This document shows, in pieces, positions 1-64,000 of a stretch of DNA of 64,000 nt. Where the stretch lies: the NCBI GenBank assembly GCA_027692465.1, contig JAQEYU010000004.1, forward strand, positions 1 to 64,000, in the 5' to 3' direction. Numbering within the stretch: position 1 is the stretch's first letter; every line of letters begins with the position of its first letter. The notes under the pieces were generated by a model. It did not search any database and was not told the DNA's origin. It saw only the letters and a program-made list of their open reading frames with translations. A program made the translations under genes and the position numbers. This stretch comes from Enterococcaceae bacterium OF42-14pH9A. Its GTDB lineage: Bacteria > Bacillota > Bacilli > Lactobacillales > Enterococcaceae.

Positions 1-58
1 CTGGGAGAGCATCTGCCTTACAAGCAGAGGGTCAGCGGTTCGATCCCGTTAACCCCCA
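1..58 (+). tRNA. tRNA-Val (UAC), 5' end cut by window
   Basis: The 3' portion of a tRNA starts inside the D arm. The anticodon arm CTGCC-TTACAAG-CAG places TAC at the anticodon, followed by a normal T arm (GGTTCGATCCC) and the acceptor 3' strand ACCCCCA. The first ~15 bases lie outside the window. It opens a tightly packed tRNA cluster. Confidence 0.93.
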
Positions 59-61
59 TAC

Positions 62-134
62 GAGCCGTTAGCTCAGTTGGTAGAGCATCTGACTTTTAAT
101 CAGAGGGTCACAGGTTCGAGCCCTGTACGGCTCA
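62..134 (+). tRNA. tRNA-Lys (UUU)
   Basis: A full cloverleaf: acceptor GAGCCGT pairs with ACGGCTC, the anticodon loop CTTTTAA gives TTT, and the T loop is GGTTCGAGCC. No CCA is encoded. It lies three bases after tRNA-Val. Confidence 0.96.
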
Positions 135-144
135 TTAAAGCATT

Positions 145-228
145 GCGGGTGTGGCGGAATTGGCAGACGCACTAGATTTAGGATCTAGCGCCTACGGCGT
201 GGGGGTTCAAGTCCCTTCACCCGCACCA
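145..228 (+). tRNA. tRNA-Leu (UAG), CCA encoded
   Basis: A class II tRNA with a long variable arm (GCGCCTACGGCGT). Acceptor GCGGGTG pairs with CACCCGC, and the anticodon stem CTAGA/TCTAG encloses loop TTTAGGA. It is the only tRNA in this cluster whose 3' CCA is encoded. Confidence 0.95.
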
Positions 229-229
229 A

Positions 230-302
230 GCCGGCTTAGCTCAGTTGGTAGAGCATCTGATTTGTAATCAGAGGGTCGAGGGTTCAAATCCTTTAGCCGG
301 CA
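230..302 (+). tRNA. tRNA-Thr (UGU)
   Basis: Acceptor GCCGGCT pairs with AGCCGGC, and the anticodon stem encloses TTTGTAA, giving TGT. It follows the Leu tRNA by one base, so the two must be separated by processing of a common transcript. Confidence 0.95.
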
Positions 303-312
303 TTGCGACTAT

Positions 313-384
313 GCGGAAATAGCTCAGTGGTAGAGCACCACCTTGCCAAGGTGGGGGTCGCGGGTTCGAACCCCGTTTTCCGCT
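313..384 (+). tRNA. tRNA-Gly (GCC)
   Basis: Acceptor GCGGAAA pairs with TTTCCGC, and anticodon stem CCACC/GGTGG encloses TTGCCAA. The T-run after its 3' end is part of the spacer; no clear terminator hairpin is present here. Confidence 0.95.
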
Positions 385-412
385 TTTTTTAATGCCTCAA
401 TGTCTCGCTCAC

Positions 413-498
413 GCCGGGGTGGCGGAACTGGCAGACGCACAGGACTTAAAATCCTGCGGTGAGTGATCACCGTACCGGTTCGATTCCGGTTCTCGGCA
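413..498 (+). tRNA. tRNA-Leu (UAA)
   Basis: A class II tRNA with anticodon stem CAGGA/TCCTG around CTTAAAA and a long variable arm (GGTGAGTGATCACC). Acceptor GCCGGGG pairs with the 3' strand TCTCGGC with G-U pairs. Confidence 0.94.
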
Positions 499-516
499 TT
501 AAAAAGTTATTATTAT

Positions 517-590
517 GCGCCCATAGCTCAACTGGATAGAGTGTTTGACTACGGATCAAAAGGTTAGGGGTTCGACTCCTCTTGGGCGCG
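517..590 (+). tRNA. tRNA-Arg (ACG)
   Basis: Acceptor GCGCCCA pairs with TGGGCGC; the anticodon arm TTTGA-CTACGGA-TCAAA gives ACG, expected to be read as ICG after deamination. Confidence 0.95.
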
Positions 591-623
591 TAGTTTTTTT
601 ATTACCTTATTTCAACTAATCAA

Positions 624-697
624 CGGGAAGTAGCTCAGCTTGGTAGAGCACTTGGTTTGGGACCAAGGGGTCGCAGGTTCGAATCCTGTCTTCCCGA
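624..697 (+). tRNA. tRNA-Pro (UGG)
   Basis: Acceptor CGGGAAG pairs with CTTCCCG, and anticodon stem CTTGG/CCAAG encloses TTTGGGA. It is the last tRNA of the cluster. Confidence 0.95.
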
Positions 698-703
698 TCG
701 TGT

Positions 704-734
704 AAGGAGACTGTGCATGCGGTCTTCTTTTTTT
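704..734 (+). terminator. Terminator of the tRNA cluster
   Basis: An 8-bp stem AAGGAGAC/GTCTTCTT (one G-U pair) with a 10-base loop runs into a T-tract. It lies seven bases after tRNA-Pro. Confidence 0.8.
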
Positions 735-819
735 GTTATCGTCTTTCCGGACTCTCGATAAAAAGGTATAATCCAATAAAAGTATATTTTACTCTAAAGA
801 AGAGAAGGAGCGGGAAAGA

Positions 820-1809
820 ATGCATTCACGGACAAAAGCAAAGGTGACTGACGAACAATTGTTGGCAATGCTGAATTTGGCAGGGCTTGATGATTACACC
901 AAGGTGATCGAGCTGTCAGGGGGAGAATTCAACTTGGCTTTCAAGATAATTACTGAGGAAGGTAATTTTATCATGAAAGTTGGGCCTGCAGCAGATACGG
1001 TTACACTGACTTATGAGCAGGGAATCATGGATGTTGAGTTGTGGGCCTATGATCAGATCCGACGTCATACAGATATTCCAGTTCCAAAAATCATTTATCA
1101 GGGACGGGAAGTGATTGGTAATCAGTGGTTCGTTATGACGGAAATGAAAGGGAAGCTGCTGTGTGATTCGAATTTGACCGAAGCACAACTCTACAATTGG
1201 CACTATCAATTTGGGCGGGCGTTGGCCCAGATCCATGATATCAAAGGGGCAGGCTTCGGTTATCAGCAGGTACGTCTGCATCAAACCTGGAAAGAAGCTT
1301 ACTATGATATGGTCCTGACACTGTTGGAGGATGCTGAGAAGCAGGGAAATACTTGGCCGGATACCGGTCGGATATTACGTTTTATCCGTAAGTGGGAAGC
1401 AGCCCTGGACGACGTAGAGGTTCCGCGTCTGGTCCACTACGATCTCTTCAGCAATAACGTTTTTGCAGACGATGAAGGAAACTTTGCCGGACTGATCGAT
1501 ACGGAACGCTGCTTTTTTGGGGATTATTATGCGGATTTCTTTGCCATCGATTATCTGGGGCGTTTAGAGGATAATCTTGGATTGATCGAGGGGTACAATG
1601 CGACAGCAGCAGAAAAGATTGTCTTTACTGTAAATGCTCGGGCACGATTGGCCTTGTCCCGCTTGCTGCTGGGACTTTTAATGTTTACGGAAGGAACAAC
1701 TCGTCTGGCTTTGGACGATCCGGAACATTGGGATCGGAAGCTGCTGGCGGTAACGATCATCGACTACGCTTTGAATGAGATGGCGGAATTTGAACCAGAG
1801 AATCTGTGA
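820..1809 (+). CDS. Aminoglycoside/choline-kinase-like phosphotransferase (APH fold)
   Basis: A 329-residue protein of the APH/choline kinase superfamily. The catalytic loop LVHYDLFSNNVF (about residues 207-218) supplies the H-x-D...N signature, followed by the metal-binding segment LIDTERCFFGDYYADF, with DTE where most members have DxD. The N-terminal lobe has a glycine-containing strand (LSGGEFNLAFKI) and the Lys of FIMKVG. Many Firmicutes carry such genes with no known substrate, and resistance is not implied. The start is supported by AAGGAG at about 804-809. It is a single gene between the tRNA terminator and a bidirectional terminator. Confidence 0.8.
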   Translation: MHSRTKAKVTDEQLLAMLNLAGLDDYTKVIELSGGEFNLAFKIITEEGNFIMKVGPAADTVTLTYEQGIMDVELWAYDQIRRHTDIPVPKIIYQGREVIGNQWFVMTEMKGKLLCDSNLTEAQLYNWHYQFGRALAQIHDIKGAGFGYQQVRLHQTWKEAYYDMVLTLLEDAEKQGNTWPDTGRILRFIRKWEAALDDVEVPRLVHYDLFSNNVFADDEGNFAGLIDTERCFFGDYYADFFAIDYLGRLEDNLGLIEGYNATAAEKIVFTVNARARLALSRLLLGLLMFTEGTTRLALDDPEHWDRKLLAVTIIDYALNEMAEFEPENL

Positions 1810-1814
1810 AATAG

Positions 1815-1863
1815 AAAAAATGCGGAAAGACGGGTCTGTCAGACCTTCTTTCCGCATTTTTTT
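1815..1863. terminator. Bidirectional terminator between convergent genes
   Basis: A long stem (AAAATGCGGAAAGA pairing with TCTTTCCGCATTTT) is flanked by A- and T-tracts on both sides. It serves the phosphotransferase gene and the converging yccF-like gene. Confidence 0.92.
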
Positions 1864-2230
1864 ATCGGCGACTGACAATCCGAGCACCGAAAGGCATCAG
1901 CGCTAATTTAGCCATTTTCAACGACTGCTGGGCAAAGGGAATCCCGACAATGGTAAGAGTCAGCAGCAGTGCGCTGATCAGGTGTGCGATAGCCAATGGC
2001 AGACCCGAAACAATTAACCAGATGATATTCAATAACAGACTAACACTACTACCGCCGTAGACCACCTCTTTACCGAAAGGGGCAAGTCCTAACCCGGCAA
2101 ATTTGAAGCATTGCATTCCGATGGGGATCCCGATGAGTGTGATGCACCAGAGGCAACCGGCTAAAAACCAGACGGCGGCATTGATCAACCCGCCAAAAAT
2201 CATCCATATAACATTACCAAGACAGCTCAT
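1862..2230 (-). CDS. yccF: YccF-family inner membrane protein
   Basis: A 122-residue membrane protein with two copies of the YccF domain. The tell-tale repeated motif is GIPIGMQCFKFAGLGLAPFG and its second version GIPFAQQSLKMAKLALMPFG, each preceded by hydrophobic helices. The function of the family is unknown. The start at 2230 is chosen over an upstream in-frame ATG at 2290 because AAAGGAG sits just before it and the family starts with a short tail before the first helix. It is monocistronic and convergent with the phosphotransferase gene. Confidence 0.85.
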   Translation of the reverse strand: MSCLGNVIWMIFGGLINAAVWFLAGCLWCITLIGIPIGMQCFKFAGLGLAPFGKEVVYGGSSVSLLLNIIWLIVSGLPLAIAHLISALLLTLTIVGIPFAQQSLKMAKLALMPFGARIVSRR

Positions 2231-2354
2231 GCGAGGCTCCTTTCCTAAAAGCAGGGTGTGGTTTAGTATCCAGTATAGCAGATTTGCCAAAGGGACTGTA
2301 AAATATATGTCAGAACAAGAAAGAGCGATTATCGATAAAAATCATCTTTTTAAT

Positions 2355-2392
2355 TGATAACGGTTCTCAATTGCGAAACTTTATGCTATACT
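2355..2392 (+). promoter_or_regulatory. Promoter overlapped by a Fur-like palindrome
   Basis: TGATAACGGTTCTCA (2355-2369) is a one-mismatch version of TGAGAA-N3-TTCTCA. Its right half sits at the -35 position, 17 bases before an extended -10 (TGCTATACT, 2384-2392). The same geometry recurs at 45997-46034. A regulator bound here would be expected to block RNA polymerase. Confidence 0.6.
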
Positions 2393-2468
2393 AAATCCAA
2401 CGAGCGGTTCATTACTCCCCAAGTATAGACCTCGTGTGATTGATCTGTCTTTTTTTTAATATGTTGAT

Positions 2469-2483
2469 TGAGAATGGTTCTCA
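2469..2483. promoter_or_regulatory. Perfect TGAGAA-N3-TTCTCA palindrome
   Basis: TGAGAATGGTTCTCA matches the palindromes at 19251 and 45997. No good -10 lies 17 bases downstream, so it may act as a second binding site for the upstream promoter or form a hairpin in the RNA. Confidence 0.55.
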
Positions 2484-2491
2484 GTCTAGTG

Positions 2492-2526
2492 CAGTGCTGT
2501 CGATTCCCCTCGACAGCACTGTTTTT
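2492..2526 (+). terminator. Strong terminator
   Basis: CAGTGCTGTCG pairs perfectly with CGACAGCACTG around loop ATTCCCCT and is followed by TTTTT. Confidence 0.85.
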
Positions 2527-2528
2527 AT

Positions 2529-2576
2529 AAGTTCAACTAGGCGCTCTCTGCCCAAGTTGAACTATACCAGCTGACC
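2529..2576. repeat. Dispersed hairpin repeat, copy 1
   Basis: AAGTTCAACT pairs with AGTTGAACT around GGCGCTCTCTGCCC, followed by TACCAGCTGACC. The same layout occurs three times in tandem at 36557-36766, and the distal part recurs at 45825. No gene is seen between 2577 and 2800. Confidence 0.7.
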
Positions 2577-2809
2577 AATGGGAATGCGATGTCAGCTGTT
2601 TTCCTAAACTGAAAGACGTCGGTTATCGGTCCTGTCCGCTGCTTCAAGGTGTGATTAGGTGTGTTTTTTTATTGAAACTGTTTCGGCGGAGTGAAATTTC
2701 CGGTACCGTTTCTGAGAGATTATTTTTATCCAAGAGAGTATGCTCTTTTTAAGGTTGATTGAAGGATTGGTTGCTGTGTCCGACGGGTAACGTTAAAAGG
2801 AGTGTTAAT

Positions 2810-3100
2810 ATGGATGTGAAGATCGGTGATAGTGTCAGCGGAATTGCAGTGGGTGATATCTGGGTCAGCGGTATCGTGGAAAAGATGCTGGAGCGGACGA
2901 TCGTCGTAGCTGACGGTCCGCGGCGTTTGTTGATGACAAAGGATTATTGCGCTGAAAAGGGCTGGCTGCTGGTAGATGAGCCTGAAACAGCAACAGCAGT
3001 GAAGCCGAAAATGCGGACACGATTTCATTACGGTGAGCCGGCTATTGAAATTTCGCCGCCTGCTGCTTTTTCAGAAGAGATATGGGCAGTAAAAATTTGA
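2810..3100 (+). CDS. Small hypothetical protein
   Basis: A 96-residue soluble protein that I do not recognise. It begins MDVKIGDSVSGIAVGDIWVSG and looks like a small beta-rich fold (alternating Val/Ile with Gly turns), with no membrane segment or Cys pair. The start at 2810 is preferred over an in-frame start at 2759 because AAAGGAG lies seven bases upstream. It lies alone between the small-RNA region and the TPP riboswitch; function unknown. Confidence 0.6.
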   Translation: MDVKIGDSVSGIAVGDIWVSGIVEKMLERTIVVADGPRRLLMTKDYCAEKGWLLVDEPETATAVKPKMRTRFHYGEPAIEISPPAAFSEEIWAVKI

Positions 3101-3131
3101 CCGAGGCGCTCTGGTAAATTAAAAAAATATG

Positions 3132-3234
3132 TGCTACACTGTGGTCACATTTGAATAAGAAACATTTGGGGTGCTGTAAAGCTGAGATTATACCCATTGA
3201 ACCTGAAGCAGTTAGCACTGACGCAGGGAAATGT
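3132..3234 (+). promoter_or_regulatory. TPP riboswitch with its promoter
   Basis: An extended -10 (TGCTACACT, 3132-3140) precedes a THI-element from about 3165 to 3234. The diagnostic pieces are GGGGTGCTG, GCTGAGA, ACCCATTGAACCTGA and CACTGACGCAGGGAA. It controls the downstream thiamine salvage operon, whose first gene starts at 3488. Confidence 0.95.
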
Positions 3235-3264
3235 ACGGATCACAAGAATCTTTTTGCCTTTTTC

Positions 3265-3307
3265 AGCGCCCCATCGGAATCTATCTGATGGGGTGCTTTG
3301 CTGTTTT
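3265..3307 (+). terminator. Riboswitch-linked terminator
   Basis: AGCGCCCCATCGG pairs with CTGATGGGGTGCT, followed by a T-rich run ending at 3307. It lies 30 bases after the TPP aptamer and is the likely expression platform. Confidence 0.85.
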
Positions 3308-3357
3308 TAAGGCAGGTTAAAAGTTTTTGGAACTATTTTGAATGCAACGAGCAAGGG

Positions 3358-3485
3358 CTTGTTTTGCCGGTCTGACCGGAGAGCAGAACAAGACAGCGGC
3401 GGATTGCACTTTACGGTAGGATTCTAATCTTTGACGAACCCACCCCTTCTTTGTTTCTGATTTGAAGCATAGAAAGGGGTTTTTT
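3358..3485 (+). promoter_or_regulatory. Second structured leader segment with SD-sequestering hairpin
   Basis: Downstream of the first terminator lie a hairpin (CTTGTTTTGC with GCAGAACAAG, 3358-3392) and then CCCCTTCT (3443-3450), which pairs with AGAAAGGGG (3471-3479). The latter contains the ribosome site for the TTG start at 3488 and is followed by six T. It could act as a second terminator and also mask the ribosome site. Confidence 0.6.
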
Positions 3486-3487
3486 GA

Positions 3488-4051
3488 TTGAAAAAATGGA
3501 CGTTGCAGGAAATTGTACTGTTGGCCTTTATTGCCTTTTTATTCGGAGGGGTCTTTATGGGCGCCGGAGTGCTGTACAGTCTGCTGACTGCACTTTTGAC
3601 ACCGGCAGGCTACAGTGCATTTGCCAATGAGCTGTTGTTCGGCATGTGGACGATGGCGGCACCGGTGGCCGGAATGTTGGTCCGCCGCCCGGGTAGTGCG
3701 CTGTTTGGGGAATTATTGGCGGCTTTGGCTGAGATGCTGTATGGCAGCTATTTTGGTCCCGGAGTGCTGATTTCAGGTGTCTTCCAGGGATTCGGGACTG
3801 AACTGGGATTCATCGCCGGTCGCTACCGCCGTTACGATACCTGGACGCTCTTTTTGGGAGCAATCGGCACGACGCTGCTGAGTTTCATATATGAGTTTTT
3901 CAAATTCGGATACGGTGAATACGGGATCGGGATGGTGACGGCGCTGCTGCTGGTCCGCTTTGCTTCGGTGACCTTTTTTGGTGTGATTCTGGTTCAGGGA
4001 ATCATGAAACTGTACAACCGGGTCCAGGAGTTGGCGGTGAGCGGCTCGTGA
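3488..4051 (+). CDS. ykoE: Thiamine/HMP ECF transporter S component YkoE
   Basis: A 187-residue, five- to six-helix membrane protein. The Pro/Gly-rich helices (GGVFMGAGVLYSLLTALLTPAGYSAF; PGVLISGVFQGFGTELGF) match the YkoE substrate-binding subunit of the ykoEDC ECF system, predicted to import hydroxymethylpyrimidine or thiamine. It starts with TTG at 3488, with AAAGGGG eight bases upstream. It is the first gene of the TPP-riboswitch operon and its stop overlaps the GTG start of ykoD. The substrate assignment rests on family knowledge and the riboswitch. Confidence 0.9.
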   Translation: MKKWTLQEIVLLAFIAFLFGGVFMGAGVLYSLLTALLTPAGYSAFANELLFGMWTMAAPVAGMLVRRPGSALFGELLAALAEMLYGSYFGPGVLISGVFQGFGTELGFIAGRYRRYDTWTLFLGAIGTTLLSFIYEFFKFGYGEYGIGMVTALLLVRFASVTFFGVILVQGIMKLYNRVQELAVSGS

Positions 4052-5436
4052 TCCAAATAAGAGAGTTGAAATTTTTTCGTCAGTATAAGAAAGAGCGGCA
4101 GCAGGTGTTGGATATTGCGGAGGCTATTTTTGAAGCGGGGCAATTTTGTCTACTGAAAGGTGACAGCGGCAGCGGAAAATCGACGCTGCTGCGGCTGTTG
4201 GGCGGCTTTGCTCCGCTGGAATATGAAGGTCAAATCCTGACTGCTGGAAGAAAGGAATTGCGGCAGCTGACGATCACCCAAAGAGCGCAGGCAGCCGGTA
4301 TGCTTTTCTAGAATCCCGCCAGACAGTTTACGATGGGGAGCTTGCGGCGGGAGCTGGTCTTTGCGTTGGAAAATATCGGACTGGCAGCGGAAGAGATCGT
4401 GCGGCGTTTGGCTCAAGCAGCAGCAGCGTGCGGGACCGAAGCGTTGCTGGATCGACCGTTTCATTGTTTGTCCGGCGGTGAAAAACAACGCTGCGGATTG
4501 ACGGTCCTATTGGCGATGGATCCGCCGCTGCTGTTGTTGGACGAGCCTTTTGCCAGTGTCGATCCTGCCAGCCGCCGCCGCTTTATCGCTAAACTGGCAC
4601 AGCTGCGGGATTCGGGAAAGACGATTCTGTTGGCCGATCACGATTATTCCGGATACGACGGCATCGTGGATCGGGTGCTGGTACTTTCTGAAGGGCATCT
4701 TCAGGAGGAAAATCCACAGCTGTTACCGCAAACTGTACAAGGGACCCGGCTTTCGGACACCTCAGCTGAAGCTGGTGCCACCAGTCTGCAGTTGGCCCGG
4801 GTCGGATACGGTTTTGACAAAAAGCGGCCGCTGCTGGCAGATTGTGATTTCTCTTTTGGGAAGGGCATCACGACCATCACCGGTCCCAACGGCTGCGGCA
4901 AGTCGACTCTGTTTCGCTCTGTAATGCAGCTAGAGCGGTATCGCGGACAGTTTTTTTATGAAAACAGAAAACTGCGAAAAGGAGTCGGCTTGTATTCCTC
5001 GCTGTCTTTGGCAGTGCAAGAAGCGCAGCAGCAGTTTACCGGCTTGACGGTGGCCGAAGAATTGGCTTCTTACGGTTGGCAGTTTGAACAACTTTCCTCC
5101 TGGCAGCAGGATGCGCTGGTCCAGTTGCGATTGGCCGATAAACTGCAGCACAGTGTCTTTCATCTCAGTGAAGGGCAAAAAAAGATGGTGCAGCTGCTGG
5201 GAATGTTGGCGCTGCCGTTGTCTTGTCTGTTGTTGGACGAACCCTTTACCGGTCTGGATGAGGCGGCTTGCCGCTTTTTCGCAGCCAAGCTGGCAGCGCG
5301 GCAGGAGAAACAGGATTTTTTGGTGATCTCCCATCGATTGGCACCATTGGCAGGAATCAGCCGGCATCATGCAGTCTATAACGCGAAATTGGCATTGCTG
5401 CAGCCGGTGAGGGATTCGGAGGTGAAGGCAGGATGA
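4048..5436 (+). pseudogene. ykoD: ECF transporter double ATPase YkoD, interrupted by TAG
   Basis: This reads as one frame of 462 codons encoding two ABC ATPase domains, broken by an amber codon at 4309-4311. Domain 1 has Walker A GDSGSGKSTLL (about residue 37), then AAGMLF-stop-NPARQFTM. The stop replaces the conserved Q-loop glutamine (FQNP), a one-base CAG-to-TAG change. Domain 1 continues with LSGGEKQR and LLLDEPFAS; domain 2 has ITGPNGCGKSTLF, LSEGQKKM and LLLDEPFTGLDE. Everything else is intact and there is no frameshift. Re-initiation at ATG 4333 would give a 367-residue product lacking the first Walker A. It could be a recent mutation, a sequencing error, or a suppressed stop. Confidence 0.85.
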
Positions 5437-6080
5437 AGCAGACGCAGGCAGCGACGATCACGGTCTTCTTGTTGATTTTGACGGTCGAGTTGTCGTTTAT
5501 CCGGTCCCTGGTGCTTAATTTGGCAGTCCTGTTGTTGATTTTTGCGGTTTTCTTGTACCGCAGACGATTTGGCGGGCTGCTGGTGCTGATCGTACTGCCG
5601 CTGCTGCCGTCTTTGAGTACCTGGTGGTCAATCCGGGTCAACGGCAGCGGGCCGGAAGCCGCCTGGATCCTGGCGACCCGCTGTTATGCATTTGCTGCCG
5701 TCGGATTGCTGTTTGCCTTTGAAGTGGATTTTGAGGAGCTGCTGCTGCATGCCCAGCAACGAGGGCTGCCGCATCCTGTTGCCTACGGAATTTTGGTAGT
5801 GGTCCATGCTATGCCGGAGATCCGGCGGGAGATCAGAAATCTGCGGGAGGCGGCACGGCTGAAGGGAACCCGGCTTTCGCCGGTTTCCCCGCTGCTTTAT
5901 CTGAAAACGATTATGGTGGCATTCGACTGGCGGACCCAGTATATCGAGGCGATGGCGGCTCACGGCTATGACGAAACCGCGGAACGCAGCTGCTATGTTC
6001 GTTACTGTCCCTCGGCGGGAGGTATCCTGGTTGCCGGCTTGTTATTGATTCTTTTGAATGCCGGCGTGATCCTGTTATAA
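5433..6080 (+). CDS. ykoC: ECF transporter T component YkoC
   Basis: A 215-residue CbiQ/EcfT-family transmembrane coupling subunit. It has N-terminal hydrophobic helices and two cytoplasmic A-R-G type coupling motifs, REAARLKG (about residue 137) and AMAAHGYDE (about 175), that contact the ATPases. Its ATG overlaps the ykoD stop (ATGA), with GGAGGTG upstream. With YkoE and YkoD it would form the importer; loss of YkoD function would disable it. Confidence 0.88.
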   Translation: MKQTQAATITVFLLILTVELSFIRSLVLNLAVLLLIFAVFLYRRRFGGLLVLIVLPLLPSLSTWWSIRVNGSGPEAAWILATRCYAFAAVGLLFAFEVDFEELLLHAQQRGLPHPVAYGILVVVHAMPEIRREIRNLREAARLKGTRLSPVSPLLYLKTIMVAFDWRTQYIEAMAAHGYDETAERSCYVRYCPSAGGILVAGLLLILLNAGVILL

Positions 6081-6114
6081 AAACAAACGATAAAAGAAAT
6101 GGAGTCGGGAAACA

Positions 6115-6810
6115 TTGAAGACATTTACGCAAAAAGCACGGGATTTGGCGGATCCTTATTGGACCGGAAGTTTTGAGCATCCTTTTATTTTAGAATTGGC
6201 AAGGGGAACCTTGGCGCCGGAGATCTTCCGGTATTATCTTTTACAGGATCGCTATTATCTGGAGCATTTCAGTCGGCTCTACCAACTGATCGGTGATGCT
6301 TCCGAAGACATCGAGGTGAAAGAGTTGATGTTGTTGAACAGCCGTCATCTGGCAGAAGGAGAGCTGGCAATCCGGGAAGGTTTTTTCAAGGAACTGATGA
6401 TCACGGAAGCAGAAATCGCTGCGACACCGGTAGCGCCTACTGCCTACAACTATGTTTCCCATATGTACCGGCAGCTGATTCAGGGAACAGCGAATACAGC
6501 CTTTGCGGGGATGCTGCCTTGTCCTTGGCTGTATCAAGAAATCGGGGAACGACTGATTGCCGCCGGTTCACCGAACCCTTTGTACCAGCGCTGGATTGCC
6601 ACCTATGCAGGGGAAGAGGGGCGGACAGCTGTCGCCAATGAACGGCGGATCTTGGATCGTTTGTACGATGCAGCGACACCGGCAGAGCAGAAACAGATGC
6701 AGGAGGCTTTTTGTATTTCCAGTCAGATGGAGTTTGCGTTTTGGGAGATGGCCATGACGCTTGAAAGCTGGCCGCTGGAAGCAGTGAATGTGAGCGACAG
6801 AAAGAGCTGA
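6115..6810 (+). CDS. tenA: Aminopyrimidine aminohydrolase / thiaminase II TenA
   Basis: A 231-residue TenA-family all-helical protein that salvages the pyrimidine moiety from degraded thiamine (hydrolysing aminopyrimidines to HMP). Family landmarks are FEHPFILELARGTL, YYLLQDRYYLEHFSR, and the region around the catalytic Cys (GMLPCPWLYQEIG). It starts with TTG at 6115 after a weak GGAG; no better start is present. It lies 34 bases after ykoC in the same operon. Confidence 0.93.
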   Translation: MKTFTQKARDLADPYWTGSFEHPFILELARGTLAPEIFRYYLLQDRYYLEHFSRLYQLIGDASEDIEVKELMLLNSRHLAEGELAIREGFFKELMITEAEIAATPVAPTAYNYVSHMYRQLIQGTANTAFAGMLPCPWLYQEIGERLIAAGSPNPLYQRWIATYAGEEGRTAVANERRILDRLYDAATPAEQKQMQEAFCISSQMEFAFWEMAMTLESWPLEAVNVSDRKS

Positions 6811-6901
6811 AGGCGCTGTGCTCCACATTTTTCAAAGGAACAAGCTCGTTTGCTGCGGGCAGTTTTTCCGATTTAACGGAAAAGCAGAAAGGAAGAAGAA
6901 A

Positions 6902-7432
6902 ATGACCCAAACAAATAAGATCCAAAAAATCACACTCCTGGCGCTGATGATCGCGCTGGATGTCGTCTTGTCTCCTATCATGCGCATCGAAGGGATGGCA
7001 CCGATGTCCAGCGTGGTCAATATCATTGCCGGCGTTTTACTGGGACCTTTTTACGGGTCTGTCATGGCGGGTGTCTGCGGGATTATTCGGATGACGATGC
7101 TGGGAATTCCGCCACTGGCTCTGACCGGTGCGGTTTTCGGCGCATTTTTGGCCGGATGGGGTTATCGGTTGACCGGTGGGCGTGTCTGGGGTTCGATGGC
7201 AGGAGAAATCATCGGTACCGGCATCGTTGGGTCGATCCTCTCTTATCCGGTGATGGTCTGGTTCACCGGCAGCCGTCAAGGATTATACTGGTTTATTTAC
7301 ACCCCTCGGTTTATCGGTGCGACCATCATCGGCGCAGCCATCGCTTTCTTTGTTTTGTTCAAGCTGAAAGAGACGCGGATCTTCAAAAAAGCCCAGGCTC
7401 TTTTTACGGTGAAAAATCATGAGTGGGCTTGA
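6902..7432 (+). CDS. thiW: Thiazole transporter S component ThiW
   Basis: A 176-residue membrane protein of the ThiW family, predicted to be an ECF S component for hydroxyethylthiazole. Helices carry family-typical residues (GMAPMSSVVNIIAGVLLGPFYG; GAVFGAFLAGWGYRLTG). The ATG at 6902 follows AAAGGAAG; an upstream in-frame start at 6818 adds a non-hydrophobic tail and lacks a ribosome site. It overlaps thiM by 14 bases, so the two are translationally linked. It would need a housekeeping EcfAAT module encoded elsewhere. Confidence 0.9.
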   Translation: MTQTNKIQKITLLALMIALDVVLSPIMRIEGMAPMSSVVNIIAGVLLGPFYGSVMAGVCGIIRMTMLGIPPLALTGAVFGAFLAGWGYRLTGGRVWGSMAGEIIGTGIVGSILSYPVMVWFTGSRQGLYWFIYTPRFIGATIIGAAIAFFVLFKLKETRIFKKAQALFTVKNHEWA

Positions 7433-8264
7433 GGCAGGGTTGCTGCGGGAAGTCGCAGCGGCCTGGCCCTTGAAAAAGGCGCCGCTGGTTCAGTGCATCA
7501 CCAATGAGATTACCTGTGAATCCCTGGCCAATGCTTTGTTGTATGTCGATGCCAAACCGGTGATGGCCGATGATATTCGCGAGTTCGACGAATTTTTTGC
7601 GCAGAATGATGCAGTGCTGCTGAATCTGGGACATATTACTGATGGCAAAGAACAGGCATTACAGGCGGCGGCCCGTTATGCAGCGGCTACCGGAACGCCG
7701 GCCGTCGTAGATCTGGTAGGCGTGGCGGCAACCCGACTGCGCTACGATCTGGCTTGGCAGCTCTGGGAAAGCGGTCCGCAGGTGATTAAAGGCAATCTGT
7801 CGGAGATGCGCCGCTTTTGCGGATTGCCCAGTGCTGCCCGGGGTGTCGATGGCAATGCTGCCGATCAAGAAGCAGCCGCGCTGGCAGAGCTGGCTGCTGC
7901 GATGCAGGAAATTTGTCGCCGCCGCCCCCTGCTGCTGCTGGCGACCGGACCGCAGGATCTGGTGGTGACCGCAAACTGCAGCTTGAAGCTGGCCAATGGG
8001 GTTCCACAATTGGACCGTTTCACCGGCACCGGCGATATTGTCGGCAGTCTGATCGCAGCCCTGCTGGGTGAAGGGCTGGCACCGCTGCCGGCGACAGTGG
8101 CGGCAGTCAGTTATTTCAACTTATGCGGAGAAGCGGCTGCTGCTGTCGTCACGGGAAAAGGACAGGGGCTGGCGACTTTTCGTCAGGAGACATTGGACCG
8201 CTTGTCACTTTTGATGGAGGATAAACAATGGTGGCAGAAGATTTGCGGAGAGGAGTTTTTATAA
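7419..8264 (+). CDS. thiM: Hydroxyethylthiazole kinase ThiM
   Basis: A 281-residue ribokinase-fold enzyme that phosphorylates 4-methyl-5-hydroxyethylthiazole. Landmarks are the N-terminal PLVQCITNEIT, the substrate region DPVG-like VVDLVGVAA, VIKGNLSE, and the C-terminal catalytic loop TGTGDIVGSL. Bacillus subtilis ThiM has Cys in place of the Asp of TGTGD, so this enzyme carries the ribokinase-type catalytic Asp. It starts inside thiW and ends one base into the thiE start. Confidence 0.93.
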   Translation: MSGLEAGLLREVAAAWPLKKAPLVQCITNEITCESLANALLYVDAKPVMADDIREFDEFFAQNDAVLLNLGHITDGKEQALQAAARYAAATGTPAVVDLVGVAATRLRYDLAWQLWESGPQVIKGNLSEMRRFCGLPSAARGVDGNAADQEAAALAELAAAMQEICRRRPLLLLATGPQDLVVTANCSLKLANGVPQLDRFTGTGDIVGSLIAALLGEGLAPLPATVAAVSYFNLCGEAAAAVVTGKGQGLATFRQETLDRLSLLMEDKQWWQKICGEEFL

Positions 8265-8896
8265 TGGATTATCGATTATATTTGGTGACGGGGCGTTATG
8301 ATTTTTCGGATGAAGAATTCTTGAGAATCATCGAAACGTCGTGTCAAAACGGTGTGACAGTTCTGCAGCTGCGGGAAAAAGAAGTAGGCACGCGCCGCTT
8401 TTACCAGCTGGCACAAGCAGTCAAAGCAGTCTGTGATCAGTATGAAGTACCTCTGATCATCAATGATCGGCTGGATATCTGCTTGGCCGTGGATGCGGCC
8501 GGGCTGCATATCGGTGATGAAGAGTTGCCAGTGAGCGTCTGCCGCCGTCTGTTGGGCCCGGGCAAGCTTCTGGGGGTCTCTGCCAAAACAGTGACACGAG
8601 CTCGGGAAGCTGAGGCAACGGGGGCCGATTATTTGGGCATCGGTGCCATTTACCCCACTGCTACCAAAGTCGTGACAAGGCCCACTTCTATGGCGGAGCT
8701 GCAGGCGATTATCCGGGAAACGAAAATTCCGACAGTTGCCATCGGCGGAATCACTGAAGACCGGATTGCCGACTTTGATCAGGTACCGGTCAGCGGTGTC
8801 TGCATGGTTTCCGAAATCATGCTGGCAGCCGACGTCGCCGCTAAAGTCCGCCGTGTTCGTAAGCAGGTGGATCAGTTGGCTATGTTGAAAAAATAA
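8264..8896 (+). CDS. thiE: Thiamine-phosphate synthase ThiE
   Basis: A 210-residue TIM-barrel enzyme joining HMP-PP and thiazole phosphate to thiamine phosphate. Motifs are VTVLQLREK, PLIINDRLDIC, GLHIG, GADYLGIGAIYPTATK and the C-terminal phosphate loop VAIGGI. The start at 8264 (TAATG junction with thiM, GAGGAG upstream) is preferred to an in-frame start at 8228. It is the last gene of the operon; thiD, needed to make HMP-PP, is not in this window. Confidence 0.94.
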   Translation: MDYRLYLVTGRYDFSDEEFLRIIETSCQNGVTVLQLREKEVGTRRFYQLAQAVKAVCDQYEVPLIINDRLDICLAVDAAGLHIGDEELPVSVCRRLLGPGKLLGVSAKTVTRAREAEATGADYLGIGAIYPTATKVVTRPTSMAELQAIIRETKIPTVAIGGITEDRIADFDQVPVSGVCMVSEIMLAADVAAKVRRVRKQVDQLAMLKK

Positions 8897-8909
8897 TGTG
8901 CCAATCTTA

Positions 8910-9065
8910 GGTTGTGTCTGAAAACTCTGGGGGAATCCAGATTTTTGCGGACCTGCCGAAATCAAGGAGGAAAGCGCAGCTTATGTGGTGCAAAGCTGCG
9001 CATTTACGAGTAGATTGCGGTGAAAAGGACCAAAATATCTGCCGCTGGAGTTTTCAGACACGCCT
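8910..9065. repeat. MITE-like element, copy 1 (156 bp)
   Basis: Terminal inverted repeats GGTTGTGTCTGAAAACT and AGTTTTCAGACACGCC bound a 156-bp non-coding unit flanked by TA on each side. It aligns closely along its whole length with the reverse complement of 22145-22305. It carries no transposase. From 9068 to 9396 I see no gene; part (9122-9200) resembles 45910-45990. Confidence 0.8.
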
Positions 9066-9396
9066 TAGTAGGCTGATGTCAAAATCACTGGACCGACTGG
9101 CCGGGATCAAGTCGGAGAGTCTTCTGAAACTTTTCGGCACTTGGCTGATTGTCCCGAGAACTGGTTGAAAGAAGGGCAGCTTTCCTACAGCTTGCTTTGA
9201 AAATCTTCAGCTGCTTTTTAATCGTTTGGGGACCAGAGGAATGAATCACCGGCAAGTCAGGGGAAATGGTTTTCATGATTGTTTTCATCCTGTATACTTA
9301 GAAGTAACCAGATGGATGAAAAATAATGAAGTGAGATGAGTTGCGGCGGCTTAACGAATATTTATACAAAATCATCAGAAAAACCGGTAAAAATTA

Positions 9397-9425
9397 TTGA
9401 CTTTTCAGATAATTCGCCGTAAACT
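9397..9425 (+). promoter_or_regulatory. Promoter of the histidine operon leader
   Basis: TTGACT (9397-9402), a 17-base spacer and TAAACT (9420-9425). Transcription would begin near 9432, immediately upstream of the T-box leader. Confidence 0.75.
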
Positions 9426-9431
9426 TTACAA

Positions 9432-9712
9432 CAACATCAATTATTAATCAGACTGCGACAAGAAGAGTAGCAGCCGATGGGATTCAAAGAGAGCCTTTGT
9501 GTGGTGGGAAAAGGCAGTCCGACGGCGGTGAAACACATCTTGGAGTCGATCTTCTGAAGGATTCAGTAGGAAGATCCGGGTTGGCCCGATACAGCCGCGG
9601 TCATTGTCAGATGACTTGCTGAGACACGTTTTGCGAAAAGCGTGTGAAAAAAGGTGGAACCACGTTACCGACGTCCTTTGGTTGTATTACCAGAGGGCGT
9701 TTTTTGCTATTT
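9432..9712 (+). promoter_or_regulatory. T-box riboswitch, histidine specifier (CAC)
   Basis: A classic T-box leader. The specifier region reads GGTGAAACACATC with CAC (His) at 9534-9536, the T-box sequence is AGGTGGAACCACG at 9652-9664, and the terminator stem spans 9671-9700 with T6. Uncharged tRNA-His would favour antitermination and expression of the his operon at 10186. Confidence 0.93.
9671..9705 (+). terminator. T-box terminator
   Basis: ACGTCCTTTGG pairs with CCAGAGGGCGT (with G-U pairs) and is followed by six T. Its 5' arm follows directly on the T-box sequence, as usual for antiterminator competition. Confidence 0.88.
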
Positions 9713-10118
9713 TCAAGGAGATTAAGGCGGGTAATCGGATTGTCTGTTTTCGGGAATGCACCGAAAACTCAATGCTTTAATTAAGGAATGAGAGAAGTAG
9801 TAGACCCGTTGCCATGAAAATATATTTTCAAGGAGATTAGGGCGGGTAATCGGATTGTCTGTTTTCGGGAATGCACCGAAAACGCAGTGCTTTAATTAAG
9901 GAATGAGAGAAGTAGTAGACCCGTTGCCATGAAAATATATTTTCAAAGAGATTAGGGCTGGTTATTGGATTGTCTGTTTTCGGGAATGCACCGAAAACGC
10001 AGTGCTTTGGTTAAAGAATGAGAGAAGTAGTGGACCCGTTGCCATGAAAATATATTTTCAAGGAAATCAAAGCTGTAAATTGTTGGATTGTCTGTTTTAG
10101 GAAGAAGCACCGAAAATA
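9710..10118 (+). repeat. 115-bp tandem repeat in the his leader (3.5 copies)
   Basis: Three full units of exactly 115 bp (anchors at 9714, 9829, 9944, 10059) and a decayed fourth lie between T-box terminator and the first his gene. Every unit has an 8-bp hairpin (GTTTTCGG/CCGAAAAC) and the 16-base palindrome TGAAAATATATTTTCA. It also has three very short ORFs linked by ATGA overlaps (in unit 1: 9756-9791, 9788-9817, 9814-9840). Units are over 90% alike. No gene longer than these is present. Role unknown. Confidence 0.85.
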
Positions 10119-10185
10119 ATAGATAAACAAAAAAATTGAGAACGAGAAGCAAGAGGTCAGCATAGATCGTTGAGGAGGCTGTGAG

Positions 10186-11748
10186 ATGGAATTAAAGGAA
10201 AATATCCTGCGAAAAGAAGAGAAAATCGCGCTGCGGCTGCGGGAATTGTTTGAGGAAAAAGGGTATGATTTTTTCCGGTTGGCGAGTTTTGAAGAATATC
10301 ATTTTTATCTGGAGCAAAAGAACTTTCTGTCCGGCGACGATGTCATCAAGTTCACCGGCAATGATGGTCGGCTGCTGGCACTGAATCCCGATGTGACTCT
10401 GTCCATCGTGAAAAACACCCCTTCAGGAGCCGCCCGCAAAGTATATTACAACGAAAATGTCTATCGCCACAGCCGCAAAGATGACGAGTACCGTCAGATC
10501 AATCAGGTGGGGATTGAAGTCATCGGTCAAGTGCAGCAAAAGACCGAGATCGAAGTGATCTTGTTGGCGCTGGAAGCTTTGGCCGAGATTGGGGAAGGCA
10601 AACTGGAATTGTCCCACAGCGGTCTGATTGCGGCGATTTTGGATCTGTTTTCCGATCATCGTCGAGGAGCGGTCTTCAAGCGAATCAAGAACAAGAATTT
10701 TTCGGAGTTGGCTCAGTTGGCGGCAGCTGACGGCGTACAAAAAGAACGACAAGAACAGTTGATGACGTTGATGAAGCTATCCGGTGACCTGTTCACCGAA
10801 CTGCCGAAAGCGGTGGCAGTGGCTGCCGGCTGGCCAGAAGCTGCTGCAGCGCTGCAGGAATTGACTGCCATCACTGCAGCTTTGAAAGCTGAATCGCTGC
10901 CTCAGACAGTTCAGCTGCTGTTTGATCTTTCGACAGTCAATGATACGAATTATTACAGCGGCTTGATCTTCCAAGGCTTCATCGAAGATATTCCGCAGGC
11001 CCTGCTGTTTGGCGGCCGCTACGACGGGTTGTTTGCCGCTTTGGGCAAGACCCAGCAGGCGATCGGGTTCGGTATTCATCTGGATATGCTGGATCAAAAC
11101 CGGGCGGATCAGGTAGGGATGCAGACAAAGATGCTGAATGTGGCATTACCGAAAGGGCGGATGGGCCAGTCAATCTACGAAATGTTCCGGGATGCCGGAC
11201 TGGTGACAGCCAATCTGTTGGATGACAGCCGCAAACTGGTCTTTGAGGATCACAAAAACAATATCCGCTTCTTTCTGGTGAAGCCTTCCGATGTGGCCAG
11301 CTATGTGGAACATGGCGCCGCTGATATCGGGATTGTCGGTCGCGACATTTTATTGGAAACCGAAGCGGACGTCATCGACCTGCTGCCGTTTGAACTGGGG
11401 ATCTGTAAGATTGCCGTGGCCGGACCGAAAGATTTCGTAATCGACAATACCCGGCCGTTGAAGGTGGCGACCAAGTACACCAATATCACCCGCAAATATT
11501 TTGGCGGGCGCAGTCAACCTATCGAAACAATTTATCTGAACGGCTCCATTGAGTTGGCGCCGATTGTCGGACTCTCGGATGTCATCGTGGATATCGTGGA
11601 GACCGGCACGACCTTGAAAGAAAACGATCTGGCAGTGCTGGAGGAGATTGACGAATCCAGTGCCCACCTGATTGTCAATCGTTCTTCCTGGCGCTTCAAA
11701 AAAGCTGCCATCATCGACATCGTAAAGAAAGTGAGTGATGAAGCATGA
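10186..11748 (+). CDS. hisZG: HisZ-HisG fusion (ATP phosphoribosyltransferase, regulatory and catalytic)
   Basis: A 520-residue protein. Residues 1 to about 305 match HisZ, the HisRS-like regulatory subunit (RLASFEEYHFYLEQ, NPDVTLSIVKNT, VYRHSRKDDEYRQINQVG, GGRYDGLFAALG). From about 312 the short form of HisG begins (LNVALPKGRMGQSIYEMF) with the PRPP loop VDIVETGTTLKEN. Normally hisZ and hisG are separate genes whose products form an octamer; here no stop or start separates them. The ATG at 10186 has an ideal GAGGAGG. It catalyses the first committed step of histidine synthesis. Confidence 0.9.
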   Translation: MELKENILRKEEKIALRLRELFEEKGYDFFRLASFEEYHFYLEQKNFLSGDDVIKFTGNDGRLLALNPDVTLSIVKNTPSGAARKVYYNENVYRHSRKDDEYRQINQVGIEVIGQVQQKTEIEVILLALEALAEIGEGKLELSHSGLIAAILDLFSDHRRGAVFKRIKNKNFSELAQLAAADGVQKERQEQLMTLMKLSGDLFTELPKAVAVAAGWPEAAAALQELTAITAALKAESLPQTVQLLFDLSTVNDTNYYSGLIFQGFIEDIPQALLFGGRYDGLFAALGKTQQAIGFGIHLDMLDQNRADQVGMQTKMLNVALPKGRMGQSIYEMFRDAGLVTANLLDDSRKLVFEDHKNNIRFFLVKPSDVASYVEHGAADIGIVGRDILLETEADVIDLLPFELGICKIAVAGPKDFVIDNTRPLKVATKYTNITRKYFGGRSQPIETIYLNGSIELAPIVGLSDVIVDIVETGTTLKENDLAVLEEIDESSAHLIVNRSSWRFKKAAIIDIVKKVSDEA

Positions 11749-13022
11749 TCGAAATTTTTTCTGTAAAAGACCGCACAATCGCTGAATTGACCAAAACAGA
11801 CACTGCCGAGACGGGGGATTATGCTGTTGTGGTACAAGAAATCATCGATACGGTCCGCCAAAAAGGGGATGCTGCCCTGATCGACTATTCTGCCAAGTTC
11901 GACGGCGCGACAGTCTCAGCGTTGAAGGTTTCCGAAGCTGAGATTGCGGCTGCTTTGAAACAGGTGGATCCCGCCTTCTTGAAAGTCTTGGAGACAGCTA
12001 AAGCCAACATCGCTGAATTTCACGAAAAGCAGGTCACACAAGGCTTTATGATGACCCGCAACGGGGCGGTGATGGGCCAGCGGGTGATCCCGCTGGCTCG
12101 AGTAGGAATCTATGTACCGGGGGGGACCGCGGCTTATCCCTCGACGGTCTTGATGAATGCGATTCCGGCTAAGATTGCCGGTGTGAAGAAGATCGTGCTG
12201 GTGACGCCGCCTTTGAAAGACGGTTCGGTTAATCCGGCGATTCTGGCGGCAGCCAATGTGGCCGGTGTGGATGAAATCTATCGGGTGGGGGGGGCTCAGG
12301 CAGTAGCAGCGCTGGCTTACGGGACAGAATCGGTGCCCAAAGTCGACAAGATCGTCGGTCCCGGAAATATCTATGTGGCGGCCGCTAAACGGCTGGTCTA
12401 CGGCAAAGTCGATATCGATATGATTGCCGGTCCCAGCGACGTACTGATCGTGGCAGACAGTACCGCCAATCCGGTGACCTTGGCCGCCGATATGCTGGCC
12501 CAAGCCGAACATGATGTGAACGCTCAAGCCATCCTGGTGACGACCGATGCAGCAATTGCAGAAGCAACGGCACAGGAAGTCGAGCGGCAGACGGAACTGC
12601 TGCCTCGTAAAGCGATCATCCGTCAATCTTTGGCCAATAACGGCAAGATCATTTTGGTGGATACGCTGGAACAGGCTTTGGAGGCTGCCAATGAAGTGGC
12701 GCCGGAGCATTTGGAGCTTTGCGTGGCGGAACCTTTTGCCTGGTTGGACAAAGTGGAAAATGCCGGTTCGGTCTTTTTGGGACACAATACACCGGAAGTT
12801 CTGGGGGATTATCTGGCAGGCCCGAATCATACCCTGCCGACTGAGGGCACGGCCCGCTTTTATTCGCCGCTGTCAGTGGCTGATTTTGTGAAGCATTCCC
12901 AATACCTGTATTACGGGGAGGCGGCTATGAAGGCTGCTGCCGACGATGTAATTTTATTTGCGGAAACTGAAGGACTGGGAGGACATGCCAACTCCATTCG
13001 GTTACGGAAAGGAGAAGCCTGA
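11745..13022 (+). CDS. hisD: Histidinol dehydrogenase HisD
   Basis: A 425-residue zinc enzyme oxidising histidinol to histidine, the last two steps. Landmarks are RVGIYVPGGTAAYPSTVLMN, RVGGAQAVAALAYGT, KIVGPGNIYVAAAKR, IAGPSDVLI, AEHD and APEHLEL, with the C-terminal GPNHTLPT. Full length for the family. It starts at an ATGA overlap with hisZG. Confidence 0.96.
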   Translation: MIEIFSVKDRTIAELTKTDTAETGDYAVVVQEIIDTVRQKGDAALIDYSAKFDGATVSALKVSEAEIAAALKQVDPAFLKVLETAKANIAEFHEKQVTQGFMMTRNGAVMGQRVIPLARVGIYVPGGTAAYPSTVLMNAIPAKIAGVKKIVLVTPPLKDGSVNPAILAAANVAGVDEIYRVGGAQAVAALAYGTESVPKVDKIVGPGNIYVAAAKRLVYGKVDIDMIAGPSDVLIVADSTANPVTLAADMLAQAEHDVNAQAILVTTDAAIAEATAQEVERQTELLPRKAIIRQSLANNGKIILVDTLEQALEAANEVAPEHLELCVAEPFAWLDKVENAGSVFLGHNTPEVLGDYLAGPNHTLPTEGTARFYSPLSVADFVKHSQYLYYGEAAMKAAADDVILFAETEGLGGHANSIRLRKGEA

Positions 13023-14068
13023 TGCGATTTCTCGATTCCCGCGTGGCACAGCTGGCACCTTATGTACCCGGTGAACAGCCGCAAACCAACGATTTTATCA
13101 AATTGAATACCAACGAAAGTGCCTATCCGCCGGCTCCCGGTGTGGTAGAAGCAGTGACGGCGGCAGCCGGTCGTCTGCAGCTGTACTCGGATCCCACCTG
13201 CCGCCCGCTTTTGGCGGAATTGGGCGCTTATTTGGAGGTGCCGCAGGATCATGTGTTTGTCGGCAACGGCAGTGACGAGGTGCTGGCCTTCTGCTTTCAG
13301 GGACTGATGGGGCAGGGAGTTGCTTATCCTGATATCACTTATGGCTTTTATCCGGTGTTTGCTCAGCTGTACGGCTTGGCGGCGCAGGTGATTCCGCTGC
13401 GGGAAGATCTGCGCATTGATTTGGCGGATTATGCTACGGCGAAAGGCACTATCATTTTTGCCAATCCTAATGCGCCTACCAGTCTGGGACTGCCCGCCGC
13501 AGCGATTTTGGAATTAGTGACAGCCGACCCTGAGCGACTGGTGATCGTGGATGAGGCTTATGTCGAATTCGGCGGACAAAGTATGGTGCCTTACGTCAAG
13601 GAGCACGCCAATCTGCTGGTGGTCGGGACTTTTTCTAAATCCTGGCAGCTGGCTGGTGCCCGTCTAGGATATGCAGTCGGTCAGCCACTCTTGATCAATG
13701 AATTGAATCGTGTCAAATTCAGCTTCAATCCTTACAGTGTCAATGCGATGACGATGGCTGGCGGGATTGCGGCGCTGCAGGCACGAGAGTACCACCGGAA
13801 CTGTCTGGAGCAGACGTTGGCAGCGCGGAGTTGGACGACCCGGGCACTGGAAAAAATGGGCTTTGAAGTCCTGCCCTCACAGACCAATTTTTTGTTTGTC
13901 AAACATCCGGCAGTCTCCGGCGCGGTACTTTATCCGGCACTGAAAAAACGCAAAATCCTGGTGCGCTGGTTTGCCAATCCCCGCATCGAAGATTATCTGC
14001 GAATCACAATCGGTACGCAGGCAGAAATGGAACAATTGGCAGCGGCTTTGCAGGAGCTGATCGACTGA
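13022..14068 (+). CDS. hisC: Histidinol-phosphate aminotransferase HisC
   Basis: A 348-residue class I/II PLP aminotransferase. It has KLNTNESAYPP near the N-terminus, VFVGNGSDEVL, FANPNAPTSLG, VIVDEAYVEF and the PLP-lysine segment TFSKSWQLAGARLGY. It converts imidazole acetol phosphate to histidinol phosphate. Its ATG overlaps the hisD stop by one base (TGATG). Confidence 0.95.
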   Translation: MRFLDSRVAQLAPYVPGEQPQTNDFIKLNTNESAYPPAPGVVEAVTAAAGRLQLYSDPTCRPLLAELGAYLEVPQDHVFVGNGSDEVLAFCFQGLMGQGVAYPDITYGFYPVFAQLYGLAAQVIPLREDLRIDLADYATAKGTIIFANPNAPTSLGLPAAAILELVTADPERLVIVDEAYVEFGGQSMVPYVKEHANLLVVGTFSKSWQLAGARLGYAVGQPLLINELNRVKFSFNPYSVNAMTMAGGIAALQAREYHRNCLEQTLAARSWTTRALEKMGFEVLPSQTNFLFVKHPAVSGAVLYPALKKRKILVRWFANPRIEDYLRITIGTQAEMEQLAAALQELID

Positions 14069-14143
14069 TCAGCCCAGTCGCAATGATCGAAAATGAAACA
14101 CTCGGCGGCCATTCAGGTTGCACCGATTCGAAAGGAGAGCACC

Positions 14144-14734
14144 ATGAGAACAGCAGCTATTACACGAGATACATCTGAAACGAAGATCACTTGTACTTTG
14201 AATATCGATGGGACCGGCAAGCAGAAGATTAAGACCAAGATTGGTTTTTTGGATCATATGCTGGAACTGTTTGCCCGTCATGGCCGTTTTGATCTGGAAC
14301 TGGTGTCTGACGGGGATGTCTGGGTAGACGGCCATCATACGGCAGAGGATATCGCCATCGTGCTGGGACGAGCCTTTTCCGAAGCGCTGGGTGATCGGCG
14401 GGGGATTGTCCGCTATGGCAGTATGATCCTGCCGATGGATGAAACGCTGGTAATCGCTGCGCTGGATATCAGCGGTCGCGGCATTGCCTGCTTGAATCTT
14501 GATATCCCGGCACAGCGGATCGGGGATTTCGATACTGAGCTGGTGGAAGAGTTTTTCATCGCCTTTGCCCGCGAACTTGGTGCTGCGATCCATCTGCAGC
14601 AGCTGGCAGGGAAAAACAGTCACCACATCGTTGAAGCCTGCTTCAAGGGCTTCGGCCGGGCCCTGGCAGATGCGACAGCTATCAATCAGGCAGCGCCGGA
14701 CGAAATCCCGTCTACCAAGGGAACGATTTTATAA
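14144..14734 (+). CDS. hisB: Imidazoleglycerol-phosphate dehydratase HisB
   Basis: A 196-residue monofunctional IGPD with the paired metal-binding motifs DGHHTAEDI (about residue 65) and GKNSHHIVEACFKGFGRAL (about 160), plus LDHMLELFARHG. The N-terminal phosphatase domain of enterobacterial HisB is absent; a PHP phosphatase at the operon end supplies that activity. The ATG at 14144 follows AAAGGAG; an in-frame ATG at 14093 lacks one. Confidence 0.96.
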   Translation: MRTAAITRDTSETKITCTLNIDGTGKQKIKTKIGFLDHMLELFARHGRFDLELVSDGDVWVDGHHTAEDIAIVLGRAFSEALGDRRGIVRYGSMILPMDETLVIAALDISGRGIACLNLDIPAQRIGDFDTELVEEFFIAFARELGAAIHLQQLAGKNSHHIVEACFKGFGRALADATAINQAAPDEIPSTKGTIL

Positions 14735-14803
14735 AGAACTGCCGGCAGCCGGGTGTTTTCAAAGCATCTGAGCGGGTAGGCACGTTGATAAGGGGGAGCA
14801 CAA

Positions 14804-15427
14804 ATGATCGCGATCGTAGACTACGGTGTCGGAAATCTTTTCAGTCTGGCCAGTTCGCTTGAGATGCTGGGAATCAAAAGCGAGGTCACCGGGGATCCGG
14901 AAAAGCTGAAAGCTGCTGACCGGGTGATTCTGCCGGGAGTGGGAGCTTTTGGCGATGCCATTGCAAAATTGCAGGAAACCGGACTGGACCGGACTGTCAA
15001 AGAGTTGGCGGCAGCCGGCAAGCCGCTTTTGGGGATCTGTTTGGGGATGCAGTTATTGTTTGATTCCAGCGAAGAATTCGGACGGCATGAAGGTCTGGGC
15101 TTGGTGCCCGGACGTGTGGTTTCCATGGCGGAGGCCTTCGAGAAGCAGGGAATCGATCTGAAGGTTCCTCATATCGGCTGGAATCCGATCACTGTCAGAA
15201 AAGACAGCCCGCTTTTACGTTATGTAAAAGATCAGGATCAGTTTTATTATGTGCATAGTTTTTATGCGACTGACTGTGATGCGCATCTGATTGCAGACAG
15301 TGAATATGGGGTGGCGGTGACCGGGATTGTGCAAAACGGCAATGTCTACGGTACGCAATTCCACCCGGAAAAAAGCGGCCATTGCGGCTTGGCATTACTC
15401 AAGGCATTTGCGGAGGTGACAGCATGA
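14804..15427 (+). CDS. hisH: Imidazole glycerol phosphate synthase glutaminase HisH
   Basis: A 207-residue class I glutamine amidotransferase. The nucleophile Cys is in LLGICLGMQLLF, and the catalytic His and Glu are in TQFHPEKSG. It channels ammonia to HisF. AAGGGGGAG precedes the ATG, and the 3' end overlaps hisA by ATGA. About 70 bases with no obvious feature separate it from hisB. Confidence 0.96.
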   Translation: MIAIVDYGVGNLFSLASSLEMLGIKSEVTGDPEKLKAADRVILPGVGAFGDAIAKLQETGLDRTVKELAAAGKPLLGICLGMQLLFDSSEEFGRHEGLGLVPGRVVSMAEAFEKQGIDLKVPHIGWNPITVRKDSPLLRYVKDQDQFYYVHSFYATDCDAHLIADSEYGVAVTGIVQNGNVYGTQFHPEKSGHCGLALLKAFAEVTA

Positions 15428-16146
15428 TTATTTTACCGGCTATCGATTTATTGGATCGCAAAGTGGTCCGGCTTTATCAAGGAGATTATGAGCAGCAGCA
15501 GGTTTTCGGGGATGACCCGGTCGTTTTTGCCAAGGAATTTCAGGAAAAAGGCGCGACGCATCTGCACCTGGTGGACCTCAACGGCGCCAAAGAAGGAACC
15601 AAAGTCCAGTTTGATATCGTGCGGAAAATCGTCGCCGAAACCGATCTGTTCGTGGAATTGGGGGGCGGTATTCGGACGGAGCAGGATATCATTGATGTCT
15701 TGGACGCCGGTGTCCAGCGGGCGATTTTAGGGACAATTGCGCAAAAAGATCCGGCCTTCACCCAAGCGATGTTGAAAAAATACGGCGAACAGATCGCCGT
15801 GGGAGTCGACGCCCGTGACGGTATGGTTGCTGTTGCCGGCTGGCTGGAAACCACTGAGACCCGGGCTGATGAGTTCTGTCGGCAGCTGGGAGAATGGGGC
15901 TGCAAGACCATTATCTTTACGGACATTTCAAAAGACGGCACCGGCAAGGGAATCGATGTTGAACTGTACCAGCAGCTGAACAGTCTGGGCTTGAATATTG
16001 TGGCTTCCGGCGGTGTTTCGAGCTTGGAAAGTATCCGCGAGCTGGCCCAGGCCGATACCTATGGTGCCATCGTCGGCAAAGCGTTATACAACGGTACTTT
16101 GAAATTGGAAGACTGTCTGCAGACGGCAAAGGAGGCGAGCCGATGA
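15424..16146 (+). CDS. hisA: ProFAR isomerase HisA
   Basis: A 240-residue TIM barrel starting MIILPAIDLLDRKVVRLYQGDY, with the N-terminal catalytic Asp in the AIDLLDR segment. The phosphate loops are LGGGIRTEQDI and ASGGVSSLESI, and the C-terminal catalytic Asp is in IFTDISKDGTGKG. The start at 15424 overlaps the hisH stop (ATGA), with GGAGGTG upstream. Confidence 0.96.
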   Translation: MIILPAIDLLDRKVVRLYQGDYEQQQVFGDDPVVFAKEFQEKGATHLHLVDLNGAKEGTKVQFDIVRKIVAETDLFVELGGGIRTEQDIIDVLDAGVQRAILGTIAQKDPAFTQAMLKKYGEQIAVGVDARDGMVAVAGWLETTETRADEFCRQLGEWGCKTIIFTDISKDGTGKGIDVELYQQLNSLGLNIVASGGVSSLESIRELAQADTYGAIVGKALYNGTLKLEDCLQTAKEASR

Positions 16147-16898
16147 TTTCAAAACGAATCATCCCTTGTCTGGATGTAAGAGATGGACGGGTCGTCAAAG
16201 GCGTCAATTTTGAAGGGGTCAAAGATGTGGCCGATCCGGTAGCCATGGCTAAAAAATACAACGAAGCCGGTGCCGATGAGTTGGTATTTTACGACATCAC
16301 GGCCTCCCATGAAGCCCGCGGGATCTTTACGGATATCTTAAAAGCTGTCGCCTCCCAGGTGTTTATTCCTCTGACAGTCGGTGGCGGCATCAACACGGTA
16401 GCAGATTTTGACCGGGTCTTGAAATGCGGAGCCGATAAAGTCAGCGTCAACTCCGGTGCTGTGAGAAATCCGCAGCTGATCAAAGAGGGTGCCGAACGCT
16501 ACGGCTCCCAATGTGTCGTCTTGTCAGTGGATATCAAAAAAGTCGATGACAACTGGTACGTCTTTACCAAAGGCGGTCGGGAAGATACCGGGATGGATGC
16601 GCTGGAGTGGATCAAGCAAGGCGAAGCGCTGGGAGCCGGCGAGCTGGTAATTAACAGCATGGATACCGACGGCGTCAAAAACGGTTTTGATCTGCCGCTG
16701 CTGAACGCAGTTGCGGCTATTACCGAGCTGCCCATCATCGCTTCCGGCGGGGCCGGCAAACTGGCGGATTTCAAGGAACTTTTTGAAAATCCTAAAATTG
16801 ATGCCGGACTGGCGGCTTCCATCTTTCACTATGATGAAATCCCGATTTCGGAGTTGAAAGCTTACATGCAGGCACAGGGCATCCCGACACGGATCTGA
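16143..16898 (+). CDS. hisF: Imidazole glycerol phosphate synthase cyclase HisF
   Basis: A 251-residue TIM barrel beginning MISKRIIPCLDVRDGRVVKG. It has PLTVGGGINTVADFDR, GADKVSVNSGAV, and the second phosphate loop IIASGGAGKLADF; the catalytic Asp residues lie in CLDVRDG and NSMDTDGVKNG. ATGA overlap with hisA. With HisH it forms IGP and AICAR. Confidence 0.96.
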   Translation: MISKRIIPCLDVRDGRVVKGVNFEGVKDVADPVAMAKKYNEAGADELVFYDITASHEARGIFTDILKAVASQVFIPLTVGGGINTVADFDRVLKCGADKVSVNSGAVRNPQLIKEGAERYGSQCVVLSVDIKKVDDNWYVFTKGGREDTGMDALEWIKQGEALGAGELVINSMDTDGVKNGFDLPLLNAVAAITELPIIASGGAGKLADFKELFENPKIDAGLAASIFHYDEIPISELKAYMQAQGIPTRI

Positions 16899-16931
16899 GG
16901 TCTGCCGGGAGCAACGAAAGGAGCACTATTT

Positions 16932-17576
16932 ATGAATATCCAAGAACTGAAATTCGACGCACAGGGTTTGATCCCATGCGTGGTACAGGACTTTTATACC
17001 AACGAGGTCTTGACGGTGGCCTATATGAACCAAGAGAGTTTGACTGCCACCTTGAAAGATCGCCAAATGACCTTTTACTCCCGCAGTCGCCAGGAGCTGT
17101 GGCGCAAAGGAGAAACCAGCGGCAACACCCAGGAACTGGTGGAATTGAAGGCCGACTGTGACCAGGATTCACTGGTAGCCAAGGTCATCAAAGCCGGTCC
17201 TGCCTGCCACACCGGTGCTGAATCCTGCTTTTTCAACGAGGTTTTCAAAGCGGAAGATAAACAGGAATTTTCGGTACAAGATCTCTATGAACTGATCTTG
17301 GGCCGGAAAATGAATCCGCAGGAAAAAAGCTACACCAGTTACCTGTTTTCAAAAGGCAACGAGAAGATCCTGAAGAAGATCGGTGAAGAATCGACAGAGG
17401 TTGTCATCGGCGCCATGAAAGAAAGCAAGGAAGAAACGACCTATGAAATCGCCGACCTGATCTACCATCTGCTGGTGCTGATGGCCAACAATGAGATCCT
17501 TCCGGCAGAAGTCATGGCCGAATTGTCCAAACGGCAAGTTGTCGACAAAAAAGTCAAACAAGAAACCATGAAGTGA
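16932..17576 (+). CDS. hisI: Bifunctional phosphoribosyl-AMP cyclohydrolase / phosphoribosyl-ATP pyrophosphatase HisIE
   Basis: A 214-residue fusion. The N-terminal HisI (to about residue 105) has LTVAYMNQES, FYSRSRQELWRKGETSGN and zinc ligands in ADCDQDSL and GPACHTGAESCFF. The C-terminal HisE has SYTSYLFSKGNEKILKKIGEE and EIADLIYHLLVLM. AAAGGAGC precedes the ATG by 11 bases. Confidence 0.95.
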   Translation: MNIQELKFDAQGLIPCVVQDFYTNEVLTVAYMNQESLTATLKDRQMTFYSRSRQELWRKGETSGNTQELVELKADCDQDSLVAKVIKAGPACHTGAESCFFNEVFKAEDKQEFSVQDLYELILGRKMNPQEKSYTSYLFSKGNEKILKKIGEESTEVVIGAMKESKEETTYEIADLIYHLLVLMANNEILPAEVMAELSKRQVVDKKVKQETMK

Positions 17577-17585
17577 GGTGGCGCC

Positions 17586-18413
17586 ATGTTTTACTCCAAT
17601 GTCCACACCCACTCCACTTGGTGTGACGGGAAAAATACGCTGGCGGAGATGGCACAGGCGGCCTTGGCAGCCGGCATGACGGATCTGGGCTTCACTTCTC
17701 ATTCCTATGCACCTTTTGATCCCGGCTGTATCGGGGTGACGGATGAAGCCGGTTATCAGCAGGCGGTCCGGCAGCTGGCAGCTGAGTTGGCAGGGAAATT
17801 GACGGTAAAGTGCGGGCTGGAATGGGATTACTTCAGTCCGCAACCGGCAGAGGGGTATGATTATTTCATCGGCTCCGTCCATTATTTTACTCCAAGGGCA
17901 GGGGTCTATCGCAGTGTCGATGAGAGCCCGGAGACCTTTCAATGGACGTTGGACAACTGGTTTGACGGTGATTTTTTGAAAATGGCGGCAGACTATTATC
18001 AGCTGCTGCTGCGCCATGTCACTGAAAATCGGCCGCTGATTGTCGGACATTTCGATCTGATTACCAAATTTGACGATACGCTGCATTATTTGACGGCAGC
18101 AAACCGGCAGCAATATCAGGATTTGGCTCGTCAGACCTTGGCAGCAATCACTGAGCAGCTGGCAGCTTGGGGAGGTATGGTGGAAGTCAATACCGGCGGC
18201 ATGAGCCGGGGGTGGACCAGTCGTCCTTATCCAGATACCTATTTGCTGAAGGATTTGCAACAACGACAAACGCCGGTAATCATTACCAGTGACAGCCATC
18301 AGACGGAAACGATTGCTTTTCATTTCCAAGAAACAGCAGGTTTACTGCGCAACGTCGGATTTACGGAAACGATCCAGCTGCAACAAGGCAGTTTTCGACC
18401 AGTTCCGCTGTAA
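17586..18413 (+). CDS. hisK: Histidinol-phosphate phosphatase, PHP family
   Basis: A 275-residue PHP-domain enzyme. The metal-binding motifs are NVHTHSTWCDG at the N-terminus, TSHSY, CGLEWDYF, VGHFDLIT and the C-terminal ITSDSH. It hydrolyses histidinol phosphate, the step absent from this organism's short HisB. It follows hisIE by nine bases and is the last gene before a long terminator. Confidence 0.92.
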   Translation: MFYSNVHTHSTWCDGKNTLAEMAQAALAAGMTDLGFTSHSYAPFDPGCIGVTDEAGYQQAVRQLAAELAGKLTVKCGLEWDYFSPQPAEGYDYFIGSVHYFTPRAGVYRSVDESPETFQWTLDNWFDGDFLKMAADYYQLLLRHVTENRPLIVGHFDLITKFDDTLHYLTAANRQQYQDLARQTLAAITEQLAAWGGMVEVNTGGMSRGWTSRPYPDTYLLKDLQQRQTPVIITSDSHQTETIAFHFQETAGLLRNVGFTETIQLQQGSFRPVPL

Positions 18414-18424
18414 GCAGCTGAAAA

Positions 18425-18490
18425 AAATCAAAACAGCAGCAGCCCGCGCGCTCATTGTCTTGAGCGTGCGGGCTGCTGCTGTTTTGATTT
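18425..18490. terminator. Very long bidirectional terminator after the his operon
   Basis: A roughly 30-bp stem (18425-18454 with 18461-18490) with a six-base loop; its A- and T-rich feet make it work in both directions. From 18491 to 18646 I see no gene. Confidence 0.92.
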
Positions 18491-18646
18491 GGATACCGGG
18501 CCAGCTCAGGGCTATTTCTGAAGCTTTGACACATTCAGGCGGAAAAGTCAGTCGAAGCCGACCGTGCGTGCACCACGATGCCTGTTACAAACGCTGGTTC
18601 CAAAGTCTTCAGGCAAATTATCCTTGATTCTTGGACAGCTGAAGGA

Positions 18647-19057
18647 CTATTCAGCTGCGAAGGTGATTTCCACATTGCCTTGGATCGCCTTGGTATAAGG
18701 ACAGATTCCTTCAGTTTCTTCCATATATTTTTGCGTTTCTTCTTTTGAAAGGCCGTCGATGTGACCAATCAGGTGAACGGCCAGATGCAGTGTCGTGAAG
18801 TCCGGCAGATCGCCCAAAAGGCTCACTTCAGCGCGAACGGTGCGTTCTTTGTCTCCCAAGCCGTCACGTTCCAACGGGAAGCTCATGGCGCCGTTGAAGC
18901 AGGCAGCCAGGCCGGAAGCAAAGAGTTCTTCGGGATTGGTATAGCCTTCTTTTTTAGTGCCGCTGGTTTTGACATTTAAATAGCCGTTGACGGACTCGCT
19001 TTCACCTTCGCGACCGCCGCGATTGACAACAGTTGACAGAGACATTTTCTTAGACAT
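18647..19057 (-). CDS. ohr: Organic hydroperoxide resistance protein (Ohr/OsmC)
   Basis: A 136-residue peroxiredoxin-like thiol peroxidase that reduces organic hydroperoxides. The two redox Cys are in SGLAACFNGAM (about residue 53) and GICPYTKAI (about 118), spaced as in Ohr, and the protein begins with the short N-terminal strand GGREGESES. AAGGATGG lies upstream. An OhrR gene is not adjacent, and I could not identify an OhrR site with confidence. Confidence 0.92.
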   Translation of the reverse strand: MSKKMSLSTVVNRGGREGESESVNGYLNVKTSGTKKEGYTNPEELFASGLAACFNGAMSFPLERDGLGDKERTVRAEVSLLGDLPDFTTLHLAVHLIGHIDGLSKEETQKYMEETEGICPYTKAIQGNVEITFAAE

Positions 19058-19250
19058 AGATGATCCATCCTTTCGTTTTACGGCAGCGGGCTGAAAAAGC
19101 GCCGAGTGCCGGCCATGCTTGATTGCTACATATCCACAGTATCACGAACCGGGTATTCTCCCAACCAACTTGCTCACGAAGCCGGCAATCGCAAATATAG
19201 GGAATCCCCTAGTGAAGCTTTGTGCAAAAAAGCGCTACAATGAATGGAAA

Positions 19251-19265
19251 TGAGAAGCATTCTCA
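19251..19265. promoter_or_regulatory. TGAGAAGCATTCTCA operator before the DUF1858/DUF438 pair
   Basis: A perfect palindrome identical to the one at 45997-46011. A -10-like TACAAT (19236-19241) lies just upstream, so a bound regulator would cover the start region; alternatively its right half serves as -35 for a weaker downstream -10. It lies 73 bases before the first gene's start. Confidence 0.65.
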
Positions 19266-19338
19266 CTGATTGGCATAAGTCATCTTACAAAACTTTGCGA
19301 AACGGTGATCCGACAGTGGAAGTACAGGAGGACATGAT

Positions 19339-19563
19339 ATGAAACGAGTGGAATTGTCCCGTTCCCTTTATGATCTTGTGAAAGAGTTTCCGGAAATCAA
19401 AGAAATCATGTTGGCGTTGGGCTTTGCCGATATCACAAAACCGGGGATGCTGCAGACTGCGGGACGTTATATGACCATTCCCAAAGGCGCCCGTATGAAG
19501 AAAATCCCTATGACGGAAATAACGGCAGCTTTTGAAGCCGCCGGATTTGAATTGATCCAGTAA
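19339..19563 (+). CDS. DUF1858 small protein
   Basis: A 74-residue DUF1858-family protein (SRSLYDLVKEFPEIKEIMLALGF; PGMLQTAGRYMTIPKGARMK), a small all-helical domain often encoded beside or fused to DUF438 and di-iron or hybrid-cluster proteins. AGGAGG precedes the ATG. It is cotranscribed with the next gene. The exact function is unknown; the context suggests iron-sulphur or nitrosative stress. Confidence 0.85.
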   Translation: MKRVELSRSLYDLVKEFPEIKEIMLALGFADITKPGMLQTAGRYMTIPKGARMKKIPMTEITAAFEAAGFELIQ

Positions 19564-19608
19564 TTGTGTGCCGGCTGCGGCTAAAGTAAAGAAAAGGCGG
19601 GAATCCAA

Positions 19609-20949
19609 ATGGAACGTACCAAACAACAACGACAGGAGCGGATCGTCGAGATCTTGTCTCTGCTGCATGAAGGCGGTAATTTTGAAGAAGCCAAGCGCCT
19701 GTTTACCCAAGAATTCGACGGCGTGGATGTCACGGAAATCACTTCTGCTGAGAAAGCGCTGATCCAAAGCGGGCTGCCGGCTTCGGAAATCCAACGGCTG
19801 TGCAATATCCACGCAGCTGTCTTCAAAGGGGCCATCAATGAAATCCACCGTTCCAACTATGAGCACGAACAGCCGGGACATCCGGTTCATACCCTGAAAC
19901 TGGAAAATCAAGTGCTGCAATCACTTTTGACCGATGAGATCGACGGCTTGATGGCCAAGATCAAAAAAGGCGACTGGTCCGTCAAAGAGCGGCTGCTGGC
20001 AGCATTGACAGATCTGGGGCAGTTGGACAAACACTATGCCCGCAAAGAGACGCTGATTTTTTCTTACATGGAAAAATACGGGATCACTGCTCCGCCGCAG
20101 GTCATGTGGGGTGTGGACGATGATATCCGTGAGCAGTTGAAGGGACTGCGGAATTATTTGGCCGGCGAACGGGCAGCTTTTAATCCTTTGTCGGAAAAAT
20201 GGGCGGCCTTGAAGGAAGAGATCGAAGAAATGATCTTCAAAGAAGAGGAGATCATGGTTCCTATGACCTTGGATGTGTTCAGTCTCAAGGATTGGGAAAA
20301 GATCGCCGAGGACAGCTTCGATATCGGCTTTGCTTTTATTCCCGAACCGCTGAAGTGGAAAGCCTCTGCAGACGCATTGGCAAAAGAAGCGGAACGGGAA
20401 CCGGCCCGCTTGGCAGCGATCCAACAGGCACGGGAGACCACTGACGGGATTGCGGCCGGTTTGGCAGACGGCGGTTCAGTATCCGAAGCGGTGTACGCCG
20501 AGGAGCACTATGATTGGCAGGAACAAACATCTGCTGATACGGTGGTTTTCCCGACCGGTATCCTGAAATTGGAACAACTGCTGGCGATCTTTCAGACATT
20601 ACCGGTGGACCTGACCTTTGTGGATAAAGATGAACGGGTCCGCTTCTTCTCTGAAGGCAAAAAGCGGGTCTTCCCTCGCACCAAATCCATCATCGGCCGT
20701 GAGGTGGTTAACTGCCATCCGCCGAAAAGTATGCATATCGTGCAGAAGATCCTGGACGATTTCCGCAGCGGTGCCCGGGAAACGGCTGATTTTTGGATCG
20801 ATATCATGGACCGTAAAATCTATATCCGCTATTTCGCTTTGAAAAACGAGGCCGGCGTGTACATGGGCTGTCTGGAAGTTACCCAGGACATCACCGACAT
20901 TCAAAATATCGAAGGGCAAAACCGTCTGCTGGATCAAGCTAACGTTTGA
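19609..20949 (+). CDS. DUF438 - hemerythrin-like - PAS protein
   Basis: A 446-residue multidomain protein. Residues 1-80 are DUF438 (ERIVEILSLLHEGGNFEEAK). About 85-235 is a hemerythrin-like HHE region with candidate ligands in GHPVHTLKLEN, LDKHYARKETLI and FKEEEIMVP. About 330-440 is a PAS-like domain (LPVDLTFVDKDERVRFFSEG; GREVVNCHPPKSMHIVQKI). Such proteins are linked to repair of, or sensing around, iron centres. It shares an operon and upstream palindrome with DUF1858. Confidence 0.85.
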   Translation: MERTKQQRQERIVEILSLLHEGGNFEEAKRLFTQEFDGVDVTEITSAEKALIQSGLPASEIQRLCNIHAAVFKGAINEIHRSNYEHEQPGHPVHTLKLENQVLQSLLTDEIDGLMAKIKKGDWSVKERLLAALTDLGQLDKHYARKETLIFSYMEKYGITAPPQVMWGVDDDIREQLKGLRNYLAGERAAFNPLSEKWAALKEEIEEMIFKEEEIMVPMTLDVFSLKDWEKIAEDSFDIGFAFIPEPLKWKASADALAKEAEREPARLAAIQQARETTDGIAAGLADGGSVSEAVYAEEHYDWQEQTSADTVVFPTGILKLEQLLAIFQTLPVDLTFVDKDERVRFFSEGKKRVFPRTKSIIGREVVNCHPPKSMHIVQKILDDFRSGARETADFWIDIMDRKIYIRYFALKNEAGVYMGCLEVTQDITDIQNIEGQNRLLDQANV

Positions 20950-21099
20950 TCGGTGCGGTGTTGATGCAGCTTGTAAGAAATTTCTGAGTATCAAAGTTTT
21001 CAGCGATGTTGCGCGTTGATTCCGGTAGATTCAGCCCCCTTAAACAGGTGGCTGCCGGGTATTATCAGTAAAGCTCGTGGACCGATCTGAAAAATTCCC

Positions 21100-21140
21100 A
21101 GCTCCCCGCAGCCGCCTCGCAGGCTGAGGGGAGCTTTTGT
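21100..21140 (+). terminator. Terminator downstream of the DUF438 gene
   Basis: AGCTCCCCGCAGCC pairs with GGCTGAGGGGAGCT and is followed by a T-rich run. It lies about 150 bases after the stop codon. Confidence 0.85.
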
Positions 21141-21179
21141 TGTGTCCAAAGCGCAAAGGCGCGTTTGAAAAAGTCAGCG

Positions 21180-21300
21180 GGGTTCTTTGGTTCCCGTACT
21201 GCCATATATGTATCGTGAATACGCAGCTTTAGCCCCATACAAGCTATGCTTCACTGCTTGATTCTGGCGGCCCCGGAAAAGCTGAACCGTATCAGGAGTT
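21180..21300. repeat. Decayed copy of the MITE-like family
   Basis: Contains ACGCAGCTTTAGCCCCATAC and CTTCACTGCTTGATTCTGGC, clearly related to 22085-22140 and to the interior of the full element at 22145. Its ends are lost. The gap 20950-21465 holds no gene that I can support. Confidence 0.5.
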
Positions 21301-21465
21301 CGCGAATACTCCTTAAGAAAGGCCGCTAATACCAAGCTGCTTTGTCAGCGCAATGGTATACTGGAAGAGAAGACTGCCGGCTTGGAGGTCGCTGGCACAC
21401 AGGACCAGCAGCAAGCTCACCGATTACGGATTTGGTGATTTTTGGCAAAAGATAGGAGTGAAGAG

Positions 21466-21945
21466 ATGGCAGAACAAGATTATTTGCGTTGGATTCGCAG
21501 CAAAGTGGGACATGAGAAGATCTTCTTTCCGGCTTGCGGTGCGATCATCGAAGACGAAGAGGGACGGATCCTGCTGCAGCAGCGGGCGGATTTCGGTACT
21601 TGGGGAATCATTGGCGGGATGATTGAACCCGGTGAGCGTTTTGAAGAAACACTGCGGCGGGAGATCTATGAAGAGACGGGGATAACGAAACTTTCGATTA
21701 CCGGTCTGCTGGATGTAGACACCAATCCCGAAATCGTGTACCCCAATGGCGATATCGTGCAAACAATCGACATCGTTTATCTGGTGAAGGCCCTGGAGCC
21801 GCTGCCGCACCGGGAACTGGACGATGAGACACTGGCATTGAAATGGGTGGATCCGGCGCATCTCGAAGCTTATCCGCTGGCTTTTCCGACCCATCTGACC
21901 TTTATCCATAAATACCTGCAAAAACGACGAGAATTACACCACTGA
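21466..21945 (+). CDS. Nudix hydrolase
   Basis: A 159-residue Nudix-fold protein with a complete Nudix box GMIEPGERFEETLRREIYEE followed by TGI (GX5EX7REUXEEXGU). The N-terminal helix EQDYLRWIRSKVGHEKIF resembles a Firmicutes subgroup annotated as ADP-ribose or NTP pyrophosphatases; the substrate cannot be read from sequence. The ATG at 21466 is preferred over 21442 because of TAGGAGTG upstream. Confidence 0.88.
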   Translation: MAEQDYLRWIRSKVGHEKIFFPACGAIIEDEEGRILLQQRADFGTWGIIGGMIEPGERFEETLRREIYEETGITKLSITGLLDVDTNPEIVYPNGDIVQTIDIVYLVKALEPLPHRELDDETLALKWVDPAHLEAYPLAFPTHLTFIHKYLQKRRELHH

Positions 21946-22031
21946 AAAACAGATCCCGGCACGTTGCGGCCTTTTTGAAGTTTTCCTGCAAGACTTCAGA
22001 AAGAATCCGCAACAACCGGGATCTGTTTTTA
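21946..22031 (+). terminator. Long terminator after the Nudix gene
   Basis: AACAGATCCCGG pairs with CCGGGATCTGTT, extended by CGTTGCGG with CCGCAAC, and ends in five T. The middle is an imperfect hairpin. Confidence 0.85.
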
Positions 22032-22034
22032 GTT

Positions 22035-22142
22035 TAAGGCCTGTTGGAATCGACAGCAGGTCTTTTGGTCCTTTTCACTGCAAGCTGTATCTTAAATCCG
22101 CAGCTTTAGCCCCGCATAAGCCGCACGTTACTCCTTGATTAT
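22035..22142. repeat. Partial MITE-like copy abutting a full copy
   Basis: Shares GGTCCTTTTCACTGCAAGCT and the GCAGCTTTAGCCCC block with the family but lacks the left terminal repeat. It joins directly to the full copy at 22145, as if one inserted next to the other. Confidence 0.6.
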
Positions 22143-22144
22143 TA

Positions 22145-22305
22145 GGGCGTGTCTGAAAAATCCAGTGGCAGATATTTTGGTCCTTTTCACCGCAATCTGC
22201 GTCGTAAATGCTCGCTTATGCACCACATAAGCTGCGCTTTACTCTTTGATTTCGGCAAAAAGTCCGCAAAAATCTGGATTCCCCCCAGAGTTTTCAGACA
22301 CGCCC
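22145..22305. repeat. MITE-like element, copy 2 (161 bp, inverted relative to copy 1)
   Basis: GGGCGTGTCTGAAAA at the left end and TTTTCAGACACGCCC at the right are perfect 15-base terminal inverted repeats flanked by TA. Its reverse complement aligns with 8910-9065 throughout. No coding capacity. Confidence 0.85.
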
Positions 22306-22356
22306 TAGATTAAGCGGCGAAAAAAGGAGGTTCGGCTTCGATCCATCAGTGGCGGT

Positions 22357-25029
22357 TTAGCTGTTTGCTTTGACAGTTTGGCTTGCCCGGCTGCGAATGA
22401 ATTTATCCAATTCGGTGACGCCCAGTGTCAAGAGACCGGCTAAAATTGCGACACCCCATTCCAACAGTGTCAGGTCCGTTGTATGGAAGGCACTCTGCAT
22501 GAAAGGGACATAAGTCAGCAGGATCTGCAACAGCAGCATAATGCCGATGATCACAAAGGCCATCTTGTTGCTGAAAAAGGCTTTTGAAAAGGCGAAGGCC
22601 TTAGTTCGGATATTGAACAGGTAGAAGATCTTACTCATAACGATGATGTTCACCAACATCGTGCTGGCAGTAGCTGCAGCGACACCCCGGCCCAACAGCC
22701 ACTGATAGGCGGCCAGACCGATTACCGCCATCAAAACCGATACATAAGCCATCTGGAAGATGTCGTGGCGGTCCATCAATGAGGTACCGGTTTTTTGCGG
22801 TTGCCGGTCCATGATGCCTGCTTCCGCCGGTTCGAAGATGAAGGCGAACTGGATTGTAATCGCCGAGACCATATTGATCCACAACAGCTGAGTCGCCGCC
22901 AGGGGCATTTCTTCTTGCATCAAAATCGTAAAGGCGATGATCAGCCCCTCGGCAAAGGACGTCGGCAAAAGGAACAAAATACTTTTCTTGATATTGTCGT
23001 AAATGCGGCGGCCTTCTTTAATGGCCACCGCCATCGTGGCGAAGTTGTCATCTGCCAGGATCATGTCTGCCGAGTCTTTGGCCACATCAGTCCCTTTAAT
23101 CCCCATGGCGACCCCGATATCGGCTCGTTTCAATGCCGGGGCATCATTGACACCGTCGCCGGTCATGGCCGTGACTTTGTCATCTGCTTGCAGGGCTTCG
23201 ATGATCTCCAGCTTGTTTTTCGGTGTGGTGCGGGCAAAGACCTGATGCTCTTTTGCAGCAGTGAGCTTTTCTTCATCAGACAGTTGATCCCACTGCGGTC
23301 CGGTAATGACCCGGATGCGGGGAGCCAGCCCCAGTTTTTCACCGATTGTTTTGGCAGTCAGGGGATGATCTCCGGTGATCATTTTGACGGCGACCCCGGC
23401 CCGGCGCATTTCTTTGAGGGCGTTGATGACTTCTTCTCGAGGCGGGTCGATAATCCCGGCGATCCCCAGCAGCCGGATCCCTTGTTGAAGCAGTTCCGGT
23501 GTGATCACAGTCACCGTATCTGGGAGTTCCTGCCAGCCGACAGCGACGACACGCTTGCCCTGTGTAGTCAGGCCAGTGACCTTTTCTTCCCAGAAAGCAG
23601 TCGGGAATGCCGGATCACCGGCAGACGCCAGCGGCAGCAGCTTGTCGGGAGAACCCTTCATGTACAGGCGCTTCTTGCCATCCGGGGTTTCCACCAGCTT
23701 GGCCATGTATCGGTAATCAGAATCAAAAGGCAGAAAATCCAGCTCCCGGTTTTGCGGTCGTTCGGGAAAAGGGGTCAGCTTATGATACAAAGTAAGAAAT
23801 GAGCCGTCCGTCGGTTCGCCGTTGATCTGCCAAGCACCATTTTCACAGTACAGCTCCGTATCATTTGCCTCATAGGCCGCCTCCATGAAGAGTGCCAGTT
23901 GCGGGTCAGCAAGGGACTCAGCCGAGGATTCTCCCAGCAGTTGGCCTTCAGGAGCATAGCCGTTACCGGTGACCCGGTAGCGGTTTTTGGGCAAATAAAC
24001 ATCAGTAACTGTCATCTCATTTTTTGTCAGCGTACCGGTCTTGTCGGTGGCAATTACGTCCACTGAACCCAGTGTTTCAACAGCCGGCAGACTTTTAACA
24101 ATGGTGTGCTTGGTTTTGGCCATATCGCTGACACCCATCGCCAAGATTACCGAAGTCGTAGCCGGCAGGCCTTCAGGAACAGAACCCACGATCATGGTGA
24201 CGACCGCCAGTGAAAGGGCTGAAACTGCGTAGGTCCCCCAAAGCAGACCCAAAATAAACAGCAGGACCGCCGCCCCCAATACGACATACGAGACACCTTT
24301 GCCCAGATTGTCGATCTGCTGCATCAACGGAGAGCGCCGCTTGGTGACATTGGCAACTTCGGTGGAGATTTTACCAATCTCGGTATCGGCGGCCGTGGCG
24401 ATCACAACCCCCAAGCCGGAACCGTTAGTGACCGAAGTGGAGGCGAAAGCCAGATTGGTGCGCTCTGCCAAGGGAAGCTCTTCAGCAAGCGGTGCATTGG
24501 TTTTTTCGACCGAGTCTGCCTCACCGGTCAGTGAGGCTTCTTCGATTCGCAGGTTGTCGACATCCACGATCCTTAAATCGGCGGGCACCTGATCGCCGGC
24601 TTCCAAGAAGACGACATCGCCTTTCACCAGCTCTTCAGCCGGAATGTCGATTCGATTCCCATCGCGGTAGACGGTAGCAACGGGAGTCAGCAAGCTCTTG
24701 ATCTGCTCCAGTGCATCCGAAGCATTGGCCTCCTGATAATAGCCGATCAGTGCGTTGATGACGATCACCAGTGCAATGATCGCCGCATCGCCATAATGTC
24801 CCATCACCAGGGTTAAGGCAGCTGCAATCATTAGGATATAGATAATCATATTGTGAAACTGGCGCAAGAACAGCTGCCATTTCGGTGTTCGCTTACTCTC
24901 TAAGCGATTGGGGCCATCCTGCGCCAGCCGCCTGGCAGCTTCTTCAGCGCTCAGCCCCTCTTCAAAGTCTTCGTGACCGAATGTTTCCTGCAGCTCCTGC
25001 AGGTTTTGTTGAATCAGATTTTTTTCCAT
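22357..25029 (-). CDS. P2-type cation-transporting ATPase
   Basis: An 890-residue P-type ATPase. In order it has N-terminal actuator pieces, TM1-2 (MIIYILMIAAALTLVMGHYG), SLTGEADSVEK, the TM4 ion-site motif GSVPEGLPA, DKTGTLTKNEM (phosphorylated Asp), KGSPDKLL, MITGDHPLTA, MTGDGVNDAPALKRAD, and TM5-6 ending LLWINMVSAITIQFAF. The TM6 sequence differs from canonical Ca pumps, so the ion (Ca, Mg or Na) is open. The start at 25029 has GAGGAAAT upstream; an in-frame ATG at 25068 is less likely. It is preceded by an attenuator-like leader with its own micro-ORF. Confidence 0.88.
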   Translation of the reverse strand: MEKNLIQQNLQELQETFGHEDFEEGLSAEEAARRLAQDGPNRLESKRTPKWQLFLRQFHNMIIYILMIAAALTLVMGHYGDAAIIALVIVINALIGYYQEANASDALEQIKSLLTPVATVYRDGNRIDIPAEELVKGDVVFLEAGDQVPADLRIVDVDNLRIEEASLTGEADSVEKTNAPLAEELPLAERTNLAFASTSVTNGSGLGVVIATAADTEIGKISTEVANVTKRRSPLMQQIDNLGKGVSYVVLGAAVLLFILGLLWGTYAVSALSLAVVTMIVGSVPEGLPATTSVILAMGVSDMAKTKHTIVKSLPAVETLGSVDVIATDKTGTLTKNEMTVTDVYLPKNRYRVTGNGYAPEGQLLGESSAESLADPQLALFMEAAYEANDTELYCENGAWQINGEPTDGSFLTLYHKLTPFPERPQNRELDFLPFDSDYRYMAKLVETPDGKKRLYMKGSPDKLLPLASAGDPAFPTAFWEEKVTGLTTQGKRVVAVGWQELPDTVTVITPELLQQGIRLLGIAGIIDPPREEVINALKEMRRAGVAVKMITGDHPLTAKTIGEKLGLAPRIRVITGPQWDQLSDEEKLTAAKEHQVFARTTPKNKLEIIEALQADDKVTAMTGDGVNDAPALKRADIGVAMGIKGTDVAKDSADMILADDNFATMAVAIKEGRRIYDNIKKSILFLLPTSFAEGLIIAFTILMQEEMPLAATQLLWINMVSAITIQFAFIFEPAEAGIMDRQPQKTGTSLMDRHDIFQMAYVSVLMAVIGLAAYQWLLGRGVAAATASTMLVNIIVMSKIFYLFNIRTKAFAFSKAFFSNKMAFVIIGIMLLLQILLTYVPFMQSAFHTTDLTLLEWGVAILAGLLTLGVTELDKFIRSRASQTVKANS

Positions 25030-25109
25030 GTTATTTCCTCTTTCTTTCAAATTCAGCGGTTTTTCCAACCAGTGCTAAGCAACAGCATTGTCTCGCTGCA
25101 GGGTATGCG

Positions 25110-25145
25110 AAAAAAGCACCTCACCTGTCCCGCAAATCGGAGGTG
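25110..25145 (-). terminator. Attenuator hairpin before the P-type ATPase
   Basis: On the minus strand CACCTC (25145-25140) pairs with GAGGTG (25122-25117), followed by CTTTTTT. It begins 17 bases after the micro-ORF stop and 80 bases before the ATPase start. Its 5' arm CACCTCC is perfectly complementary to GGAGGTG, the ribosome site of the micro-ORF. Confidence 0.65.
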
Positions 25146-25161
25146 ACGCACTGAAAGAAAG

Positions 25162-25233
25162 CTATTCCTTTTGGAAATAAGCAAGTTTATAGATGAATTT
25201 TTGGGGCGACGTCTCCTCGGCGTCTTCGTCCAT
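25162..25233 (-). CDS. Acidic 23-residue leader ORF
   Basis: The micro-ORF starts MDEDAEETSP and ends KLAYFQKE. Six of its first eight residues after Met are acidic, followed by a basic and aromatic tail. GGAGGTG (25249-25243) sits nine bases upstream of the ATG. An in-frame ATG at 25251 has no comparable ribosome site. The position between a promoter and a terminator ahead of a P-type ATPase suggests a leader peptide, loosely like MgtL before mgtA, where acidic or proline codons destabilise ribosomes at low Mg. That parallel is inference. Confidence 0.55.
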   Translation of the reverse strand: MDEDAEETSPQKFIYKLAYFQKE

Positions 25234-25319
25234 AAGTTTTCCCACCTCCATACCTTTCTGGTTTGATCATGCAGGGACCAACCGCTGAAAAAAACAGCTG
25301 TCATTTCCCTCTGAAGAAA

Positions 25320-25348
25320 AAGTAACACAGGTGGGAGGGATTCGTCAA
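25320..25348 (-). promoter_or_regulatory. Promoter of the ATPase leader
   Basis: On the minus strand TTGACG (25348-25343), a 17-base spacer and TTACTT (25325-25320). This gives a leader of about 280 bases before the ATPase ATG. From 25349 to 25776 the sequence is AT-rich and holds no gene that I can support, only the upstream region of the ABC operon. Confidence 0.55.
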
Positions 25349-25776
25349 ATTATTTTATTTAAATCGTTTTTTATGAAATAATAGGACAGTAAGAAGCCGG
25401 TGCCAAAGGTAAAAATAACTAAAAAGGAGGATCTGAAGAGCAAACTTATCTGATTTTTCTGAAATGAAAGACAGTAGAAAATCTCTGAAAAAAAGAAGCA
25501 AAAGGTGCCGTCAGCTGTCGATTTCAATTCATTTTTTGCCGATTTTTGACGGATAAAACGATTTATGTTAACAGTTTCACTATTGTCGGGAATGATTTAT
25601 AATAGCCAAGGGTATACGAAGACCGTTCTGTTGCGAATAACAGAATTTTTGAAAATCATCCCTTGCAAATTGATGAGATTTGCAGAAAATCACTCTCACT
25701 AAACTTTATAAATTATAACAAGGGAAAAATGCTAAAATAGGCTCGTATGCTAAAAAATGGTAATGGAGGATTTCTA

Positions 25777-26850
25777 ATGATTGAAGTTATCAATCTGAAA
25801 AAAGTGTTCGATAACGGGTTCGAGGCACTGAAGTCGGTGAACTTCACCATCGAAAAGGGTGACCTCGTCTGTCTGCTTGGCCCTTCCGGCTGCGGTAAAT
25901 CCACGATCTTGAACATGATCGCCGGTTTATTGACACCGACATCCGGCGACATCAAGTTTTCCGGTAATTCCGTCGTCAAGACAGAACCGAAAGATCGTAA
26001 CATCGGCTTTGTATTCCAAAATTATGCGCTGTATCCTCATATGACGACATTTGAAAATGTCATGTTTCCTCTGACTGTCGGCAAACATAAAAAGACCAAA
26101 GAAGAAGCACAGGCAATCGCCGAAAAATATATGAAGCTCACCAATATCGAAGAGCTGCGGGACAAAAAGCCCGGCACACTCTCCGGCGGTCAGCAGCAGC
26201 GTGTCGCCATCACTCGTGCACTGGTCCAAAATCCGGAAGTCCTGCTTTTGGATGAACCACTGAGTAACCTGGATGCTCGTCTGCGTTTGAAGATCCGTGA
26301 AGAGATTCGCCGACTGGTAAAAGAAGTCGGAATCACGACCATCTTCGTTACCCACGACCAGGAAGAAGCCCTTTCCATCAGTGACAAGATCATCTTGATG
26401 AATGAAGGCGTAGTCCAACAAGACGACGATCCGCAAAACCTGTATCTGGAACCTGCCAACCTGTTTGTTGCCCAATTTATCGGAAATCCTATCATCAATA
26501 TCCTGCCGGTAGAAGTTCGTGACGGTCACATGCACTATGAAGCCTTCAGCGTTCCTGTCGATCGCTTTGTGGCAGAACGCTTCAAAGAAAACATGCCGGA
26601 TGGCAATTACGTTCTGGGAATCCGCCCGGAAGATGTCCTGCCGGTAGCCGGTGAAGGCGCGTTTGGCGCGACTGTCCACGGGGTAGAACTGATCGGCCGC
26701 GAACGCATCTTGAACTTTGAGATCGGCAGCCACCACTTGAAATCCATCGTCAGCATCGAAAATGAGATCCAAGAAGGAGCCGAGCTGACCTTTGACTTTG
26801 CCTATCAAAAGGCCTTTATCTTTAAAGAAGACGGGACCAGGATCTACTGA
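25777..26850 (+). CDS. CUT1-type ABC importer ATPase (MsmK/UgpC-like)
   Basis: A 357-residue ATPase with Walker A GPSGCGKST, Q-loop VFQNYALYPHMT, signature LSGGQQQRVAITRAL, Walker B VLLLDEPLSNLDA, H-loop VTHDQ and a C-terminal regulatory OB domain (about residues 235-357). This architecture is typical of carbohydrate and glycerol-3-phosphate importers. The start at 25777 follows TGGAGGA. It is the first gene of a five-gene operon; its stop overlaps the next start. Confidence 0.9.
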   Translation: MIEVINLKKVFDNGFEALKSVNFTIEKGDLVCLLGPSGCGKSTILNMIAGLLTPTSGDIKFSGNSVVKTEPKDRNIGFVFQNYALYPHMTTFENVMFPLTVGKHKKTKEEAQAIAEKYMKLTNIEELRDKKPGTLSGGQQQRVAITRALVQNPEVLLLDEPLSNLDARLRLKIREEIRRLVKEVGITTIFVTHDQEEALSISDKIILMNEGVVQQDDDPQNLYLEPANLFVAQFIGNPIINILPVEVRDGHMHYEAFSVPVDRFVAERFKENMPDGNYVLGIRPEDVLPVAGEGAFGATVHGVELIGRERILNFEIGSHHLKSIVSIENEIQEGAELTFDFAYQKAFIFKEDGTRIY

Positions 26851-27734
26851 TGTTCAAGAAGAACAACTACAACCCGGAAAACCAGCCCAAAGCATGGCTC
26901 TTCCTTCTGCCATCTTTGGTGATCATTCTGGTATTTTCCATCTATCCGCTGATTCGTTCCTTTGCCATGAGTTTCCAAAAAGGCTCGCTGATCAATATGC
27001 GGCCGGCCGGTCTGGAAAACTATGAAAAAATCCTCAGCGATCCGGTATTCTGGCGGGCGCTGAAAAACACCGCCTGGTATGCCTTTTTGACGGTGCCGGT
27101 AGCCTTGCTCCTCGGCTTGGGGATTGCCTGGATCATCTTTGAAAAAGTCAAACACAAGAGCTTTTTCGAAACGATCTTCTTTATGCCTTATGTCACCAGT
27201 ACGATTGCTATCGGGATCGTCTTTCGTTACTTCTTCAACGGCGACTACGGGATCATCAACTATGGTTTGAGCTTCTTTGGCATCAAAGGCCTCAACTGGT
27301 TGGACAGTGTCGATCTCTCGATGCCGACCTTGATCATCTTCGGTATCTGGAGCTCGCTGGCCTTCAACATCATCATCTTGTTGGGTGGTCTGCGCAATAT
27401 TGATGAAGAACACTATAAGATCGCTAAAATGTTCGGTGCCACCGACGGCGAAATTTTCCGCCGCATCACCTTGCCGCAGCTGATTCCGACGATGACATTC
27501 TTATTGACGGTCAATATCATCGGTGCCTTCAAAGTGTATACTCAAGTGTATGCCTTGTTTGCCGGCCAACCGGGGATTGCCAAGAGTGCAGTCACCGCAG
27601 TGTACTACATTTACGACAAGTTCCATATCGCCGGACGTCCGGGCGTGGCAATGGCCGCAACGGTGGTCTTGTTCCTGGTGATTCTGGCTTGTACCTTTAT
27701 CCAACGAAAAATCATCAAGAAAGTGGGGGAATAA
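26850..27734 (+). CDS. ABC importer permease 1 (MalF/UgpA-like)
   Basis: A 294-residue permease with six predicted helices. It starts with a cytoplasmic tail and TM1 AWLFLLPSLVIILVFSIYPL, and has the EAA-loop sequence ALRNIDEEHYKIAKMFGATDGEIFRRITLPQL that docks to the ATPase. The ATG overlaps the preceding TGA (TGATG). Confidence 0.9.
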   Translation: MFKKNNYNPENQPKAWLFLLPSLVIILVFSIYPLIRSFAMSFQKGSLINMRPAGLENYEKILSDPVFWRALKNTAWYAFLTVPVALLLGLGIAWIIFEKVKHKSFFETIFFMPYVTSTIAIGIVFRYFFNGDYGIINYGLSFFGIKGLNWLDSVDLSMPTLIIFGIWSSLAFNIIILLGGLRNIDEEHYKIAKMFGATDGEIFRRITLPQLIPTMTFLLTVNIIGAFKVYTQVYALFAGQPGIAKSAVTAVYYIYDKFHIAGRPGVAMAATVVLFLVILACTFIQRKIIKKVGE

Positions 27735-27737
27735 GCC

Positions 27738-28556
27738 GTGAAACGAGTCGTAAATATCATCTGTATGATCTTTTTGATTGTGATGGCCATCATCACTGTT
27801 TTCCCATTCATCTATATGATTTTGGGAGGCTTGATGACCCGTTCGGAAGTGACCAGCATTCCGCCGACCATCATCCCGAAAAGCTTCCAGTTCTCAAACT
27901 TTATCGATGTCTTTGACAAAGCGCCTTTTGTCCGCTACTTCTTCAATACCGTGTTCGTCTCAGCAGTCACGACGATTGCGACCTTGATTACAGCAGTGCT
28001 GGCATCCTTTGCACTGACCAGCTTGGAGTTCAAATTCAAAAAAGTGGTAATCGCGATTATGGTTTCTCTCTTGATGGTGCCGTATGAATCCATCATCTTT
28101 ACCAACTTCAATACCGTCGCTAAACTGGGCCTGCTGAATACCTATGCAGCCCTGATTATTCCTTTTTTGACCAGTATCTTCTATATTTACTACCTGAACA
28201 GTTACCTGAACGGGATCTCGCTGTCTTATTACAAGGCAGCCAAGATTGACGGTGCCAGTGATCTGGAATACATCCGCCGTATTTTAATCCCGATGATCAA
28301 ACCGGCTCTGGTGACAGTGGGGATCTTGACCTTTATCTCCAGCTGGAATTCCTTCTTGTGGCCGTTGTTGGTAACCAATGACAAAGATCACCGCCTGTTG
28401 AACAACGGGTTGTCCGCCTTCACCACTGAAAGCGGCAGTGACGTGCATCTGCAGTTGGCAGCAGCGACACTGACAGTCATTCCGATCTTGATCATCTACT
28501 TCGTGTTCCGCAAAGAAATCATTCGAGGGGTGGCAAAAAATGGGATCAAAGGCTAA
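27738..28556 (+). CDS. ABC importer permease 2 (MalG/UgpE-like)
   Basis: A 272-residue permease starting with GTG. TM1 is IICMIFLIVMAIITVFPFIY and the EAA loop is YYKAAKIDGASDLEYIRRILIPMIKPAL. It pairs with the preceding permease and ends inside the start of the MBL gene (17-base overlap). Confidence 0.9.
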   Translation: MKRVVNIICMIFLIVMAIITVFPFIYMILGGLMTRSEVTSIPPTIIPKSFQFSNFIDVFDKAPFVRYFFNTVFVSAVTTIATLITAVLASFALTSLEFKFKKVVIAIMVSLLMVPYESIIFTNFNTVAKLGLLNTYAALIIPFLTSIFYIYYLNSYLNGISLSYYKAAKIDGASDLEYIRRILIPMIKPALVTVGILTFISSWNSFLWPLLVTNDKDHRLLNNGLSAFTTESGSDVHLQLAAATLTVIPILIIYFVFRKEIIRGVAKNGIKG

Positions 28557-29832
28557 AACGACCGTCACTTTTCACAGTGGGATCCTGACGATCGGCGGCA
28601 CCGTCATCGAAGTCCGCTATGGGGATGCCCACATCTTCTTTGACTTTGGCACGGAATACCGGCCGGAGCTGGGCTTACAAGACGACCAGTTGTCTACCCT
28701 GTTGGACAATCGTCTGATTCCGAAGCTGAAAGATATTTATGATCCGCGCCTGGGTTATGAATACCAGGGAACAGCGGTGGCAGATTTCCAACACACGGCC
28801 GTCTTCTTGTCTCATGCCCATCTGGATCATTCGAAAATGATCAATTACCTGGATCCGGCGATTCCGCTGTATACCTTGAAGGAAACCGACGCGATCTTGC
28901 GTTCATTGAACCGCAATGGGGACTTCTTGATTCCTTCGCCTTTTGAAGCAGCCAACTTTACGCGGAACATGATCGGGCTCAATGCCGGTGATGTCGTTGA
29001 AATCGGTGAAATCACGGTGACAATCCTGCCGGTAGATCACGATGCGTATGGTGCTGCGGCCCTCTTGATCCGGACCCCGGACAAGTTTCTGGTGTATACC
29101 GGCGATCTGCGGCTGCACGGCTACGATCGGCAGTTGACCATTGATTTTTGTGAACGGGCAAAAGGTTGCGATCTCTTGATGATGGAAGGCGTCAGCATTT
29201 CCTTTGATGACCGTCCGGCAGATCCGACTGAAACCATCAAGATTCTCAGTGAAGCAGACTTGGTCCAACAGTTGGTCCGTCTGGAAAACGAGAATCCGCA
29301 GCGACAATTAACCTTCAACGGCTATCCGGCTAACGTGAAACGTTTTGCTAAAATCGTTGAGCTGTCACCGCGAACCGTGGTACTGGAAGCCAACATGGCT
29401 GCATTATTGCAAGAAGTCTTGGGGATCAGCGCCAATTATTACTATGCTGATCCGGAACATCGGATCGCCTCATTGGCTGACGAATTGGAAATTCCACTGG
29501 CCGTCTTGTTAACAGACGATCACCAGTATTTGTGGCAGATAGTCGACGGTTTTGAAAACCTGCAGGCAGGCGGTATGTATTTCCATATCGATGCCCAACC
29601 ATTGGGAGATTTTGACCCCGCCTATCAAGTCTTTTTGGATCTTTTGGCAAGCCTGGATGTGGAATTTGTACGATTGGCTTGCTCGGGTCATGCCTTTCCT
29701 GATGACCTGGCTAAGATCATCGACATGATCCAACCGAAAACTTTGGTTCCAATCCATACTTTGAAGCCGGAAAAACTGGTGAATCCGTATGGTGAAAGAA
29801 TTCTTCCCACTCGTGGGGAGACAATCTCATAA
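28540..29832 (+). CDS. MBL-fold metallohydrolase, RNase J / beta-CASP-like
   Basis: A 430-residue metallo-beta-lactamase-fold protein with the zinc motif SHAHLDHS (about residue 90), the conserved His of LPVDHDAYGAAAL (about 168) and YTGDLRLHG with the bridging Asp. Its C-terminal part CSGHAFPDDLAKIIDMIQPK then TLVPIHTLKP resembles the RNA-metabolising RNase J group. It is embedded between permease and binding-protein genes, so it probably acts on the imported ligand or a derivative. A phosphodiesterase activity is a guess by analogy with ugpQ. Substrate unknown. Confidence 0.8.
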   Translation: MGSKAKTTVTFHSGILTIGGTVIEVRYGDAHIFFDFGTEYRPELGLQDDQLSTLLDNRLIPKLKDIYDPRLGYEYQGTAVADFQHTAVFLSHAHLDHSKMINYLDPAIPLYTLKETDAILRSLNRNGDFLIPSPFEAANFTRNMIGLNAGDVVEIGEITVTILPVDHDAYGAAALLIRTPDKFLVYTGDLRLHGYDRQLTIDFCERAKGCDLLMMEGVSISFDDRPADPTETIKILSEADLVQQLVRLENENPQRQLTFNGYPANVKRFAKIVELSPRTVVLEANMAALLQEVLGISANYYYADPEHRIASLADELEIPLAVLLTDDHQYLWQIVDGFENLQAGGMYFHIDAQPLGDFDPAYQVFLDLLASLDVEFVRLACSGHAFPDDLAKIIDMIQPKTLVPIHTLKPEKLVNPYGERILPTRGETIS

Positions 29833-29858
29833 AAACTTTTTTTAAAGGAGAGTCAAAA

Positions 29859-31157
29859 ATGAAGTTCAAAAAAATGGGTACTGTGGTATTGGCTGCAGCA
29901 GCGATGGTTGCATTGGCAGCTTGCGGCAACTCAGGCAACGACAGCAAAGGCGGCGACTCAAAAGGCGACGACAGCAAAATCGTCACTGAGATCACCAAAG
30001 ACACGGAGATCACTTTCTGGCACGCAATGAACGGTGCCCAAGAAGAAGCGTTGACAAAGATCACCGACGACTTCATGAAAGCAAATCCAAAGATCAAAGT
30101 TACTCTGCAAAACCAAGGTCAATACTCTGATATGCAAGCAAAAATCAACTCGACGCTGCAATCACCAAAAGACCTGCCGACTATCACCCAAGCTTATCCA
30201 GGCTGGTTGTGGAACGCAGCTCAAGAAGACATGTTGGTTGACTTGAAACCATTGATGGACGACAAAACCATCGGCTGGGGCGACCAAGAAGCTATCCGCG
30301 AACCACTGTTGAAAGGTGCGGAAATCGACGGCAAACAATACGGTATCCCATTCAACAAATCGACTGAAGCATTGGTTTACAATGCCGATATGCTGAAAAA
30401 ATACGGTGTTGAAGTGCCTAAGACAATGGAAGAATTCGCCCAAGCATGTAAAGACATCTACGAAAAATCAAATCACGAAGTTGTCGGTGGCGGTTTTGAC
30501 TCTCTGAACAACTACTACACAATCGGTATGGAAAACCAAGGTGTGGAATTCACTAAAGACCTTGATTTTGCCAGTGATGAATCCAAATCAGTTATCGATT
30601 ACTACTTGGAAGGCATCAAAGACGGCTCTATGCGGATCGCCGGTTCCGACAAATACTTGTCCGGTCCTTTCGCCAACGAAAAAGTGGCAATGTTCATCGG
30701 TTCAATCGCTGGTGAAGGCTACGTGAAGAGCGATACAGAAGGTAAATTCGAATACGGCGTAGCACCTCGTCCTGACAAGAAAAACATCCAACAAGGGACA
30801 GACGTCTACATGTTCTCAGAAGCAACTCCGGAACAACAAACAGCAGCTTACCTGTTGTTGAAATACATGGCACAACCGGAAGTACAATTGTACTGGGCTG
30901 AAAAGACCGGTTACATGCCAATCGTTGAATCTGTTTTGGAATCTGATGAATACAAATCTTCTACAGAAACTAAAGTACCAGCTATCCTGGAAGAAGCAAC
31001 CAAAGATTTGTTCGCATTGCCTGTAACTGAAAATGCAGACCCTGCTTACAACCAAGTTCGTACAATCATGGAAAACATCTTGTCCAATCCTGACGGCAAG
31101 ACAGACGATATGATCAAACAAGGCGTTTCCGAATTGGAAGACGCTTGGAACCAATAA
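29859..31157 (+). CDS. ABC importer solute-binding lipoprotein (UgpB-like)
   Basis: A 432-residue lipoprotein. The signal peptide MKFKKMGTVVLAAAAMVALA ends at lipobox LAAC (Cys22), followed by a Ser/Asp/Gly linker and a family 1 solute-binding fold (EITFWHAMNGAQEEALTKI; YGIPFNKSTEALVYNADML). The FWHAM opening is common in UgpB-like glycerol-3-phosphate binders, but a sugar is possible. AAAGGAGAG precedes the ATG. It favours AAA, CAA and GAA codons more than its neighbours, as expected for high expression. Last gene of the operon. Confidence 0.9.
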   Translation: MKFKKMGTVVLAAAAMVALAACGNSGNDSKGGDSKGDDSKIVTEITKDTEITFWHAMNGAQEEALTKITDDFMKANPKIKVTLQNQGQYSDMQAKINSTLQSPKDLPTITQAYPGWLWNAAQEDMLVDLKPLMDDKTIGWGDQEAIREPLLKGAEIDGKQYGIPFNKSTEALVYNADMLKKYGVEVPKTMEEFAQACKDIYEKSNHEVVGGGFDSLNNYYTIGMENQGVEFTKDLDFASDESKSVIDYYLEGIKDGSMRIAGSDKYLSGPFANEKVAMFIGSIAGEGYVKSDTEGKFEYGVAPRPDKKNIQQGTDVYMFSEATPEQQTAAYLLLKYMAQPEVQLYWAEKTGYMPIVESVLESDEYKSSTETKVPAILEEATKDLFALPVTENADPAYNQVRTIMENILSNPDGKTDDMIKQGVSELEDAWNQ

Positions 31158-31167
31158 GATCTGACAT

Positions 31168-31207
31168 AAAAACCGCCGCCGAGCCTTTGTGCTTGGCGGC
31201 GGTTTTT
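31168..31207 (+). terminator. Terminator of the ABC importer operon
   Basis: AAAAACCGCCGCCGAGC pairs with GCTTGGCGGCGGTTTTT. Confidence 0.92.
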
Positions 31208-31241
31208 GCATAAGCAGCGAGTAGGAGCTGCCGCTGTCATT

Positions 31242-31562
31242 TTAATGCCCGCCGGTAACTTTGATCCCTATGATACCTACCAGCAACAAACCGACAAACA
31301 GCCAAGTGATGGGCGCTAGCTTGTCGTGGAAGAAAACGACACCGATAATAATCGAGCCGACCGCACCGATCCCGGTCCAAATCGGATACGAGAGGCTCAT
31401 CGGGAGTGTTTTGATGGCCTTCGAAAGAAAATAAAAGCTGGCGACCATACCCAATACGCAATAGACAGCGTAGTTCAGCTTACTGAAGCCATTGCTTTGT
31501 TTCATCATCGTTGACCAAAAAACCTCCAAACCTCCTGCCAAAATCAAATCCAACCATGCCAT
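31242..31562 (-). CDS. Small multidrug resistance family exporter, Gdx/SugE-like
   Basis: A 106-residue, four-helix SMR protein. The proton- and substrate-binding Glu is in AGGLEVFWS (Glu13), and the Gdx-type segment is YPIWTGIGAVGSIIIGVVFF. These features fit the guanidinium-exporter (Gdx, formerly SugE) branch better than EmrE. GAAAGGATG precedes the ATG. Upstream lies a long leader with its own promoter and terminator, which I could not match to a known guanidine riboswitch. Confidence 0.85.
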   Translation of the reverse strand: MAWLDLILAGGLEVFWSTMMKQSNGFSKLNYAVYCVLGMVASFYFLSKAIKTLPMSLSYPIWTGIGAVGSIIIGVVFFHDKLAPITWLFVGLLLVGIIGIKVTGGH

Positions 31563-31675
31563 AATCGATCATCCTTTCTTTCAGAGCCATCCTTATTCGT
31601 TAGGTGGCTTTTTTGAAATCCGCCTGTTGCTTTGCGGCGGACGGTGTTGGCAGACCGTCCGGGACAAAATAAAAA

Positions 31676-31870
31676 AGAGGTAATCCATTCCTACTATGAC
31701 CTGACGGAATGGATGGCCTCTTTACGCTGCCCGGCAGCAGCGTGAATTCGTTATTGGATTTACATGTTTGATTGCGCGTTGTCACTGGCAAGTGCCAAAG
31801 ACAATAAGGTACTGAAGGGCTGTTCATCTAAGAGAAGAACGGCCGTGGTGTGTTGAATATTTTCAACAAC
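31676..31870 (-). ncRNA. Structured leader or small RNA upstream of the SMR gene
   Basis: From a predicted start near 31870 to 31676 the minus strand has no convincing ORF. It has a 5' hairpin (TGTTG...CAACA around GAAAATATTC), a GC hairpin (GCTGCTGCCGGGCAGC) and a 3' terminator (AAAGAGG, ATCCATTCC pairing with GGAATGGAT, CCTCTTT) with T6. Another pair of hairpins lies between this and the SMR start. I could not match it to ykkC, mini-ykkC, T-box or other classes from memory. Confidence 0.45.
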
Positions 31871-31876
31871 AGAGCC

Positions 31877-31904
31877 ATTCTATCACATGGCGGGGGGAAG
31901 TCAA
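31877..31904 (-). promoter_or_regulatory. Promoter of the SMR leader
   Basis: On the minus strand TTGACT (31904-31899), 16 bases, TAGAAT (31882-31877). It is about 310 bases upstream of the SMR start codon. Confidence 0.7.
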
Positions 31905-31983
31905 TCACAAACCCTTAGGCTGAAAACAGCTCACCGCCCAATAATCTTTCGTTTCATAGATGAAGTCGTCCTTTCTAAAGAGC

Positions 31984-33276
31984 CTATGAAGCCAAAGCCT
32001 GAATGAAAAACATAACGACGAAAAGCGCGGAGATAATCCAGTTTGCCCATGAGACTTTGCCGGCTTCTCCTAAACAAATCTTAATCAGGACATAGGCGAT
32101 AAATGCAATACCCATGCCGCTGGTAATACTGAAGGTGAAAGGAATCATGGTGATGAATAAGACGGAAGCGAAAATATCCGGCTTGTCTTCGATGAGATCA
32201 ATATTGACGATACTCTGAAACATATTGATTCCGATGAGAATCAAGACAGGCGTAGTTGCCAAGGTGGGCACCAAGCGGTAGATGGGTAGAAACAACAGCG
32301 AACCCAGAAACAATAACCCCACAAAAACATTGGTCAAGCCGGTTTTGCCACCGGAGGAAATAGCTGCTTCACTCTCCAATGCCGAGATGGTAGAAGTGGT
32401 GCCAAAAATGGCAGCCAAACAGGTACTAATGCCGACGAAAAAGCCGATTTTGTTGATGCTCTCCTTACTCTTCACTTCATCTAGCTGAATGGGAACCGTG
32501 CCAATTGTCTCAAAAATCACGGTTAGAGAAAGCGACAACACCGCACTCCAAAGATGAGGATTGCCAAAACCTTTGGCAGTCAAGGGCGCAAAAAAACCAA
32601 GGTAATCGCGCAGCGGCTGTACCAAGGAAAAGGAGACAGTAGGAAAAGGGCTGAGACGCAGTAGGTAAAAAATGACAGAGCCTAAAAGAATAATCAGCAG
32701 AAAATTGCTTTTGATTTTTTTTAAATGCAAGGTGATTCCCAAGACCAACAGCAAAAGAACCAGCAGGATCGTTGGGTGGGCAAATGAGGTCATTTTCAGG
32801 AATTGATTTTTGTTGATTTGGATCACGTTGGCAGATTCCAGACCCAAAAAGATCAAGTAAAGGCCAATGCCGGCGCGGATACCAATCTTGAAGTTGGGGG
32901 AGATGGCACGGTCCAGATATTGCAAAATAGGAGTTAGGCTGATTAAAGCCACTACCAAACCGCTGAAGAACACCGCGGTCAAAGATTCTTGAATCGTCAA
33001 TGTCCCTGAGCTGACCAGCCCATAGCTGACATAGGCGTTGATCCCCATAGCAGGCGCAATTTGAAATGGTAAATTCAAAAAAATACCCATTAAAATAGTT
33101 CCGGCTGCAGTTGCCAGAATAGAAGCAATCACGCCATTTTCATAGGAAATCCCCGTGACAGACAAGACCTGAGCATTGATAATCATGACATAAACCAACG
33201 TCACAAAGCCAATGATAGCCGCACTGAACTCTTGTTTTACGCTGGTTTGATGCTGGGCTAGTTGAAACCGTTGCAT
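31984..33276 (-). CDS. NCS2/AzgA-type purine permease
   Basis: A 430-residue permease with about 12-14 hydrophobic segments. It starts MQRFQLAQHQTSVKQEFSAA and has the helix GFVTLVYVMIINAQVLSVTG, GLFLGLESA-like IFLGLESANVI, and TSTISALESEAAISSGGKTG, which match the adenine/guanine/hypoxanthine (AzgA-PbuG) branch. The start at 33276 has GAGGAGGG upstream; farther in-frame starts lack one. Its neighbour is a 5'-nucleotidase, consistent with purine salvage. I see no purine riboswitch upstream. Confidence 0.87.
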   Translation of the reverse strand: MQRFQLAQHQTSVKQEFSAAIIGFVTLVYVMIINAQVLSVTGISYENGVIASILATAAGTILMGIFLNLPFQIAPAMGINAYVSYGLVSSGTLTIQESLTAVFFSGLVVALISLTPILQYLDRAISPNFKIGIRAGIGLYLIFLGLESANVIQINKNQFLKMTSFAHPTILLVLLLLVLGITLHLKKIKSNFLLIILLGSVIFYLLRLSPFPTVSFSLVQPLRDYLGFFAPLTAKGFGNPHLWSAVLSLSLTVIFETIGTVPIQLDEVKSKESINKIGFFVGISTCLAAIFGTTSTISALESEAAISSGGKTGLTNVFVGLLFLGSLLFLPIYRLVPTLATTPVLILIGINMFQSIVNIDLIEDKPDIFASVLFITMIPFTFSITSGMGIAFIAYVLIKICLGEAGKVSWANWIISALFVVMFFIQALAS

Positions 33277-33550
33277 AAGCAATCCCTCCTCGCTTTTCAG
33301 AATAGCATGTTCTCTTGTTTTAAGAAAATGATTCATCAGAAAGCTCGGCTTTATTCCCACCGGCAGAGCTTTTTAGGCGTATGTCTTTATGCTGTCGAAA
33401 ACATCGTCTGCTCTTTTAGCTCCTTGCGAAAAAACTTTAGTAATCGGTTCTTTTTTGTTAAGATGGCAGAGTGAGGAGAAGTGTCGCAGTGGCTGGAAAA
33501 CAGTCAGATGGCGACAGGATCTCCAATTTGACGAAGAAGGACTGTTTTAC

Positions 33551-35119
33551 ATGAAATTGACGATATTGGCTACCAGCGATATGCACGGGTATGTCCTGCC
33601 GACGAACTATTCAGAACCGGGACTGGACCTGCCTTTTGGCGCGGCCAAAGCAGCAACGAAAATGAAAGAACTGGTGGCAGCCAGCGGGACGGATCCGGTG
33701 ATCAAAATCGAAAACGGAGACTTTATCCAGGGCTCCCCTTTGAGCTATTATGTGGCAAAGCAAGAACAGCATACGGCGGCCGACCTGACGCAAGTCGTCA
33801 ATCAGATGGGCTATGATGTTGGTATTTTAGGCAATCATGAGTTCAATTACGGCATGGATTATCTGCAGCAGGCGATTGCAAGCTACAATCATCCAATCTT
33901 GGCAGCAAATGTGTTGGGTGCAAATGGCCGGCCGTTTTTTGGTCAGCCTTATGTGATTTTAGAAAAAGGCGGTCTTAAAGTAGCGATTTTAGGTGTTGTG
34001 ACGCAGTATATCCCTCATTGGGAACAGCCGGGAACGATTAAAGACCTGCAGTTCAAAGGTTTAGTGGAGACTGCCAAACAATATGTGCCGAAGCTGCGGG
34101 AGCTGGCAGATGTCGTAGTCGTTGCATACCACGGCGGCTTTGAGCGGGATTTGGAGACCGGCGAACCGACGGAACTGCTGACAGGCGAAAATGAAGGGTA
34201 TCAGCTGCTTCATGAGGTAGCCGGAATCGATGCCTTGGTAACTGGTCATCAGCACCGGGAAATCGCTGCGGAGATTAACGGGGTGCCGGTGATCCAGCCG
34301 GGGTATCGTGGGGCTTTTGTGGGCGAGATCCAGCTGGAGCTTGAGCGGGATGCGAAGGGCAGCATCAGCGTGATTGGCTCGACAGCCGCAATTCACAGCG
34401 TTGCTGATTCACAGCCCGATGCAAAAATCATGGCCGCCGTGGAGAAGTTGAATCATGATTTGGAGATCTGGCTGGATCAACCGGTGGGAAAAGTCGAAGG
34501 AAACATGCGGATCACCGACCCGATGATGGCCCGCTTTCATGAGCATCCCTATGTAGAGTTTATCAACAAGGTCCAATTAGCAGCCAGCCAAGCCAAAGTG
34601 TCCGGAACTGCGCTGTTCAATAACGAAGGCCGCGGTTTTGGTGAGACAATCACCATGCGGGACATCATCACTAATTATATCTATCCCAATACGTTGGCAG
34701 TCTCTGAGATCAGCGGCAGCGATCTGCGGGCAGCTTTGGAACAAACGGCGGATTATCTGCAATTGGCAGAAGACGGCAAGCTGGTCTTCAATCCCCGCTT
34801 TATCAAGCCGAAACCGCAATACTACAATTATGATATGTATGAAGGGGTCGACTACACATTAGATATGACCCGGCCAAAAGGAGAACGAGTGACCCGGCTG
34901 CAGCTTGACGGGCACGAGGTTACCGACGATGAAAAGCTTGAGGTCGTGGTCAATCAATACCGGGCAGTCGGCGGTGGCAACTACGCTATGTTCACACCGG
35001 AAAAAATCATCCGGGAAGTCCAGATCGACATGACCGAACTGATTGCTGATTATCTGCGGGAGCACCCGGTACTTCAGGCCACTGTCAATAACAACTTTTC
35101 GGTATTGCCTGAACAATAA
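33551..35119 (+). CDS. 5'-nucleotidase / 2',3'-cyclic phosphodiesterase family metallophosphatase (YunD-like)
   Basis: A 522-residue two-domain enzyme. The N-terminal calcineurin-like metallophosphatase has ILATSDMHGY, KIENGDFIQGSPLSY, GNHEFNYG, VVAYHGGFERD and VTGHQHRE; the C-terminal nucleotide-binding domain (about 330-510) has FNNEGRGFG, NYDMYEGVDYTLDM and AVGGGNYAMF. No signal peptide or wall anchor is present, so it is probably cytoplasmic like YunD. AAGAAGGA lies before the ATG; the reading frame upstream to 33389 lacks a ribosome site near an ATG. Confidence 0.9.
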   Translation: MKLTILATSDMHGYVLPTNYSEPGLDLPFGAAKAATKMKELVAASGTDPVIKIENGDFIQGSPLSYYVAKQEQHTAADLTQVVNQMGYDVGILGNHEFNYGMDYLQQAIASYNHPILAANVLGANGRPFFGQPYVILEKGGLKVAILGVVTQYIPHWEQPGTIKDLQFKGLVETAKQYVPKLRELADVVVVAYHGGFERDLETGEPTELLTGENEGYQLLHEVAGIDALVTGHQHREIAAEINGVPVIQPGYRGAFVGEIQLELERDAKGSISVIGSTAAIHSVADSQPDAKIMAAVEKLNHDLEIWLDQPVGKVEGNMRITDPMMARFHEHPYVEFINKVQLAASQAKVSGTALFNNEGRGFGETITMRDIITNYIYPNTLAVSEISGSDLRAALEQTADYLQLAEDGKLVFNPRFIKPKPQYYNYDMYEGVDYTLDMTRPKGERVTRLQLDGHEVTDDEKLEVVVNQYRAVGGGNYAMFTPEKIIREVQIDMTELIADYLREHPVLQATVNNNFSVLPEQ

Positions 35120-35120
35120 A

Positions 35121-35176
35121 AAAACGTGCACTGCTCTTCGAAACAGGATGTTCGAAAAGGGCAGTGTACGTTTTTG
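35121..35176 (+). terminator. Terminator after the 5'-nucleotidase gene
   Basis: AAAAACGTGCACTGC pairs with GCAGTGTACGTTTTT, with an inner CTTCGAA/TTCGAAAAG helix. Confidence 0.88.
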
Positions 35177-35371
35177 TTTGTGAACAGTGGCCGCTCATAA
35201 AAATAAGCATTATCATTTCGTAACATGTCGGACGAATTGACCACGTGAGCGGCCATTCCCAGCTTGTGGGATTGTGAGTAGCGGCGATGATGATTCGAAA
35301 AAAGGATCAGAATAGCTGTTGTTGGCGTTTCCAGAGGGGGCCTGATGCCGAAAATGATTTAATCAGTAGTG

Positions 35372-35398
35372 AATTATGATATGTATGAAGGGGCCGAC
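35372..35398 (+). pseudogene. Relic of a 5'-nucleotidase coding sequence
   Basis: 22 bases at 35372-35393 are identical to 34826-34847 inside the neighbouring 5'-nucleotidase gene, and the next five differ by one base. In frame it reads NYDMYEGAD against NYDMYEGVD. Flanks do not match, so it looks like the remnant of a duplicated or paralogous gene. The remaining gap 35177-35491 holds no other feature I can support. Confidence 0.5.
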
Positions 35399-35491
35399 AT
35401 TTCTGATTTAAATAACTCTGCCTCGGGAATTTTTCTGAAGCTTTTTTCGTATGCTATTGTGCAGGACGATAAAAGCTTGAGGAGGAAGACG

Positions 35492-35878
35492 ATGAAATTG
35501 TACCGAGTCATGAAAGAACACAAGCTGCGGCAGACGGTATTTTATAATTGGTTGCGGGAGGCAGGGCTGATCCAAAAAGCCGATACCGGATATGTGATTG
35601 GAGAAAACGCACTGCCGGGGATGGTCACCATCACCTCTCTGGAACAAGCGCCGGACGGCAGTGTGCTGCGGGAGCAGACACAAGTAGTGATCGAAGATGA
35701 GGAAATCCCGGAGCTATTGGCGCTGTATGCAAAATCAGGTCTGAGCAATCTGTACCAAGAAGAGGACAGGCAGGTGAAACCTGACCAGATCAAAGAGCAG
35801 CTGCATTATTTGACCAAGCTGGTGCTGGCCGTACAAGAAGAAGTCCATCAGATTGCAAAACGGCTGGAAAAATCCTGA
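35492..35878 (+). CDS. Small protein with KilA-C/antirepressor-like N-terminus
   Basis: A 128-residue soluble protein. The N-terminal 45 residues (EHKLRQTVFYNWLREAGLIQ; GYVIGENALPGMVTI) resemble the winged-helix KilAC/antirepressor domain seen in phage proteins. The C-terminal 45 residues form a probable coiled coil (QIKEQLHYLTKLVLAVQEEV). GAGGAGG precedes the ATG. No other phage gene is nearby. Function unknown; the similarity is by eye. Confidence 0.6.
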   Translation: MKLYRVMKEHKLRQTVFYNWLREAGLIQKADTGYVIGENALPGMVTITSLEQAPDGSVLREQTQVVIEDEEIPELLALYAKSGLSNLYQEEDRQVKPDQIKEQLHYLTKLVLAVQEEVHQIAKRLEKS

Positions 35879-36084
35879 TTTAGCAGATTCAAGTGCTGGA
35901 AAACGGTCAAGAAACAACGTGAAAATTTCTGAAAATTGCGGATGATAAAGAATATGTAAAACTGGCGTAAGATTTCTCTTACCTGACTGGCTTTTTAAGA
36001 ACAATATGCGTATACTTCCTTCCATGGAGAACAACAGCTTCGGTCAGTTTAGTACCGGGGCCTCAGTGAAAGGAAGTGTAGACG

Positions 36085-36315
36085 TTGGATTGGCAGACGC
36101 TTTTTGCCCTGGTGGCAGAAAACTGCAACAAAGAAGTTCCGATCGAAGTCGATCATGAACTTTGTTATGTCTATCGAACGAAGAAAAAAGGGTTGCCCTT
36201 CAGTAAAACGGTTACTGCCTGTCAAAAGACAGCATTCGCCCGCAATGAGTTGACGGAGATCATCGATTTTCTGGACAGCCACGGGTATCGTGCGAAGATT
36301 ACGCAGCAAGCATAA
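36085..36315 (+). CDS. Small hypothetical protein
   Basis: A 76-residue unrecognised protein, MDWQTLFALVAENCNKEVPI at the start and a helical C-terminus (FARNELTEIIDFLDSHGYRA). It uses TTG as start with AAAGGAAG nine bases upstream, and a strong terminator follows. This supports a real gene, but I can assign no function. Confidence 0.55.
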   Translation: MDWQTLFALVAENCNKEVPIEVDHELCYVYRTKKKGLPFSKTVTACQKTAFARNELTEIIDFLDSHGYRAKITQQA

Positions 36316-36322
36316 AAGAAAG

Positions 36323-36366
36323 AAACTCCGGCTCTCATGCTGCAAGATGAGTACCGGAGTTTTTTG
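36323..36366 (+). terminator. Terminator after the 76-residue gene
   Basis: AAACTCCGG pairs with CCGGAGTTT, with an inner CTCAT/ATGAG helix, followed by T6. Confidence 0.88.
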
Positions 36367-36556
36367 TTGTCTTGTGATGGAGAAAAGCGGTCGCCTTTGC
36401 ATCCTCTTTTCTTATCTAAATCAGGCTTGTAAACTATCGGCAGTGCTATATCCGGATAGAAATCAAAACAATTATCCGAAGACTCCAGAGCCAGCTTGCA
36501 TGCCAATCATCGCAGTGCACGGTCGGCTCCAACCTCAGCAAGCTGAGATTGCAAGT

Positions 36557-36766
36557 TCAACTTGGCGAACTCTGCCTTAGTTGAACTGTACCAGCTGACC
36601 GTAGGGAGGGTGGTCACCGCCGCATCTCAACTTGGCGAACTCTGCCTTAGTTGAACTGTACCAGCTGACCATAGGGAGGGTGGTCACCGCCGCATCTCAA
36701 CTTGGCGAATTCTGCCTTAGTTGAACTGTACCGGCTGACCGCAGAGAGGGTGGCATCACACATACT
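36557..36766. repeat. 70-bp tandem repeat, three copies, of the dispersed hairpin family
   Basis: Units begin at 36557, 36627 and 36697, exactly 70 bp apart, and are nearly identical. Each has a hairpin CAACTTGGC-N7-GCCTTAGTTG, then GTACCAGCTGACC and a purine-rich AGGGAGGGTGGTCACC whose GGTCA can pair with TGACC. Copy 1 of the family is at 2529 and another partial one at 45825. 36367-36556 shows no gene. Confidence 0.85.
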
Positions 36767-36800
36767 CTTGAAGTGCACTACGATGTTTGCCGGCTGACAA

Positions 36801-37199
36801 TCAATTGAAATCTTCTACCGGGTCATACTGATAAGTAACGAATTCAATTTTGTTGAAGCGGACATGGATTGCATTGACTGCCAATTCATACTCGTCATTT
36901 GATAGATTGCTTAAAATCGTAACCGGATCAGCTTGACCATGATCCACTGTATGATCAAAAAGAGTCAGAGCCAGTGTCAGTAAGGAAACCGCATTGCCTG
37001 TTAACAGTTTTGGCTCATTCGGGGCAAGGCTCTTCACCTGCTGCCTCTCAAAGTCGATGATTGCATCGACCTGTGCATACAACTCCTCGGAACCGGCGAT
37101 CAGGAAAAAGAAAGCCATCAGCTCGGGGGGCACGGTCTCCGCCTGCCAACGTTTCAAAAGCTCCAAGTATCTTTGATTGTGGGTCTTATCTCTGAACAT
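36801..37199 (-). CDS. DUF6075-like hypothetical protein
   Basis: A 132-residue, helix-rich soluble protein beginning FRDKTHNQRYLELLKRW, which resembles small Firmicutes proteins of the DUF6075 type (short Phe-x-x-x-x-His-x-x-Arg-Tyr opening). GAGGAGGG precedes the ATG. It is transcribed alone. I assign no function. Confidence 0.65.
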   Translation of the reverse strand: MFRDKTHNQRYLELLKRWQAETVPPELMAFFFLIAGSEELYAQVDAIIDFERQQVKSLAPNEPKLLTGNAVSLLTLALTLFDHTVDHGQADPVTILSNLSNDEYELAVNAIHVRFNKIEFVTYQYDPVEDFN

Positions 37200-37319
37200 A
37201 GGGGTCCCTCCTCGTCTTTGCTTCTATTATATCCCAGACAGGGAAGCGGGTGTTAACAGGAGGGCTCGTACCATTGAACTTATGGGTAGCCAGCTGCTGA
37301 TGACAGCATGGCAGCAGCG

Positions 37320-39200
37320 TCACGCAGCGTATTCGGCAGCGGACAATTTATCATCATCAGCGGATACAGCGACTTCTTCAGCGGAAGCGAGGTGGGTGCT
37401 GGTTTGTGCCAATTTGAACTGGGTCTTGTAGAGCTTGCTGTACAGACCGGCTTGTGTCAACAATTCTTCATGGCTGCCTTGTTCGGCGATTTCGCCGTGG
37501 TCCATCACCAGGATCTGATCGGCATTGGCAATAGTGGCCAGGCGGTGGGCGATCACGATGGCAGTACGATCTTCCATCAGCTGATCCATTGCTTTTTGAA
37601 CGTAATGCTCTGACAAAGCATCCAATGCGGCGGTAGCTTCATCCAAGATCAGGATCTTAGGGTCTTTCAAGATGACTCGCGCGATGGCCAGCCGTTGTTT
37701 TTCACCACCGGAGAGCTTCACGCCGCGGTTACCCACTGGCGTGTCATAGCCTTCAGGAAGGGAAGTGATAAAGTCATGGATGTAAGCCGCTTTGGCTGCG
37801 GCGATCAGCTCTTCATCGGTAGCATCAGGTTTGGCGTAAAGCAGGTTTTCCCGGATGGTACTGTTGAAAAGGAAAGCTTCCTGGCTGACCATACCGATAC
37901 TGCGTCGCAGAGTGGTAAGGGGCAGTTGGGCGATGTCAATCCCGTCGATAGTAATCCGGCCCTTTGTCGGAGTGTACAATCGCGGCAGCAGATTGGTGAG
38001 TGTCGATTTGCCGGCGCCGGAGGGTCCTACGATAGCCGTCATTTGACCGGCAGGAAGCGTCAAATCGATCCCCTGCAAGGCAGCGCTGTGACCGTAGCTG
38101 AATTCAACTGCTTCAAAACGGATCTGGCCTTCTGTGATGGGCGCGGCATCAGCGACAACCGGCTCACCAAGCAAGCTTTCTGCTTCGGTTTCCGTCGTCA
38201 AATCCAGATACTCGAAGATTCGGTCAAAGAGGGCAAAGGAACGCATGAAATCTACTTGGATATTGGAAAGTTGGGTCACCGGATTGTACATCCTTCCCAG
38301 CAAGGTCGCAAAAGTCAAGATCCCGCCGATGGTGATCTGGTCTTTGGTCAGCAAGTAGCCGCCGATCAAGTAGACCAGCATCGGACCGATAGTGGTGAAG
38401 ACCGACATCGCCATACGAAACCAGCGGCCGGCCAGTGTTTCTTTGACCTGCAGGCGGGTGACTTCACTGTTGACAGCGACAAATTCATCATAAGCTTTTT
38501 GTTCATTGGTAAAGAGTTTCATCAGCAGGCTGCCGCCGGTGCTGAGGCTTTCTTGTACGTGAGAGTTGAGGCTGCTCAGCTGCTTCTGGCTTTGGGAGGT
38601 GATCTGCCAGCGGAGTTTGCCGACTTTGCGGGTCGGCAGGATGAACAGCGGAATGGTAGCAACACTGATCAGTGCCAAGATCGGGTTAAGTCCAAAGAGA
38701 GCAACAAGGCTGGTCGCTAATACGAAAACACTGGTGAGAGCGTTGACGACCGTCGACTGGAAGACCTGCTGGATCCCATCGACATCGCTGGTGAGCCGGG
38801 TCAGGACTTCGCCTTCTTTCAATCCGGCGAAGAAACTTTGCGGCATATGCGTAAGCTTGTCATAGATTTCATTTTTAATAGTAAAAGTGATTCGTTTGGC
38901 GATCCAAGTGCTGAGGTAGCCTTGTGCCACGCCCAACAGATTGAGCAGGATCGTAGCCGACATGGACAAGCCGATGAAGACCGCCAGCAGACTGAGGTCT
39001 TTTTGCGGCAAAGCGGCATCGATGATCTTCTGCATCAGCAACGGCGGCACCAGTCCCAAAGCAGAACTGGTGAGAATCAAGGCAATGACTGCGAAAAATC
39101 GCAGCGGATAAGGAGAGAAGTAGCTTAAAATCCGGGTAACAAACGGCCAGGTCAATTTCGGCATTTTTTCAGGTTGTTGGTCAAAACGCATGCGAGCCAT
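37320..39200 (-). CDS. ABC multidrug-type exporter half transporter
   Basis: A 626-residue type IV ABC exporter with six helices in the first 330 residues and one ATPase domain. It has Walker A VGPSGAGKSTLTNLLPRLY, Q-loop VSQEAFLF, signature LSGGEKQRLAIARVIL, Walker B ILILDEATAALD, and H-loop IVIAHRLATI. All catalytic residues are canonical, so it can act as a homodimer (LmrA/MsbA type). AAAGGAGG precedes the ATG. It is divergent from a MarR gene through a shared operator region. Confidence 0.9.
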   Translation of the reverse strand: MARMRFDQQPEKMPKLTWPFVTRILSYFSPYPLRFFAVIALILTSSALGLVPPLLMQKIIDAALPQKDLSLLAVFIGLSMSATILLNLLGVAQGYLSTWIAKRITFTIKNEIYDKLTHMPQSFFAGLKEGEVLTRLTSDVDGIQQVFQSTVVNALTSVFVLATSLVALFGLNPILALISVATIPLFILPTRKVGKLRWQITSQSQKQLSSLNSHVQESLSTGGSLLMKLFTNEQKAYDEFVAVNSEVTRLQVKETLAGRWFRMAMSVFTTIGPMLVYLIGGYLLTKDQITIGGILTFATLLGRMYNPVTQLSNIQVDFMRSFALFDRIFEYLDLTTETEAESLLGEPVVADAAPITEGQIRFEAVEFSYGHSAALQGIDLTLPAGQMTAIVGPSGAGKSTLTNLLPRLYTPTKGRITIDGIDIAQLPLTTLRRSIGMVSQEAFLFNSTIRENLLYAKPDATDEELIAAAKAAYIHDFITSLPEGYDTPVGNRGVKLSGGEKQRLAIARVILKDPKILILDEATAALDALSEHYVQKAMDQLMEDRTAIVIAHRLATIANADQILVMDHGEIAEQGSHEELLTQAGLYSKLYKTQFKLAQTSTHLASAEEVAVSADDDKLSAAEYAA

Positions 39201-39353
39201 GGCAATTCCTCCTTTTCAAGTCAGGGGTGTCTGAAAATCAATGAAGCAGCAGTCCGGTATTAAAAGAACGGGCGCCGCTTTTGGCTCAGTCAGGAGACAA
39301 ATGCGACAGGATTTTCTGTGCGGTCTCCGGAGCCGGACTATTTTCAGTTATTA

Positions 39354-39415
39354 GTTAGGTACCTATCTATTATACTGCGGGCTGCTGCATTTGTAAATAG
39401 AAAGGTACCTAACTA
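39354..39415. promoter_or_regulatory. Divergent promoter with paired MarR-type operators
   Basis: Two palindromic blocks, TTAGGTACCTA (39355-39365) and AGGTACCTAACTAA (39403-39416), flank a minus-strand promoter TTTACA-17-TATAAT (39397-39392, 39374-39369). TAGGTACCTA is self-complementary. The placement predicts that the adjacent MarR protein represses the ABC exporter, and probably itself. Confidence 0.7.
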
Positions 39416-39515
39416 ATTGACCCGGTTAATAAAATCTTATACACTGAAGGAAAAGACCGGGCTCCAACTGAGAAAGGCAGAATCAGCGAGAAGCCCGTGA
39501 AGGAGGAGAAGCGAG

Positions 39516-39977
39516 ATGGCGGAAGGGAATGAGCGGGGGCTGTTGGATGCTTTTTGGCAGGTCAATCGGCAGATTCGCAGAAATATGGCCCAAGCGGAGG
39601 AGCATGCCCATGGTGCTGACCAGGCGGGACAGTTGGCGCCGGGACAAGAGCGTCTGCTGCGTCTGCTGCTGCGGCACGGCGGCGCCAGTCAAAAAGAACT
39701 GGCGGAAAGGATGCGGATTCGTCCGGCTTCTTTGAGCGAGGTACTGACCCGGCTGGAACAAAAACAGCTGGTCACCAAGGAACAAGATCCCGTCGATCGC
39801 CGGCGGAATCGTTATCAGCTGACCGCTATAGGTAAAAAAACGGCTGCAAAACTGCAGCAGGAACGGCAGGATCATGGGGCGGCTTTCTTCGATGTTTTGA
39901 CCGCTGCCGAGAAACAAGAGCTGGCTCGGCTGTTGGCCAAGCTGGATCAAGAAAACAGCCGTGGTAGCGACAGCTGA
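39516..39977 (+). CDS. MarR-family transcriptional regulator
   Basis: A 153-residue winged-helix regulator with the MarR core ASQKELAERMRIRPASLSEV (recognition helix) and wing DPVDRRRNRYQLTAIGK. It likely senses a drug or phenolic compound and controls the divergent ABC exporter through the TAGGTACCTA sites. GGAGGAG precedes the ATG. Confidence 0.88.
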   Translation: MAEGNERGLLDAFWQVNRQIRRNMAQAEEHAHGADQAGQLAPGQERLLRLLLRHGGASQKELAERMRIRPASLSEVLTRLEQKQLVTKEQDPVDRRRNRYQLTAIGKKTAAKLQQERQDHGAAFFDVLTAAEKQELARLLAKLDQENSRGSDS

Positions 39978-40109
39978 TGCTTTTCGGCAGCGAGGATCTC
40001 TTTAGCGGATGTGAGCTGTTCCAACGTTGATTGAAAAACGGCCGCAGGGTAGCTTTCCAATGACGGCTCTCGTATAATAAAGATAGAAAATAACATGAAG
40101 AGGTAAAAC

Positions 40110-40895
40110 ATGATCGGATTTGTCTATGCTGTCATCATCATTTTGGCTAATACTATCGGTGCCATTTCCGGCATGGGAGGCGGCGTTATCATCAAGCCGG
40201 TCTTCGATGCTATCGGGGCGGATTCGGTGCCGGCAATCACCTTTTATTCAACGGTGGCGGTCTTTACGATGTCCATCGTCTCGACTTTGCGCCAGCGGAA
40301 AAACATGGCCATTGATTATAAAAAAGCCGGTCTGATCTCAATCGGAGCTGTTTCCGGGGGGATTTTGGGCAATTTGGCATTTGAGGGTCTGCTGAAGGTA
40401 GTGGGTGCTGAGGAACCGGTGCAGCTGACACAGATCGTGATTACCGTTTTGACCATCGCCTTTGCCTGGCTGGTATCTGACGGGCGGCGGAATCTGAGAC
40501 TGAAAAAGACTTCCTGGTACATCGGTGCCGGCGTCGTCTTGGGCTTTTTAGCCAGTTTTCTGGGGATTGGCGGTGGTCCGATCAACGTGGCCTTGCTGAT
40601 GCTGTGTTTCGGCATGGAAATCAAAGCGGCAACGGTTTACTCCATCATCACGATCTTCTGTTCACAGCTGGCTAAGATTCTGACAATCGCGGCGACTACC
40701 GGCTTTGGGCGGTATGATTTGACGATGCTGTTTTACATCGTACCGGCGGCAATCATCGGCGGCTTTATGGGCGCGACTTTCAGCGGTATTCTTTCTGCTA
40801 AAAAAGTCCGGATCATCTATCAGGTGGTGCTGCTCTTCGTTTTAGCTATCAATATTTACAACGGAATCGGCGTCTTTTTAGGCTGGCAGAAGTAA
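40110..40895 (+). CDS. TauE/SafE-family membrane permease
   Basis: A 261-residue membrane protein with about eight helices. It has the repeated family motif ISGMGGGVIIKPVFDAIG near the N-terminus and FLASFLGIGGGPINVALLML in the second half. Members export sulphite or organosulphonates, or have unknown anion substrates. AAGAGGT lies before the ATG. It is probably a single gene. Confidence 0.88.
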   Translation: MIGFVYAVIIILANTIGAISGMGGGVIIKPVFDAIGADSVPAITFYSTVAVFTMSIVSTLRQRKNMAIDYKKAGLISIGAVSGGILGNLAFEGLLKVVGAEEPVQLTQIVITVLTIAFAWLVSDGRRNLRLKKTSWYIGAGVVLGFLASFLGIGGGPINVALLMLCFGMEIKAATVYSIITIFCSQLAKILTIAATTGFGRYDLTMLFYIVPAAIIGGFMGATFSGILSAKKVRIIYQVVLLFVLAINIYNGIGVFLGWQK

Positions 40896-40943
40896 GGGCA
40901 GGCAATTGCGGGAATGACAGAAAGCAGGAAACAGGAGGCAGAT

Positions 40944-41657
40944 ATGAAAAAAATATGGACTTTGATCATGGGGACAGCGGCACTTTTGGCAGTATCTGGC
41001 TGTGCCAACAACGATGCAAACGGCGGTTCGAACAACAGCAGTGCTTCTTCAAGTGCTGCCAGCGTTTCACAAGCACCCAGTACCGATGACGATCAGGAAA
41101 GCACCGCGGTCACATCTTCTACTTCTACAAGCACGGCGACACCGGAAACCGCCAGCTCGACATCCGCTGCAGACGGTGCCGGTACTGTTGCCGAAGCGCT
41201 GAACCAGAAAGTGGACTTCAAGCAGGCCGTTGCCAAATTCCAAGAACTTCATCCCGGTGCGGCGATCCACGATTTGGAGTGGGAAGCAGAAGGCATGTAC
41301 CAGGACCAAAAGACCAAGCGCTTTAAAATCGAAGGCGAAGATGCCAAAGGGGAGTATGAACTGACTATCGATGCGGTGGTAAATACTTCCCATGATCATA
41401 CGGATCATGAAGATGACAATGATGACTGGCAGGAAGATCAGCTGCCAATAGACGAGGTGGTCACCATGGAAGCTGCGGTCCAAGAAGCTGCCAAGCACGC
41501 CAGCGAAGGTTACCGCTTGAAGAAAATCGAACTGGATGAAGATGATGGCCATCTGATTTGGAGCGTCAAATTCAATCAGGATCGTCAGTGGCAGGATGTC
41601 AAAATCGATGCCAAGACCGGCGACTACCTGCGGACCGCTGCCGGAGATGATGATTAG
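40944..41657 (+). CDS. PepSY-domain lipoprotein
   Basis: A 237-residue lipoprotein. Signal MKKIWTLIMGTAALLAVSGC has its lipobox Cys at residue 20, then a long Ser/Thr/Ala linker (to about residue 80) and two PepSY repeats (FKQAVAKFQELHPGAAIHDL and VTMEAAVQEAAKHASEGYRL), separated by an acidic His/Asp segment (HDHTDHEDDNDDW) that could bind metal. AGGAGG precedes the ATG at 40944. PepSY lipoproteins are thought to modulate peptidases or cell-wall processes. Confidence 0.85.
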   Translation: MKKIWTLIMGTAALLAVSGCANNDANGGSNNSSASSSAASVSQAPSTDDDQESTAVTSSTSTSTATPETASSTSAADGAGTVAEALNQKVDFKQAVAKFQELHPGAAIHDLEWEAEGMYQDQKTKRFKIEGEDAKGEYELTIDAVVNTSHDHTDHEDDNDDWQEDQLPIDEVVTMEAAVQEAAKHASEGYRLKKIELDEDDGHLIWSVKFNQDRQWQDVKIDAKTGDYLRTAAGDDD

Positions 41658-41679
41658 CGTAAACTGCAAAAGCGAAGAG

Positions 41680-41730
41680 ATACCGGGAGCCGTCAGCTGT
41701 TTCAGCGAGGGGCTGCCGGTATTTTTTCGT
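41680..41730 (+). terminator. Terminator after the PepSY gene
   Basis: ATACCGGGAGCC pairs with GGCTGCCGGTAT, followed by TTTTT. Confidence 0.85.
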
Positions 41731-41923
41731 GCTTTTGGTGCTTCTCCCTTTGACAAAACAGCGCCTGACCAAGCTGTCCTCACTGGACCGGCAGCGAGGT
41801 GCTGTGAGCTTCGAGCAGTTCATTCGCATCAAAGTGAAATGAAGTTGTCCAAAGGGGCTGGCACACCCAAAATAAAACAGTTTTTCGAGGAAGTTTGTTA
41901 TACTCTAGGAGGGGGTGGAGCTC

Positions 41924-42145
41924 ATGAATACAAAGCGCAAACGCCGCTTGATGAAGGTGGATAACCGGATTTTACTGCCGTTATCAGAAGAGTTTGTGGC
42001 AGCAAACCGGCTGGCGGAAGATTCCATCCTGGAAGTGGACGAGGAGCTTTTAGCCAAAGCCATTCGCCAATTGACGCAGGAGGATATTTTGAATGACGTC
42101 CTTCAGCGAGTGATGGCCGATTATCCCACAGAGGAGGAAGAATAG
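41924..42145 (+). CDS. Small acidic hypothetical protein
   Basis: A 73-residue protein: a basic N-terminus (MNTKRKRRLMKVDNRILLPL) followed by an acidic helical part (DEELLAKAIRQLTQEDILND). It resembles short antitoxin-like or AbrB-like proteins only loosely. An extended -10 TGTTATACT (41896-41904) and GGAGGGGG support expression. Its stop codon directly abuts the acetyltransferase ATG, so they are cotranscribed. Confidence 0.6.
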   Translation: MNTKRKRRLMKVDNRILLPLSEEFVAANRLAEDSILEVDEELLAKAIRQLTQEDILNDVLQRVMADYPTEEEE

Positions 42146-42655
42146 ATGATAATCAGACAAGCCGTTGCAGCGGATTATCCGGCAATTTATCAGCTGGTAC
42201 AGCAGGCTTTCAAAACTGCTCAGGTTTCAGACGGCACGGAGCAGGACTTTGTAGAAGCGTTGCGAAAGAGTCCCGGATTTTTGCCGGAACTGGAATTTGT
42301 CGCAGAAGAAAACGGCGAGCTGATCGGGCACGTGATGCTGACCAAGCGGGGGATCGAAACCGTGACCGGGGAACACGGGATCCTGCTGCTGGCCCCGTTG
42401 TCAGTGGCTTTTGCCCATCGGAACCAGGAGATCGGCGGTCGCTTGATGCAGACGGCTTTTGACAAAGCGCTGACGCTGGATCACACCGCAGTCTTTCTCG
42501 TTGGCAATCCCGACTATTACAAACGCTACGGCTTTCATTCTGCAGCGGACTTCGGCATCACCAATGGCACAGAGATCCCGGATGAATTTGTTCTGGGAAT
42601 TGAATTGGTGCCGGATACCTTGAAGGACGTAGCGGGAACCCTGCATATCGAATAG
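42146..42655 (+). CDS. GNAT N-acetyltransferase (YhbS-like)
   Basis: A 169-residue acetyltransferase with N-terminal IRQAVAADYPAIYQLVQQAF, acetyl-CoA loop region LAPLSVAFAHRNQEIGGRLM, and the C-terminal LVGNPDYYKRYGFHSAADFG typical of YhbS-like proteins. Substrate unknown. It begins immediately after the preceding stop codon. Confidence 0.88.
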   Translation: MIIRQAVAADYPAIYQLVQQAFKTAQVSDGTEQDFVEALRKSPGFLPELEFVAEENGELIGHVMLTKRGIETVTGEHGILLLAPLSVAFAHRNQEIGGRLMQTAFDKALTLDHTAVFLVGNPDYYKRYGFHSAADFGITNGTEIPDEFVLGIELVPDTLKDVAGTLHIE

Positions 42656-42734
42656 TCAGAAGGAGCAGGGCTGTCAAAAGCTGAGACGAGGGGAATAGTA
42701 TTCCGATTGTATCCGAAAACAGGCAATGGTTGGC

Positions 42735-42893
42735 GCGGGTTTGAAAATGCCGGTGAGATTCAGATTTTTGCAGATATTTTACTGCAGACAAAGAATAGCT
42801 TGCAGTTCATGTGGGATTGAAATTGCGCATTTATTCCGCTGATTGCGGAGAAAAGGACCAAAAAAAGCGGCGTCTGAAGTTTTCAGATGACCA
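42735..42893. repeat. Degenerate MITE-like copy
   Basis: Contains ATTCAGATTTTTGCAGA, TTGCGGAGAAAAGGACCAAA and the right end GAAGTTTTCAGAT, in the same order as 8910-9065, but with a mutated right terminal repeat and no clear left one. Confidence 0.6.
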
Positions 42894-42927
42894 CTGAGCG
42901 AATAATAGGAAGGAAAGTGAGACGGCT

Positions 42928-43518
42928 ATGCCGAAAACACGAATCGAGGCGTTTACCGATGCGGTGATCGCCATTGTTATGACATTATTGGTTTTGGAAT
43001 TGCGGGAACCTGCCAACGACACTTGGCAGGCTTTTGAAGGAACGGGGCATCAGTTTTTTATTTATCTGATCAGCTTTGTCTCGTTGGCAGTGTATTGGAA
43101 CAATCACCACCATCTCTTCAACATCGTGAAAAAAGTCGACGGTTGGGTTTTGTGGGCCAACAACTTTTTCATTTTGATGATGAGTCTGTTTCCTTTTGCG
43201 ACAGACTGGGTGGTGGATTACCCGACTTCGCTGGCCCCGCAGCTTTTGTATGGCGGGGTGATTCTGGGGGCCGACATCGGCTATCTGTTGCTGGGATTTA
43301 CGTTGGTACGCTGCAATGGCAATAATTCGGCGGTGGGGCGTTTGTTCCAGAACTATCGTAAAATGAAAGCTACACTGTTTTTGAATGTTCTGGCACTCGT
43401 CTGCGGCTGGCTGATTCATCCGGTAGCTGTGCTGATCGTCAATGGTTTGATGCTGTTGATGTGGTTCATCCCGGAAAAACAGATTGAGCAGTTCATCCAT
43501 CGCGGCGAGCATGAATAG
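42928..43518 (+). CDS. TMEM175/DUF1211-family potassium channel-like protein
   Basis: A 196-residue membrane protein with about six helices, opening with the family pore helix IEAFTDAVIAIVMTLLVLEL. The hallmark FSDG/FSD motif appears here as FTD. Bacterial TMEM175 proteins are tetrameric K+-permeable channels. A second conserved stretch is YWNNHHHLF. GGAAGGAAAG precedes the ATG; the next gene follows by 15 bases. Confidence 0.87.
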   Translation: MPKTRIEAFTDAVIAIVMTLLVLELREPANDTWQAFEGTGHQFFIYLISFVSLAVYWNNHHHLFNIVKKVDGWVLWANNFFILMMSLFPFATDWVVDYPTSLAPQLLYGGVILGADIGYLLLGFTLVRCNGNNSAVGRLFQNYRKMKATLFLNVLALVCGWLIHPVAVLIVNGLMLLMWFIPEKQIEQFIHRGEHE

Positions 43519-43533
43519 AAACGGAGCTGAGGG

Positions 43534-43857
43534 ATGTTTGAACAGCAATTTGCTGCATTGAAGCTGACGGTGGTGGAACTGCCGACAGAAGTTGAAGCGG
43601 ATGTGCCGATCTATCGGGGCTTTATCCGGGAACTACCATTTTTGGCGGCGGAGGCTCATTCCGTCCAAGCATTGTATCGGCGCTTGTTGGAAGTCTATCA
43701 GGAGTATGCTGAAGAGCAATTGGCAGCGCAGGCCGAAGCAGAAGAGGAAGCCGAGACCATGACCTCGGCGCTGTTGTCTTATGAAGAATTGCTGAAGTAC
43801 TACGACGGAGAGAGTTTTGACGGCTTTGAGCATAATGAGGAGGACAAGCCGGTTTGA
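43534..43857 (+). CDS. HicB-like small protein
   Basis: A 107-residue protein whose middle (PIYRGFIRELPFLAAEAHSV, then QALYRRLLEVYQEYAEE) matches the HicB-like pattern of a short beta strand followed by a helix. A Glu-rich C-terminus follows. No HicA toxin gene is adjacent, so it is probably not a toxin-antitoxin module. GGAGCTGAGGG precedes the ATG. Confidence 0.6.
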   Translation: MFEQQFAALKLTVVELPTEVEADVPIYRGFIRELPFLAAEAHSVQALYRRLLEVYQEYAEEQLAAQAEAEEEAETMTSALLSYEELLKYYDGESFDGFEHNEEDKPV

Positions 43858-43901
43858 TGATAGGATCAGGAGCCGGCGCCACCTTCAAATAAGGCATAAG
43901 T

Positions 43902-43945
43902 AAAAGACCATCAGCAGCTTTTTTTCAGCTGCTGATGGTCTTTTT
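43902..43945. terminator. Bidirectional terminator
   Basis: AAAGACCATCAGCAGCT pairs with AGCTGCTGATGGTCTTT around a T-rich loop. Confidence 0.9.
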
Positions 43946-43971
43946 ATAGCGGCGCCGGTATCCGAAAAACA

Positions 43972-44021
43972 AAACCCCTGAACCAGTCGGGCTCAAGTTC
44001 ACCGACTGGTTCAGGGGTTTT
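43972..44021. terminator. Terminator fused to a solitary MITE end
   Basis: AAAACCCCTGAACCAGTCGG pairs perfectly with CCGACTGGTTCAGGGGTTTT. It is bidirectional and serves the minus-strand gene ending at 44048 from the other side. Its last bases are the first bases of the terminal repeat at 44018. Confidence 0.9.
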
Positions 44022-44032
44022 CAGACACGCCC
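44018..44032. repeat. Solitary terminal repeat of the MITE-like family
   Basis: TTTTCAGACACGCCC followed by TA is identical to the right end of 22145-22305, but no left end is found within 300 bases. Confidence 0.65.
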
Positions 44033-44047
44033 TAATCTGTTTTTTGC

Positions 44048-45664
44048 CTATTCTTCGATCAGAAGAGCTTTGATACCAAAGCCGGCTAAGATGCGAGCGG
44101 CGGTGTAGGTATTGAGGCCTTTGCGGAAGGTCAGATAGACCGGACGATCGTGAGGAATCTCGTCGATGCGGTCCCGCAGTTGGTTCAATGGAATATTGGC
44201 GGTGGCTTCGATGCTGCCGCTTGTCGGTTTATCCGGTTCCCGGACATCCAGGAAGTAAGCATTTTTCAGGTCAGCTGCCGGAATATCGGCGACAGCGATG
44301 GTTTCAGCCACTTTGGTAAACTGGTTGATCCCGACATAACCGGCAATGTTCAATACGTCACGGGAGGATGCGTATGGCGGTGAGTAAGGGAATTCCAGAT
44401 CCGGCAGATCAAAGATCGTCAAGCCGCCGGTGATGGCAACGGACAGTTCGCCGATGCGCTTATCGACCCCTTGTTCGCCGACAGCCTGACCACCCAGGAT
44501 TTTGCCGTTTGATGCGTCAAAGATCAGCTTCAGGTTCAACCGTTTGGCACCGGGATAAAAGTAAGCGTGGTCGAAGGGTGTGATGAACACCGTTTTGTAA
44601 TCGGTGATGCCGGCTGCCTGCAGCATATGCTCTGTCAGACCGGTGTAGCTGGCGGTATAATCAAAGATCTTGCCCACGCCGGTCCCGAGGTAGCCGCGGT
44701 AATGCAGCGTATCGTCGCCATTGACGATATCTGCCAGCAGATGGCCTTGACGATTGGCGGCACTGGAGAGCATGCTCGGTGTCGGCAGACCGGTGACGAT
44801 ACTGGTGGTCTCGATCACATCACCGATCGCATAAATATCCGGCAAATTGGTCTGCAGTTGATCGTTTACCGGAATCTGACCGTTTTCGTTGAGTTTGATC
44901 CCGGCAGCCTTGGCAACTTCATTGTTTGGGGTAACGCCGGTAGCAAATAAAATCATATCAGTGGGCAATGTGGAGCCGTCTGACAGCTGCAGCAGGCGGC
45001 CGTTTTCAGAAATCTCGGTAACTGTTGTGCTGAGATGAACGGTGACCCCTTTGGCCAACAAATGGTCGTAAATCAAATCGGCAATCTCAGTGTCATAAGG
45101 GAAAGCAACCTGAGGCAATTGTTCGATCAAAGTAACTGCCAAACCGCGTTCCTTCATGTTCTCCGCCATTTCCAAACCGGCGACACCGGCCCCCAGAATG
45201 GTGACAGTCTTGGGATCGTGGCTGTTCAAATAAGCCATGATGGCATCGGCATTGGTTACATTTCGCAAAACAAAGCCGTTAGCTGCTGTTTCGGCACCGG
45301 GAATATCCGGTAATGTAGGGCGAGCACCGGTTGCCAAGATCAGCTTGTCATAATTTTCGGTCCGAAGGGTTTCGTCATTCAGGTTTTTGACGGTAACTGT
45401 TTTGGCATCCGGATCGATGGCAGTGACTTCATGACGGGTAAAGACATCGATGTTGTTCTTTTCTTTTAACTGTTCCGGAGTCCGTTCGATCAGGCTGGAC
45501 CGATCGGTGATCACGCCACCCAGATAGTAGGGCAGGGCACAGCTGGCATAGGAAATATCCGCGCCTCTTTCAAACAAAATGATTTCGTGGCTTTCGTTCA
45601 ACCGGCGCAACCGTGTGGCAAAGGACGGTCCTCCGGCAACGCCGCCGATAACGATGATTTTCAT
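44048..45664 (-). CDS. CoA-disulfide reductase-like flavoprotein with rhodanese domain
   Basis: A 538-residue FAD/NAD(P)H oxidoreductase. FAD-binding is GGVAGGPSFATRLRRL at the N-terminus, the single redox Cys is in SYASCALPYYLGG (about residue 43), and NAD-binding is ILGAGVAGLEMAENM. Further motifs are YAIGDVIE and a C-terminal rhodanese-like domain (about 460-538). In that domain the usual active Cys loop is replaced (YLTFRKGLNTYTAARIL), so sulphur transfer is doubtful. GAGGAGCT supports the start at 45664 rather than an in-frame ATG at 45730. The likely role is CoA-disulphide or persulphide reduction. Confidence 0.87.
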   Translation of the reverse strand: MKIIVIGGVAGGPSFATRLRRLNESHEIILFERGADISYASCALPYYLGGVITDRSSLIERTPEQLKEKNNIDVFTRHEVTAIDPDAKTVTVKNLNDETLRTENYDKLILATGARPTLPDIPGAETAANGFVLRNVTNADAIMAYLNSHDPKTVTILGAGVAGLEMAENMKERGLAVTLIEQLPQVAFPYDTEIADLIYDHLLAKGVTVHLSTTVTEISENGRLLQLSDGSTLPTDMILFATGVTPNNEVAKAAGIKLNENGQIPVNDQLQTNLPDIYAIGDVIETTSIVTGLPTPSMLSSAANRQGHLLADIVNGDDTLHYRGYLGTGVGKIFDYTASYTGLTEHMLQAAGITDYKTVFITPFDHAYFYPGAKRLNLKLIFDASNGKILGGQAVGEQGVDKRIGELSVAITGGLTIFDLPDLEFPYSPPYASSRDVLNIAGYVGINQFTKVAETIAVADIPAADLKNAYFLDVREPDKPTSGSIEATANIPLNQLRDRIDEIPHDRPVYLTFRKGLNTYTAARILAGFGIKALLIEE

Positions 45665-45824
45665 AACAGACAGCTCCTCTTGTATTGAGTCTATGGATCT
45701 TTCAACTTGGATTTTCAACGAGAAACACAAGTTATTTTGCTGCCTCGATAGTAACGCGAAGTCGGGAAGGTGGCAAAGAAAACGTCTCGTATGAAAGCGG
45801 CAGAAATGCTCCTAAAACACAGAC

Positions 45825-45990
45825 CTGTACCAGCTGACCGCAGGGAGGGGGGCTTCATCCTCCTTTGATGTGCATTACAATGTTGTCGTGCGTTTCCTCT
45901 TTCGCCTGCTGAAACTTTTCGGCACTCGGCCGCTTGCTTTAATTCCAATCTGGATGAAATACTGGGACAGCTGCTTTGAGAAAGCTACTT
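45825..45990. repeat. Mixed dispersed repeats
   Basis: 45827-45900 (CTGTACCAGCTGACCGCAGG and onward to GTGCATTACAATGTTG) aligns with the distal part of the 70-bp family at 36727-36790. 45910-45990 (GCTGAAACTTTTCGGCACTC, and CAGCTGCTTT) resembles 9122-9220. No gene lies between 45665 and 46057. Confidence 0.6.
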
Positions 45991-45996
45991 TTTAAT

Positions 45997-46034
45997 TGAG
46001 AAGCATTCTCATTAGTGCCGAGGTCTGTTATACT
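45997..46034 (+). promoter_or_regulatory. Promoter with TGAGAAGCATTCTCA operator
   Basis: The palindrome 45997-46011 has its right half TTCTCA at the -35 position, exactly 17 bases before an extended -10 (TGTTATACT, 46026-46034). The identical palindrome precedes the DUF1858/DUF438 genes, and the same geometry occurs at 2355-2392. Confidence 0.7.
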
Positions 46035-46057
46035 GGAAGAAATGCGAGGTGACGATG

Positions 46058-46432
46058 ATGAAAACACTTACCGGGCCGGTGATTGCGGAAGAGATGAAGC
46101 TGATTACAGCCATGATCACGCTGTATTATCACAAGCATCCCGAAAAAACACAGATCAGTCGTGAGAAAATGAATGCTTATGCTTTGAAACGGCTGATGCG
46201 CTGTCGCTTCGGTGAAGCAAAACCTACTTGCAAAAACTGTCCGATTCACTGTTATCGACCGGACTATCGGGAACAGATGCGGCAGATCATGATTTATTCC
46301 GGGCCCCGCATGCTGTGGCACCATCCGCTCCTTTGTCTGAAGCACCTGATAAGAGGGCGCAAGCCGGTGCCGGAAGCCAAAGCTGCTGTTTTAAAACCAG
46401 TACATGCAATCAAGGAGGACGTAGTGATTTGA
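46058..46432 (+). CDS. ygbA: YgbA-like protein (nitrous oxide-stimulated promoter family)
   Basis: A 124-residue protein matching the YgbA family. It starts MKTLTGPVIAEEMKLITAMI and has the Cys cluster CKNCPIHCY (about residue 62), IMIYSGPRMLWHHPLL, and a basic tail. In enterobacteria ygbA is induced by nitric oxide. The Cys cluster could hold a metal. GAGGTG lies nine bases before the ATG chosen; starts at 46049 and 46055 are possible. First gene of a four-gene operon. Confidence 0.85.
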   Translation: MKTLTGPVIAEEMKLITAMITLYYHKHPEKTQISREKMNAYALKRLMRCRFGEAKPTCKNCPIHCYRPDYREQMRQIMIYSGPRMLWHHPLLCLKHLIRGRKPVPEAKAAVLKPVHAIKEDVVI

Positions 46433-46827
46433 AGATATTGTTTATTATTTTAGGCGCGCTCACACTGGCACTGGGGACACTGGGGATTTTTCTGCCCTTC
46501 TTGCCGACGACGGTTTTTTATCTGCTGACGGGCTTTTTCTGGCTCCGCAGCTCGGAAAAACTGCATCAGCGCTTCGTAAATTCAGCGACATACCGACAAT
46601 ATGTGGAGGAGCCGCTGGTGAAGAAAAAAATCACCAATAAAGGCATGGTGCGGATGTTTGCAATGATGGCGATTGTCTTTGCACTGCCGGGGATTCTGGT
46701 GGACAACACGCCGATGCGGATCTGTCTGGTGATCGTTTACGCCCTCCACGTGATCGGATTGACCTGGTATCTGCGGGGACGAAAAGTCAAAGATACCGTG
46801 GAGAAAGTAGGCGGAATCCAAGAATGA
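46429..46827 (+). CDS. DUF454 (YbaN) membrane protein
   Basis: A 132-residue membrane protein with three to four helices. It opens with the DUF454 pattern LGTLGIFLPFLPTTVFYLLT and FFWLRSSEKLHQRF. It starts with TTG at 46429 overlapping the upstream stop (TTGA), with AAGGAGG eight bases before. It overlaps the next gene by ATGA. Function unknown; homologues often sit beside heme or respiratory genes. Confidence 0.85.
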   Translation: MKILFIILGALTLALGTLGIFLPFLPTTVFYLLTGFFWLRSSEKLHQRFVNSATYRQYVEEPLVKKKITNKGMVRMFAMMAIVFALPGILVDNTPMRICLVIVYALHVIGLTWYLRGRKVKDTVEKVGGIQE

Positions 46828-48596
46828 TCGATAAACGTCTATTTGAATTTACCGACAAAAAGCCGCTGATTTTGTTAGTGGCTTTCCGTTTGGGGCAGTT
46901 GTGTCTGTCGATTGGCATGTGGCTGCTGTTTGCCTGGGGTGTCTCAGGCCTGCTGGCAGGTGATCTGTCACAACAAGGGCCGTGGCTCGTCGCCGGCGGC
47001 ATTTTCGCCGGAGTGGCGGGCAAGGCGGCGCTGCATTATTTGATGGAGCAGCAGCTGTTTGACTCTGCGGCCCGTTTACGCCTGACGCTGCGGCAGCAGG
47101 TGATGGAAAAAGCCTTTCGTCTGGGCGACAGCGAAGGGCAGCTGGCGCCGTCTGTTTTGTCGCAGTTGGCCGTGGACGGCATTGAACAGGTGGAGATCTA
47201 TTATGCCCGTTTTCTGCCGCAGCTGTTTTACTGTCTGCTGGCATCGCTGGTGATCTTTCTTACCCTGCTGCAGTTTGCCTGGCAACCGGCTGTGCTGCTC
47301 TTGGCGGGGATTCCTTTGATCCCGATTGTCATCATGGCGGTCATGAAGATTGCCAAAAAGATCCTCAGCAAATACTGGGGCGACTACACCAATCTCGGGA
47401 CCCGCTTTTATGAAAATCTCCAGGGCTTTCGCGTGTTGAAGGCCTTCGACTATGACGGGATCAAAGAAAAAGAGATGGTAACAGAAGCAGAAGGGTTCCG
47501 CAAGATCACCATGAGTCTGTTGTCGATGCAGCTGAATTCCATTACGATCATGGATCTGATCAGCTACGGCGGTGCCGGTCTGGGGATTGGGTTTGCCCTT
47601 AAGGCTTACGGGGCGGCTCAGACAGATCTGATGGGACTTTTGGTCTTTCTGTTTTTGAGTGCTGAGGTTTTTATTCCGATGCGGCAGCTGGGTTCGCTTT
47701 TTCATGTAGCGATGAATGGAATCAGCGCAGTCAGCCGCCTCTTCGAATACTTGGAACTGCCGGAACAGATTTACGGGAGTGAATCATTGGCAGAGCCGTT
47801 GGCGGAGATTCGCGTCGAGCAGCTGCAGTTTTCCTATGATGGGCAGCAGCAGGCGTTGTCCGGTATTGATCTGACATTGAAAAAAGGCAGCTTCACAGCC
47901 TTTGTCGGCAGCTCCGGCAGCGGTAAAAGTACGCTGGGCCGGCTTTTGGCGGGTCGTTTCGGAACTTGGCGGGGGAACCTGCTGTGGAACGGCCGACCGC
48001 TGGGAGACTTCACCAGAGAAACCTTGCGGGAAAAAGCGGTCATCATCGACGGTCATGCGTATTTGTACCCGACGACGATTCGGGAGAACCTGCTCTTGGG
48101 ACTGCCGGAAGCACTTCGCACCGCAGCACCTTCAGCTCAGGCGGCGCAGATCGATCTGGAAGCTCGTTTGTGGCGGGCACTGGAGCAGGTATCGCTGGCG
48201 GCTGAGGTCAAAGGACTGCCGCAGCAGTTGGATACCCCGTTGACGGAAAATGGCGGCAATCTTTCCGGCGGTCAGCGTCAGCGGCTGCTGGTGGCGCAAG
48301 GCCTGTTGCGGGAGGCGGACTTTTATCTTTTTGACGAGATTACTTCCGGAGTAGATGCGGTCAGTGAGGAGCAGCTGCTGACGACGATTAGGCAGCTGGC
48401 CAAAGACAAGCTGGTGCTCTTTATTTCGCACCGGCTGTACAATGTTTTGGCAGCTGACCAGGTCTATGTGTTGAGCAAAGGCAGCCTGCAGGAACAAGGA
48501 TCACCGGCTGAGCTGCAGGCTTCAGAGGGCTTCTTCAAGGATTATTTTGCAAAAGAACAGGCAGTATTGGGAGGTGCAGTCGGTCATGAAAAATGA
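46824..48596 (+). CDS. cydD: CydD-like ABC exporter subunit
   Basis: A 590-residue ABC half transporter: six helices to about residue 310 and an ATPase domain with FVGSSGSGKSTLGRLLAGRF, LSGGQRQRLLVAQGLL, FYLFDEITSGVDA and FISHRLYNV. Overall features fit CydD of the thiol/heme exporter CydDC. No cydAB genes are present here, so a heme, cysteine or glutathione export role is inferred from family and from the YgbA context. Confidence 0.78.
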   Translation: MIDKRLFEFTDKKPLILLVAFRLGQLCLSIGMWLLFAWGVSGLLAGDLSQQGPWLVAGGIFAGVAGKAALHYLMEQQLFDSAARLRLTLRQQVMEKAFRLGDSEGQLAPSVLSQLAVDGIEQVEIYYARFLPQLFYCLLASLVIFLTLLQFAWQPAVLLLAGIPLIPIVIMAVMKIAKKILSKYWGDYTNLGTRFYENLQGFRVLKAFDYDGIKEKEMVTEAEGFRKITMSLLSMQLNSITIMDLISYGGAGLGIGFALKAYGAAQTDLMGLLVFLFLSAEVFIPMRQLGSLFHVAMNGISAVSRLFEYLELPEQIYGSESLAEPLAEIRVEQLQFSYDGQQQALSGIDLTLKKGSFTAFVGSSGSGKSTLGRLLAGRFGTWRGNLLWNGRPLGDFTRETLREKAVIIDGHAYLYPTTIRENLLLGLPEALRTAAPSAQAAQIDLEARLWRALEQVSLAAEVKGLPQQLDTPLTENGGNLSGGQRQRLLVAQGLLREADFYLFDEITSGVDAVSEEQLLTTIRQLAKDKLVLFISHRLYNVLAADQVYVLSKGSLQEQGSPAELQASEGFFKDYFAKEQAVLGGAVGHEK

Positions 48597-50241
48597 AGGC
48601 AAACTCTTGGGCTGGCTGCTGCATTTTGTCGCTCCTTTGAAAGGGCGCATGCTGCTGGCAGTCTTGCTGGGAATCATCAGCAATTTGTCGGTGGTGGCCA
48701 TTCCTGTAATCGGCTTTTATCAAGGCTGGCAGTTGTTCAACGGGCGGGCAGTCGGGGTGGCTGCTACGATTTGGCTGCTGTTGGCTTTGGGGATCCTGCG
48801 AGGAATCACCCGTTACGGGGAGCAGTATTGTAATCACGATATCGCTTTTCGTTTATTGGCCTTATTGCGTCAGCAGATTTTCCGACAGCTGCGCAAATTG
48901 GGTCCGGCGCGACTGGTCAGTGTCAAAAGCGGCGACTTTATTACAACCGTGACTTCGGATGTGGAAGCACTGGAAGTCTTTTTCGCCCATACGGTCTCAC
49001 CCTTCTTTATTTTTATTGGAACAACGCTGGTCACGGTCGGTTTTCTGGGCAGTCATGCCTGGCAGCTGGCACTGATCCTTTTGACGGCGTTGTGTCTGGT
49101 GGGCTTGGTGATCCCGCTGGCCGGGTATCACCGATATCAGGCGGTAGCCGAGCAGCAGCACAGTTCTTTCACCGACTTGAATCAGCAAGTGACCGAAAGC
49201 ATTCAGAGTCTGGCGACAATCCAGCAATATGACTTGGGACGGGAACGGTTGGCCCGCCTGTCAGAAGAGGGACAAAAACTCAACGTAGCCCATCGTAAAA
49301 AGCTGCGGCAGGGGACTCAGCTGGCAGTAGCCGGAGAAGCTGTGATGATGAGTTGTGCTGTCTTGATGATCCTGATTGGGTTGGCAGCAGCTCTGCCGGC
49401 ACAGGTCATCGGACTGGGGGTTGTTTTGTCCCTCAGCAGTTTTGGTCCGGCGTTTGCCATGAACGGCTTGGGAGCAGCCCTGCTGACGACCTTTGCCAGT
49501 GGGCGGCGAATCTATGACCTCTTTCAGGAAGAGCCGCAAGTCGTTTTTCCGCAAGAAGAGGAGCTGTCAGAAGAAAGCCGTTTCACAGAGGCTGCTCTCC
49601 AACAGCTGACATTCCGTTATCCGGATGGGGAAAAGCCGGTCTTGGCCGCGGTGGATCTGAGTCTGCGCCCCGGCCAGACAGTCGGCATCAGCGGGCCTTC
49701 CGGTATCGGCAAGAGTACGCTGATCAAGCTGCTGATGCGTTATTGGGATCCCGAGAGCGGCAATATCCTGTTGAATCAGCGCTCTTTACGGCGGTTCACG
49801 GAGAGCCGGCTTCACCGGACGGAAGGCTTTTTCGAGCAGACGACCTTTTTATTTGAAGATACTGTCGCCAACAATATCCGGCTGGGAAAAGCGGCAGCTA
49901 CTATGGAGGAGATCCGGCAGGCAGCAGAAAAAGCCGCCATCCATGATTGGATCACGGGATTGCCGCAAGGGTATGAAACTCCTATCGGCGGCTTGGCTCG
50001 CAGTTTGTCTGACGGCGAGCGACAGCGGATCGGTTTGGCACGGCTGTTTTTACAGGATGCGCCGCTGTTGCTGCTGGATGAACCCACCAGTAACCTTGAT
50101 TATCTGAATGAGCTGGCGATCTTGGAGACAATCCGCGATTTTCAGGACAAGGCGATTCTGCTGGTTTCCCATCGCGACACGACCCTTTCTTCCGCAGATG
50201 CTGTTTATACCTTGGAAGACAGCCATTTGCGCCTCCGATAA
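48586..50241 (+). CDS. cydC: CydC-like ABC exporter subunit
   Basis: A 551-residue partner of the preceding gene. The transmembrane part runs to about residue 320 and the ATPase domain has ISGPSGIGKSTLIKLLMRYW, LSDGERQRIGLARLFL, LLLLDEPTSNLDYL and LVSHRDTTL. The signature LSDGE is a mild variant. The start at 48586 has GGGAGGTG upstream and lies 11 bases inside cydD, giving tight coupling. Confidence 0.78.
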   Translation: MKNEGKLLGWLLHFVAPLKGRMLLAVLLGIISNLSVVAIPVIGFYQGWQLFNGRAVGVAATIWLLLALGILRGITRYGEQYCNHDIAFRLLALLRQQIFRQLRKLGPARLVSVKSGDFITTVTSDVEALEVFFAHTVSPFFIFIGTTLVTVGFLGSHAWQLALILLTALCLVGLVIPLAGYHRYQAVAEQQHSSFTDLNQQVTESIQSLATIQQYDLGRERLARLSEEGQKLNVAHRKKLRQGTQLAVAGEAVMMSCAVLMILIGLAAALPAQVIGLGVVLSLSSFGPAFAMNGLGAALLTTFASGRRIYDLFQEEPQVVFPQEEELSEESRFTEAALQQLTFRYPDGEKPVLAAVDLSLRPGQTVGISGPSGIGKSTLIKLLMRYWDPESGNILLNQRSLRRFTESRLHRTEGFFEQTTFLFEDTVANNIRLGKAAATMEEIRQAAEKAAIHDWITGLPQGYETPIGGLARSLSDGERQRIGLARLFLQDAPLLLLDEPTSNLDYLNELAILETIRDFQDKAILLVSHRDTTLSSADAVYTLEDSHLRLR

Positions 50242-50401
50242 TCCCAAACGACATCCTTTGAAAATCCGCCGTTTCTGACAAGCTCGCCACGAGCTGTCAG
50301 GCCGGCAGGTGTTTCAGGGGGTGTTTTTTCTTTTTTAAGCCGGTTTCAAGATTCAAAAACAAAGAAAAAGTGGGCTTTTTATTGAAATGGCTGTTTTTTT
50401 A

Positions 50402-50430
50402 TTGGTCGCAGCCTGTTGAGGGAGTATACT
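50402..50430 (+). promoter_or_regulatory. Promoter of the Mga-like regulator
   Basis: TTGGTC (50402-50407), 17 bases, TATACT (50425-50430). A hairpin CTGACAAGCTC/GAGCTGTCAG (50275-50300) lies upstream, after cydC, without a strong T-tract. Confidence 0.7.
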
Positions 50431-50493
50431 TTTAAAGAGAGTATGTCTGAAAAAATGTTGTGGTTGCGACTAACCGGAAAGAGGAGGCAGCGG

Positions 50494-51981
50494 ATGTATC
50501 GACGGCAGATCCTGAATGAGTGGGACAAAAAGATTATGGAGTTTTTGTCCCTTATCAAGCAAAACGGCAATCAGATCACCAAAAAAGAGATCGCCGCACG
50601 GATGTCTTTGACTCGGCCGACACTGATCAAACTGGTGGCGGATATCCAGGCGATTTTTGAAAGAATGGACGGCTACCAGCTGTTGGCTGCCAACAACGAT
50701 TACCGACTGGCAATTGCCGCCAATCAAAGTATCCACTCGGTATTTTTGGATCTGCTGCGTTATTCCAGAAAGTACAAGATCCTACTGGAATTGTTTGAGC
50801 ATGAGAGTATCAACAGTCAGATTTTCTGTGATACCAATAACATCAGCGTTTCTACTTATTATGCGGAGCTCAAAGAACTCAATCAGCTGTTGCAAGAATT
50901 CAACCTGGTAATCCGCAATAACCAACTGCAGGGAGCCGAATTTCAGATTCGTCATTTTTTTGTTTCGCTTTTTTTCAACTGTTCCACCTTTGCCGAACTG
51001 GAGCAGCTCAGCAGCCGGTATGTCCCGCAACGTTTCATTGAGGACCTGGACCTGCTGTTCCGCATTCGCGTCAACAAACGCTTCATCCATGAGATGGGAC
51101 TTTACTTTTATGTTTTGCAGCAGCGGCACCGCAATGACTGCGGCCAAGTTCCGCTGCTCGCTGAAGCCCTTTTTGCCAATACCTATGACCGCAGCTCACA
51201 ACAGCACTTTTTGGAGGCATTGAGTCGTTCCCGGATTCTGGATAAGATGGAACGGATTTTGACGAACAGCGGCTTTGCAAAAGATTCTGTCATGCAGAAA
51301 AACGAGCAGGTGCTGCTGGTACTTTTTTTCATGAGCCATCATTTTTCTTCCTATGATTCGCTGTTGTTTTCACGGTTGCAGCATTTGGAGAGTGTGACAG
51401 GATTTTCGGCAGTTGCAATCGCCGGTTACTTCAAAAAAGCCTGCCATGCCGAAGACAGCAAGAACCGCCAGATTCTGTATAATCTGTCCAAATCAGTGTG
51501 GCGCCACCTGATATTGAAGGGTGCAATGGATATCGAGCAGGACCTGGTTTTTTATAAATACCGGCAGGATCTGCAGGTGATCAACGAATGGGACACCTTC
51601 CAACAAGTCGTTTCCGGAATGCAGCAGCAGTTTCCGGGGTTTTTCTACGGAGATGCGGCAGATGATCCGTTGATCGGTGATCTGGGACGGATGTATCTCT
51701 ATTTTCTCGGCGACCAGGAAGCTACCCACAAGATCGGGATCTATTATGTGGACAATCAGCTGCTGGCCAAGCAGATGACAGATTTTTACCGGCAGGAGCT
51801 CAATAAATATTCCAACATCAGCGCCCAACCTTGGGATGAAGCCTACCATTATGATCTGGTAGTGACCAACTATGAATCCCCGGAACTATTGGAAAACAGC
51901 GACAACATCTATTTATTGAATCTCAGCAGCCCGCTGGAAAACGTGAAGTACATTTTACAGATGCTGAAAAACAACGGGTAA
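50494..51981 (+). CDS. Mga/PRD-type transcriptional regulator
   Basis: A 495-residue Mga-like protein. An N-terminal HTH (ITKKEIAARMSLTRPTLIKL), a second Mga-type HTH (INSQIFCDTNNISVSTYYAE, about residues 110-130) and a large C-terminal part with an EIIB-like end (DLVVTNYESPELLENSDNIY) are visible. Mga-family proteins control virulence or sugar genes. The start at 50494 follows AGAGGAGG. The target genes are not obvious; it may act on distant loci. Confidence 0.8.
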   Translation: MYRRQILNEWDKKIMEFLSLIKQNGNQITKKEIAARMSLTRPTLIKLVADIQAIFERMDGYQLLAANNDYRLAIAANQSIHSVFLDLLRYSRKYKILLELFEHESINSQIFCDTNNISVSTYYAELKELNQLLQEFNLVIRNNQLQGAEFQIRHFFVSLFFNCSTFAELEQLSSRYVPQRFIEDLDLLFRIRVNKRFIHEMGLYFYVLQQRHRNDCGQVPLLAEALFANTYDRSSQQHFLEALSRSRILDKMERILTNSGFAKDSVMQKNEQVLLVLFFMSHHFSSYDSLLFSRLQHLESVTGFSAVAIAGYFKKACHAEDSKNRQILYNLSKSVWRHLILKGAMDIEQDLVFYKYRQDLQVINEWDTFQQVVSGMQQQFPGFFYGDAADDPLIGDLGRMYLYFLGDQEATHKIGIYYVDNQLLAKQMTDFYRQELNKYSNISAQPWDEAYHYDLVVTNYESPELLENSDNIYLLNLSSPLENVKYILQMLKNNG

Positions 51982-52113
51982 CGCTGCCTATGACGGTGTA
52001 ATTAACTGGTATAGCTCGATTAAAAGTCGACCTTGGGACCGTATCCCAGCGAAATAAGTCGAATTTATAACAGATCCTGTTTACTGTTTTCTGTTGCGAA
52101 TCAGTTTTCTTAC

Positions 52114-52168
52114 TGGTTGTCGAAAAGCAAGCAATGGCGTTTTGCCGCTTGTTTTTCGACCTTTTTTT
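52114..52168 (+). terminator. Terminator after the Mga-like gene
   Basis: GGTTGTCGAAAAGCAAGC pairs with GCTTGTTTTTCGACC (one bulge), followed by T7. The interval 51982-52113 is otherwise empty. Confidence 0.88.
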
Positions 52169-52191
52169 GATTCTCCGAAGAATTTTCGGTT

Positions 52192-52213
52192 TTTTTAACG
52201 GCGCCGTTAAAAA
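52192..52213. promoter_or_regulatory. 22-bp perfect palindrome, likely TetR operator
   Basis: Five T, AACGGCGCCGTT, five A: perfectly self-complementary. It lies 55 bases before the start of a TetR gene and just upstream of a probable -10 (TAAAAT). It is the likely autoregulatory site. Confidence 0.65.
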
Positions 52214-52268
52214 GACCGGAAATAAAAACAGCCGTTCCTGTGTAAAATAGAATCGAGGAGGGGATTGT

Positions 52269-52841
52269 ATGAGGAGGATTACCTATACACGCCGCAAGAT
52301 TTTGGAAAAAACCAGGCGTTTTATCATTCAAAACGGCTTTGAGAATCTGACCGTCCGCAATCTGGCCCTCTATATGGACATGAGTACGCAGCCGATCTAC
52401 AAGCAGTTCGGTTCTATTCAAGGATTGCAGGATGAACTGGTGAAAGACTTTTTTTCCCGCTTGTCAAAAGGGTTTGCTGAGCAAGACTGTCAACCGGAAG
52501 CCTTTTTTGAAGAATATGCCCACTATTTCGTACAGTGGGTCCGCAAAGATTACAAGTGGTTCACCCAATTGTTCCTTTCAGAGACCCGCAATGAGGAAAC
52601 GACGCGGTGCTTGCAGCAGGAATCTTACTGTCATTTTCAGGCGTTGTGGGAACAGTTTGCAGCGGCCCCGTTGCCGGATAGCCGACGTTTGGAGCAGCTG
52701 CACGATAACTATCTTTACGTCCTGATTGGCGCTGCGGTCACGGCACCGACCCGAATCGACAAGGCTGTTTTTTGTACAGAGCTGCGCCCGCTGATCAGTA
52801 CTGCCTTCCAAACGGAGCTTTTCAGCCGGAATGTCAGCTGA
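52269..52841 (+). CDS. TetR-family regulator
   Basis: A 190-residue regulator with N-terminal HTH (FIIQNGFENLTVRNLALYMD; MSTQPIYKQFGSIQGL) and a helical ligand domain. GAGGAGGGG precedes the ATG. No neighbouring operon is an obvious target; the palindrome at 52192 suggests autoregulation. Confidence 0.85.
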   Translation: MRRITYTRRKILEKTRRFIIQNGFENLTVRNLALYMDMSTQPIYKQFGSIQGLQDELVKDFFSRLSKGFAEQDCQPEAFFEEYAHYFVQWVRKDYKWFTQLFLSETRNEETTRCLQQESYCHFQALWEQFAAAPLPDSRRLEQLHDNYLYVLIGAAVTAPTRIDKAVFCTELRPLISTAFQTELFSRNVS

Positions 52842-52887
52842 GCCGCAATCCGCTTTGATGTTTTCAGATTCATCCGAACAGCAAAAA

Positions 52888-52938
52888 GGAGCACCGCACC
52901 GGCCCATGTGAAGGCTGGTGCGGTGCTCCTGTTGTTTG
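52888..52938. terminator. Terminator between convergent genes
   Basis: AGGAGCACCGCACC pairs with GGTGCGGTGCTCCT, followed by a T-rich run. Confidence 0.88.
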
Positions 52939-52981
52939 GATATGGCTTAAAGCTGTTACGGTCGTGGGAAACGGCCCATTG

Positions 52982-53821
52982 TCACGGGGTTTCCTGATCT
53001 CGCTGTTGATGGTTCAGATCCACCAGCTTGTTCACCAGAGCCATTTTTTGCAGGATGGTGCGGCAGATCTCATCCATCTGACTGCCTACGGAATAATCAG
53101 CCGGCGCGATAAAATCGACGCGGCGATTGGTGAGCAGGCTGGTGACGCGCTCTTTTTCAGTGTAGACGGCGATGGACTGCCCGCCGTTGACTTTCACCAG
53201 TTTCATGCAGGGAACGTCGGTCATCCCGTCACCGATGTAGATCATATTGCGAAAAGGGATGCGTCGGTCCCGATCTTCGACGAATTCATTCAGCTGATCG
53301 TCGTCATTCATAGGCAGGACCCCTTTATTGATGCGAAACAGAAATTGGGTTTTGTTGGTATAATTGACCGTCAACGCCGGCCAGTCGGCAGCACCGGTTT
53401 CATCGTAGTGGAATTCGCAGGCGTAGATTTTTTTGAACTCGTTATGGATCGCGGTCCCTTCGATGATCTCTGTCAGACCGCTGGAGATGATATAGTGCTC
53501 GATCTCCAAGCCCAGCTGGGCACCCAGCTCGTTCATTCGGGCAAACCAGGTATCGACACCGTTGAAAAGCTGGACATCTTTTCCCAGTTCCACGAAGTCT
53601 TTTCGCCGGATCGGCAGGCCGGTGGCTTTGGCGGACTTGATCATATAATACATATAGGAAATAATTCGATCCATGTTTTCATTTTCCGCAATCTTGGCTA
53701 CCTCCTGCCAAAAGGAAGGAACATCCACCCCCAGCTCCGGGATAAAGGAATATTCCTGCATATCTTTGGTGCACAAGGTCCGGTCGAAATCATACATAAA
53801 TGCGACGATCGGCTTTTTCAT
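52982..53821 (-). CDS. HAD-superfamily phosphatase
   Basis: A 279-residue haloacid-dehalogenase-fold hydrolase. Motif I is MYDFDRTLCT with the nucleophile Asp, motif II ISSGLTEII, a Lys appears in NKTQFLFRINKG, and motif III/IV is YIGDGMTDVPCMKLV. The Asp-Phe-Asp spacing is typical of phosphoserine-phosphatase-like members; the substrate is unknown. The ATG at 53821 is chosen because AAAGGATG lies at proper distance; an ATG four codons upstream is possible. Confidence 0.85.
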   Translation of the reverse strand: MKKPIVAFMYDFDRTLCTKDMQEYSFIPELGVDVPSFWQEVAKIAENENMDRIISYMYYMIKSAKATGLPIRRKDFVELGKDVQLFNGVDTWFARMNELGAQLGLEIEHYIISSGLTEIIEGTAIHNEFKKIYACEFHYDETGAADWPALTVNYTNKTQFLFRINKGVLPMNDDDQLNEFVEDRDRRIPFRNMIYIGDGMTDVPCMKLVKVNGGQSIAVYTEKERVTSLLTNRRVDFIAPADYSVGSQMDEICRTILQKMALVNKLVDLNHQQRDQETP

Positions 53822-54081
53822 AAATTCACACATCCTTTGTTTAAAACTCTGGTAGGGTTCGGCAGTTCAGTGGCTGCCGGACTTTTTGTCTTTCAGCACA
53901 CTTCATTATACCCACAAAAGATGAAAGAAATGAAGCCAGGGCTGACAAAAAATACGTCAACCGGGCCGCAGAGCCGTTTGGCGGAAAGCAACAGCGGGAT
54001 TAAATAATGAATGTTCTGAGTAGTTTTGAAAACGGTGCAGAATAAATAAGAATTCTTTTTTATAAAAAGCGATCCAATTGC

Positions 54082-54137
54082 TTGCAATATCTGAGAATCG
54101 GCGTATAATGACGCAGTGTCACATGACGGAGCGTCAT
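54082..54137 (+). promoter_or_regulatory. Promoter and twin TetR operators
   Basis: TTGCAA (54082-54087), 16 bases, TATAAT (54104-54109), immediately followed by TGACGCAGTGTCA (54109-54121) and ATGACGGAGCGTCAT (54123-54137). Both are dyads with TGAC/GTCA arms. They overlap the transcription start, so the TetR encoded next should repress the operon. Confidence 0.75.
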
Positions 54138-54179
54138 TTTCATAAAATGACAATCATGCAAAAGTTGGGAGGGACCGAT

Positions 54180-54878
54180 ATGCCTAAGGAAACTTTTTTT
54201 CACCTGACGGATGAAAAAAAGGGGCGGATCATGAGCGCTGCCAAAAAAGAGTTTTCCCGTGTACCTTTGAATGAAGCCTCTATCGCAAGGATCATCAAGG
54301 ATGCGGAGATTCCCCGCGGCAGTTTCTATCAGTATTTTGAAGATAAGGAAGATTTGTATTTCTATTATTTTCAAAGCATGCGGCGAAATTCGCAGCAGGA
54401 ATTGCAGCAGGCGATGCAAGAAGCAGACGGCGATTTGTTCAGAGGAATCGAAATCTATTTTTACAAGCTGGTCAAAGAAGTGCTTCATGGCGACAATGCT
54501 GCTTTTTACAAAAATCTGTTCATGAATATGGACTATCGTTCGTTTCATAAAGTCGCTCCCCACATGAACAAAAACGGTCATCATCGTGGCCATCCCCACG
54601 GACCACTGTCTCCCAAAGATGTGCAGGCCTTCTATGAAATGATTGATCTGTCACGTTTGAAAGTTGCCGATCAGGAAGAGCTGGCCCTTTTGGTCAAGAT
54701 GCTGATGCATTTGGTTTTTTCGACGATTGCCGAAGATTACCGCCGCTTGATGGGAACGACAGAAGAAGACAACGGAAAGGCAATTCGGGATTTCGATTTG
54801 AAACTGAGTTGGCTGAAAAACGGTGCTTTAAAAGAGCCCACAGAAAAATCTAATGAGCAAGGAAGGTATGAGCCGTGA
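54180..54878 (+). CDS. TetR-family regulator of the ABC exporter operon
   Basis: A 232-residue regulator with HTH SIARIIKDAEIPRGSFYQYF followed by EDKEDLYFYYF, and a His-rich loop (NKNGHHRGHPHGP, about residues 133-145) in the ligand domain, which could bind a metal. GGGAGGG precedes the ATG at 54180. Its TGA overlaps the GTG of the first ABC gene, so it is cotranscribed with the exporter it probably regulates. Confidence 0.87.
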   Translation: MPKETFFHLTDEKKGRIMSAAKKEFSRVPLNEASIARIIKDAEIPRGSFYQYFEDKEDLYFYYFQSMRRNSQQELQQAMQEADGDLFRGIEIYFYKLVKEVLHGDNAAFYKNLFMNMDYRSFHKVAPHMNKNGHHRGHPHGPLSPKDVQAFYEMIDLSRLKVADQEELALLVKMLMHLVFSTIAEDYRRLMGTTEEDNGKAIRDFDLKLSWLKNGALKEPTEKSNEQGRYEP

Positions 54879-57265
54879 AATTAATCAAATACCTGGGAAA
54901 ATACTGGTACGCAATCGTAGCAGCACTGATCCTTTTGGGGATCCAGGCCCGCAGCGACTTGACGCTGCCGAGCATTACGTCGGATATCGTTGACGTCGGG
55001 ATCCAACAAGGCGGGTTGGAACAAGTAGCCCCGGATTCCATCCGTGAATCCACCCTCTCGGCCATCGAATTGTTCATGACCGATGACGAGAAGGACACAA
55101 TCAAAGACAACTACAAAAAGACCACCGAAAAAGTCGATGGCAAAGAAGTCGCAGTCTACGAGTTGGATCTGCAAAAAGGCATGACCAAAGGCAAGCTGTC
55201 GAAAATCTTCGAACTGCCGATGATGATGCTGGCAACTTCCCAAGCCAAAGACGCGAAAGAAGCGGGTCCCGGCAAGGAAATCCTTGATATGTACCAAAAG
55301 ATGGGAACCGACGGCCAAAAAGCCCAAGATCTGGGCAATGAAGCCAAAGACCTGGGAGAACAAGCCAAGACAGCCGGTGCTGAAGCGCAAGCCGCAGCGG
55401 CAGCCGGTGACATGGCGACGGCCCAAGCCAAAGGAGCAGAAGCGCAGGACCTGGGGGAACAAGCCCAGGCAAAAGGCAATGAAGCTCAGACCTTGGCCGA
55501 TCAGATCAAGAAAACCAACGAAGAGATGCCTGAAAAAGTGGCCGCTGCCCGTGAAGAAACCAAAGACAGCCTGGGGGATCTGGGAACCGACTCCATGAAG
55601 ACTGTCGGGATTCAGCTGACCTTGGCAGAATACAAAGCTTTGGATAAAGATACCAAGCAGATCCAGATGGACTACATGATCAAAAAAGGTTCGCAGATGA
55701 TCCAGTTGACGCTGCTTTCAGCAGTCGCAGCGATTCTGGTGGGGCTGATTGCTTCACTGGTCTCCTCGGCAGTCGGTAGAAACCTGCGCCTGGGACAATT
55801 CGATAAGATTCTGCAGTTCTCAAATTCCGAAATGGAAAAATTCTCGCCGGCTTCTTTGATCACCCGCAGTACCAACGACATCCAACAGATCCAAATGGGT
55901 CTGGTGATGACGATCCGGATGGTGCTGTATGCGCCAATCTTAGGGTTTGGCGGTGTTTATGAAGTGTACAAGACCGGAACCGGCATGGGTTGGATCGTCG
56001 GTCTGGCGGTGGCAATGGTCTTGGCTTTGGTCTTGACCCTGTTGGCCTTCACCATGCCTAAATTCAAGAGCCTGCAAAAACTGGTGGACCGGGTCAATCT
56101 GGTTTCCCGGGAAATCATCACGGGGCTACCGGTCATCCGCGCCTTCTCCCGTGAAAAATATGAAGAAAAACGCTTTGACGGTGCCAACACCGATTTGATG
56201 AAGACCCAGTTGTTCGTCAACCGGGCAATGTCGATCATGATGCCGATTATGATGCTTTTGATGAACGGAATCTCAGTTTTGATCGTCTGGATCGGCGGGC
56301 ACAATATGGAAGCCGGTCAGCTGCAGGTGGGGGATATGATGGCCTTCATCACTTACACAATGCAGATCGTCATGGCCTTCATGATGCTGTCGATGGTTTC
56401 TATCATTCTGCCGCGGGCCAATGTTTCCGCTAACCGGGTGGAAGAAGTTTTGGAAACTAAACCAACTATCACTGATCCGAAAGACCCGCAGGACGATCAC
56501 GATTTCGAAGGTAAAGTAACTTTCGAAGGGGTGACTTTCCGTTACCCGGATGCTGATGAAGATGTCCTGCATCACATCAACTTCACGGCTAAACCAGGGG
56601 AAACCACCGCTTTGATCGGTTCCACCGGTTCCGGTAAATCCACGGTAGTCAATCTGATTCCGCGGTTGTTCGATGTAACGACGGGCCGAATCACGATTGA
56701 TGGTGTGGATATCCGTCAGATGAGTTTGCACAAACTTCACGAACTGATCGGATTCGTTCCGCAAAAAGGCGTATTGTTCTCCGGCGACATCAAATCCAAC
56801 ATCAAGTTCGGGAATGTCGACGGCATCTCTGATGAACAGATGAAAAAAGCGGCCCAAATCGCACAAGCCGAAGAATTCATCGATTCAAATGATGACGGTT
56901 ATGACCGTGCCATCTCACAAGGCGGGACCAACGTTTCCGGTGGTCAGAAACAACGCCTGTCCATTGCCCGGGCTTTGGCCAAGGATCCTAAAGTCTTGAT
57001 CTTTGATGATTCCTTGTCAGCTTTGGACAATAAAACCGACGTTTCCCTGCGCCGTGCTTTGGCCGAAAATGTCAAAGGAATCACGCAGATCATCGTGGCA
57101 CAGAAGATCTCCACGATCCTCCATGCCGATAACATCATCGTTTTGAATGAAGGCCGGATCGTGGCTCAAGGGACCCACGAGGAATTGATGGAAACATCGC
57201 CGGTCTATCAAGAAATCGCTTCTTCCCAGTTGAGCAATGCCGAATTAGGTTTGGAAGCAGAATAA
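54875..57265 (+). CDS. Heterodimeric ABC exporter subunit A with large extracellular insert
   Basis: A 796-residue half transporter, about 200 residues longer than usual. After TM1 comes an insert (about residues 45-265) rich in Ala/Lys/Glu/Gln with heptad-like repeats around EAKDLGEQAKTAGAEAQ and EAQDLGEQAQAKGNEAQ, then TM2. The ATPase domain has LIGSTGSGKSTVVNLIPRLF, VSGGQKQRLSIARAL, a Walker B ending FDDS (Asp in place of catalytic Glu) and QKIST in place of HRLST. It is therefore the degenerate-site partner. It starts with GTG after AAGGAAGG. Confidence 0.88.
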   Translation: MKLIKYLGKYWYAIVAALILLGIQARSDLTLPSITSDIVDVGIQQGGLEQVAPDSIRESTLSAIELFMTDDEKDTIKDNYKKTTEKVDGKEVAVYELDLQKGMTKGKLSKIFELPMMMLATSQAKDAKEAGPGKEILDMYQKMGTDGQKAQDLGNEAKDLGEQAKTAGAEAQAAAAAGDMATAQAKGAEAQDLGEQAQAKGNEAQTLADQIKKTNEEMPEKVAAAREETKDSLGDLGTDSMKTVGIQLTLAEYKALDKDTKQIQMDYMIKKGSQMIQLTLLSAVAAILVGLIASLVSSAVGRNLRLGQFDKILQFSNSEMEKFSPASLITRSTNDIQQIQMGLVMTIRMVLYAPILGFGGVYEVYKTGTGMGWIVGLAVAMVLALVLTLLAFTMPKFKSLQKLVDRVNLVSREIITGLPVIRAFSREKYEEKRFDGANTDLMKTQLFVNRAMSIMMPIMMLLMNGISVLIVWIGGHNMEAGQLQVGDMMAFITYTMQIVMAFMMLSMVSIILPRANVSANRVEEVLETKPTITDPKDPQDDHDFEGKVTFEGVTFRYPDADEDVLHHINFTAKPGETTALIGSTGSGKSTVVNLIPRLFDVTTGRITIDGVDIRQMSLHKLHELIGFVPQKGVLFSGDIKSNIKFGNVDGISDEQMKKAAQIAQAEEFIDSNDDGYDRAISQGGTNVSGGQKQRLSIARALAKDPKVLIFDDSLSALDNKTDVSLRRALAENVKGITQIIVAQKISTILHADNIIVLNEGRIVAQGTHEELMETSPVYQEIASSQLSNAELGLEAE

Positions 57266-57278
57266 GGGGGCGAAGAAA

Positions 57279-59126
57279 ATGGCAGAAAATACACAAAAAC
57301 AACCACGCGGCGGCCGCGGACCAATGGGCGGCGGTATGGGTGCCGGCGAAAAAGCCAAAGACTTCAAAGGCACCATCAAAAAACTGATCGCCTACATGGC
57401 CAACTATAAAATCGCCGTCTTGTTCGTTATGCTCTTTGCGGCAGCATCCACGGTTTTCAATATCTGGGGACCGAAGATCTTGTCCAAAGCCATCACTGAA
57501 CTTTTCAACGGCTTGTTGAAGAAATACGAAGGGACCGGCGGAATCGATTTCGATAAGATCGGTCAAATCCTGTTATTCATGCTGGGACTGTACCTGGTTG
57601 CCTCTTTGTTCGGGGTAATGCAGGGGTGGATCATGTCCACGGTCACACAAAAAATCACCTATCGGATGCGTAAAGAAATCTCTGAAAAGATCAACCGGAT
57701 GCCGATGAATTACTTTGAAAGCCGCACTACCGGTGAAGTTTTGTCACGAATCACCAACGACGTCGATACACTGGGACAATCCTTGAACCAGTCGGTGACG
57801 CAGTTGATCACTTCTACCTTTACAATTGTCGGGGTCATCGTGATGATGCTGTCGATCTCGGTACAAATGACCGGTATCTCTGTTTTAATCGTGCCGATCT
57901 CACTGGTCTTGATCCTCTTTGTTGTGAAGTTCTCGCAAAAACACTTCGCAACCCAACAAAAATACTTGGGGATCATCAATGGTCAAGTAGAAGAAACCGT
58001 GGGCGGCTACAATATCGTTCACTTATTCAATGACGAAGCCAACGCACTGAAGCTTTTCAAGGAACAAAATGAAGTCTTGTACAAATCCGCCTGGAAATCA
58101 CAATTTCTGTCCGGGTTGATGCAGCCAATCATGAACTTCGTCGGCAACTTGGGATATGTGGCAGTTGCGATCATCGGTGGGATCATGGCCTTCAACGGCA
58201 CAATTACCGTCGGGGACATCCAAGCTTTTATCCAATATGTCCGCAACCTGACGCAACCAATCGCACAGCTGGCACAAGTTTCCAACATGCTGCAATCCAT
58301 GGCAGCCGCAGCTGAACGGGTCTTTGAATTCCTTGGTGAAGAAGAAGAAGCCCAAACCGTGGAAAATCCGGTAAAACTGGACCACGTAGAAGGCATGGTG
58401 GACTTTGAACACGTTCATTTCGGTTACACACCAGACAAAATCATCATCAATGACTTCAGCTCCCACGTAGATCCCGGTCAGATGGTGGCGATCGTCGGAC
58501 CAACCGGGGCAGGTAAGACCACGATGGTCAAACTGCTGATGCGTTTTTACGATGTCAACTCCGGTTCCATCAAAATTGATGGCCACGATATCAGAGATTT
58601 CAACCGCGCCGATCTGCGGAAAAACATCGGGATGGTACTGCAGGACACCTGGCTCTTCAAAGGAACCATCATGGACAACCTGCGCTATGGGAATTTGGAT
58701 GCTACAGATGAAGAAGTTTACGAAGCAGCCAAAGCCGCCCACGTCCATCACTTTATCAAGAGCCTGCCCGGCGGCTACAATATGGAACTGAACGAAGAAT
58801 CCTCCAATATCTCCCAAGGTCAAAAGCAGTTGTTGACCATTGCCCGGGCGATTTTGGCGGATAAACCGATCCTGATTCTGGATGAAGCTACCTCTTCGGT
58901 CGATACCCGTACCGAAGTCTTGATCCAACAAGCCATGAACAACTTGATGGCTGGGCGGACTTCCTTTGTCATCGCCCACCGCTTGTCCACCATCAAAGAT
59001 GCCGACAAGATCTTGTACATGCAAGACGGGGATATCAAAGAACAAGGGACCCACGAAGAACTGCTGGCACAAAACGGCTACTATGCTGCGTTGTATAATT
59101 CTCAGTTTGAAGAATTGGCCGGCTGA
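57279..59126 (+). CDS. Heterodimeric ABC exporter subunit B
   Basis: A 615-residue half transporter with a Gly-rich N-terminal tail (GGRGPMGGGMGAG), six helices, and an ATPase domain. The domain has VGPTGAGKTTMVKLLMRFY, a deviant signature ISQGQKQLLTIARAI, the catalytic Glu in ILDEATSSVD, and AHRLST. Together with the preceding subunit it forms one consensus and one degenerate ATP site, as in BmrCD- or EfrCD-type drug exporters. AAGGGGG precedes the ATG. Confidence 0.9.
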   Translation: MAENTQKQPRGGRGPMGGGMGAGEKAKDFKGTIKKLIAYMANYKIAVLFVMLFAAASTVFNIWGPKILSKAITELFNGLLKKYEGTGGIDFDKIGQILLFMLGLYLVASLFGVMQGWIMSTVTQKITYRMRKEISEKINRMPMNYFESRTTGEVLSRITNDVDTLGQSLNQSVTQLITSTFTIVGVIVMMLSISVQMTGISVLIVPISLVLILFVVKFSQKHFATQQKYLGIINGQVEETVGGYNIVHLFNDEANALKLFKEQNEVLYKSAWKSQFLSGLMQPIMNFVGNLGYVAVAIIGGIMAFNGTITVGDIQAFIQYVRNLTQPIAQLAQVSNMLQSMAAAAERVFEFLGEEEEAQTVENPVKLDHVEGMVDFEHVHFGYTPDKIIINDFSSHVDPGQMVAIVGPTGAGKTTMVKLLMRFYDVNSGSIKIDGHDIRDFNRADLRKNIGMVLQDTWLFKGTIMDNLRYGNLDATDEEVYEAAKAAHVHHFIKSLPGGYNMELNEESSNISQGQKQLLTIARAILADKPILILDEATSSVDTRTEVLIQQAMNNLMAGRTSFVIAHRLSTIKDADKILYMQDGDIKEQGTHEELLAQNGYYAALYNSQFEELAG

Positions 59127-59131
59127 TTATC

Positions 59132-59182
59132 AAAAGAGCGTCGACAGCTCCTGTCACAAGGAGTTGTCGACGCTCTTTTTAT
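59132..59182. terminator. Terminator of the exporter operon
   Basis: AAAAGAGCGTCGACA pairs with TGTCGACGCTCTTTT, with an inner CTCC/GGAG helix. No gene lies in 59183-59355. Confidence 0.92.
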
Positions 59183-59355
59183 ATACCTGCTGAAGAGGGC
59201 AAAGCAGCACAAAAAAACTGCCGACAGTTAGAGCAGGCAGCAGGATCAGATGTGCAATCCTGTGCCAGTCCAATTGTCAGCAGTTTTAAACCTGCCTTGG
59301 TTTCAGCTCTGATTCCGACATTCGGGGAAGATCTCCGGGAATGGAGTCACCGTGA

Positions 59356-60378
59356 TCAGCGCCAGCCTAAGCCGGGAGCGACATCCTTGATGAAGGTTTC
59401 CATCAAATGGACGTTGTAATCCACGCCCAATGTATTCGGAATCGTGATCAAGACGGTATCAGCTTCTTTCAGTGCTTCGTCTTGGGACAATTCTTTGACC
59501 AACTGATCCGGTTCACCGGCAAAGGTCCGCCCGAAAATGGTCGGATTGCGGTGATAAGCCAAGAAACCTACCTGGTCGTATTTGGAATCGTCATCGCCGC
59601 CGAACAGCCGCCGGTCGAAGTCAGTCGTAATCGGTTGAATCGAACGAGTAACCAATGTCCGCGGTTCGAAGTCATGACCGGCTTCTTTCCAGGCCTGTTT
59701 GAAGGCGCGCAGTTGTTTTGCCTGCTGAATATGGAAAGGTTCATTGGATTCGTTGTTCACCAAAGTAGAAGATTGCAGGTTCATCCCGTGTTTGGCAGCC
59801 CAGATCGCAGTTTCCTGTGAACCGGCACCCCACCAGATCCGTTGGTTGAGACCTTCTGCATAAGGTTCAATCCGCAGTTTGCCGGGAGCTTGCGGGAACA
59901 TTGGCATCGGATTTGGTTCAGCAAAGCGTTCACCCTTTAACAGGTCCAGAAATTCCAGTGTCCGTTCACGAGTGACTTCTTTGATTTCTTCTTCGCTGTA
60001 GTCGTATCCGAAGTATTTCCAACCGTCCAACACTTGTTCCGGTGAACCACGGCCCACGCCCAGCTGCACCCGACCTTGGGTGATGACATCCGTCAGGCCG
60101 GCATTTTCTGCCATCATATAAGGATTTTCATAACGCATGTCGATCAGGCCGGTCCCGATTTCGATCTTACTGGTCTTGGCACCGATCGCAGACATCAGTG
60201 GAAATGGTGAACCAATCTGAGGTGCAAAATGATGCACGCGGAACCAAGCGCCGTCGATGCCCAGCTTTTCAGCTTCGACAGCCAGCTCGATGGACTGCAG
60301 ATAAGCTTCTTCGGCGGTTTTAACCAATGAGCTTTGATCCATCCAATGGCCAAAACTCAAAAAACCGATATTTTTCAT
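59356..60378 (-). CDS. Luciferase-like (LLM class) flavin monooxygenase
   Basis: A 340-residue TIM-barrel flavoprotein of the bacterial-luciferase family. It has ELAVEAEKLGIDGAWFRVHH at the N-terminus, IEIGTGLIDMRYENPYMMAE, GRVQLGVGRGSPEQVLDGW and WWGAGSQETAIWAAKHGM. The substrate is unknown; many such Lactobacillales genes are annotated only as oxidoreductases. GGAGGAAAT precedes the ATG. Confidence 0.87.
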   Translation of the reverse strand: MKNIGFLSFGHWMDQSSLVKTAEEAYLQSIELAVEAEKLGIDGAWFRVHHFAPQIGSPFPLMSAIGAKTSKIEIGTGLIDMRYENPYMMAENAGLTDVITQGRVQLGVGRGSPEQVLDGWKYFGYDYSEEEIKEVTRERTLEFLDLLKGERFAEPNPMPMFPQAPGKLRIEPYAEGLNQRIWWGAGSQETAIWAAKHGMNLQSSTLVNNESNEPFHIQQAKQLRAFKQAWKEAGHDFEPRTLVTRSIQPITTDFDRRLFGGDDDSKYDQVGFLAYHRNPTIFGRTFAGEPDQLVKELSQDEALKEADTVLITIPNTLGVDYNVHLMETFIKDVAPGLGWR

Positions 60379-60669
60379 TGTCGATTTCCTCCTTCTTTAT
60401 TGGAAAATCACTTACTTTTGATAAGTTACTGCGATTCTACTATGGATCTGAGAAAAAAGCGAATATTTGTGCCGGCAGAAAACGGATGCGTCAAAAGCTT
60501 CATTTATCGTTTTTTTTATGAGAATAATCGACAGCAAAACATACGTTAAATATGTCTGGTAACTTCGATTGGATTCAGATTTTTGAGGTCCTGTCGGGAG
60601 CAAGAGGAGGCGAACTACTGGATTTCTGCTATAATAAAGACAGCGATTTCATAAAGTGAGGTGCAGAAG

Positions 60670-61062
60670 ATGACAGAAGAATTTGCAGCAAAAGAAGTTT
60701 TTGCTTCGATCCGCCAGCAGCGCTATGAACCCAGCCGCTTTTTCATGGATTTTCATATCGCGGGCTTTGCCTATTATGACGGACTGGAGATCATACAGGA
60801 GCTCAAGCCGGGAACCAGACTGGAGCTGGTAGGAGAACCGGACAATCCCCATGATCCAGATGCAGTGGCACTGTATTATCGCAATAAAAAACTGGGCTAC
60901 ATCCCGTCAGCCAAAAATGAGCTCTTCAGCACGTTCTTGTATTTCGGACATCAGGACTTGTTTGAAACCTATATCCAATCCGTCAACCTTGAAAATCACC
61001 CGGAGCGCCAGTTTCGTGCCGTCGTGCGGGTGAAGGATCATCGGAAGAAAAGGGTGGACTAG
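60670..61062 (+). CDS. Stand-alone HIRAN-domain protein
   Basis: A 130-residue protein consisting almost entirely of a HIRAN domain (FHIAGFAYYDGLEIIQELKP; VGEPDNPHDPDAVALYY; KLGYIPSAKNELFS). HIRAN domains bind DNA ends or stalled forks when fused to helicases; the role of free-standing copies is unclear. The ATG at 60670 follows GAGGTG. No helicase is nearby. A short piece of the MITE-like family (about 60565-60620) lies upstream, and 60379-60669 holds no other gene. Confidence 0.82.
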   Translation: MTEEFAAKEVFASIRQQRYEPSRFFMDFHIAGFAYYDGLEIIQELKPGTRLELVGEPDNPHDPDAVALYYRNKKLGYIPSAKNELFSTFLYFGHQDLFETYIQSVNLENHPERQFRAVVRVKDHRKKRVD

Positions 61063-61217
61063 CAGAGAAGGAACATTCCGGAAGCTTCTGAGAGGTGTTT
61101 ATTGCGATTAGGTGGGGGGATGTGGCAAACGGGTTTGGCGGTGGAATCTTAATAGTACAGGATCAATAAAAAATAGGAAGTTTGATTTAAGGTGTGCCGC
61201 CAGTTGCCAATGAATTA

Positions 61218-61280
61218 GGGCGTGTCTGAAAACAATTAAATCAACGAGGCAAAGACGTTCAGCGATGAGCGTCTCTTTGT
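61218..61280 (+). repeat. Solitary MITE end followed by a terminator-like hairpin
   Basis: GGGCGTGTCTGAAAA (61218-61232) preceded by TA is a perfect left terminal repeat; no right end follows. A hairpin CAAAGACG/CGTCTCTTTG then runs into T5 by 61280. The arrangement mirrors 43972-44032. Confidence 0.6.
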
Positions 61281-61336
61281 TTTTCGAGAATGAATGTGAT
61301 GGAGAATCGGCTGTGGCTGGTAATCAAGCAAGACTG

Positions 61337-61398
61337 TCATGCTATAATACTCATGCATAAAGTGAGTACGAACTAGTGAGAAACCAGTAGCGAACTAG
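61337..61398 (+). promoter_or_regulatory. Promoter and direct repeats before the RhuM gene
   Basis: An extended -10 TGCTATAAT (near 61340) is followed by two direct copies of CGAACTAGT 22 bases apart (ending near 61376 and 61398), a possible operator. Confidence 0.5.
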
Positions 61399-61462
61399 TA
61401 AAATGATGGGTATTTAAGCTATGAAGAAAACTATAGAATCTCAACTAGCAGGAGGACAAAGA

Positions 61463-62464
61463 ATGTCTAACGATGTAATTTTATATAATACAGAAGATGG
61501 CATGACCAAAATTGAGCTCCATCTAACTGACGGTACTGTGTGGTTGTCCCAAATGGAAATAGCGGAACTTTTTCAGACGACTAAGAATAATATCAGTTTG
61601 CATACTAAGAATATTTTTGATGAAGGAGAACTTGATGAAAATTCAACTGTTAAGGATTACTTAACAGTTCAAAAAGAGGGCGAGCGTGAAGTACAAAGGT
61701 CGATTCGTGTCTATAATCTCGATATGATCCTTGCTATCGGTTATCGTGTACGATCCGCTCGAGGTGCACAATTCAGACGATTTGCCTCAACGGTTCTTAA
61801 AGAATATTTGATTGAAGGAGCAGCGCTTGATACTGAAAAATTGACAAGCGATTTGAGTTATTTTAAGAAGCTCCAAAAAAGGATTCGGGATATTCGCTCT
61901 AGCGAACGCCTGTTTTATCAACAGGTACTGGATATTTTTGCTACAAGTATTGATTATGATGGTTCCAGCGAAACAGCACGCGAATTTTTTCAAACGGTCC
62001 AAAATAAAATGCTGTATGCCGTAACTGGAAAAACAGCACCGGAATTGATATTCTCCAGACTTGATGTTGAGAAAGAAGATTTGGGGTTAACGACATATAA
62101 AGGCCAGTATCCGCGAAAGTCAGATTTGAAAATCTCCAAGAACTACCTGGATGAAAAAGAATTGAATCGTTTAAATTTGATTGTAGCTGGCTATCTTGAT
62201 ACTGCGGAATATCAAGCCGAGACCCAAACTACGATGACGATGGAAGACTGGAAGGCAGAGTTAGATCGTTATTTGACTTACCAGCGAGCAGATATTCTAA
62301 AGGACAAGGGTAGTGTGAGTCGAAAAGCAGCTGACTCAAAAGTAAATAGCGAATATGAGAAGTTTAAAAAGACGAATCACGAAATTACACAAGTTGACGA
62401 GGACTATTTTAGAGCGCTTAATCAAAATGCTGCGAAACTTTTTGGGAAGAAAAGGGACGAATAG
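61463..62464 (+). CDS. RhuM-family protein
   Basis: A 333-residue protein of the RhuM family. The N-terminal DNA-binding part (GTVWLSQMEIAELFQTTKNN, then ISLHTKNIFDEGEL) leads to the conserved VYNLDMILAIGYRVRSARGA and a helical C-terminus with a Lys-rich end. RhuM genes occur in pathogenicity islands, prophages and near restriction systems; the molecular function is unknown. AGGAGGAC supports ATG 61463 over 61421. Its codon use is AT-richer than its neighbours, suggesting recent acquisition. Confidence 0.85.
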   Translation: MSNDVILYNTEDGMTKIELHLTDGTVWLSQMEIAELFQTTKNNISLHTKNIFDEGELDENSTVKDYLTVQKEGEREVQRSIRVYNLDMILAIGYRVRSARGAQFRRFASTVLKEYLIEGAALDTEKLTSDLSYFKKLQKRIRDIRSSERLFYQQVLDIFATSIDYDGSSETAREFFQTVQNKMLYAVTGKTAPELIFSRLDVEKEDLGLTTYKGQYPRKSDLKISKNYLDEKELNRLNLIVAGYLDTAEYQAETQTTMTMEDWKAELDRYLTYQRADILKDKGSVSRKAADSKVNSEYEKFKKTNHEITQVDEDYFRALNQNAAKLFGKKRDE

Positions 62465-62655
62465 AGACAAAAAGATCATTTCAAGCGGTGTTGGTAGATC
62501 TGCTGAATGGGCTAAGGCTGAAAATATTCAGGTTTTCACTTTTAAAAAGATATTTTATCGATTCAGATTTATACTCAAAGAATCAAATAATTAGAAGTGC
62601 GTTATGCTTGCTGTATAGGATATTATAAGAAGGGATTTATTGATAGAAGGAATTG

Positions 62656-62805
62656 ATGCAAAAAAAGTTTTCGGAAGCCTTGGTGGAACTGTCTGAAGCT
62701 TCAGAAGGCAACGGCGGCGGTCAAAAACAAGAACTGATGCCGGATTTTGATTTGACAGATGCTTCAAGAGAACTGTCAGAAGATGGAGGTCAACCCAAAC
62801 GATAA
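62656..62805 (+). CDS. 49-residue acidic small ORF
   Basis: An ORF beginning MQKKFSEALVELSEASEGNG with a Gly-rich middle and the acidic stretch DFDLTDASRELSEDGG. AGAAGGA lies six bases before the ATG. It is too short for confident annotation and is unrecognised. It sits in the otherwise empty 62465-62913 interval after rhuM. Confidence 0.4.
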   Translation: MQKKFSEALVELSEASEGNGGGQKQELMPDFDLTDASRELSEDGGQPKR

Positions 62806-62913
62806 GATTATGCCTTTACCATGCCATCATTAAGAATATTATGAAATCACCTTATTTGGAATTGTCGGCATGATATAATCTGGACAAAAGACTGATTTAG
62901 CGGAGGTCAAACG

Positions 62914-63369
62914 ATGTTGACTGAGACAGAGATTACTTTCAAAAACTCGGCTAGCTGTAAAATTTCATTGAGTGCTGAAGATTGGGAACAAGGACTGGGG
63001 ACACCAGAAAAACTTGCGAAAAACATGGCTGCCAAAGACTCGTTTGCCTTCGATATCCTCGAAAACGGAAAAGTCATCGGTTTTACAATGTTACGGCCGC
63101 ATGAAAATGACAGGTACAGTTATTTTATTTGGGATTTCGCCATTGATCAAACTTTTCAAAATCAAGGGCACGGAACGGCAGCAGTCCGTGCGCTGCTTGA
63201 ACTGCTGCGTTCAGAGTATCGGGCCAAGCGCATTACACTGACCTATCTCGACGGCAACGAGCGTGCGCGACACGTCTATGAAAAATGTGGGTTCACCGAA
63301 TTTAATCGTTTTGTCGAACCGGATTCATTGCCTGATGAAGTAGATATGGAATTGTTATTCAATATTTGA
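62914..63369 (+). CDS. GNAT N-acetyltransferase
   Basis: A 151-residue acetyltransferase. The acetyl-CoA pocket is DFAIDQTFQNQGHGTAAVRA (Q-x-x-G-x-G/A motif) and the C-terminal motif B is LDGNERARHVYEKCGFTEFN. Substrate unknown. CGGAGGT precedes the ATG; a terminator follows. Confidence 0.88.
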   Translation: MLTETEITFKNSASCKISLSAEDWEQGLGTPEKLAKNMAAKDSFAFDILENGKVIGFTMLRPHENDRYSYFIWDFAIDQTFQNQGHGTAAVRALLELLRSEYRAKRITLTYLDGNERARHVYEKCGFTEFNRFVEPDSLPDEVDMELLFNI

Positions 63370-63415
63370 ACCTTCAAAAATAATTTGTGCCAAATGGCGA
63401 TTTAGCCCACAAAAT

Positions 63416-63462
63416 AAAAAAGTACCAAGAATCAGAAAATGCTGATTCTTGGTACTTTTTTT
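63416..63462. terminator. Bidirectional terminator
   Basis: AAAAAAGTACCAAGAATCAG pairs perfectly with CTGATTCTTGGTACTTTTTT. Direct repeats of GGTTCAACTC follow in 63478-63508, before guaA. Confidence 0.92.
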
Positions 63463-63568
63463 GGTACTCAATTTGTCGGTTCAACTCAGTTTAACTGGGT
63501 TCAACTCGTGACTGATTGGCATTATTTAGCGCTTTTCGGTTTAATTGAGTTTTTCAATTTTCGTTATT

Positions 63569-64000
63569 TTATTCCCATTCCACAGTAGCAGGCGGCTTGC
63601 TGGTAATATCATACACGATCCGGTTCACGTGAGCGACTTCATTGACGATGCGGACACTGATCTTTTGCAGCACATCCCAAGGAATGCGGGCAAAGTCGGC
63701 GGTCATGCCATCGATGGAAGTCACGGCGCGGATGCCTACCGTATAATCGTAGGTACGGCCGTCGCCCATAACGCCGACAGAACGGATACCCGGCAGGACG
63801 GTGAAGTATTGCCAGATGTCGCGGTCGAGGCCGGCTGCTGCGATTTCTTCCCGCAAGATGGCATCGGATTCCCGAACGACTTCCAGTTTTTCTTCGGTGA
63901 TTTCACCCAATACGCGGATACCAAGACCGGGACCTGGGAACGGTTGGCGCCAAACGATATCGTCCGGCATGCCCAGCTGGGTGCCCAATGCCCGAACCTC
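63569..64000 (-). CDS. guaA: GMP synthase (glutamine-hydrolysing), C-terminal part
   Basis: The last 143 codons of guaA. The reading frame stays open past the window edge, beginning [20 protein letters not shown]. Conserved GuaA dimerisation-domain motifs are [43 protein letters not shown] and the invariant C-terminal end [10 protein letters not shown]. The ATPase and glutaminase domains lie outside the window. Confidence 0.96.

What the first reader, a model, noticed from the sequence alone, without database searches (positions are those of the whole stretch)
25110..25251. P-type ATPase leader: acidic micro-ORF whose ribosome site is complementary to the attenuator arm
Seen: a minus-strand promoter (TTGACG-17-TTACTT), then a 23-codon ORF starting MDEDAEETSP, then a terminator 17 bases after its stop, then the ATPase gene. 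The ORF's ribosome site GGAGGTG (25243-25249) is a perfect 7-base complement of CACCTCC (25139-25145), the 5' arm of the terminator. Translation of the ORF would keep the ribosome site occupied and let the terminator form; poor initiation or early ribosome drop-off would free it to act as antiterminator. Known: acidic or proline-rich codons near the start of MgtL destabilise ribosomes at low Mg and control mgtA, also a P-type ATPase. Inference: this may be an independently built Mg-sensing leader in Lactobacillales.
Basis: partly seen in the sequence, partly recalled or inferred. Interest (0 to 1): 0.8.

Follow-up and report, generated by a model that had tools for sequence, protein, structure and literature searches.

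The report
Acidic leader peptide gating cation exporters
A tiny acidic peptide gene and a transcription stop signal sit in front of two unrelated metal-ion pump genes in enterococci and relatives, and probably switch the pumps on when ribosomes can finish the peptide because magnesium-like ions are plentiful.

Summary
Upstream of the P-type ATPase (22357-25029, minus) lie a strong ribosome site, a 23-codon acidic ORF (25162-25233) and, 10 nt after its stop, a terminator-like hairpin. The leader is conserved: all 25 of 105 family genomes with a close ATPase ortholog have it (two copies degenerate), as do three E. faecalis plasmid copies. It also precedes a second exporter type, a CNNM/CorC-like Mg2+ efflux protein, in 5 of 5 close orthologs; one genome has both.

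The ORF is selected as a peptide (pN/pS 0.27 in ten pairs): acidic N-terminus, [QL]xE end, stop UAG/UAA in 32 of 32, hairpin -1 to +14 nt after the stop in 29 of 29 measurable leaders. The proposed RBS:CACCTCC pairing is absent in 36 of 36 relatives, and no other antiterminator is conserved.

Best reading: a ribosome-occupancy attenuator with logic opposite to MgtL. At low Mg2+ ribosomes drop off the acidic codons and the terminator forms; at high Mg2+ they reach the stop, hold the terminator open and induce the exporter. Drop-off, pausing, Mg2+ and the sign are inferred; nothing was measured.

The parts
25320..25348 (-). candidate promoter TTGACG-17-TTACTT (or TACTTT with 18); not flagged by the consensus scan, which lists another at 25406-25378
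   Evidence: by homology to TTGAC promoters close to the ORF in relatives (automatic picks)
25243..25249 (-). ribosome binding site GGAGGTG of the leader ORF
   Evidence: similar sites in relatives
25162..25233 (-). leader ORF, 23 aa MDEDAEETSPQKFIYKLAYFQKE, stop TAG; acidic N-terminus, YFQKE end
   Evidence: conserved peptide
25152..25161 (-). 10-nt spacer between the leader stop and the terminator
   Evidence: -1 to 14 nt in 29 of 29 measurable leaders
25110..25152 (-). intrinsic terminator: GTGCG-stem-loop-stem-GGTGC plus U run; lower stem with a G x G mismatch (G25147 x G25120)
   Evidence: upper stem covaries, G x G in 30 of 37 rows
22357..25029 (-). P-type ATPase, type IIA-like cation pump (890 aa), the gene controlled
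   Evidence: Pfam and NCBIfam; nearest solved structure LMCA1/lmo0841
25139..25145 (-). CACCTCC, complement of the RBS claimed as attenuator arm; not conserved, likely chance

Best explanation
The element is a ribosome-occupancy transcription attenuator that induces cation exporters. A ribosome loads on a strong site and translates a 17-23 codon ORF whose first codons are rich in Asp/Glu (often Asp-Pro-Asp). When free Mg2+ (or an equivalent cation) is low, the acidic nascent chain makes ribosomes drop off early, the downstream hairpin folds, and transcription stops. When cation is plentiful, ribosomes reach the end, slow at the conserved [QL]xE-stop (UAG/UAA), and sit at or against the terminator. 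The hairpin cannot close, and the exporter gene is transcribed. Shown by sequence: the parts, their conservation, peptide-level selection, spacing, and sharing between two exporter families. Inferred: drop-off, pausing at the stop, Mg2+ as signal, and the sign of regulation.
For: Leader next to the ATPase in 25 of the 25 family genomes that have it at E<=1e-220 (105 genomes), and in 3 of 3 fetched E. faecalis plasmid copies of 6 listed. Same leader before CNNM/CorC_HlyC proteins in 5 of 5 loci (L049 itself and four at 71% identity), one genome having both. No match at E<=0.05 in 5 of 5 more distant CNNM loci and 11 of 11 paralogous ATPase loci; best stray E=0.42. Acidic residues in positions 2-10 average 3.7 in 37 leaders against 0.93 in 45 long window ORFs. 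Ten pairs give pN/pS 0.27, and 0.18 for residues 2-10. Stop UAG 25, UAA 7, UGA 0 of 32; last residue E in 30 of 32; spacer -1 to 14 nt in 29 of 29. In 4 CNNM leaders the TTG-started acidic ORF runs through the terminator. Terminator covariation. No conserved antiterminator. Predicted -10 to start codon is 41 nt or less in 28 of 37 leaders. No Rfam match at gathering score. Early acidic residues, notably EPDP in MgtL, cause drop-off that EttA counteracts (PMC11282234, passages).
Against: No expression, toeprint or Mg2+ data. In 20 of 29 leaders the spacer is 9-14 nt, so a ribosome on the stop codon abuts the hairpin rather than covering its base (footprint recalled). L046, L053 and L058 lack a recognisable terminator of this kind; L040 has a premature stop. 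In the four through-terminator CNNM leaders the start is assumed: an ATG 3-4 nt after the SD in another frame gives an 11-12 aa ORF, and beyond the acidic start the long frame shows no purifying selection. Three Companilactobacillus orthologs (63%) have a different, non-acidic ORF. One Paenibacillus-family leader is an orphan. G003 and G102 have a broken ATPase behind an intact-looking leader. The ATPase's ion is unknown; TM6 reads NMVSAI, without LMCA1's Asp. CNNM relatives include PaeA, named a polyamine exporter. The window's own 5' UTR is long (about 85 nt from the -10 to the ORF), leaving room for another element.
Confidence: 0.6

Rival explanations
1. MgtL-like logic: translation of the ORF favours the terminator, and ribosome loss frees an antiterminator (RBS with CACCTCC, or another upstream segment) and turns the gene on at low Mg2+.
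For: Perfect 7-base complement in the window; the window is one of 4 of 29 leaders whose best alternative pairing beats shuffles at z below -1.64; MgtL precedent.
Against: Complement absent in 36 of 36 other leaders. Over 29 leaders alternative pairings are no better than shuffles (mean z -0.19) and scattered in position. Ribosomes ending -1 to 14 nt from the hairpin would hinder it. An exporter switched on at low Mg2+ makes poor sense.
Confidence: 0.1
2. The sensor is the C-terminus: the nascent [QL]xE-stop peptide arrests termination in response to a cation, polyamine or another ligand, and the acidic N-terminus only sets the baseline.
For: E before the stop in 30 of 32, Q or L at -3 in 32 of 32, no UGA in 32; low synonymous change in the last six codons (pS 0.16 against 0.32 overall).
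Against: The four CNNM leaders whose ORF runs through the terminator lack this end yet keep MDDEDSL (TTG start assumed). The acidic start is the more general feature (36 of 37 have two acidic residues adjacent or one apart).
Confidence: 0.2
3. The 22-aa product is a small regulatory protein that binds the pump, like small membrane regulators of P-type ATPases (recalled), and the terminator is only a partial terminator between two genes.
For: Selected as a peptide; hydrophobic middle in many members.
Against: Hydrophobic part only about 10 residues; middle very variable (YYYYYKIPYFQKE, KRRFYQRE); same leader before an unrelated CNNM protein; narrow stop-to-hairpin distance; through-terminator ORFs.
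Confidence: 0.07
4. A riboswitch aptamer in or before the ORF senses the metal, and the ORF is incidental.
For: Some nucleotide-level conservation (GACGCC..GACGTC in the window and avium-type leaders); the window and L001 have a longer 5' UTR with, in the window, a predicted hairpin.
Against: No Rfam match at gathering score, and only two chance-level hits at E<=10. No conserved structure except the terminator and a weak U-rich hairpin in the alignment. Synonymous sites change about four times as often as non-synonymous ones. The 5' UTR looks short in 28 of 37 leaders.
Confidence: 0.05

Closest known systems
MgtL leader of mgtA (E. coli/Salmonella), intrinsic ribosome destabilisation
   Same: Short ORF with early acidic or Pro-acidic codons before a P-type ATPase; premature termination controlled by whether ribosomes finish it (PMC11282234, passages).
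   Different: MgtL sits before an importer, works with Rho and with gain at low Mg2+. Here the terminator is intrinsic, the genes look like exporters, the predicted sign is opposite, and the ORF has a conserved C-terminal [QL]xE-stop.
mgtQ uORF of Salmonella mgtB
   Same: Asp2/Glu5 codons needed for regulation of a Mg2+ transporter (PMC8092293, passages).
   Different: Acts on translation through RBS release within an operon; importer.
pil1 leader peptide of Streptococcus gallolyticus
   Same: Translation of a leader destabilises a premature stem-loop terminator and raises transcription, in another member of Lactobacillales (PMC3894217, abstract).
   Different: Controlled by repeat-number phase variation, not by ions; the abstract names no acidic codons.
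E. coli/Salmonella CorC (YbeX) early IRD sequence and YoaL leader of mgpA
   Same: Ribosome-destabilising or leader translation suggested to raise Mg2+-protective CorC-type proteins at high Mg2+ (PMC12421838, passages).
   Different: IRD lies in the CorC coding sequence itself; YoaL overlaps mgpA; mechanisms stated there as unclear.
yybP-ykoY Mn2+ riboswitch upstream of P-type ATPases in lactic bacteria (recalled)
   Same: Metal-induced expression of a P-type exporter.
   Different: No aptamer or Rfam match here.

Membership tests
MgtL-type IRD leader | Short leader ORF with acidic (or Pro-acidic) codons within about the first 10 residues | tested here: met
   36 of 37 leaders have two acidic residues adjacent or one apart in positions 2-10; 9 of 37 start M[DE]P[DE]
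MgtL-type IRD leader | Controls premature transcription termination before a Mg2+ transporter | tested here: inconclusive
   Terminator-like hairpin present before an ATPase of unknown ion and before CNNM proteins
MgtL-type IRD leader | Rho-dependent terminator exposed by complete translation | tested here: not met
   An intrinsic hairpin plus U run is used instead; so works like, not a member of, MgtL
MgtL-type IRD leader | Mg2+-dependent ribosome drop-off | not testable with these tools
   needs toeprint or peptidyl-tRNA assay
Antiterminator-switch attenuator (mutually exclusive hairpins) | Conserved alternative pairing of the terminator 5' arm | tested here: not met
   0 of 36 relatives keep the RBS complement; no consistent pairing in 29
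Ribosome-occupancy terminator blocking (pil1-like) | ORF ends within about a ribosome footprint of, or runs into, an intrinsic terminator | tested here: met
   spacer -1 to 14 nt in 29 of 29 measurable; TTG-started ORF through the terminator in 4 CNNM leaders
Ribosome-occupancy terminator blocking (pil1-like) | Translation raises downstream transcription | not testable with these tools
   reporter assay needed
yybP-ykoY or M-box riboswitch | Rfam-recognisable aptamer | tested here: not met
   no match of these families in 24950-25450
P-type IIA Ca2+-ATPase | Ca-site Asp in TM6 (SERCA D800, recalled) | tested here: not met
   NMVSAI where LMCA1 has NLVNDS

The most novel reading that the evidence does not exclude
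A convergently evolved Mg2+ (or general cation) sensor in Gram-positive bacteria in which the ribosome itself is the sensor and the sign is opposite to MgtL. An acidic start codes for drop-off at low cation, a [QL]xE-UAG end codes for a pause that holds an intrinsic terminator open at high cation, and the cassette has been reused in front of two unrelated exporter families (P-type ATPase and CNNM), in one genome both.
Probability: 0.45. Interest if true: 0.85.

Novelty: new variant of a known kind. Interest (0 to 1): 0.72.

Why it matters
If right, ribosome stability at acidic codons is used as a physiological cation gauge outside enterobacteria, with opposite output, and as a portable cassette that also rides on E. 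faecalis plasmids. It gives a natural series (37 leaders with different acidic starts and ends) for testing how acidic nascent chains, Mg2+ and stop-codon identity affect ribosomes. It also gives a function lead for an ATPase whose ion is unknown.

Tried and rejected
Rejected: the RBS:CACCTCC antiterminator; any other conserved antiterminator in the ORF or RBS; a pairing of GTGCG with the CGYAT after the U run (65% of cells paired, no more than shuffles); known riboswitches; Mg2+-importer assignment of the ATPase (TIGR01524 scores 333 against cut-off 611, PMR1-type 565 against 798; of the 21 models listed only the general P-type model TIGR01494 passes its cut-off). Model hits rejected as false after reading: L050, L055, L057/L099/L116, L059-L063, L066, L115; that is 1 of 27 matched genomes, 7 of 26, 1 of 3, 1 of 5 and 2 of 32 matches. 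The SD-preceded acidic 12-aa ORF at 31518 lies inside an ORF that looks (by eye) like an SMR transporter. Rows left out of counts: the 4 through-terminator CNNM leaders and L040 (premature stop) from the stop and last-residue counts (32 of 37 used); the spacer count and the alternative-pairing test use 29 of those 32 (L046, L053, L058 have no recognisable arm). The pN/pS figure uses ten hand-chosen pairs; a pooled figure over overlapping pairs was 0.30. Companilactobacillus loci L008, L010, L011 were not counted as members. Hairpin energies printed were cut badly in some rows and are not used.

Literature: eight searches listed, judged by title and start of abstract, no paper on an Enterococcus or P-type-ATPase leader of this kind. 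I saw passages of PMC12421838, PMC11282234, PMC12815764 and PMC8092293 and the abstract and outline of PMC3894217. Subscription papers and preprints are mostly outside that library.

Full report
OBSERVATION. The sequence is as described. On the minus strand, TTGACG-17-TTACTT (25348-25320) is followed by GGAGGTG (25249-25243), an ORF of 23 codons from ATG 25233 to TAG 25162 (MDEDAEETSPQKFIYKLAYFQKE), ten bases, a hairpin from 25152 to 25115 (-18 kcal/mol for a 61-nt piece, z -1.8), a U run, and the ATPase start at 25029. The complement CACCTCC (25145-25139) to the ribosome site is real. The simple consensus scan flags neither this promoter nor this terminator and prefers a promoter at 25406-25378. 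In the window, 3 of 48 SD-preceded ORFs of 12-40 aa have at least 3 acidic residues in positions 2-10; two of the three precede a terminator-like hairpin, and of these only this one is not inside a longer gene-like ORF.

THE GENE. The ATPase is a type II P-type pump (Pfam E1-E2_ATPase, Cation_ATPase_N and _C). The best-scoring NCBIfam models are PMR1- and SERCA-type Ca2+ pumps, below cut-off; the general P-type model passes; the Mg2+-importer model scores far lower. The nearest solved structure by sequence is the Listeria Ca2+-ATPase LMCA1 (lmo0841), but its TM6 motif NLVNDS is NMVSAI here. It is probably an exporter by family, of unknown ion.

CONSERVATION. A protein search of named genomes gave 14 loci. 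Eleven carry the short acidic ORF upstream (Enterococcus, Tetragenococcus, Vagococcus, Paenibacillus antibioticophila); three Companilactobacillus do not. Model R1, from 12 leaders, hit 27 of 105 genomes of the nearest relative's family (23 before the ATPase, 3 before CNNM genes, 1 false). Model R2 was run over 395 genomes of the order (26 hit, 7 of them false) and 197 of the Paenibacillus family (3 hit, 1 false). R3 was run over 398 genomes of the class (5 hit, 1 false), the 105 family genomes again (32 matches, 30 true in 29 genomes, false ones read) and 40 of the Paenibacillus genus (2 hit). Of the 105 family genomes, 25 have the ATPase at E<=1e-220, and all 25 have the leader next to it (23 by R1, two more by R2; all 25 by R3). 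Two of the 25 are degenerate: L040 has a premature stop, L046 no typical terminator. Six E. faecalis plasmids carry the ATPase at about 65% identity; I fetched three, all match R3, and read two. In G053 the leader has a premature stop and the ATPase match also contains a stop; but G102 and G003 have a broken ATPase behind an intact-looking leader.

TWO EXPORTER FAMILIES. Weak hits L047-L049 proved to lie before a different gene: CNNM, CBS and CorC_HlyC domains, with relatives among solved CorC/CNNM proteins. A protein search found ten such loci in the 105 genomes at E<=1e-120. Five (L049 itself and four at 71%) have the leader; the five at 55-65% do not. In the other four CNNM-leader genomes the best ATPase match is 37-38%. 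In streptococci, loss of the MpfA homolog gives Mg2+ sensitivity, though intracellular Mg2+ was not raised (PMC12815764, passages). This points to Mg2+; polyamine-exporter relatives keep polyamines possible.

SELECTION ON THE PEPTIDE. Ten pairs of leaders give pS 0.32 and pN 0.085, ratio 0.27 (Fisher p=2e-9); residues 2-10 give 0.18. Over 37 leaders, acidic residues in positions 2-10 average 3.7 (minimum 2) against 0.93 in 45 window ORFs (ATG, 150 aa or more); after position 10 they are rare (2.4% of residues, 32 leaders) until the last residue. The last residue is E in 30 of 32, position -3 is Q or L in 32 of 32, and the stop is UAG in 25, UAA in 7 and UGA in 0 of 32, against UGA 23, UAA 16 and UAG 6 of the 45. 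The background is small and the leaders are not independent, so these are indications rather than exact probabilities. Between the window and L001 the ORF is 68 of 72 identical, the 5' UTR 41 of 64 and the stretch after the terminator 41 of 58; but 25351-25420, upstream of the candidate promoter, is also 59 of 70, which is unexplained.

TERMINATOR. The upper stem covaries (43 double-change cells against 12.8 in shuffles; 89% paired against 34-64% when slid; alignment fitted to this structure). The lower stem GYRCG/GGNGC varies little and holds a G x G mismatch in 30 of 37 rows, with U-G and G-U wobbles. Why a terminator should keep this weak base is unexplained; it may make the hairpin easy for a ribosome to prevent. 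The hairpin begins -1 to 14 nt after the stop in 29 of 29 measurable leaders. In L056 the stop codon overlaps it. In four CNNM leaders an acidic ORF from TTG (MDDEDSLCI..) runs through it and ends at the CNNM start region. The start there is assumed: an ATG just after the SD opens a different 11-12 aa frame, and beyond the acidic start the long frame shows no purifying selection.

NO SWITCH PARTNER. The RBS complement occurs in the window only (0 of 36 others). The best alternative pairing of the terminator arm with the RBS or ORF is no better than with dinucleotide shuffles (mean z -0.19, n=29; 4 of 29, the window among them, below -1.64) and its place is scattered. A pairing with sequence beyond the U run also fails. 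No Rfam family matches here at its gathering score. The automatically picked -10 lies 41 nt or less before the start codon in 28 of 37 leaders (median 34), so most have no room for an aptamer; the window itself, at about 85 nt, does.

MECHANISM. Acidic residues early in a peptide make ribosomes fall off, and the EPDP motif of MgtL does so at low Mg2+ (PMC11282234, passages); nine of 37 leaders start with the same acid-Pro-acid pattern. With no competing pairing and the terminator at the ribosome's leading edge, the simplest circuit is: drop-off means termination; completion, probably with a slow end at [QL]xE-stop, means read-through. High cation would then induce an exporter, the sensible direction and the mirror of MgtL. 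A precedent for translation destabilising a terminator is pil1 of S. gallolyticus (PMC3894217, abstract). A 2025 paper suggests that CorC-type Mg2+ protection genes in Salmonella rise at high Mg2+ through IRD or a leader, mechanism open (PMC12421838, passages).

LIMITS. No expression or biochemical evidence exists here. The sign, the ion and the pause are inferred. Spacers of 9-14 nt (20 of 29) place the hairpin at or just outside the edge of a ribosome sitting on the stop codon (footprint lengths recalled), which weakens the simplest steric version. Three leaders lack the typical terminator, one has a premature stop, and one is an orphan.

VERDICT. A real, conserved leader-peptide attenuator candidate of two cation exporter families, not found described in the eight searches made. 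It works like MgtL in its proposed sensor and like pil1 in its output, and is a member of neither.

Noticed in passing
L008 about 1375-1480, and the same place in L010, L011 (upstream of the ATPase): Companilactobacillus orthologs have a different conserved short ORF (MKLKA..IIKS, TTG start, read by eye) and terminator before the same ATPase: possibly a second, unrelated leader-peptide attenuator.
   Followed up: partly
L065 1501-1634 (minus): Intact-looking orphan leader in a Paenibacillus-family genome whose best ATPase match is 37%; an ORF on the opposite strand overlaps it.
   Followed up: partly
window 25253-25316 (minus) and L001: Window and nearest relative have a longer 5' UTR (in the window with a predicted hairpin AGGGA..TCCCT) than most other leaders; identity there is 41 of 64, like the stretch after the terminator.
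   Followed up: partly
window 25351-25420: Stretch upstream of the candidate promoter is 59 of 70 identical to L001, more than the promoter itself (20 of 34), and holds a better-scoring promoter match (25406-25378).
   Followed up: no
window 25115-25152 (minus), A3 columns 120-125 and 157-162: Terminator base GYRCG/GGNGC with a G x G mismatch in 30 of 37 rows, across genera and both exporter families; reason unknown.
   Followed up: partly
L116 963-1039: An intergenic hairpin in G082, among what look like mobile-element genes, has the same GTGCG..GGTGCTTTTTTT form without an acidic ORF.
   Followed up: partly
window 9446-9681 and 3157-3246: T-box leader and TPP riboswitch (Rfam), and a tRNA cluster at 1-697.
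   Followed up: no
window 25747-31157 (plus): Divergent UgpC/UgpE-like ABC importer genes and, by eye, a substrate-binding lipoprotein next to the ATPase.
   Followed up: no
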